IMG/VR virus record: IMGVR_UViG_3300043470_000435 | Span: 1-21,631 of that record | Length of the DNA: 21,631 nucleotides | DNA from: a virus | Direction: 5' to 3' (one strand) | In this document: positions 1 through 21,631 of the stretch, piece after piece | How the letters are laid out: each line of letters starts with the position of its first letter | How positions within the stretch are numbered: the first letter of the stretch is position 1 | The notes under the pieces: model-generated | Seen by the model: only the letters and a program-made list of their open reading frames with translations | The model's database searches: none | What the model was told of the DNA's origin: nothing | Position numbers and translations under genes: made by a program

Positions 1-639
1 AGGAGTGAAATGCTCCGGAAGTTCGAAGTCAACGCTAGTGGTAGCATCGAATACCTCCTTGTTTGACACCACCGTGTATCCGAATCGTGGGGTAAGCGCC
101 ATTTTCACGCCGCTGATGGGGTTGAGGCCCTCGGGCTGCTTGTAGTATTTCAGCTTCACCCTCTTCACGCTCGTTGGATAAACTGTGATGTCGTTTGATA
201 CAACCGCGATTGGGTTATTCTCAGTAGGACGCGATAGGGTGCTACGAAGGATGTACTCTGCCTTTAGCTCGTCGTAAATGAGGTCGATGGGTGTAGAGGT
301 CGTCTGGCCCATAATAAACGTCCCAAAAGTCTTTAATGACATTATACGGGCTAAATCATCGGGCTTCTTGAACACACCGTCAGTCTGACTGATTGATAAC
401 TCCTTAGAGAATACCGCTAGGTCCTCACGAAGCTGCTTGCTCAGCGATAGGTCCCGATGGCCGTCGATGCCACGGCTCTTAGCTGTCGCCGATAGCGAAT
501 TCTTAGAGAATAGGGCATTGAACACGTTCTGTTGGGCCAACGCGGCAAAGGCATTAAAGGTTGAAGGAGTGACGAACCCTCGCTCGTCTTTGTTGGCCAA
601 ATCCTTCAATGTAGAATATACGGTATAGACGCTCGCCAT
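1..639 (-). CDS. structural-type phage protein, unrecognised (3' end cut by window)
   Basis: An open frame of 213 codons starts at ATG 639 and runs off the window start without a stop, so the C-terminus is missing. I do not recognise a family with confidence. The visible part is mostly helical up to about residue 150 and then becomes beta-rich: PRFGYTVVSN lies near residues 184-193, and the visible end reads DFELPEHFTP. It is soluble-looking, with no signal peptide, no membrane segment and no Cys. It is the first gene after a terminator and has its own TAnnTTTG promoter 17 nt upstream. Its place just after scaffold, capsid and a 279-aa protein suggests a head-completion, connector or tail protein, which is inference from gene order only. 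The start is fixed by the promoter, since no in-frame start lies between the box and this ATG. Confidence 0.7.
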   Translation of the reverse strand, partial: MASVYTVYSTLKDLANKDERGFVTPSTFNAFAALAQQNVFNALFSKNSLSATAKSRGIDGHRDLSLSKQLREDLAVFSKELSISQTDGVFKKPDDLARIMSLKTFGTFIMGQTTSTPIDLIYDELKAEYILRSTLSRPTENNPIAVVSNDITVYPTSVKRVKLKYYKQPEGLNPISGVKMALTPRFGYTVVSNKEVFDATTSVDFELPEHFTP

Positions 640-656
640 TATGCTGTGTTTATATG

Positions 657-664
657 CAAATATA
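657..664 (-). promoter_or_regulatory. Bacteroidota-type promoter, -7 box TATATTTG
   Basis: The minus strand reads TATATTTG, a full match to the Bacteroidota TAnnTTTG box, 17 nt before the ATG at 639. It follows the terminator at 671-696 directly. No TTG is seen at the expected -33 distance. The box sits in a longer block (648-670) that recurs almost exactly before the portal gene, and TATAT-TTGC-ATATA in it forms a short dyad. Confidence 0.7.
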
Positions 665-670
665 CCAATA

Positions 671-696
671 AAAAAGGGGCCACTCTCGTAGCCCCC
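671..696 (-). terminator. intrinsic terminator after the 279-aa gene
   Basis: On the minus strand a GGGGC/GCCCC stem, continued inside by a short AC/GT pairing around a TCTC-type loop with one mismatch, is followed by a T run (671-675 on the plus strand is all A). It lies 24 nt past the stop of the 279-aa gene and just before the promoter of the next gene. Confidence 0.75.
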
Positions 697-719
697 ATAT
701 TGTCAAGCAGTTATGCTTT

Positions 720-1559
720 TTATGCCAGCCGCTCAAGCCTGTTAATCACTTCATCGTAAATAGACACTCCCTTTTCGGTCATACAATAACGAGTAAGTAC
801 GTCCGTTGGGTCCTGCCCTGCCGGTGCTGTGATGATAAGACGATTCGTGTCAAACCAGTACATACCGTCGGGACGCTCGCGAATAATCTGAAAGTCAACC
901 GATTGACGGATTGCGGAGCGAATCTTAACCATAGGGTTGTCAAACATCTCAATGAACGCCTTTGGATTGGCCTTAGCCTCACTTAGAAGCTCACGGCGAA
1001 TCTCCTGATTGCGCTGCTCGATATTAACGCCTAGGTACATAGCCACAGGTAGAAGCTCGTCGATGCTCTTGTCGCGTACCATAGATATGGCGTCGTGCAT
1101 TAGGAACTCCTTATCGAGGTCATCCTCGGCAGTCTTGTGGGTGTCTATTACAAAGAACACACTACCACCGTTAGCAATGTTGTCGGGATGTACGTCGAGG
1201 TAATCCTGAAGGTTTGGCTTGCTTGGTGGAACGGATAGTAAACCATCGCGGAAGACGATATGGTCGCGCATAGCGTTAACTGATTGCTCATCAACATAAA
1301 CCGATGGCTCGTTGGGGCAATAACGAATAGCCCTGACGGTATCCTTTGTTGGGTCGTAGATGGTGATATTGTTCTGATTCATCTTGAACCAGATGCCTCC
1401 CCCTGAAGTTATGGAGTAGACTTTTTGTTTGCGACCATCTTTTTGTTTCTCCATCTGACGCTTAGGTCGGTATGATGATGCAGCGGGTGCGGGTACTGCG
1501 GTAGGGTTTTCTGGGGCTCCGAGGATAGCTTCCTCTCGGCTGATTGTTGGACGTGCCAT
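720..1559 (-). CDS. putative virion-associated protein following the capsid gene (279 aa), unrecognised
   Basis: The protein has 279 residues and starts at ATG 1559. The first ~45 residues are low complexity (Ala/Pro run, then a basic Lys/Arg/Gln stretch). The middle is beta-rich with TSGGGIWFKM and IRYCPNEPSVYVDEQ. From about residue 140 it is helical, with LLPVAMYLGVN, FDNPMVKIRSAIRQSVDF and an acidic/aromatic DGMYWFDTNR near residue 236. There is no signal peptide or membrane helix. It sits downstream of the major capsid gene, beyond a hairpin at 1593-1614, and no convincing promoter lies between, so some read-through from the capsid unit is likely. A head decoration, head-closure or neck protein is plausible from position alone. 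I would not name a function. Confidence 0.8.
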   Translation of the reverse strand: MARPTISREEAILGAPENPTAVPAPAASSYRPKRQMEKQKDGRKQKVYSITSGGGIWFKMNQNNITIYDPTKDTVRAIRYCPNEPSVYVDEQSVNAMRDHIVFRDGLLSVPPSKPNLQDYLDVHPDNIANGGSVFFVIDTHKTAEDDLDKEFLMHDAISMVRDKSIDELLPVAMYLGVNIEQRNQEIRRELLSEAKANPKAFIEMFDNPMVKIRSAIRQSVDFQIIRERPDGMYWFDTNRLIITAPAGQDPTDVLTRYCMTEKGVSIYDEVINRLERLA

Positions 1560-1580
1560 ATTGAATATAATTGAAAAATT

Positions 1581-1614
1581 AAAAAAGGGGTGAAGGGGGC
1601 CCGAAGACCCCCCT
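1581..1614 (-). terminator. intrinsic terminator after the major capsid gene
   Basis: The minus strand forms a nine-pair stem, AGGGGGGTC with GGCCCCCTT, closed by a TTCG tetraloop, followed after a CACCCC interval by six T. It lies between the capsid stop and the 279-aa gene. As the next gene has no clear promoter, it may attenuate rather than fully stop transcription, a common way to keep capsid message in excess. Confidence 0.7.
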
Positions 1615-1632
1615 GTCCCTTAAACCTAATGA

Positions 1633-2973
1633 TTAGGCCTTCTTAAGAAGTACGTGGCGGTTAGCACCACGAACACAAAGAGCGATTTCAGATAGGTAGT
1701 TGAACTGAACCAAGTCTTTGGTGTCGTTCGATGCTCCCATAAATGAACCAGTCAACCAGTGGTGCATCTCGCGGCTTACACCGTTAGTTGCTTTGTAGTT
1801 GATTTCCAATGAAGGATTGCGGTCGCCCGACTTGGGGTCAACTACAGTAGCCATTGGGATAGCAACTCCAGCGAAGTTAGCGTTAGCCAACAACGTGGGG
1901 TCGTTCAGAAGCTTCCAATCGTGCTTGTGGAAGGTATACCCACCACGTCCGAATGATTTAAAGCCAAGCTTGATAGCCATATCAGCACTGTTACTGAATG
2001 CACCGAATTGCGTAGCAACTCCAGCAGTCAATGAGTTACCTACTCCCTTAGCGACTAAGTCGTCAAGCAATAGGTCCTGAGTGCGGTCAACGTAAAGGGC
2101 GTATTCAGAAGAAGCGCCTTGCTTGTCAAGCTCCTTGATGATAAGGTCAAGGTCAGATAGCTCAGTGATGTAACCGTTGGTAACCAAACCACGATTCTCA
2201 ATGGCGGCGAAGTAACCTTCAGAACCGTCGATTGATACGTTGCCGGTGTTGGTAACCTTCTGGCCCAACAACATCATCATCTCACGCTTGTCGAGGAAAC
2301 GCTGACGAGTGTCGGCCTCACCTTTCATAAACCAGCGGTAGTCGCCATTGCCTAGGTCAATCCATCCAAGGTTCGTAGCTTGAGAGCCAGTCACTTTGAA
2401 GATTTCCTTAACAATCATATATGGGTTGGTACGCTTAACCACGTTAGACTCGAGGTACTCGGTCGGTTGGTCAGTTCCCTGTCCGAACAAGTTACCGATA
2501 ATCGGAAGCTCGTAAGTACCAGCAACGATTGCGGTAAGGTTAGCGTCCAATAGGTTAGCAACGGTGAAGCTAGTAGTGCCGGTGATGGCAGTAACGATAG
2601 CACGCTCCTTGCCGCCCAATAGAACGACGTCATTCAAGCGAACAACAACAGCTTGTCCTCCGAGGGCGATAACCATCGTTTTTCCAGCAGTTGTGTCAGA
2701 AGCAAGAACAACCTTTTGGTTTTGGTGGAGGCGAACCTCTTCCCACCACTGAACTTGGTCAGCAGTACCTGCGCTCTTAACGGCTCCTACCATCTGTAGG
2801 AATCCTGTGATACCCTGAGCTCCGAAAGCCTTTACAAGGGCGTCGCGGTTGTCGGGTTTGTTGATTTCGTTAAAGTAGTCACCTAGGGCAACGTATTTAG
2901 CGGGGTCAAGACGCTTTACAGCGTTAGCTCCAGTGAAAAAAGTTCCAGCGGTAGCTGATGTCATATTTGCCAT
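1633..2973 (-). CDS. major capsid protein (HK97-fold type, putative)
   Basis: The 446-residue product is the likely main shell subunit of the head. Its size, its place right after an acidic scaffold-like gene and its strong terminator all fit. The N-terminal arm is rich in Ala/Thr/Gly, followed by a helix-rich region with DALVKAFGAQGITGFLQMVG near residues 43-62 and a VQWWEEVRLHQ motif near residue 73. Residues ~95-150 look like an inserted beta domain (VVVRLNDVVLLGGKERAIV). The C-terminal part contains GFKSFGRGGYTFHKHDW, HHWLTGSF and NYLSEIALCVRGANRHVLL. This pattern recalls capsid proteins of Crassvirales-like and uncultured aquatic Bacteroidota phages; that is recollection, not a search. 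There is no separate protease gene nearby and no obvious N-terminal delta domain, so head maturation may not involve cleavage. It starts at ATG 2973, 27 nt after the scaffold stop, without an SD site, and is probably co-transcribed with the scaffold. Confidence 0.78.
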   Translation of the reverse strand: MANMTSATAGTFFTGANAVKRLDPAKYVALGDYFNEINKPDNRDALVKAFGAQGITGFLQMVGAVKSAGTADQVQWWEEVRLHQNQKVVLASDTTAGKTMVIALGGQAVVVRLNDVVLLGGKERAIVTAITGTTSFTVANLLDANLTAIVAGTYELPIIGNLFGQGTDQPTEYLESNVVKRTNPYMIVKEIFKVTGSQATNLGWIDLGNGDYRWFMKGEADTRQRFLDKREMMMLLGQKVTNTGNVSIDGSEGYFAAIENRGLVTNGYITELSDLDLIIKELDKQGASSEYALYVDRTQDLLLDDLVAKGVGNSLTAGVATQFGAFSNSADMAIKLGFKSFGRGGYTFHKHDWKLLNDPTLLANANFAGVAIPMATVVDPKSGDRNPSLEINYKATNGVSREMHHWLTGSFMGASNDTKDLVQFNYLSEIALCVRGANRHVLLKKA

Positions 2974-3000
2974 TTTAAAAGTGTTTTAGGCGTTATGTTT

Positions 3001-4173
3001 TTAGAATCTAAATCTCATCATTGAGTCAGACTCTCCGATGATTTGGCGAAGCTGCTCCTCTATGTTGCCCCCTGGCTGTACGTTACCTACGTTAGGTGTA
3101 TTCACCTTCACGTTTGCTGCGGTTTCCACAACCCGTCGTTGTCCATCGCTCATACCTTGCTGATAAACGGCCTTGACAATTTCGTCAATGTTATCAACTA
3201 CGGTTCTGTGCATATTGAACGTCTCGTGGTTCCAGTTGCCATCGCGGTCTACGTACTGGTCAAAGTAGCTCTCTAGATTAGCGTTTTTGGTTTTGAGTGA
3301 TTCACGATACCGGTCACCTAGTCCGAAAGTAAAGGTCTTGTCTCCGGAGAGTTCAAAATCAATACCGTCAAGCGCATCGGCTTCCTGTCTCATAGTATTC
3401 ACCCACTGCTCGTCAACAAACGATTCAGCCTTCTGCTCCTTCTCAATGGCCCTTTCGACCGGTTTGAGATAGTTGCTTCGTAGCACATCAATTTGCTTTC
3501 TTGCGCTACCTGCGTCGATTTTTAGCTGAAGGGTAGCCATCTTCTGCTCTCTCTCGTCTAAGAATTCACTGTCGGTCTTGTATTTCGCCGATACAAGCAT
3601 TTCAATGTCATCTCTTGACAAGTCGGGAAAGTCGTTCTGCATCTGGAGCTTCACCACCGACAAATCGTCCATTTCAGACGGGTTGATGGATTGATATAGG
3701 AACCAATCCTGTGGGTCGCGGCCAGTTTCTTGAACAAACCTCAGAATAGGCTCAAGCCTTTCATCAATCGTCGCTGGTTGTTCTAAACGTGCGAGGATGC
3801 TATCCAAGTCAAGACCTACCTGCTCTTGCAGATAAGAATTGACGAACTGGTTAACCTCCTCGTCCGTGAGTTCGTCGTTGGATGACTGTACGTCCTCCGT
3901 GTCCTGCTGGCGGTATACGTACCTGTTGTCGTCGACCTGCTCGGTTACATCTTCTAAGGATGTCTCCTGGGTCTCCGTTACTTCAGGTACGCTGGGCTCA
4001 GCGAAAGAACTTTCGTTGCTATTTTCGGTGGCAACGTCACCGTTTTCGTTATCAAACTCGACGATAGTCGGTTCGAACTGTGGGTGGTCCTGTGAAGGCT
4101 CTGCGGGTTGGTCAACAATGTTGAGCCCCATATCCTTCACTAAGTCCTCTAGGGATGAGATTCCATCTGCCAT
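3001..4173 (-). CDS. putative head scaffolding protein
   Basis: The protein has 390 residues. The first ~115 are strongly acidic and low complexity (runs of Asp, Glu, Ser, Thr, Gln), as in many phage scaffold N-termini. The middle (about 115-260) is helical and charged, with NPSEMDDLSVVKLQMQNDF and coiled-coil-like EREQKMATLQLKIDAGSAR. The C-terminus is Gln/Asn/Gly-rich (NVGNVQPGGNIEEQLRQ) and ends in a small basic tail, MRFRF; scaffolds usually bind the capsid protein through a short basic C-terminal helix. It lies directly before the major capsid gene, the classical scaffold position. No protease signature is visible. It starts at ATG 4173, about 24 nt after a TAATTTTG box, making it the first gene of the head operon. 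The role is inferred from composition and position. Confidence 0.6.
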   Translation of the reverse strand: MADGISSLEDLVKDMGLNIVDQPAEPSQDHPQFEPTIVEFDNENGDVATENSNESSFAEPSVPEVTETQETSLEDVTEQVDDNRYVYRQQDTEDVQSSNDELTDEEVNQFVNSYLQEQVGLDLDSILARLEQPATIDERLEPILRFVQETGRDPQDWFLYQSINPSEMDDLSVVKLQMQNDFPDLSRDDIEMLVSAKYKTDSEFLDEREQKMATLQLKIDAGSARKQIDVLRSNYLKPVERAIEKEQKAESFVDEQWVNTMRQEADALDGIDFELSGDKTFTFGLGDRYRESLKTKNANLESYFDQYVDRDGNWNHETFNMHRTVVDNIDEIVKAVYQQGMSDGQRRVVETAANVKVNTPNVGNVQPGGNIEEQLRQIIGESDSMMRFRF

Positions 4174-4197
4174 AATAAGTTGAATTAAAGTTCCTTA

Positions 4198-4205
4198 CAA
4201 AATTA
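4198..4205 (-). promoter_or_regulatory. promoter of the scaffold-capsid unit, -7 box TAATTTTG
   Basis: The minus strand reads TAATTTTG, matching TAnnTTTG, 24 nt before the scaffold ATG at 4173. The expected -33 position reads CTTTTA, a weak element. It is arranged back to back with the plus-strand promoter at 4228-4259, and the two upstream elements nearly touch. Confidence 0.6.
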
Positions 4206-4227
4206 TCTCTACTATTTAGCGTAAAAG

Positions 4228-4259
4228 TTTGCACAATCGAAAACTAATAGATACTTTTG
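4228..4259 (+). promoter_or_regulatory. promoter of the plus-strand moron, TTTG-N20-TACTTTTG
   Basis: The plus strand has TTTG at 4228-4231, a 20-nt spacer, and TACTTTTG at 4252-4259. This is the only promoter in the window with both Bacteroidota elements (-33 TTTG and -7 TAnnTTTG) at standard spacing. The ATG follows 18 nt later. It looks readable by the unmodified host sigma factor. Confidence 0.8.
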
Positions 4260-4277
4260 GGTAAATAATTAAATCTA

Positions 4278-4598
4278 ATGAATATGAAAAACACTCTTTT
4301 TATCGCCTTAGTAGCCCTGTCCACTTCTGTTTTTGCTCAAGAAGCCCCGTCGTTCCTAAAAGAATTCAACTACACCGTAGAGACTTGCTTAAGCTCTGAA
4401 GGTATTGAGTTTGAATACTTTGAGGTGAAAGACGAGCAGTACAAAGAACTCAAGAATGTAATCAACAAACTAAACCGTCGTCGCTTTGTTCGGGTGGATA
4501 AGTCTGGGATGCTTATCACTAAGCGTTACGTGGACCAATGGACCGTTATGACCTTCAGCGGGTTTGGGTTCAAACGAATCAGTGTATTCCAAGAATAA
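4278..4598 (+). CDS. small exported protein of unknown function, moron gene
   Basis: This is the only plus-strand gene in the window. The 106-residue product starts with a clear signal peptide: a Lys-containing n-region, hydrophobic LFIALVALSTSV, and a flavobacterial-style FAQ cleavage site, predicted to release a mature protein of about 85 residues that begins EAPSF. The mature part mixes acidic (FEYFEVKDEQYKEL) and basic (NKLNRRRFVRVDK) stretches, has one Cys and shows no membrane helix or known motif. It has its own two-element promoter and a hairpin terminator just past the stop. An independently expressed gene facing against the surrounding structural genes is the definition of a phage moron. 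A periplasmic or secreted role such as superinfection exclusion or host-envelope change is inference. ATG 4284 is an equally good start and would leave a more standard signal peptide. Confidence 0.85.
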   Translation: MNMKNTLFIALVALSTSVFAQEAPSFLKEFNYTVETCLSSEGIEFEYFEVKDEQYKELKNVINKLNRRRFVRVDKSGMLITKRYVDQWTVMTFSGFGFKRISVFQE

Positions 4599-4600
4599 GA

Positions 4601-4630
4601 AAGGGGGCAATAGCCCCCTTCTTTGTTTTA
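4601..4630. terminator. bidirectional terminator between convergent genes
   Basis: An eight-pair stem (AAGGGGGC with GCCCCCTT, loop AATA) has a T-rich tract on its plus-strand side (CTTTGTTTT) and, read on the minus strand, TTCTTATTCTT. It begins 2 nt after the stop of the plus-strand gene and about 14 nt past the stop of the 96-aa minus-strand gene, so it can insulate both. Confidence 0.8.
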
Positions 4631-4643
4631 CAGCCTAACTGTA

Positions 4644-4934
4644 TTACTTCTTAGGCTTTCTGTATTCAGCCGTTGAGATACCTTGAGTTCCTCCTTCTAC
4701 CTTCTTGTAGAACGCAGGTACTGCCATAGCCTTAGTGTACTGCTCAGGATTAGCCTCCATACGCTTTCTCTGGTCAATTTCATTTTGACGACGAGTAGAG
4801 TTAGCCTTTTCTTGCTGCTCCTCACGCTTCTTCTGCTTGTTTAATTCGTAAGCAGAAACCTGCTTCTTAGCGAGGTCTTTATCTTTTTTCTTGGCATCAA
4901 TGGGACCGCCCATTTCGTATTTCCTAGCTTTCAT
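4644..4934 (-). CDS. small highly charged protein, unknown function (96 aa)
   Basis: The 96-residue product is very rich in Lys, Glu, Gln and Arg. An N-terminal KARKYEMGGPID motif leads into a probable single long helix of about residues 14-60 (KKKDKDLAKKQVSAYELNK and on), and it ends in Gly/Lys-rich sequence (YRKPKK). There is no Cys, signal peptide or membrane segment. I do not recognise a named family. Short proteins with a similar KYExGG start occur near structural genes in other phages, which is recollection only. It is preceded by its own TATATTTG box at 4952-4959 and followed by the bidirectional terminator, so it can be expressed alone as well as by read-through. Nucleic acid or capsid binding would fit its charge but is not shown. 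Confidence 0.75.
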   Translation of the reverse strand: MKARKYEMGGPIDAKKKDKDLAKKQVSAYELNKQKKREEQQEKANSTRRQNEIDQRKRMEANPEQYTKAMAVPAFYKKVEGGTQGISTAEYRKPKK

Positions 4935-4951
4935 CTTTTTAAAACTTTACA

Positions 4952-4959
4952 CAAATATA
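4952..4959 (-). promoter_or_regulatory. promoter for the 96-aa gene, -7 box TATATTTG
   Basis: The minus strand reads TATATTTG 17 nt before the ATG at 4934, within the 37-nt gap that follows the stop of the 94-aa gene. No -33 TTG is seen at proper spacing. Confidence 0.6.
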
Positions 4960-4971
4960 TGAATCAATGGG

Positions 4972-5256
4972 TCACCATTTTTCGCGGTTAGCCCAATACG
5001 CCGCGCTCATCTTACCCTTGGCGATATTCTTAGCGTGACGTGCCTTAAAGCTGGCACGCTTCTTAGCACGTGCAGCCGTTGGGTTGCTCTCGGTGACCGT
5101 ATCGGCACCCTGCTCTCCGAAGCGTATAAGCTTTGTCTTGTTACCATCCTTGGCTAGGACGATATGCGACTTCTTAGGATTCGATGGTGTGCTCTTGGGC
5201 TTATTAACGCCGGCTAGGCCGTGCTTCTTAATAAGGTTCTTAACTCTTTCTTCCAT
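4972..5256 (-). CDS. small very basic conserved phage protein (94 aa)
   Basis: The protein has 94 residues. It starts with a short helix (VKNLIKKHGLAGVNKPK), then a small beta region (SHIVLAKDGNKTKLIRFGEQG), and ends in the basic block KRASFKARHAKNIAKGKMSA followed by an aromatic tail (AYWANREKW). I recognise this C-terminal block as common in small proteins of marine and aquatic tailed phages; its function is unknown to me, and I leave the domain number open. The charge suggests nucleic acid binding or packaging with DNA. The ATG at 5256 overlaps the TGA of the preceding gene (TGATG), a stop-start coupling signal, and this decides the start against GTG 5259, one codon earlier. Confidence 0.85.
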   Translation of the reverse strand: MEERVKNLIKKHGLAGVNKPKSTPSNPKKSHIVLAKDGNKTKLIRFGEQGADTVTESNPTAARAKKRASFKARHAKNIAKGKMSAAYWANREKW

Positions 5257-5618
5257 CACTGCTCAAATAATACGAAGAATACAAATCTGCCCCATAAATA
5301 TATAGCGACTCCAGTACGCCACTGGTCGTTTACCTTATCAACGGCAGCCTTAGGCTCTAAAAGGGCTTTGCGTAAGGTCTCTGTGGTTCTGATGTTCTCA
5401 GTAGCAAGAGAGTCGGCAACAGACTTCATACCACGATAGTCTACGCTTAAAGAGTCAATCTCTTTCTTTAGCCTGACAAACTTGCTGTTCATCGCCGCTG
5501 CTTGAGACAACTTAAGCACGACTACCGTATCACTCCCCTCCACCCGTTGAATCGGGTAGGATTGCGAGTACGTCAAATGGCACAGCAGTAGGCTGCACAT
5601 TAATAGCAACGATTTCAT
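5256..5618 (-). CDS. putative outer-membrane-side spanin (o-spanin or unimolecular spanin)
   Basis: The 120-residue product starts with a signal sequence, MKSLLLMCSLLLCHLTYSQ, that has two Cys in the hydrophobic core and a flavobacterial YSQ end. A charged, coiled-coil-like region follows (about residues 38-88, e.g. FVRLKKEIDSLSVDYRG), and then a hydrophobic C-terminus (about 103-120, GVAIYLWGRFVFFVLFEQ). Its first 89 nt lie inside the end of the upstream gene in another frame, the arrangement of Rz/Rz1 spanin pairs. Signal/Cys end plus coil plus C-terminal hydrophobic segment also matches unimolecular spanins such as T1 gp11. Neither Cys sits in a canonical lipobox, which is a weakness. If the call is right, it joins inner and outer membranes at the last step of lysis. 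It could instead be an ordinary exported protein. Confidence 0.5.
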   Translation of the reverse strand: MKSLLLMCSLLLCHLTYSQSYPIQRVEGSDTVVVLKLSQAAAMNSKFVRLKKEIDSLSVDYRGMKSVADSLATENIRTTETLRKALLEPKAAVDKVNDQWRTGVAIYLWGRFVFFVLFEQ

Positions 5619-5886
5619 CTTGCATTATTTTAACTTGTTCAATAAGGGCTACTTTCTCTTCCTCTAAGGTTGTGATGGTGGCCTTCATTTCTTTTACTTC
5701 AGCAACAATTAGATTGTCTGCATTCCTTGATACAGATGCAGCTTTTTGCATTGTCTTGTTAGACTTCTCAATCATTAGGTCAATCTCGCTGACCTCTACC
5801 ATCTTCGGCTTTTGAGCATTTAAAATCCCCACAACAATTAAAACGATTAGCAAAACGATTGCTGCCTTGATGGTATTGCTTTTCAT
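5530..5886 (-). CDS. putative inner-membrane spanin (Rz-like) with coiled coil
   Basis: The protein has 118 residues. An N-terminal membrane helix at about residues 7-24 (IKAAIVLLIVLIVVGIL) has only a few residues before it, so the rest should face the periplasm. A long coiled coil follows at about residues 30-95 (e.g. VKEMKATITTLEEEKVALIE), and the tail is Pro/Gly-rich. This is the layout of Rz-type i-spanins, and the next gene, whose product has a signal peptide, begins within its last 30 codons in a different frame, as with Rz/Rz1. The ATG at 5886 overlaps the stop of the previous gene (ATGA). There is no direct sequence identity to a named Rz family that I can state; the call rests on architecture and context. 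An alternative is a structural coiled-coil membrane protein. Confidence 0.5.
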   Translation of the reverse strand: MKSNTIKAAIVLLIVLIVVGILNAQKPKMVEVSEIDLMIEKSNKTMQKAASVSRNADNLIVAEVKEMKATITTLEEEKVALIEQVKIMQDEIVAINVQPTAVPFDVLAILPDSTGGGE

Positions 5887-6134
5887 CGTGTTTGAATTAA
5901 CATTTCGTTTTTAGCGCTTGTGTAGGCCAATGCTGAATCTAACTTCCTTACGTGCTCTGTGTACTTCTCTACCTTAACCTCAAGCTCGCCCACTCTTGTA
6001 TGACAACGCTCATCGGTTGTAGAGTTGCTCATCTTCTGGTCAACGTATAGATATCCTACGGCTGCAAGTGCAATAAACGCAATGGCTGCGGTAGGGTTCT
6101 TTTGGAACTGCTCGAAGTTAACAGGCATTTTCAT
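5883..6134 (-). CDS. small membrane-anchored coiled-coil protein (83 aa), probable lysis cluster member
   Basis: The 83-residue product has a short polar N-terminus (MKMPVNFEQFQKNP), one membrane helix at about residues 14-31 (TAAIAFIALAAVGYLYV), a single Cys at about residue 44, and a C-terminal helical region (VGELEVKVEKYTEHVRKLDS) that may form a coiled coil. It is joined by ATGA overlaps to both the holin-like gene before it and the Rz-like gene after it. It could be an i-spanin, an antiholin-like partner or a further membrane protein of the lysis cluster; the sequence does not decide. I recall similar short proteins beside holin-like genes in Bacteroidota phages, but could not verify this. 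Translation is probably coupled to the holin-like gene. Confidence 0.7.
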   Translation of the reverse strand: MKMPVNFEQFQKNPTAAIAFIALAAVGYLYVDQKMSNSTTDERCHTRVGELEVKVEKYTEHVRKLDSALAYTSAKNEMLIQTR

Positions 6135-6349
6135 TTTTTAGAGAACTTTTCTATTGCTGTTCCGAAGAACATAGCGATGGTAATGTATTCAACGGCTTCA
6201 ACAAGCTCTTTGCTTGGTGCTATATCCTGATGAGAGAAGCTATTAGCTATCAGGGTTCCGAACAGCACTAATGCTCCTAAGATGCCAATTACTCTCTTAG
6301 ACGACACTTCGTCGCCTACTCCAACTAGTTTAGTTACCCACTCTTTCAT
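6131..6349 (-). CDS. putative holin, two membrane segments (72 aa)
   Basis: The protein has 72 residues when started at ATG 6349. It is predicted to have two membrane segments, about residues 20-36 (VIGILGALVLFGTLIANSF) and 50-65 (VEYITIAMFFGTAIEKF), with a charged Lys-rich end (KFSKK). Size, two short helices and position at the head of a membrane-protein cluster fit a class II-type holin. A longer reading from ATG 6394 would add 15 residues, but those codons are the terminator hairpin and the -7 box, so I prefer 6349. The promoter box ends only 5 nt before this ATG, so the message may be almost leaderless. Its stop overlaps the next start (ATGA). The holin role is inferred from topology; no endolysin gene is visible in the window to support it. 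Confidence 0.6.
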   Translation of the reverse strand: MKEWVTKLVGVGDEVSSKRVIGILGALVLFGTLIANSFSHQDIAPSKELVEAVEYITIAMFFGTAIEKFSKK

Positions 6350-6354
6350 AAATA

Positions 6355-6362
6355 CAAAAGTA
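6355..6362 (-). promoter_or_regulatory. promoter of the lysis-type cluster, -7 box TACTTTTG
   Basis: The minus strand reads TACTTTTG, followed by TATTT and then the ATG at 6349. The usual few bases between a Bacteroidota -7 box and the start point would put the transcript start at or within a base or two of the ATG. It lies directly after the terminator at 6368-6392. No -33 element is seen. Confidence 0.65.
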
Positions 6363-6367
6363 TGACA

Positions 6368-6392
6368 AAAAAGAAGGCCCCACGAGGGGGCC
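6368..6392 (-). terminator. intrinsic terminator after the 89-aa gene
   Basis: On the minus strand GGCCCC pairs with GGGGCC around a CTCGT loop, followed by TTCTTTTTTG. It lies about 31 nt past the stop of the 89-aa coiled-coil gene and 6 nt before the promoter of the holin-like gene. Confidence 0.8.
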
Positions 6393-6423
6393 ATACTACA
6401 CTTTAAGGGTGTTATTTTACTCT

Positions 6424-6693
6424 CTATGAGGCAGTTACGGTGGCTTCCTGCTCCTGGATGGTGAACTCACCGGTCTCAAGATTTAGGCTTCCGTGGCCGT
6501 GCTCCTCAGCGAGCTCCTTCATAATAACTTGAATCTCCTCACCGCTTGCACGCAGTTCAGTGACTAAGGCTTCCTGACGTGCGGCGAGGTCTTTCTCGCT
6601 TACGTACAGAGCCCCAAGCTCCATTTGGATTTGCTGTTGTTTGGCGCGTACTTCACGTGCCTTAGTTAGTTGGTCTTCAGAAATCTGGGCCAT
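6424..6693 (-). CDS. small coiled-coil protein, unknown function (89 aa)
   Basis: The 89-residue product is predicted to be almost entirely helical over residues 1-65 (LTKAREVRAKQQQIQMELG; QEALVTELRASGEEIQVIM), with spacing suited to a coiled coil. A short conserved-looking tail reads HGHGSLNLETGEFTIQEQE. Small proteins with a helical body and a G-S/I-x-(N/D)-L-x-T-G-E-F tail are frequent in aquatic phages, often near tail genes; this is recollection. It has no membrane segment or Cys. It lies between the fibre-associated genes and the lysis-type cluster and ends before a strong terminator, so it is probably the last gene of the adsorption unit. ATG 6693 is used; the 35-nt A/T-rich gap before it carries no full promoter box. 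A chaperone or structural accessory role is speculation. Confidence 0.75.
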   Translation of the reverse strand: MAQISEDQLTKAREVRAKQQQIQMELGALYVSEKDLAARQEALVTELRASGEEIQVIMKELAEEHGHGSLNLETGEFTIQEQEATVTAS

Positions 6694-6728
6694 AATAAAA
6701 TAGAATTAAAATTAAAAAAAAGAAAGGA

Positions 6729-7109
6729 CTAGCAGTCTACCGAATCTTCGTATCCTGGCTGAGCCTTTAGGTACTCGTATGCCTGGACGATGATGTCGGC
6801 GGCTTCGGCGCTAACGATAGCTTCGAAGTTAAGGTGCGTGCGATAGATAGGCTCAGAGTGATTCTCACGAGTCTCTTCAGTCGCGTAGGTAGCCACCTCG
6901 ATGTGGCAGAAGTTCTTCTTTACCCAAGTCTCTGTGGGAGGCGTAGGCATAGTTGGTACGGGTACACCGTCAGCATCTACGCTAGCGGCAACAGGTGCCG
7001 CGTAGATGAATGTTTTCTGGTCGGTTGACTCGTATGTTAGACGAGTGATTTTATGATATGCTTCGGAGAAAGTCATCCCGAATTTATCTACAGTTGCGAT
7101 TACAGCCAT
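6729..7109 (-). CDS. fibre-region accessory protein, unknown function (126 aa)
   Basis: The protein has 126 residues. The N-terminal part (FGMTFSEAYHKITRLTYES, about residues 10-28) resembles the AYHKI-type start seen in small beta-rich proteins encoded next to phage tail fibres. A Pro-rich linker follows (about 48-60, VPVPTMPTPPTETW), then a beta-rich stretch with HIEVATYATEETRE and a helix-forming C-terminus (IIVQAYEYLKAQPGYE). It has two Cys, one near residue 68 and one at the last residue. There is no signal peptide. It follows the 131-aa fibre-tip-like gene and has its own TATATTTG box 21 nt upstream of the ATG. A role in tail assembly or adsorption is inferred from neighbourhood only. 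Confidence 0.75.
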   Translation of the reverse strand: MAVIATVDKFGMTFSEAYHKITRLTYESTDQKTFIYAAPVAASVDADGVPVPTMPTPPTETWVKKNFCHIEVATYATEETRENHSEPIYRTHLNFEAIVSAEAADIIVQAYEYLKAQPGYEDSVDC

Positions 7110-7130
7110 TTTGATTACTAATTAGTTATA

Positions 7131-7138
7131 CAAATATA
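7131..7138 (-). promoter_or_regulatory. promoter for the 126-aa gene, -7 box TATATTTG
   Basis: The minus strand reads TATATTTG 21 nt before the ATG at 7109, in the 37-nt gap after the 131-aa gene. TTTTTG lies directly upstream, too close to be a -33 element; the nearest other TTG is 12 nt away, also too close. Confidence 0.6.
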
Positions 7139-7146
7139 CAAAAAGA

Positions 7147-7542
7147 TTAGCAACCACGAACAGCATCTATCTTACCACCGTTTCTTATTTCATATACTGA
7201 TGCTCCATATTTATACCATAGGCCACCTCCGTCAAAAGGACTAGTTAATGCAGCATCATTGTATAGATACACATTTACCGCTAATGACGTAGATGACGAA
7301 TATAGAGTTAAAGGATTCGATGCATCAGAGCAGGCCTCAGCGAAATTTCCAAAACCCCCTCCGTCTCCTTGATAGAACTGGTATTCAGTTGCGGCGGAGA
7401 AACCATAGAACTCACCCATAGCGTCAGGAGAAGAAAAATTAGCCAATGCGGATAGGGCGCGCAGCGAACTGTTAGCCTGTGCTTGACCTAATTCTGTCCT
7501 GATGTTATCTATGCTTATTGCACCACTACTTTGTAAGGCCAT
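7147..7542 (-). CDS. tail fibre/adsorption accessory protein with C-terminal Cys module (131 aa)
   Basis: Two parts can be seen in the 131 residues. The first ~50 residues (GAISIDNIRTELGQAQANSS ... FSSPDAMGEFYGFS) match a short module common in phage tail and baseplate proteins. Residues ~52-131 form a small beta module with NFAEACSDASNPLTLYSSST, VNVYLYNDAALTSPF and YEIRNGGKI, ending in a terminal Cys. Paired Cys at about residue 69 and 131 could close this fold. Modules of this kind recur at the ends of tail proteins in Bacteroidota and marine phages, from memory. Its first 17 nt overlap the end of the 1652-aa fibre gene, suggesting coupled translation and a working link to that fibre, for example as a tip or receptor-contact subunit. 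That role is inference. Confidence 0.8.
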   Translation of the reverse strand: MALQSSGAISIDNIRTELGQAQANSSLRALSALANFSSPDAMGEFYGFSAATEYQFYQGDGGGFGNFAEACSDASNPLTLYSSSTSLAVNVYLYNDAALTSPFDGGGLWYKYGASVYEIRNGGKIDAVRGC

Positions 7543-10500
7543 CTAGCTTAGTTTTAAGTTCATCAATCTGTGTCTGCTGCTCCTTCATACCCTCAATCAA
7601 TAGACTTATGAGCTTTTCGTAACGCACGGCTAGGTAGCCTGTATCGTTAGTCCTAACGGCGGTGGGCATAACGGCTAACACCTGCTGTGCTATGATACCC
7701 GTATCACGTCCTTCGTGTCCGTGTGCTTCCTTATGTTCGGGCTTCCAGTCGAACTCTACACCTGTTAGTGACTTCACTTTGTCAAGTGCGTTCGCTATGG
7801 GTGTGATGTTTTCCTTTAGGCGCTCGTCTGATGAGTTGAATGCTACAATGTCGTTGGATGCGTCAATACGTCCAGCGGTTGCCGATGGTGCGAAGTTTAC
7901 ACCGAGTGCCACTGCGTTTACATATACCTTCTTGTTGAGGTTTATCTGGTCAACTGCACCTGCGGCTATTACTAGCTGGTTAGATGAGTTGGTGAACATC
8001 GCACTTACAGATGAACCGCTAGTGTTGTGAATACGGTATCCTTTGGTGTTATCCGAGTGGCCGTTTACAAGTATAGTAGGAGAAGTAGTTGTATTGAATG
8101 TTACGTTATCCGTAGTACGAACGTATTGGTTCATATTCGGTGCGTAATCATTCAAGTTCTCTGTACTCCAAAAAGTGTACGGACCAACAAAGGTTCCACC
8201 TTGAAGTCTTGAATACTGAGGCGGACTCCAGAACGGCGTAATGATGGTCTGGTTGTAGTAGTTTGAACCATTCCCGTGGTTCGAAACAAAATATCCTGCC
8301 CATCCACTATATCCAGCAAATGTTCCTGATGATTGGTAATAGGTCATATTACCATCCCCATATCCAACAATATCAAGTGATGAAGAGCGACCGGAACTTG
8401 CCGCTGAACCCGTAACACTAATTCCCCAAGTGCCAGAGTTCTTTACTACCTGAGTTCCGTTAACGTATAGTTCTTGGTTAAAGTAGAATGACTTATCTGA
8501 ATATATGTGAGACCAACTTCCATTCGCTGGACCAAATTGAATGTAACCATTATCGTTTACCATCCTCATACCCCATTCTGAGTTACCAGTTATGTAGGCA
8601 TTATTTGCAGAATTAGTTAGACGGAATTGCGGTGAATAGATTGCTGAAGCAGATTCAATTCCTACGTTTGAATAAATCCTACTATTCGTCCAGTTAAAAT
8701 AGTTGTTCCCTCCACCGAAGTAAATAGCGTTACTTGGTCTAAAATTTATAGCATTTACATTATTAAGATTAGATGTTGCGTTTGGGTCTAAGTAATATCC
8801 AGTGTCAGCAGTGTCATAGAAGATTGGGGCGTACATCGCTACATCACTTTCCCAAGAGCCATTATCATTACAGTAAGAACCCCAGCTACTCGCTTGATTC
8901 AAGAAACCAATTCTGTTGGAATTACAATGGATTATACGGGAACCTTCGTCCCCATCGTTCATAATGATGTTTGAAGAGGCCGCACCAGCAGCGTTGATTG
9001 TTAAATCTGTCCCGTAAATAAAAGAATTTCTCGAGGAGTCAGTTCTGAGACTCCAGTCACCTCCATTGTTTAGGAAACCAATGTTATTGCTAGTATCAGC
9101 ATAGACATATCCACGAAGTGTACTCTGATGATTGCTTCTGAACTGTAGTTGAACAACGCCTCCAGAACCAGTTACCACAAAACCTTCAGCAGAATTTGAA
9201 TAGAAGTGAGTTCCGTATGACTCATTGTACATACCCTGAGCACCATAGTTTCTGAGCCATCCACCAGTGTAGATGTTAGCCCATCTGTATGAACCACTAC
9301 CAAGTGAATTCTCGTTGTCATTATATGGAGTTACATCTACGGAATCAAACGCATATCTTCCCGGGCTATTAAAGTAAATACCAGTTGAATTACCACTATT
9401 TTCGAAATAAACCCAACCATTGTTATTGTATGGCCCGATACCTAGATAGTTTGTTGATGAACCATATATCCTTAAATACCCCTGAGCATCAAATGACCTA
9501 ATAAGTGTTGAACTAGTTCCTATTGAAATACCAGAATCCGTAAACGTGGCAGAGACTGTCCCGGTTGCGCCCTTAACTCTAAAACCAGTGCCATTGTAGT
9601 ATACAAGCTCCTCCCAGTCGTCGGCAGCATTCCATAGGTAATGGTTGTTGTCTCCGTTGGTTCTTAGGTACAGCTTATTGTCGTTAAGACCGGTGCTGCT
9701 GGTCATATTACCGTATGGCACGGCGTAAGTCCCGATATTCTTATCGTCCACTACTAATCTCCAGTCTCCCCAAGTGCCGGAATTCTTACCTCTGATTGCA
9801 ATCTGGCCTGACCTGAAGTCTCCGTAAATTTGGTGAATCCAAGAACTACTGTACGCTGATGAGTATAGTCCCCCATCTGTCTGTCCGAATAAAGAAACAG
9901 AAGTATTGTAACCTATCTGGTTTTGGGTTACGTTATCAGGATTTATTGGAGCTCCTGAATTGTTTATGGTTAACCCATCAACAGAACCAGCAGAGCCTGC
10001 GGTACCTGCGCTTCCGGCACTTGTAGCATAAGTAGCTGTCGCAGCGTTACCTGATATATTAGTCTGGTCACCTGTGTTTGTACCAGATAAATTACTTCCA
10101 GTTACAGTTCCTGTAACATATAAATTATTTAATACTCTAACGTGGTTATCTCCATTACCTACTGAAAAGATTTCAGTACCCCACGTTTCAGTGTTATAGA
10201 ATCGAATTCCATTATATTGTGATTGTGCTCCTATTTTAATACCAGTGTGAAACCCAATGCACAAGTCTGGGTAAGGATGGGTCCAACTGCCACCTTGTTG
10301 GTAGATACCATAGTTGCTTCCGCTATTCCCATTTCCAGAATCTCCCCCTTCTCCAGTAAAAGTTATGACCTTAAATCTTGTAGAGGTGTCTGCCGCAAGA
10401 TTACTTGCCGTTGTTGCAGTGGTTGCAGTATTGGCATTACCTGTAATACTTATACCCCAAGTACCGGATGCCCCTGTGCCCGTTAGAGTAGGTGCGTATG

Positions 10501-12484
10501 AGTTGTAGTTGTTGTCGTGCAATAATCTCCTCCAGCTAGACCAAGCATTCCTCTGGTGGTTTGCCTCATTTCTAACATACAATTCAACGTCAGCACCATC
10601 GCCATAGCTCCCTGACATTTGATACATTGTATAGCCATTGTACCCTGACCAAGTCATAACGTGACCCCAGTTTCCATTTGCAGTATAAGATGGATGCAAG
10701 AAGTCTACACGAAAACCGCCTCCGCCCATCTGATTAACTAAATCCAAAGGACTTTGCGTAGTTAGCCATTCACTATACTCAAAATAAGGTTTTAAGTATT
10801 GTCGAGTTGTGTCATTCCTTACAAAAGAAGATGCGTGTAGGCTGTCTACAGTATCGGCGTTACCAGCACTAGTAGCATAAGTAGCTGTCGCAGCGTTACC
10901 TGATATATTAGTCTGGTCGCCTGTGTTAGTACCACTTGAAGAACCACTAAAGTTTGTTGCGGATAGTGTTCCGGTTACAGCCAATCCTCCACTATTACCG
11001 TATCCAATAGTTGCCCCTCCATAAACAGATAGTCCATAACTAGGAGCTGCTGTATTTGCAGCACCCCAACCATTTGGACCACCAATGTTAACTCTTTCGT
11101 ACAACTGAATAAATTCCCCACCTTGTGAATTTACTACTCTACCTCTTATTGTCCCTACAGATATGGCGTGGTCATCAGTCTTAGTAAAACTTACTTGAGA
11201 AGCTGTGGTTGCGCCCCTTCCAGTTACACTAGCTAATGTATCTGTCTCAGTATATCCAGTTATATACCCTGAGTTATTCGTGAACTGGGATATATTCATT
11301 GAAGTTAAAGAACCTGCACTTCCGGCACTATCCGCATATCCTACTTGAACCGGACTTGGGTGATTACTTGTTAATTGCCAATAAGTACCTGTCCAATTTG
11401 CTCTAACATAATAATCAGTGGGGTGTGATTCTGCCCACAGCCTTGTAATGTTTCCAACGCTAGTAATATATCCCGAGTTGTTTGTGAACTGGGATATATT
11501 CATTGAAGTTAATGCACCTGCAGTGGTAGCATAGCTTACCGACTGAGAAGCAATGTTGTTTGTGTGGATTACTTGAACAGGAGTAACAGAAACCTTTTTG
11601 TCTGCGCTCGGTGGGTCTACTGAATCACTAATACCAGTAACCCTATTCCAAGATTCACCATCTGCGTTTCTAACGTGTACTTGAAAAGAGTTCCAGTAAG
11701 AGCCTCTAGGCCACCAGAATGCAAGTGTTCCATTAAGGCGCATAACTTTAACAGGGCCTGGAAAGTATGAGCCATAAGACATCGCCGAAACATTGATAAC
11801 TGTATCAGCGTACAAGTAACCCTCCATTGCAAGTTTAAACGGAGTTCCTGAGCCATAACTTTTACCAGATACTTCCATTACGAATGAATTACCAGCCCAT
11901 TCATCAGCATTGATGTCGGTCTGCACAAGTGTGCCACTGGGGAAGTCGCTACCGGAGTGAACACCACGAGACTCCTCAACAATCGAATATGCTGAATAAC
12001 CTTGAAGCTGTGACGAGTTTGTAGCAGAACCTGCTGTTGTAGCATAGGTTACTGATTGGCTACCGATGTTGCTAGTAGTAATTGCAGTAGAAGCGTTTTG
12101 TTTGGCGGCCAATAGGTCCGTAATCCAACCTCCAGCACCTCCAATATATAGGTTATTATCTATTCTGATGTTGGCATCAGTCTCCCCAATAGACATAATA
12201 CGAGTAGCAAGTGTTTCATCGCTAAAAAAACGAATACCGCCATAACCGGGTTGTGCGCCCATACGAATACCAGTGTGCCAACGTAGGTCTAGCTTAGTAT
12301 AGTTTCCTCCATAGTTGTTTAGACTAGTACCTATGGAGTAATTATTAGGCGCGTCACCTCCACCAAACATTAAACGAGTAGATGATACAGAATTATATGC
12401 GTTATTAGCGAATGTTCCGCCAATAACAACACTATCGGATGTAGTGGTGGTTCCAGTTATAGCTGTACTTAAAAGATTTGCCAT
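7526..12484 (-). CDS. giant tail fibre/spike protein with C-terminal Peptidase_S74 chaperone (1652 aa)
   Basis: This is probably a trimeric receptor-binding fibre. Most of it is Gly/Ser/Asn/Thr-rich beta repeats with many Tyr and Trp. Visible modules: a ~60-residue HTGI-GAQ-GIRF-type module near residues 65-115 and again near 735-790; knob-like modules ending in WSSWRRLLHDNNY (about 565-660) and WGDWRLVVDDKNIG (about 845-920); linkers of the TNISGNAATATYATSAG type; and FYDTADTGYYLDPNATS near 1220. The last ~100 residues form the Peptidase_S74 intramolecular chaperone: SDERLKENI at about 1552, then GHEGRDTGIIAQQVL and a C-terminal coil. In this family a Ser-Lys pair (here Ser1552 and Lys1557) cuts the chaperone off after trimer folding. 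The ATG lies one base after the stop of the 1113-aa fibre. Internal DNA repeats and lower GC than the portal suggest modular exchange. Confidence 0.9.
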   Translation of the reverse strand: MANLLSTAITGTTTTSDSVVIGGTFANNAYNSVSSTRLMFGGGDAPNNYSIGTSLNNYGGNYTKLDLRWHTGIRMGAQPGYGGIRFFSDETLATRIMSIGETDANIRIDNNLYIGGAGGWITDLLAAKQNASTAITTSNIGSQSVTYATTAGSATNSSQLQGYSAYSIVEESRGVHSGSDFPSGTLVQTDINADEWAGNSFVMEVSGKSYGSGTPFKLAMEGYLYADTVINVSAMSYGSYFPGPVKVMRLNGTLAFWWPRGSYWNSFQVHVRNADGESWNRVTGISDSVDPPSADKKVSVTPVQVIHTNNIASQSVSYATTAGALTSMNISQFTNNSGYITSVGNITRLWAESHPTDYYVRANWTGTYWQLTSNHPSPVQVGYADSAGSAGSLTSMNISQFTNNSGYITGYTETDTLASVTGRGATTASQVSFTKTDDHAISVGTIRGRVVNSQGGEFIQLYERVNIGGPNGWGAANTAAPSYGLSVYGGATIGYGNSGGLAVTGTLSATNFSGSSSGTNTGDQTNISGNAATATYATSAGNADTVDSLHASSFVRNDTTRQYLKPYFEYSEWLTTQSPLDLVNQMGGGGFRVDFLHPSYTANGNWGHVMTWSGYNGYTMYQMSGSYGDGADVELYVRNEANHQRNAWSSWRRLLHDNNYNSYAPTLTGTGASGTWGISITGNANTATTATTASNLAADTSTRFKVITFTGEGGDSGNGNSGSNYGIYQQGGSWTHPYPDLCIGFHTGIKIGAQSQYNGIRFYNTETWGTEIFSVGNGDNHVRVLNNLYVTGTVTGSNLSGTNTGDQTNISGNAATATYATSAGSAGTAGSAGSVDGLTINNSGAPINPDNVTQNQIGYNTSVSLFGQTDGGLYSSAYSSSWIHQIYGDFRSGQIAIRGKNSGTWGDWRLVVDDKNIGTYAVPYGNMTSSTGLNDNKLYLRTNGDNNHYLWNAADDWEELVYYNGTGFRVKGATGTVSATFTDSGISIGTSSTLIRSFDAQGYLRIYGSSTNYLGIGPYNNNGWVYFENSGNSTGIYFNSPGRYAFDSVDVTPYNDNENSLGSGSYRWANIYTGGWLRNYGAQGMYNESYGTHFYSNSAEGFVVTGSGGVVQLQFRSNHQSTLRGYVYADTSNNIGFLNNGGDWSLRTDSSRNSFIYGTDLTINAAGAASSNIIMNDGDEGSRIIHCNSNRIGFLNQASSWGSYCNDNGSWESDVAMYAPIFYDTADTGYYLDPNATSNLNNVNAINFRPSNAIYFGGGNNYFNWTNSRIYSNVGIESASAIYSPQFRLTNSANNAYITGNSEWGMRMVNDNGYIQFGPANGSWSHIYSDKSFYFNQELYVNGTQVVKNSGTWGISVTGSAASSGRSSSLDIVGYGDGNMTYYQSSGTFAGYSGWAGYFVSNHGNGSNYYNQTIITPFWSPPQYSRLQGGTFVGPYTFWSTENLNDYAPNMNQYVRTTDNVTFNTTTSPTILVNGHSDNTKGYRIHNTSGSSVSAMFTNSSNQLVIAAGAVDQINLNKKVYVNAVALGVNFAPSATAGRIDASNDIVAFNSSDERLKENITPIANALDKVKSLTGVEFDWKPEHKEAHGHEGRDTGIIAQQVLAVMPTAVRTNDTGYLAVRYEKLISLLIEGMKEQQTQIDELKTKLDGLTK
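10017..10085. repeat. direct repeat, copy 1 (69 nt), inside the 1652-aa fibre gene
   Basis: This segment matches 10866-10934 over 69 nt with three mismatches, including a 47-nt perfect run (10023-10069 with 10872-10918). It encodes the linker TNISGNAATATYATSAG. The copies are in the same orientation and frame, 849 nt apart, so recombination between them would delete exactly 283 codons. Confidence 0.85.
10866..10934. repeat. direct repeat, copy 2 (69 nt), inside the 1652-aa fibre gene
   Basis: This is the partner of 10017-10085. The sequence between the copies includes one knob-like module and one HTGI-GAQ-type module, so loss or gain of this unit would change the fibre by whole domains. Confidence 0.85.
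11280..11308. repeat. short direct repeat, copy 1 (29 nt)
   Basis: A 29-nt perfect match to 11484-11512, with weaker similarity on either side. Both copies encode the TSMNISQFTNNSGYIT linker in the 1652-aa fibre. Confidence 0.75.
11484..11512. repeat. short direct repeat, copy 2 (29 nt)
   Basis: This is the partner of 11280-11308, spaced 204 nt apart and in frame (68 codons). Confidence 0.75.
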
Positions 12485-12485
12485 A

Positions 12486-15400
12486 TTACTTGTTTTCTAA
12501 CTTGTTTACTCGTTCTGTTAATTCTTGTACTGCCTTCAGCAAAATTACGCTTAGGCGAGAGTAGTTGACACCATCTGGCCTACCCTCATTATCATATTTT
12601 ACTACCTCTGGGAATAGCTCGGCTACGTCCTCAGCGATAAGACCAATCTCTTCTTCTTTGTTCCCAATCTTATTGTAGGATACAGCATCAAGTTTCTCTA
12701 CCTTCTGTGATACGCTAGGTATAGACTTTACGTTTTCCTTGTATCGAATAGATGATTGCTCGGTAAATGTTCCACCAATAGTCAAGTTCTGATTATGGTC
12801 AAGCTGCATTGCGACAACGCTGTGCTGTGCTGTTCCTGCCTTACTTGTGAACCAATAGAAACTGTGGTTTTCGGTTGCTACTCCTTTACCGGAATAGAAA
12901 CGTATGTCATTACCAAATGAGGCAATGAACGCATCATAGTCAGGAGTGTCCTCCATACCGATGGTAAGGGAGTCGTAGTTTGCCGGACCACCCACCTTAA
13001 ATGCAACAGTATCAGAGGATACGTTTCCTAAGTTTACAACAACGGCGCCACTTAGTGTACCTCCTGATAGAGGTAAATAAGAACCAGTAATATAACCCTG
13101 ACCTGTGACAAACTCTTCTGTGGCAAGACCTTCGAGTGCAATACTATTACCGTTTGAAATGCTTAAAGTGATAGATGGTTTATCCCAAGTTAATTGCTGG
13201 GCGTCATTATCAGTATCGTAATCAGTCCACGAGGCGGTAACGGTACCTCCGTCTCCCTGAGTGAGGGTAAGTGTCTTGGTAGTAGTTCCCGTTACGGTAG
13301 CAGAAGAAATCCTGTCGTTGTAGGCCGTGTTCCAGTTTGATACGTTAGTAGATGTAAAATCTCTAGAATCCCAAAGTTGATACTTGTTGTTTCCATCAGA
13401 CCAACCGCCAGTATAGAGTCTATTCGTGGTGTTGTCAAGACCAAAAAATACAGCAAAATCGTTGGATATGTGAAACGCCATAAATGCGTCATTCCCTTCG
13501 GCAGAGTAAATCTGCAATGAGTGAGCACTCGATGTTTCAGTTCCGATGTCTCCCGACGACTGGAATTTCGTAGCCTCTGGCCACGACCCTGGTGATTGCG
13601 TTGAGCCTCTTACTATATAATTAGCCCCGGCGTGGTTACCCCATCCAAATGCAGTATTCCAGTTAGAGGAGTTATTAGCAAATGTATCTGAAGTCCATAT
13701 TTGCTTTGTTACCCAAGAAGAACTATCCACATTTGTGTGGACATACATCGCGCCATAATATGTTACTTCTAATGCAAAATTTCCAGTACTACCACCAGTA
13801 TCGTGAGACACCCAAACTTGTCCACTGTGACCAACATAATTTCTAGTATATGTACCAGATGCTAAATTATTTCCAAATCCAGTTGCATCACCAACATTTG
13901 TTGTTGTACCTAGTGTACCTCTGGATAAAGGATATCTAGCGTCTGACTCTGTCTCCGTGTAGTATCTGTCATCGTGATTGTGAGCAGGTAAGGATGTTAA
14001 TGCGTATTCTCCAATGTTTTCAGAATCTACTACCGTCTTCCAAGAGCTCCAGCCAGCATTAGGATACAAGCCAAGACGATATTGCATAGAGTTTCCACCA
14101 TACTGCTCACTGTAAGGGAAATATAATTCCGCAGACGCTCCATCGTTTGGATATGTGTGTACACGGACAACACTTCCATAACTTTGATATCCTTCATTAT
14201 TGCTGACAAAACTAACTTGCAAACCCTGCTGAAAGTCTCGCCCATTAGTTGAGGAAGACCAAACGTAACTACCGAGACTTTTAAGGAGGTTTGAGTTGCC
14301 AGATGAATCAGCATACAATACGGACTGAGAACCTATGTTGGCTGTCGTGATAGCATCGGTAATCCCATATCCGGCTATTGTGGTCGGTTTGGACGATACG
14401 TTGGCGAATGAAATGCCGGTAATATAACCCTGTGATTGCACAAAGGTCTCAGTCGCCAGGCCCTCAAGGGTAACGCTGTTTCCGTTAGAGATGGCTATAG
14501 AACTTGTAGCCTTAGTCCAAGTAAGTGTCTGCGAATCAGTCTCCGATGTAATGTAGCGACCATCAAGGTCTACAGTTACAGTACCTAAGTCAACTTGTGT
14601 AAGCGTTAAAACACCGTTAGACGTGTTAAATGATGCAGACCTAATAGAGTCATTAACCGCATCATTCCAGTTACTGATGTTCGTAGCTGTAATGCTCTTA
14701 ACGTGAGAAGGAACGGTTGGGTCGGTCTCAGTGTATGACTCAAGATAGCGACCATCAAGGTCTACCGTTACGGTGCCTGTATCTTGCTGAGTAAGAGTAA
14801 GGACGCCAGTGGTAGTACTAAATGATGCGCTGTTAATCTTATCGTTGTAAGCTACATCCCAAGCACCTCGGTTGTATCCATCAATTTCCGTTTCTCCAGC
14901 AAATAAACTGTCTATCTCAGACTCGGTATAATATATATCGTTATGGTTGTGAGCAGGTAGCGAAGTAAGGAAGTTCGGGGTCCAGTTCTTCCATAGGCCG
15001 TCGGAATCTCTACGTATAAGCTGTCCCGCAGATACTCCATTGATGAGCACATCGTGAAGCTCATTGAGTTCGAAGCCATTCTGTACGCTAACAAAAATCT
15101 CTCCGTTGTTTGCGTTTTTACGAGTAACAACTCCAATATAAACAAGGTGCGCTGGAGCTACAGGTTTGTTTGTGAGTCCAAAGATTAAAGCTCCATCTAC
15201 GCCTAACCAAACAGCATCACCTGCTTCAGCGGAAGATGTATTTAATCCATCAATAAGACCCTCGGTAATTACGAAAAACTTACCATTTACTGCGGCAGAA
15301 GCGGCGGCTAGACCTATGGTCTTAGAAGACATAGCTTCAGATACGTTTGAGGCTTTACCTACAACCATATTTGTGCCGTCTGCCCCAGTAACATATAACG

Positions 15401-15827
15401 CTTGCCCTTTTGTAATCGCCACACCGGCCTTTACTTCGTGCTGTACTTTAGATACATAACCAGCACTTGTAACTGTGGCGTTAACCCAGGCGCTACCACT
15501 CCACTGTAATACCTGCCCAGTGGCCGCACTAGTAATGGTTACATCATTAAGCGCATCAATGGATGATGACGGGGTTAGGAAGTTCGGCGTGAAGTTATGC
15601 CATACGGGTACGGTATCCCCCTGCCGGAGGCCGTAGCGTAGCATTTGGTCGCTAGACGGAGAGGTGATGATTACATCCGAAAGCCCATCGAGGGGTAGTG
15701 AACCGACACTAATAGTGCCCCAATATGCAACACCTGAGCCGTCGGTGGACAACACCTGTCCGTTCGTTCCATCAACCATCGGAAGGGTGTACTCCGTGTT
15801 GACATTAATTTGAGATAAAAACTTCAT
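12486..15827 (-). CDS. large tail fibre protein with C-terminal Peptidase_S74 chaperone (1113 aa)
   Basis: The N-terminus (MKFLSQINVNTEYTLP, then DGTNGQVLSTDGSGVAYWG) is a start I associate with Bacteroidota and aquatic phage fibres, and is probably the virion-attachment end. It carries L-x-D-V-x-IT repeats, and a globular domain at about residues 115-240 (AGDAVWLGVDGALIFGL; HLVYIGVVTRKNANNG). Three copies of a S-A-x-F/V ... LTLTQ-x-D-x-GTVT module follow at about 335-365, 395-425 and 840-865, two of them running into DLDGRY. Knob-like modules end at WSSWKTVVDSENIG (about 600) and YQLWDSRDF (about 820). The last ~90 residues form a Peptidase_S74 chaperone, SSIRYKENV at about 1025 then EEIGLIAEDVAELFPEVV. 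The Ser-x4-Lys pair is kept, but the usual Asp after Ser is Ser here. The ATG at 15827 follows a terminator and one or two TAnnTTTG boxes, so this gene opens a fibre operon. Confidence 0.9.
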   Translation of the reverse strand: MKFLSQINVNTEYTLPMVDGTNGQVLSTDGSGVAYWGTISVGSLPLDGLSDVIITSPSSDQMLRYGLRQGDTVPVWHNFTPNFLTPSSSIDALNDVTITSAATGQVLQWSGSAWVNATVTSAGYVSKVQHEVKAGVAITKGQALYVTGADGTNMVVGKASNVSEAMSSKTIGLAAASAAVNGKFFVITEGLIDGLNTSSAEAGDAVWLGVDGALIFGLTNKPVAPAHLVYIGVVTRKNANNGEIFVSVQNGFELNELHDVLINGVSAGQLIRRDSDGLWKNWTPNFLTSLPAHNHNDIYYTESEIDSLFAGETEIDGYNRGAWDVAYNDKINSASFSTTTGVLTLTQQDTGTVTVDLDGRYLESYTETDPTVPSHVKSITATNISNWNDAVNDSIRSASFNTSNGVLTLTQVDLGTVTVDLDGRYITSETDSQTLTWTKATSSIAISNGNSVTLEGLATETFVQSQGYITGISFANVSSKPTTIAGYGITDAITTANIGSQSVLYADSSGNSNLLKSLGSYVWSSSTNGRDFQQGLQVSFVSNNEGYQSYGSVVRVHTYPNDGASAELYFPYSEQYGGNSMQYRLGLYPNAGWSSWKTVVDSENIGEYALTSLPAHNHDDRYYTETESDARYPLSRGTLGTTTNVGDATGFGNNLASGTYTRNYVGHSGQVWVSHDTGGSTGNFALEVTYYGAMYVHTNVDSSSWVTKQIWTSDTFANNSSNWNTAFGWGNHAGANYIVRGSTQSPGSWPEATKFQSSGDIGTETSSAHSLQIYSAEGNDAFMAFHISNDFAVFFGLDNTTNRLYTGGWSDGNNKYQLWDSRDFTSTNVSNWNTAYNDRISSATVTGTTTKTLTLTQGDGGTVTASWTDYDTDNDAQQLTWDKPSITLSISNGNSIALEGLATEEFVTGQGYITGSYLPLSGGTLSGAVVVNLGNVSSDTVAFKVGGPANYDSLTIGMEDTPDYDAFIASFGNDIRFYSGKGVATENHSFYWFTSKAGTAQHSVVAMQLDHNQNLTIGGTFTEQSSIRYKENVKSIPSVSQKVEKLDAVSYNKIGNKEEEIGLIAEDVAELFPEVVKYDNEGRPDGVNYSRLSVILLKAVQELTERVNKLENK

Positions 15828-15834
15828 AGTTTAC

Positions 15835-15861
15835 CAAACTTATACAGCATAAGCAAAAGTA
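15835..15861 (-). promoter_or_regulatory. promoter(s) of the fibre operon, TACTTTTG and TAAGTTTG
   Basis: Two minus-strand boxes match TAnnTTTG: TACTTTTG at 15854-15861 and TAAGTTTG at 15835-15842. The first is the better placed: a TTG at 15880-15882 lies 18 nt upstream of it, inside the loop region of the preceding terminator, and its leader would be about 20 nt. The second would leave almost no leader. Confidence 0.6.
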
Positions 15862-15893
15862 CAAAATAAAAGAGGGGGCCAATGCCCCCCCCC
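15862..15893 (-). terminator. intrinsic terminator after the 385-aa gene
   Basis: On the minus strand GGGGGC pairs with GCCCCC around a four-base loop (15880-15883), followed by TCTTTTATTTTG. A run of nine C on the plus strand (15885-15893) is one arm. It separates the baseplate-type genes from the fibre operon. Confidence 0.8.
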
Positions 15894-15922
15894 TTCTTTG
15901 CTTAGCTATTGGCAATTAATTG

Positions 15923-17080
15923 TTATGAGGCAGGAGCGTCACCCTCTACTGAGCCAGCTACCGTATCACCAGTGCGCTTTGATGCTTGTAATACAACGTA
16001 GTGTGTGTTGTCCGTTACCGCCCCACCGAATGTAACTACAACGGTATTAACTGTGGGTCTGGTAATATCAACAATAACAGTCTCTTGGGTTGCGTATGCA
16101 ATAACCTCAGCCATAACAGCCTTAGTTCCAAAGTTGTGAGTAACCGTGTATGCGTTAGCGGCCTTTGATACATTACCCTGAGCGTCGTCAAGTGAGAAGT
16201 GTATGGGAAGACCGAGATAGTTAGCAACCGCAGTAAACGTAGCCAAGCGAAGAACTCCAGCTTGACCACTTGCATTGCTCTGCATAATGAAGTGGTCGGT
16301 CGTTGTTCCACTCGGGGTTAGTGAAGGTAGGCTACCGACGTGCAATGGCTGGTCAACCGTAGTAAATCGGTCGTTTGCCTCTTCCCATAGGAACGATACG
16401 GCGGCTGAGCTACCTCGCTTTACGGAGAATCCACCATTTTCAGTCGGGGCGGTGCCCGCCGCGATGTCAGAGTTCAGCAAGATGATGCTGTCCCCGATGT
16501 TTACCTCGTTTGAGTTAACACTTGTTGTGGTACCGTTTACTGTAAGGTTACCACTGATTACCGTATTTTCTGCGTCGATGGTTACAGTGTATGACGTTCC
16601 ACCTCCCTGAAGAGCTACGGCCTCCTGTAGAACCTTAGCATCCTCAAGTTGAGTGCTAGCGTCATTCCACATCATCAGCCTTCCCTGTGAGAGACCGGTG
16701 GCGTTCTTGAACCTTACGTTGTCCCCAGTGATTTCAAGGCCATCGCTTACACCTATATTCAGGATTCCAGTGGTGGTGCCGTCCCAAGTAAGACCATTAC
16801 CCGCAATGGTTGAAGCAACGCTGATGGTTATCTCCCCGTCACTACCGCCGCCGGTGAGGCCAACCCCAGCCGTTACGCTGCGGATGTCGCCGGTGATGTC
16901 GTGCCATCCGGTACCGTCGTAGTATTTTATTTTGTTAACCGTAGAATCGTATACAATTCTACCGGTGTAAAGAGCACCTCCTGCTAATCCAGTAATCTGC
17001 GAGGTGGATAGGTGCTCAGGACGGAGACCTAATGCTGGGAATCCGTTGAGCTGGAGGGAGACTAAATGACTTAGTGCCAT
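15923..17080 (-). CDS. tail fibre/baseplate structural protein (385 aa)
   Basis: This is a beta-rich structural protein. Residues 1-60 contain a short virion-attachment-like start (MALSHLVSLQLNGFPALGLR) and YDSTVNKIKYYDGTGWHDI. Residues ~65-120 are Gly/Thr repeats typical of fibre shafts (VGLTGGGSDGEITISV). Residues ~175-240 carry a module frequent in phage fibres: NLTVNGTTTSVNSNEVNIGD, SIILLNSD and GGFSVKRGSSAAVSFLWEE. The C-terminal part has TVTHNFGTKAVMAEVIAY followed by a beta stretch, similar in plan to the 108-aa protein encoded just before it. It lies 7 nt after that gene and ends before a strong terminator. No enzyme motif was seen. It could join the fibres to the baseplate or be a short side fibre. 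Confidence 0.85.
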   Translation of the reverse strand: MALSHLVSLQLNGFPALGLRPEHLSTSQITGLAGGALYTGRIVYDSTVNKIKYYDGTGWHDITGDIRSVTAGVGLTGGGSDGEITISVASTIAGNGLTWDGTTTGILNIGVSDGLEITGDNVRFKNATGLSQGRLMMWNDASTQLEDAKVLQEAVALQGGGTSYTVTIDAENTVISGNLTVNGTTTSVNSNEVNIGDSIILLNSDIAAGTAPTENGGFSVKRGSSAAVSFLWEEANDRFTTVDQPLHVGSLPSLTPSGTTTDHFIMQSNASGQAGVLRLATFTAVANYLGLPIHFSLDDAQGNVSKAANAYTVTHNFGTKAVMAEVIAYATQETVIVDITRPTVNTVVVTFGGAVTDNTHYVVLQASKRTGDTVAGSVEGDAPAS

Positions 17081-17087
17081 ATCATTT

Positions 17088-17414
17088 TTAGTTTAGGTAC
17101 GCCTTCCCGCTGAATGGGTCGACGAAGGTTATGGTTAGGGTGTTTAAGGAGTTATATTGGAGGTCTCCAATAACAACATTTTCTGTGGAATCAACAACGA
17201 CAGCCACTGGCTTCTTGCCTAGATTGTGCGTTATGACCCATACCGCCGATGGCATATTTTGCTCATAGACAAAGTGAGCATCTCCGCCGCCTCCGGTGAC
17301 GCCCTTGACGGACATAGAGGTAGTGGGCCTTGGTATGACAATAGTATTCTGTAGCGTCGGTTGTTTGACGCTTACATTGATTTGTTCACCGCTATTTATG
17401 GATATATCGCTCAT
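17088..17414 (-). CDS. small baseplate/fibre protein with ITHNLG module (108 aa)
   Basis: The protein has 108 residues. The N-terminal ~40 residues are a beta-type stretch with a Gly run (GVTGGGGDAHFVYEQNMPS). The rest is the module VWVITHNLGKKPVAVVVDS ... FVDPFSGKAYLN, which is widespread at the ends of phage tail and fibre proteins and probably forms a small beta domain. A diverged copy is seen in the C-terminal part of the 385-aa protein (TVTHNFGTKAVMAEVI). Its ATG overlaps the stop of the 119-aa gene (ATGA), so the two are probably translated together. A role in tail tip or baseplate is inferred from the module and from neighbours. Confidence 0.85.
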   Translation of the reverse strand: MSDISINSGEQINVSVKQPTLQNTIVIPRPTTSMSVKGVTGGGGDAHFVYEQNMPSAVWVITHNLGKKPVAVVVDSTENVVIGDLQYNSLNTLTITFVDPFSGKAYLN

Positions 17415-17770
17415 ATCGTAACGTCCTCATTTACTTTGAATATACCATAGAGCCACGTCTTCACGGCGCCGGCGTTGGTGCTCTGTAGGTCATATACATA
17501 TAAACCCCCTTCGATACCCGCCATAGTTGCGGGGGGCGCGGTGATGGTTAGTACACCTAAGTTGGTGCCGTTGTAGGTGAATAAGCTATCCTCGACGATT
17601 GCTGATGCCGAAGTGTCGGTCTCCCTTACGTCGAGCTTCCAGGTGTATCCGGTCAGGTTTATCACCACGCCGGCATCGTCCTTGAACGTAAGCTCAAGAC
17701 GGAATGAGTCCCCCTTGCGACAGGTAATATCGACTCTTTGTGCTGTATCTAGATTAATCTGGGCTGCCAT
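17411..17770 (-). CDS. BppU-like small baseplate/tail protein, Ig-like fold (119 aa)
   Basis: The 119-residue product contains RKGDSFRLELTFKDDAGVV followed by NLTGYTWKLDVRE and a C-terminal YVYDLQSTNAGAVKTWLYG-type strand pair. This pattern, a KGD-[ST]-F start and a LxGYTWxxxVR centre, is known from BppU/baseplate upper protein N-domains and from many small tail proteins. It probably anchors receptor-binding proteins to the tail. The ATG at 17770 is 4 nt after a TATATTTG box, so a near-leaderless message is possible, and the gene could also be read from the portal transcript since the gap is only 17 nt. Its stop overlaps the next start. Function is inferred from fold-type motif and gene order. 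Confidence 0.8.
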   Translation of the reverse strand: MAAQINLDTAQRVDITCRKGDSFRLELTFKDDAGVVINLTGYTWKLDVRETDTSASAIVEDSLFTYNGTNLGVLTITAPPATMAGIEGGLYVYDLQSTNAGAVKTWLYGIFKVNEDVTI

Positions 17771-17774
17771 AGTG

Positions 17775-17782
17775 CAAATATA
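17775..17782 (-). promoter_or_regulatory. promoter of the baseplate-type genes, -7 box TATATTTG
   Basis: The minus strand reads TTGGTATATTTGCA, sharing this core with the boxes before the portal gene and the gene at 639. Only CACT separates the box from the ATG at 17770, so transcription would begin at or next to the start codon. A TTG lies 16 nt upstream, slightly short of the usual spacing. Confidence 0.6.
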
Positions 17783-17787
17783 CCAAC

Positions 17788-20220
17788 TTATTGATTGCCA
17801 AGAATTTGAGACATCAGGTCCTGCTGCTCGTCGGTTAGCTCGCCTCGCTCGCCCTTACGCTGTGATATCAGCTTGGATTGCTCGACGGCCTGCTTCTTAA
17901 CGCGGGAGTCCTTGGCCTGCTCACGCTGACCTTCTACGTTCATACGGAAATCACGCTCCTCTTGGTTTACCGCCATACGGGATTCACCCTCAGCCTTGGC
18001 GAGTTCTATCTTAAGTTGGTATTCCCGCTCAAGCAACTGCATCTTAATCTGAGACTCTAGGTTTAACCTCTGCATCTCAAGCTGTGACTTAACTTCCTCG
18101 GTCTGCGCCGCAGCCTGCGCGGACGCCTGAACCGATTGCTGGTTCATCTGCGACTGCATCTGGCTGTTCTGTGCGGCGATGTCTTGCTTTTGCTTGATAC
18201 GCTTCTTACGGCGTACCACAAGTAGCTGCTCGGCTTGGTCGACGTCCTTGAGCCTACGGATGGACATAGCGTCCTCTAGGTCAATCTCTCCCTGCCCCAG
18301 CGACTGCTGGATGTTAGCCTCAAGATACATCTTATCGGAATCCGACATCTCAGGTACCACACGCACACCGAAGTTATACATAGGTAGGTCGCGGAATGAT
18401 GCCAGTACATCCATATTGGATTTACCGATGGCGTTCTCGTACACGCGGTATATCACGGACTGAGGCGGCATAATCTGCATACACTTCACTATGTACTCCA
18501 CCACCTTCTTGTACAGCATCATAGATGCGTGGGTGATGTCGTACGTTGCGTTGTTGGATGCCTCGATGGCCTGCTGGCGTACACCAACCAATGCGTCACC
18601 CTTGGGGGTGGATGCGTCGACGACCTCGTTGATACCGGTGGCGTCGCGAATCATACGCAGATAGTGGTTATATATACCCACGTATGACTCAATGTTACGG
18701 ATGGCGTTGCCAATCTCGCGAATCGGTGGGTTCTGGAAGCCTCCCTCTGGGTTTTTGGAGCGGTAGTAGAATATACCCGTCTGTTCGTAGATATCTTGTA
18801 TCTCAAGCGGTTGGAGGTCTCCTCCCTGTCCTAGCTGTACGTTCTCGAGTCCCTCGATATCGATGATAAGCCCGTCCGGCTTAGCCTTGGCTACGGACTG
18901 CTGAATCTTCAGGTGGGTAATCTGCAACTGGTCGGCGAATCCTACGATGCCGCTAACCATAGACTTAGGAATCATCCGGCGCATATTCACGGCCACGGCG
19001 CTGTACGACAGGCGTGTCCTTGTGATATCGTGGATGTTACGGGGCTGGTTGTGCTTCATCCCATACCCGTATAGCTTGTCGGTTCCCACGATGAAGCTGC
19101 CCCCGTATAGGGTGACGAACGACATACGCGTGGGCTTGCGGTCGAATACGCTCTCCTTGGGTGGCTGATATGCCATACCCTTATAGTAGAAGCCTACGTT
19201 GCCGAAGCGTGATTCCTTGGACTCATAGAACACATCGTCAACGGATAGGAACTCGAAGTCCATAACCTCCACGATGTATTCGTCGTATCCGAAGATGGTA
19301 CGTTGAAGGTTTCTATCGTAGTATGAGTGAGATAGCTTGTTGGGGTCGTTGGCGTACTTATTCTGTACGTTACGTGCCATCTGCGTGTATTCTTCCTCGG
19401 TGAACTCATCGCCGGCGAGGCGTCGTAGCTCAGAGATAGTCAGTCGCTTAACGTGACCCGCGTAGGTCAGGTCATTCATCAGGGGGTCCTCGGTGTACGA
19501 GTGGATGAAGTATGCGGGGTCAACGTATTTAGCGACTAGACCATAGTTGGGGTCGTAATCGGTCTTAGTGACTCCCATACCCACCGATACTAGGTCGGTG
19601 ACGGCACGGCGGTGGATGGTGTGGTTGTATTCGTTCCACTCTAGCGTTAGGTTGGCGGCAATCTGCGCGGCAATCTCAGCGTTGGTCTTGACGTTGGAGG
19701 CAAGGAAGATTTCAGCCTCCTCGGGGGTGTCGGGAATCTGCTCTAGGTTAGTCCCGATATCGAGTCCAGCCATCTGAGCCTGCTGGAGCATATCCTTATT
19801 GTCGACGTTAAACTTTACCTCCGCCTTCTTGCGCTCCTTCTCTGTGATACTAAGTGGGTCGATTGCTTCGACGTTGGGGTATGGGTTCTTAGATAGAATC
19901 TTATTGACGACAATCTTAACGAACTTAGGGATGATGGGTACCGGTGACCAGTCAATGTTCAACAGTGTACCGTCGCCATTGTTGGGGTCAAGCGAGTTTA
20001 GAATCTGTTTGTATATCTTAGTATCCTGCGTTCCGTTAGCGTAGTCGCGGTATCGTTCAAACTCATCGAGGCGACGCCTAAAAATACTTCCGTGGTCATC
20101 CGTATGACCCCACTGCGACTCGATGGCCCTGGCGTACTTAAGCCCATAGGACTTAGCCGACTTTGCCTCGGTAGATGCTAACGGGTCAGGGAAGTTACCC
20201 TGCTTATTATTTTTTTCCAT
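17788..20220 (-). CDS. portal protein
   Basis: The 810-residue product starts at ATG 20220 (MEKNNKQGNFPDP). Its probable role is the twelve-part ring through which DNA enters and leaves the head. An N-terminal helical region has FERYRDYANGTQDTKIYKQ, then LNIDWSPVPIIPKFVKIVVN at about residues 87-106. The central part has the stem/wing-like region VSVGMGVTKTDYDPNYG and, near residue 527, RDATGINEVVDASTPKGDAL, typical of portal clip/crown borders. From about residue 660 to the end it is a long, charged, Gln/Glu/Lys-rich coil, which accounts for the large size. The whole recalls portals of Crassvirales and related Bacteroidota phages, by memory. A longer frame from TTG 20250 would begin inside the -7 box, so it was rejected. 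The gene follows TerL by 54 nt. Confidence 0.87.
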   Translation of the reverse strand: MEKNNKQGNFPDPLASTEAKSAKSYGLKYARAIESQWGHTDDHGSIFRRRLDEFERYRDYANGTQDTKIYKQILNSLDPNNGDGTLLNIDWSPVPIIPKFVKIVVNKILSKNPYPNVEAIDPLSITEKERKKAEVKFNVDNKDMLQQAQMAGLDIGTNLEQIPDTPEEAEIFLASNVKTNAEIAAQIAANLTLEWNEYNHTIHRRAVTDLVSVGMGVTKTDYDPNYGLVAKYVDPAYFIHSYTEDPLMNDLTYAGHVKRLTISELRRLAGDEFTEEEYTQMARNVQNKYANDPNKLSHSYYDRNLQRTIFGYDEYIVEVMDFEFLSVDDVFYESKESRFGNVGFYYKGMAYQPPKESVFDRKPTRMSFVTLYGGSFIVGTDKLYGYGMKHNQPRNIHDITRTRLSYSAVAVNMRRMIPKSMVSGIVGFADQLQITHLKIQQSVAKAKPDGLIIDIEGLENVQLGQGGDLQPLEIQDIYEQTGIFYYRSKNPEGGFQNPPIREIGNAIRNIESYVGIYNHYLRMIRDATGINEVVDASTPKGDALVGVRQQAIEASNNATYDITHASMMLYKKVVEYIVKCMQIMPPQSVIYRVYENAIGKSNMDVLASFRDLPMYNFGVRVVPEMSDSDKMYLEANIQQSLGQGEIDLEDAMSIRRLKDVDQAEQLLVVRRKKRIKQKQDIAAQNSQMQSQMNQQSVQASAQAAAQTEEVKSQLEMQRLNLESQIKMQLLEREYQLKIELAKAEGESRMAVNQEERDFRMNVEGQREQAKDSRVKKQAVEQSKLISQRKGERGELTDEQQDLMSQILGNQ

Positions 20221-20247
20221 ACCTATTGTTTGTCCCCAGTTTATATG

Positions 20248-20255
20248 CAAATATA
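20248..20255 (-). promoter_or_regulatory. portal promoter, -7 box TATATTTG in a repeated extended block
   Basis: The minus strand reads TATATTTG 27 nt before the portal ATG. The surrounding block 20239-20262 matches 648-670 except for one extra base. At the -33 distance only GTTAGG is seen, a partial match to TTG. No terminator is seen between the TerL stop and this promoter. Confidence 0.7.
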
Positions 20256-20274
20256 CCCAATAATATGTTGTCGC

Positions 20275-21631
20275 CTAACGACTTACATCCTTGAATCTTC
20301 TGAGGAATACTTTGTTCGACATATCGGACGTCTTCCGCTCCTGTTTTACCTTCTGTGCGGCAAGCAATGCGAGGCCTGAACTGATGGTTAAGTCAAACTT
20401 AGTCCTATCGTCGATGCGGTATCCTATCCAGTCCTCCAGTGTTCTATCGAGGTACATCCTCCCATAATCACCGCTCTCTGAGTCCATACCCACGTGTTCG
20501 TGAATATACGCCTCAATAGCTTGCGCGTGGGACTGTATCACGTCCTGTGAGTTGGATGGTATACCCTTGGTCTTTACGTTGGAGTGTGAGCCCGGAGCCT
20601 TCAGATGTTCGGGTCTATCCATAATATATCCATCGTAACCCCTTGATTCGAAATATCTTACTATCCCGTATTTGTTATTCTCAATAAGGAGCGAATAACC
20701 GTAGAATACCGCCGCCATAAGTATATCCTCGTAGAATATACGCGCGAGCGGTGGGCGGTTAGCATATTCGGCCACGAACATATTCGATGGGAAGCTCATA
20801 TTGAACTTGTTGTATATATGGCAGGCGCCCTTGGACCCTCTGCCGTCCATCGTATTATCGATGTCATAGGAGTCAACGCCTCCGGTGCCTATGTGGTCGT
20901 TACCGGGGTATATCTTCCCCTGCTCCTTACGTTGATTGTTTCTCACCTCGTCGGGCGGAAGCCAGGCCACGGTCCACCTTCCGTTATCGTCGGGGTTCCA
21001 TAGCACCTTAGTATCCGGCTTGCCGTCCTCCCACACGAAGTTACCCTTGATGACTGGGGATGGGTACATCTCCCTGTTATGCTGCAACTGTTCGTATATC
21101 CTCCCCACGTTGAAGTGCGATGACTTGGTGGAGTCGCGGAACGCTTCCTCCTCGCTCCACGGGAACTGGCGTATCACCTCATTGAGCTCATAGGGGTCGT
21201 GCATCAGCGCTTTGCGCTCGTTCGATAGGAACGTCTTAGCGCCGATTGATGTGACGTCGCCGTCCATAGTAAGCTCGGGCTCCTTGGGGTCCTCGATGAT
21301 TGGCATACCATAGATATCGAAGAAACCCTCAAGCGCCTCGTATGATGGGATGAACAGTTTATATAGCCCGCTCTTTGTCCTCCCGTTCTCGTTGCGGCGC
21401 GTGGGGTCGGAGTCATAGTATAGCTTCCTGTAGTTGGCGCCCCCCTTATCCAGCGGGTTTACCGTGGAGCCCACCATAGCCTTGCCTACTATTTTCTTAC
21501 CTACCAGAAGACACGTGCGGTGCACCCTCCAGACCTCGTTTATATCCAACGGGTTCTCCCACTTACCGGCCTCATCGAGGTATAGGTAGTGCAGCTTCTC
21601 ACCGTCATAGGCGTTGGCGACGGAGTTCTTC
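20275..21631 (-). CDS. terL: terminase large subunit, C-terminal part (5' end cut by window)
   Basis: The frame is open to the window end, leaving 451 residues visible; the N-terminus with the Walker A motif lies outside. The visible start holds a Walker B-type segment, LHYLYLDEAGKW (about residues 13-24), hydrophobic residues then Asp-Glu, followed by AMVGSTVNP (about 51-59), the position of the coupling motif. The second half is the headful nuclease type: GTGGVDSYDID near 250 offers the first metal-binding Asp, VAEYANRPP follows, and DDRTKFDLTISSGLALLAAQ near 405-425 offers the last acidic residue of an RNase H-like fold. It would drive ATP-dependent DNA packaging at the portal, encoded next. 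It sits first in the block, with the portal 54 nt downstream. The wording of the C-terminal motif recalls Bacteroidota phage terminases. Confidence 0.87.
   Translation of the reverse strand, partial: KNSVANAYDGEKLHYLYLDEAGKWENPLDINEVWRVHRTCLLVGKKIVGKAMVGSTVNPLDKGGANYRKLYYDSDPTRRNENGRTKSGLYKLFIPSYEALEGFFDIYGMPIIEDPKEPELTMDGDVTSIGAKTFLSNERKALMHDPYELNEVIRQFPWSEEEAFRDSTKSSHFNVGRIYEQLQHNREMYPSPVIKGNFVWEDGKPDTKVLWNPDDNGRWTVAWLPPDEVRNNQRKEQGKIYPGNDHIGTGGVDSYDIDNTMDGRGSKGACHIYNKFNMSFPSNMFVAEYANRPPLARIFYEDILMAAVFYGYSLLIENNKYGIVRYFESRGYDGYIMDRPEHLKAPGSHSNVKTKGIPSNSQDVIQSHAQAIEAYIHEHVGMDSESGDYGRMYLDRTLEDWIGYRIDDRTKFDLTISSGLALLAAQKVKQERKTSDMSNKVFLRRFKDVSR

Follow-up and report, generated by a model that had tools for sequence, protein, structure and literature searches.

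Organization of the locus

The window, that is the whole 21.6-kb virus record analysed here, encodes a terminase, a portal and a major capsid protein that match PHROG head-and-packaging families. Its capsid protein is about 35% identical to those of the cultured phages elemo (Flavobacterium), phi38:1 and Calle (Cellulophaga) and Panino (Maribacter). Every sizeable gene lies on the minus strand except one of 106 codons, which is divergent from the head operon and tail-to-tail with the lysis-side genes (Table 1), as an earlier note made from the sequence alone had described. This gene is real, judging by its relatives (among them proteins 87%, 74% and 60% identical) and by dN/dS values of 0.09–0.19 within family A; most relatives start instead at a second in-frame ATG, which lies at 4284 in the window.

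Table 1. Features of the locus. Coordinates are those of the window unless a related locus (L number) is named.
Feature	Position	Strand	Basis or remark
Major capsid protein	1633..2973	-	PHROG 13704, virion structural protein; anchor of the locus comparison
Divergent gene upstream of the capsid gene	3001..4173	-	Constant flank; probable scaffold/structural protein
Bacteroidota sigma-A-type promoter (predicted)	4228..4259	+	-33 TTTG, N20, -7 TACTTTTG
Gene for exported 106-aa protein	4278..4598	+	ORF list, relatives, dN/dS within family A
Signal peptide codons, residues 1-20 (predicted)	4278..4337	+	Cleavage before Gln21 (Q-rule)
Mature domain, part swapped between related phages	4338..4595	+	Swap boundaries; AlphaFold2 model
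Bidirectional hairpin terminator between convergent genes (predicted)	4601..4620	+	Terminator-like score
Convergent gene, starts MKARKYEMGG	4644..4934	-	N-terminus constant, remainder variable; swapped alongside the exported gene in part of the clade
Conserved gene	4972..5259	-	PHROG 7595 (function unknown); far flank of the variable block
171-aa HNH-like gene	L014 3296-3811; L032 3488-4003; L033 1546-2061		
171-aa HNH-like gene	L038 710-1225; L045 264-779; L079 1268-1783		

The clear signal peptide and the export proposed in the earlier note agree with the prediction of MNMKNTLFIALVALSTSVFA followed by Q, in which cleavage would fall between SVFA and QEAP. This is the Q-rule of Bacteroidota, with Gln at +1 after signal peptidase cleavage (PMC10653852). 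The predicted mature protein accordingly comprises residues 21–106 with Gln at +1, instead of the residues 22–106 given previously. Gln occupies +1 in 28 of the 37 non-redundant exported proteins found at this locus (see below); a lipobox-like motif is present in L171 only, and most of the others end their signal peptide in a signal peptidase I site. The protein does not resemble a spanin (o-spanin/Rz1), having a signal peptidase I/Q-rule site, no lipobox and a compact mixed alpha/beta model.

With regard to the flanking genes, the counterparts of the probable scaffold in phi38:1 and elemo are annotated merely as 'structural protein'. The convergent gene opens with a motif of the type MK..K.Y..GG (4905–4934), after which a different sequence follows. 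Numerous small genes that lie immediately upstream of the scaffold and are otherwise unrelated share this type of start, with equivalents in L017, L024, L025, L026, L030, L043, L070 and L085; it may act at the N-terminus as a signal for targeting or processing, for instance of capsid cargo. The spanin-like/coiled-coil genes at 5256–6134 are missing or unrecognisable in L004, L005, L012, L013 and L072 and 49–80% identical in L014 and L015, so that the lysis-side genes are mosaic too. A gene of 171 amino acids with the look of an HNH-type endonuclease (CPSC...CKSC, SLDRIDS) recurs at varying places in the region and is possibly mobile.

The listed TTG start of the portal gene (20221–20250) is probably too far upstream. 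In relatives the aligned part of the portal gene contains a TAA, and some relatives match only from residue 11–13 onwards; recoding of this internal TAA was considered and rejected, as the window portal probably starts at an internal ATG and the TAA would then lie upstream of the real gene.

Promoter and terminator

The putative promoter of the exported gene reads TTTGCACAATCGAAAACTAATAGATACTTTTG and agrees with the flavobacterial sigma-A consensus TAnnTTTG (PMC9723704). Exact matches to TTTG-N17-21-TANNTTTG number two in the window against 0.35 expected from shuffling, and the motif is kept in 7/7 relatives of the window clade as compared with 0.3% of shuffles. The description of this element as the best promoter in the window was therefore nearly right, there being one other exact match, TTTG-N19-TAnnTTTG at 15835–15865 on the minus strand, directly before the fibre gene at 12486–15827.

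The hairpin that follows the gene is the top terminator-like site between 2000 and 8000. It scores on both strands and so probably also ends the opposite operon; the terminator ascribed to the gene is thus present, although it is common to the convergent gene and not exclusively its own. At the level of sequence the gene has, as would a moron, a promoter and a terminator that set it apart from the neighbouring operons.

Distribution among related phages

Using the capsid gene as anchor, we read the gene beside the scaffold in 161 distinct homologous head loci, almost all of which belong to metagenomic phages. At precisely this position 39 of the loci carry an opposed gene that has a signal peptide, giving 37 non-redundant proteins, and the comparison with related phages proposed in the earlier note therefore shows the cassette to be variably present, again as for a moron. 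The export signal appears to be tied to this spot, since only 4/103 other opposed ORFs in the same stretches are signal-peptide-like. When scaffolds were clustered at 70% identity, nine clusters always carried the exported gene, three were mixed and 62 were without it. A profile search placed family E at the same position even where scaffolds are only 36% identical; one distant family A relative (L109) sits elsewhere, upstream of the terminase.

In the cultured phages elemo, phi38:1, Panino and Calle_3 the portal is followed directly by the scaffold with no cassette, and phi13:2 has two opposed genes at the spot, both lacking a signal peptide. Close relatives of the window protein came from metagenomic phage contigs only, and a search of phage isolates for seven exported families found no carrier. 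A bacterial origin of the gene was also considered; scans of approximately 85,000 bacterial and archaeal species-representative genomes with families A and E found no relative.

Constant heads and exchanged mature domains

BLASTP with everything beyond residue 19 sorts the 37 exported proteins into about 11 families. When each family was compared with every other by profile, the probabilities stayed below 4%, a comparison limited by the shallowness of the profiles; the grouping of family K probably rests in part on a constant stretch directly behind its signal peptide. Unrelated mature parts stand behind near-identical signal peptides: MKHLIMSLLLLTGVAA[KN]AQ is found in L122, L125 and L132, and the window leader STSVFAQEAP recurs in L072 ahead of an unrelated body.

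Alignment of close relatives located the boundaries of these replacements. L132, L125 and L122, whose capsid proteins are 98–99% identical, have a sliding identity of 96–100% from position -110 to approximately codon 14, which then drops to about 35%. Identity among L174, L175 and L186 is mostly 90–100% to about codon 30, random for approximately 250 bases and >90% after the gene. The pairs L079/L084 and window/L072 show a like pattern, the former returning to >90% downstream, and between the window and L012 the promoter is kept and identity is lost at the gene start. Over the 26 kb compared between G012 and G019, which carry different alleles, the sole break is at this block.

In several clades the replaced tract also takes in the 3' part of the convergent gene, the N-terminus of which stays constant (MKARKY..GG in the window clade, MKEMYKSGG in the L132 clade); such clades have two tail-to-tail genes, each with a constant head and a variable tail. 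In family K the genes downstream of the exported gene stay constant. In the clade of L171–L176, L186, L079 and L084, with the gene on the minus strand beside the scaffold, the exported gene is the first of an opposed operon whose last gene encodes an N-acetylmuramoyl-L-alanine amidase; most members have a small conserved gene in the middle. The lysis enzyme of this clade therefore runs against the head operon.

With spot, orientation, promoter block and signal peptide unchanged around an exchanged mature domain, the locus is, on these alignments, a recombinational allele-swap site for an exported protein and not a one-off insertion. The term 'moron' used in the earlier note therefore holds insofar as the gene is self-contained, independently promoted and variably present, and fails insofar as it implies a single insertion into a slot that is in fact retained. 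That note had also stated that retention of the gene in one place with conserved structural linkage would count against a moron: the place is indeed kept, whereas the linkage is not conserved, because the allele swaps against a constant backbone. An ordinary moron, a neutral or weakly useful intergenic passenger whose pattern reflects general phage mosaicism, could be argued from the many genes of the region, including fibres and spanin-like genes, that are mosaic as well; it appears improbable to us given the elements kept while only the mature part changes, and given the purifying selection in all measurable pairs that is described next.

Exchange and selection

The exported proteins of L084 and L175 are nearly identical, their mature parts differing by a dS of only 0.08, as against a dS of 2.2 for their 51% identical scaffolds, and the two share a tract of 762 bases that ends at the gene start. 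L013 and L014 have the reverse pattern, with a dS of 1.84 for the mature part versus 0.13 for the scaffold. Judged by these values, some alleles have moved recently between phages with scaffolds only 51% identical.

In every computable pair dN/dS was 0.08–0.48, L015/L072 being saturated. Positive selection was rejected, omega being <0.5 wherever it could be computed. These ratios indicate that the alleles are functional and that their diversity arose by swapping long-standing alleles and not by hypermutation in recent times.

Predicted structure and similarity searches

AlphaFold2 predicts a beta-beta-alpha-beta4 arrangement for the window protein, with about 90 pLDDT over the mature part, from five aligned sequences and with a large model-to-model spread. 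The predicted family K protein has a beta-alpha-beta4 fold with nearly the same spacing of elements. The shared element order without sequence similarity allows for one old fold and is no proof of it. A further extension, which we consider doubtful, is a self/non-self locus of phages: a single ancient exported fold would have given rise to many alleles, recombining behind one constant signal peptide, and each would let the infected cell exclude a different set of competing phages.

The claim that the mature protein matches nothing recognisable stood up to profile and structure searches. Searches of Pfam, PHROGs, NCBIfam, PADLOC and PDB sequences gave no usable match for the exported proteins (the best PADLOC defence profile had an E value of 0.009 at 13.8 bits, not a meaningful match), and Rfam gave none. 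Matches to the family A model were weak only, the best E values with Foldseek being 0.04 in the PDB and 0.008 in BFVD and the best Z score with VIA-align against the PDB being 6.1; the family K model, for which VIA-align and BFVD only were used, was similarly weak (best Z 6.1, best E 0.006). DcrB, FABP, LppA and AFV1 ORF-99 were matched by both models and were set aside as below a trustworthy level.

Proposed function

The window gene is, on the above comparisons, one allele of an exchange locus in marine flavobacterial podovirus-like phages, and the swap pattern suggests that the protein serves competing phages as a weapon or a shield. We tentatively propose that the exported protein is an envelope or periplasmic factor that excludes competing related phages, acting in the manner of Spackle or Llp without being descended from them; this is a plausible reading, superinfection exclusion having been named among envelope effects in the earlier note, and one we favour without holding it to be probable. 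Recombination joins a constant head, consisting of promoter and Sec signal peptide, to mature domains of different kinds. The sequence speaks strongly for transcription by the normal sigma factor of the host, which would be independent of the phage late operons, and for export through Sec with release by signal peptidase I of a soluble Q-rule protein, which would be headed by pyroglutamate, into the periplasm or beyond. There the mature domain would block superinfection by binding a variable envelope partner, for which the receptor or entry machinery used by related competing phages is the likeliest candidate. As any one allele would exclude only part of the competitors, a diversity of alleles would be favoured.

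This proposal is supported by the fixed spot and orientation with swapped content, the precision of the swaps, horizontal movement, the export signal, the host-type promoter and the precedents of small exported exclusion proteins. Against it, searches by sequence, profile and fold matched the protein to no exclusion protein, and the window and L004/L005 have an identical exported protein although their fibres differ. In seven fibre regions compared for co-variation of receptor binding with the allele, the fibres proved highly mosaic. That the family K gene shares an operon with an endolysin-type amidase also speaks against exclusion and would point towards lysis.

We therefore weighed as a main rival a periplasmic lysis regulator, such as a T4 RI-like antiholin or a lysis-enzyme inhibitor, that sets the time of lysis. 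The window gene adjoins lysis-type genes, in family K the opposed operon of the exported gene also contains a small gene and an Amidase_2 endolysin, and T4 RI is likewise small with a cleavable signal peptide, according to a title cited in PMC12642591. However, the mature domain swaps while the neighbouring amidase remains constant in L174/L175/L186; between the window and L012 the exported protein is replaced and the putative holin (6131–6394) is 89% identical; and the window and L004/L005 have the protein in common but not the genes at 5256–6134. Pairing of the exported allele with lysis genes was looked for and none was seen in the compared loci. A role in lysis timing appears quite unlikely to us on this evidence.

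Export, the host-type promoter and allele diversity would also fit a protein that modifies the host envelope or inhibits a target in the host's periplasm or on its surface, be it a protease, a transporter, a toxin or an antiphage sensor; the diversity would then be driven by hosts and not by phages. Phages of Porphyromonas gingivalis also encode Q-rule proteins of unknown function (PMC10367356). Families A and E are nevertheless without a relative in the bacterial and archaeal genomes scanned, no enzyme or inhibitor family was matched and no lysogenic context was seen, and we regard a host-directed function as unlikely, if worth keeping in mind.

Envelope-altering proteins exported by phages are known as single cases, whereas here one fixed locus holds many exchangeable alleles. 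These follow a constant export tag, and near-identical genomes of wild marine phages offer clean natural swaps of them; the constant head provides a simple rule for finding further such proteins. Should the locus determine exclusion specificity, it would supply ready allele pairs for testing how virulent phages that infect abundant marine flavobacteria compete within one host.

Comparison with known systems

Llp of phage T5 is a small exported superinfection-exclusion lipoprotein of a virulent phage. Llp and similar masking proteins differ from the present proteins in being lipoproteins, L171 alone having a lipobox-like motif here. Spackle (gp61.3) of T4 is a small phage protein with a cleaved export signal that is made early in infection, acts in the periplasm and is an alpha-helical bundle (PMC7677548). 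The window protein is likewise small with a predicted export signal; it differs in its beta-beta-alpha-beta4 model, in having no match in PHROGs, Pfam or PDB sequences, and in that no tail lysozyme target was identified for it.

The T4 antiholin RI is also small and periplasmic (as predicted here) with a cleavable signal peptide, and lies near lysis functions; by contrast, no co-variation of the exported proteins with holin-like or endolysin genes was seen in the compared loci, and no sequence relation to RI was found. For the Q-rule proteins of P. gingivalis phages, the available text of PMC10367356 describes no swap of variable bodies behind a constant head at a fixed opposed locus. Classical phage morons have in common with this cassette their own promoter and terminator and their variable presence; they differ in that this cassette retains its slot, promoter and signal peptide and swaps alleles within that slot.

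Follow-up and report, generated by a model that had tools for sequence, protein, structure and literature searches.

An exchangeable three-gene unit with a dual-coding overlap at a lysis-type site of a probable Bacteroidota phage, and its possible spanin-like role

The question raised by this locus is whether two overlapping minus-strand genes of a virus encode a spanin of the Rz/Rz1 type, the second perhaps with the design of a unimolecular spanin (u-spanin), as was originally predicted from the DNA. The stretch analysed, here called the window, is a virus record of 21,631 bases with genes for terminase, portal, capsid-type and fibre proteins. Its portal protein has 87 relatives among 50,697 phage records, every one below 60% identity (about 28-31% for the best 30 of the 87), and these belong to phages nearly all of Flavobacterium, Cellulophaga, Tenacibaculum and Maribacter, so that a Bacteroidota host is likely, in keeping with the setting first proposed. 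Read along the minus strand, the genes are fibre, small genes, hol87, g83, g118, g120, g95, a small gene, a scaffold-type gene and capsid, and the features of the site are as follows.

6131..6394, minus strand: hol87, first gene of the site, small hydrophobic protein judged holin-like by eye and hydropathy
5883..6134, minus strand: g83, i-spanin-like, N-terminal transmembrane segment and short periplasmic helix-type region with Cys44
5530..5886, minus strand: g118, predicted exported coil-type protein with AxA-like site and no lipobox, first gene of the pair
5530..5618, minus strand: g118/g120 dual-coding overlap, 89 nt, +1 phase
5256..5618, minus strand: g120, second gene of the pair, with putative signal peptidase I signal peptide (Q-rule), beta-hairpin motif YPIQRVEGSDTVVV, predicted long helix and hydrophobic C-terminal tail
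4972..5259, minus strand: g95, basic protein (phrog_7595) that forms the right border of the exchangeable unit and overlaps the g120 stop

g83 overlaps both hol87 and g118 by 4 nt; hol87 has no Pfam match and one noise-level PHROG match. No endolysin gene lies inside the window, and our scan of it returned no ATG-started ORF combining a lipobox with a hydrophobic signal. Signal-peptide and transmembrane calls throughout follow hydropathy and motif rules, on the Kyte-Doolittle and Hessa 2005 residue scales. Elsewhere in the window, a small plus-strand ORF (4278-4598) between the lysis site and the scaffold gene has a signal-peptide-like start ending VFAQ (Q-rule), and two big adjoining fibre-type genes occupy 7526-15827 (minus strand), with Pfam Peptidase_S74 at the end of the first and tail-fibre PHROGs over the end of the second. 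Over this fibre region the DNA match to loci L003 and L004, elsewhere 98% identical, is patchy, and a relative that is otherwise 99% identical (L002) has some 600 extra bases (3056-3671, against window 7536-7543) at the junction of the fibre gene and gene 7147-7542.

Both predicted ORFs are present and open with ATG, and the 89-nt out-of-frame overlap was confirmed, g120 lying in the +1 frame of g118. The same phase recurs in 17 of 17 homologous loci compared (overlap length 80-89 nt) and, in a phase-free scan from which one false pair (L249) was left out, in 38 of 38 g118/g120-type pairs. Synonymous differences (pS), taken over those 12 of the 136 pairs among 17 homologues in which g118 is at least 70% identical, are 0.106 (g118 frame) and 0.146 (g120 frame) inside the overlap and 0.597 and 0.496, respectively, outside it; the overlap is dual-coding, and the lower values inside it rule out a chance arrangement. 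g120 evolves faster than g118, with pN/pS values of 0.59 and 0.21, respectively, for the parts that do not overlap. A motif scan collected 59 distinct g120 family members, each with an ATG at most 36 codons before the motif, and in 56 of them an upstream partner ORF of 107-128 aa overlaps by 38-101 nt, the phase here being fixed by the script so that these partners are not separate evidence on phase. The three partners excluded from the 56 full-length ones are shortened (L155 and L161 because they lie at the start of a contig, L265 because its ATG is late), the g120 start is uncertain in L261 and L263, and looser signal-peptide or coil proteins also gathered by an iterated g120 profile (e.g. 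L219, L258) were not counted. On the contig of L265, a single 238-aa frame (L240 2764-3480) has a g118-like start and a g120-like end, possibly a natural fusion or a frameshift; in L136 an extra ORF (1376-2119), of homing-endonuclease type by eye, stands between g120 and g95.

The pair is part of a larger unit: with 5883-6134 added, g83-g118-g120 are exchanged as a block, of which the pair supplies genes two and three. In L003 and L004 homology to the window runs up to 6131 (90%), reaching the hol87 stop codon, and resumes from 5259 (98%), the gap being occupied by one 63-codon gene; L005 has the same replacement to within three bases. The unit is complete in 11, absent from 3 (G011, G017, G018) and reduced to g83 in 3 of 17 records that were author-chosen, are related and are perhaps in some cases incomplete. 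Elsewhere the interval between the holin-like gene and g95 holds a small hydrophobic gene of the 63-codon type (L003, L004, L005, L028), the transmembrane and coil genes hol138 and cc103 (L006, L065), or two small hydrophobic genes with an Amidase_2 endolysin (L036, which also has hol87), and in L026 an exported protein, thioredoxin-like by eye, stands at the unit's site. hol138 and cc103 also occur near g95 without the other tested families in 12 of 80 loci, but after g95, and since L025 holds both of them and the full unit side by side they are not strict alternatives to it. L048 lacks the unit at the capsid site, yet its contig has one elsewhere (L147), i.e. absence from this site is not absence from the genome.

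That the locus is of a lysis type is supported through the relatives, the window itself having no endolysin. L153 carries, one after another, a holin-like gene, g83, g118, a g120-type gene, a small gene, a GH19 endolysin (PF00182) and Phage_holin_4_1 (PF05105), both families above cut-off, and endolysins above the Pfam cut-off adjoin homologous units as GH19 in L153, L222 and L311, M15 in L266 and L275, Phage_lysozyme in L275 and Amidase_2 in L293; the gene next to the unit in L267 has no Pfam family, and in L178 g120 is followed by a gene that resembles GH19 endolysins and by a u-spanin candidate. Holin or endolysin genes also lie near g83 homologues in many loci, among those listed, so that adjacent and overlapping genes within a lysis cassette, as in two-component spanins, are seen by way of the relatives. 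Among 18 chosen records, which are related and may be incomplete, M15_3 occurs in 9 of the 11 that carry the unit and in none of the 7 that lack it, and Amidase_2 in 4, all without the unit; in G002 and G003, both such records read, the M15 gene is far from the unit. The ribonucleotide-reductase gene seems, by eye, to be interrupted in L162 (186-2080) and L154 (629-1588), with GIY-YIG-like ORFs adjoining it in both and an intein-like C-terminus (..VVHN before C) in L162.

Within the unit, the i-spanin-like gene is not one of the two originally paired as Rz/Rz1 but their neighbour g83, which elsewhere often precedes a lipoprotein. On hydropathy and alignment g83 has the N-terminal transmembrane domain and periplasmic domain, predicted helical, of an i-spanin. 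It also has a periplasmic cysteine, Cys44, which is invariant in alignment A3 (18 rows) and missing in 2 of 17 rows of A6 (L246, L260); at least one such cysteine occurs in 507 of the 528 two-component spanins counted in the available text of Kongari 2018 (PMC6139136). Coil- or noise-level PHROG matches were discarded, namely one of g83 to an 'Rz-like spanin' entry (E=0.2) and weak ones of a relative of g118 (best E 0.0007); the window's g118 has no PHROG or Pfam match. Homologues of g83 were found in 261 IMG/VR stretches, of which 80 were kept, and its profile matched two small MAG contigs (Flavobacteriales and Chitinophagaceae) among genome contigs. A lipoprotein directly follows the g83 homologue in 25 of 82 tabulated rows, the lipobox patterns being loose, the overlaps in L218 and L222 missed by the pair finder, and five rows artefacts with endolysins taken as partners (L151, L153, L154, L158, L159); judged by gene order and motif, g83 followed by a lipoprotein is the layout of separated i- and o-spanins.

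The first gene of the pair had been described as a membrane-anchored coiled coil. Its coil-type character stands, and the anchor is unproven, the hydrophobic segment ending in an AxA-like site. Of the 56 full-length partners, 5 have a lipobox by a loose pattern; among the remaining 51, 1 has an atypical Cys and 50 have an N-terminal hydrophobic segment that ends in a loose site of this kind. A lipoprotein overlaps the g120 homologue in L218 (=L263), L222 (=L261), L266, L267 and L283, and the g118 profile aligns weakly with other post-g83 lipoproteins (14 columns, 68%). On position and on these intermediates, g118 is the positional equivalent of the post-g83 lipoprotein, here without a lipobox. 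In a g83 tree of 76 rows (86 columns, root unplaced, long branches warned of, some labels hand-set) all 41 rows with a g120-type partner fall on one side of the starred branch (46 rows there), lipoprotein partners fall on both sides, and a 10-row group has an N-anchored beta-rich protein in the partner's place; this unrooted tree suggests that the lipobox may have been lost where the partner is lipid-free, as in the window's clade and others. In L071 (5657-6148) and L226-L254 what follows the g83 homologue is a beta-rich, N-anchored protein of some 150-160 aa, with a lipoprotein upstream of g83 in some.

For the second product, the predicted signal-peptide-like start (MKSLLLMCSLLLCHLTYSQ, then S), helical middle and hydrophobic C-terminus (GVAIYLWGRFVFFVLFEQ) were all recovered. 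A small residue and Gln stand shortly before the YP motif in 59 of 59 family members, the Gln fitting the Q-rule for Bacteroidetes signal peptidase I as set out in the available text of PMC5837995, and we infer that g120 is exported via Sec and signal peptidase I. The lipobox that was to be looked for in this product is absent, its strict form occurring in 0 of 59 members, and any Cys precedes the motif in 24. A loose LLAC occurs in 6, but its Cys, at residue 8 or 11, comes sooner than a signal peptide would allow. The AlphaFold2 model (18 sequences; mean pLDDT 78, pTM 0.30) has a hairpin (23-27/30-34) followed by a single helix (37-119), and this helix-rich form is not the mainly-beta periplasmic domain predicted for T1 gp11. 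A moderately hydrophobic segment ends all 33 short members examined, with a rough insertion score of -1.1 to +3.0 (median +0.8), the window's own segment, which contains Arg, being jointly the least favourable at +3.0. With a score of +0.7, one u-spanin-type reference, L147, does not exceed the g120 median in hydrophobicity, and this property therefore fails to tell g120 and u-spanins apart. After the segment the 33 members have a mean tail of 0.9 aa, with K/R in 5, and before it a stretch that is net positive on average; three u-spanin-type references have 2-3 K/R in the tail. Judged from these residues, the charge pattern of the g120 C-terminus is unlike that of an ordinary type I inner-membrane anchor. 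No usable match to g120 came from PHROGs, Pfam or NCBIfam, tblastn of g120 and g118 found none at E up to 1 in the 50,697 phage records, and the g120 profile found none among genome contigs; Foldseek of the model against viral structures reached a best E of 1.6.

Related viruses carry a separate u-spanin candidate, scanned for as a lipobox with a hydrophobic C-terminus. In records that were author-chosen, are related and may be incomplete, it is present in 9 of 11 with the unit, the exceptions being G007 (48 kb) and G008 (26 kb), and in 3 of the 6 others (G011, G013 and G017; none in G012, G014 or G018). A search of 15 records with one candidate protein matched 10, among them G013, which this tally already includes. 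Such a gene falls within the 5-kb neighbourhood in only 3 of 43 g83 loci; in G015 its ATG begins at the final base of the g120 stop (contig 46,458). Genes with a lipobox and hydrophobic C-terminus directly adjoin the g83-g118-g120 homologues at L147 2027-2458 and L266 2817-3284. G011 and G017 keep the candidate while lacking the unit, and since G017, the record of L004, matches the window at 98% identity over 5.26 kb, the virus of the window probably encodes a u-spanin in a part of its genome outside the window.

In six loci (L151, L153, L154, L158, L159, L162) the g120 signal peptide and hairpin are followed by about 190 further residues. PF13505 matches all six proteins (best E 0.005, below cut-off) and NCBIfam PorG the two scanned (E=4e-5 and 5e-4, far below the curated cut-off), the AlphaFold2 model has a pLDDT of 28, and PDB sequences gave no relevant match. 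With no usable fold and no PDB match the call rests on weak profile scores and composition, and the C-terminal region of these relatives is a probable Bacteroidota outer-membrane beta-barrel replacing the g120 tail.

The explanation that we favour, at about even confidence, is an accessory, exchangeable and envelope-bridging lysis module, with g118 and g120 as its second and third genes, that acts beside a separate u-spanin. Here g83 would be an inner-membrane protein with a short periplasmic helix; g118 would be exported and coil-type, taking the place of an o-spanin-like lipoprotein without a lipid anchor in this virus; and g120, exported by Sec and signal peptidase I, would contribute its hairpin, long helix and hydrophobic tail. 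The three might form a complex spanning the periplasm that, besides the u-spanin, assists in disrupting or destabilising the outer membrane after the endolysin has cleaved the wall. The spanin-like layout with an out-of-frame overlapping pair is thereby retained from the original prediction. Against the module, a second outer-membrane breaker is not obviously needed because related viruses already hold a u-spanin candidate, the unit is missing from otherwise near-identical viruses, and the window's version has no nameable outer-membrane anchor. Doubtful at present is the more specific proposal of a lipid-free, three-part spanin class, i.e. an inner-membrane subunit, a delipidated former o-spanin and a Sec-exported subunit with a swappable helix or barrel anchor, working in parallel to a canonical u-spanin.

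T4 RI-type antiholins sense the periplasm and tune the holin, and on this model g83, g118 and g120 could sense envelope state or superinfection in the periplasm and control the timing or inhibition of lysis. This is an unlikely account but the strongest of the rivals: the unit overlaps and directly follows the holin-like gene, it is swapped for one small hydrophobic gene (L003, L004, L005, L028) or for transmembrane and coil genes (L006, L065), and it is accessory, as G011 and G017 keep a u-spanin candidate without it; the lipoprotein partners and probable outer-membrane-barrel variants, however, point to the bridging of two membranes. We consider improbable an envelope function unrelated to lysis, such as superinfection exclusion or remodelling of the host periplasm, encoded in a late locus. 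An accessory, exchangeable block and the thioredoxin-like exported protein of L026 at the same site would suit such a role, but the repeated association with holin-like and endolysin genes in differing surroundings does not. Very little probability attaches to small virion or assembly proteins, which the location between fibre and scaffold genes would allow and which the signal peptides and the exchange with small hydrophobic and endolysin genes speak against. The original reading, an Rz/Rz1-like pair with g120 as a unimolecular spanin, is scarcely tenable despite the overlap, +1 frame, signal peptide and hydrophobic C-terminus, for a classical pair is rejected because g118 and g120 both lack the lipobox of an outer-membrane lipoprotein, and a unimolecular design is opposed by that same lack, the helical model, the almost complete absence of a positive tail and the relatives' separate candidate, which in G015 starts at the g120 stop codon.

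We found no description of the g83-g118-g120 unit among the open-licence papers listed, judged by title and start of abstract. Phage B40-8 infects Bacteroides. A two-component pair about 1 kb apart is predicted for it in the available text of Kongari 2018 (PMC6139136), in which spanins are defined by lipobox and transmembrane domain; section 15 names a type I inner-membrane protein or an outer-membrane protein (OMP) as spanins that could exist, as possibilities only. The available part of a 2025 survey (PMC12596118) demands a lipid box for outer and unimolecular spanins and has Bacteroidetes phages using unimolecular spanins exclusively, that of Bartlau 2021 (PMC8776804) annotates a unimolecular spanin in one Cellulophaga phage and a potential one in another, and that of a Crassvirales review (PMC10136315) mentions spanins without topology. 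Our results suggest that a lipid-box filter misses genes of the g83 type (261 IMG/VR stretches), whose partner may be a lipoprotein, lipid-free or barrel-tailed. The six relatives with a barrel tail provide concrete candidates for the hypothetical outer-membrane-protein spanin of Kongari 2018, and since near-identical viruses exist both with the block and without it, the function of the module can be tested directly.

Compared with the known systems, the unit shares with two-component spanins (lambda Rz/Rz1, separated or overlapped, as treated in the available text of PMC6139136) a lysis-type position, an out-of-frame overlap, a putative inner-membrane protein with a periplasmic helix (g83) and a coil-type, predicted exported partner, and g83 in other phages has a lipoprotein next to it. 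It differs in having no lipobox product and three genes rather than two, in that the long overlap joins its second and third genes, and in that related genomes add a u-spanin candidate. Unimolecular spanins of the T1 gp11 type, on the same text, resemble g120 in the hydrophobic C-terminal segment of the last gene; unlike them, g120 lacks a lipobox and has a helix-rich rather than beta-rich model with almost no positive C-tail, and a separate gene of the T1 gp11 type is found in the unit's relatives. The type I i-spanin, a possibility raised in the portion of PMC6139136 cited, likewise has a counterpart in the signal peptide and C-terminal hydrophobic segment of g120, although this segment is no clear inner-membrane anchor. 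The OMP-type o-spanin, the other possibility put forward there, is one that the six barrel-tailed relatives, known here from their genes, would fit.
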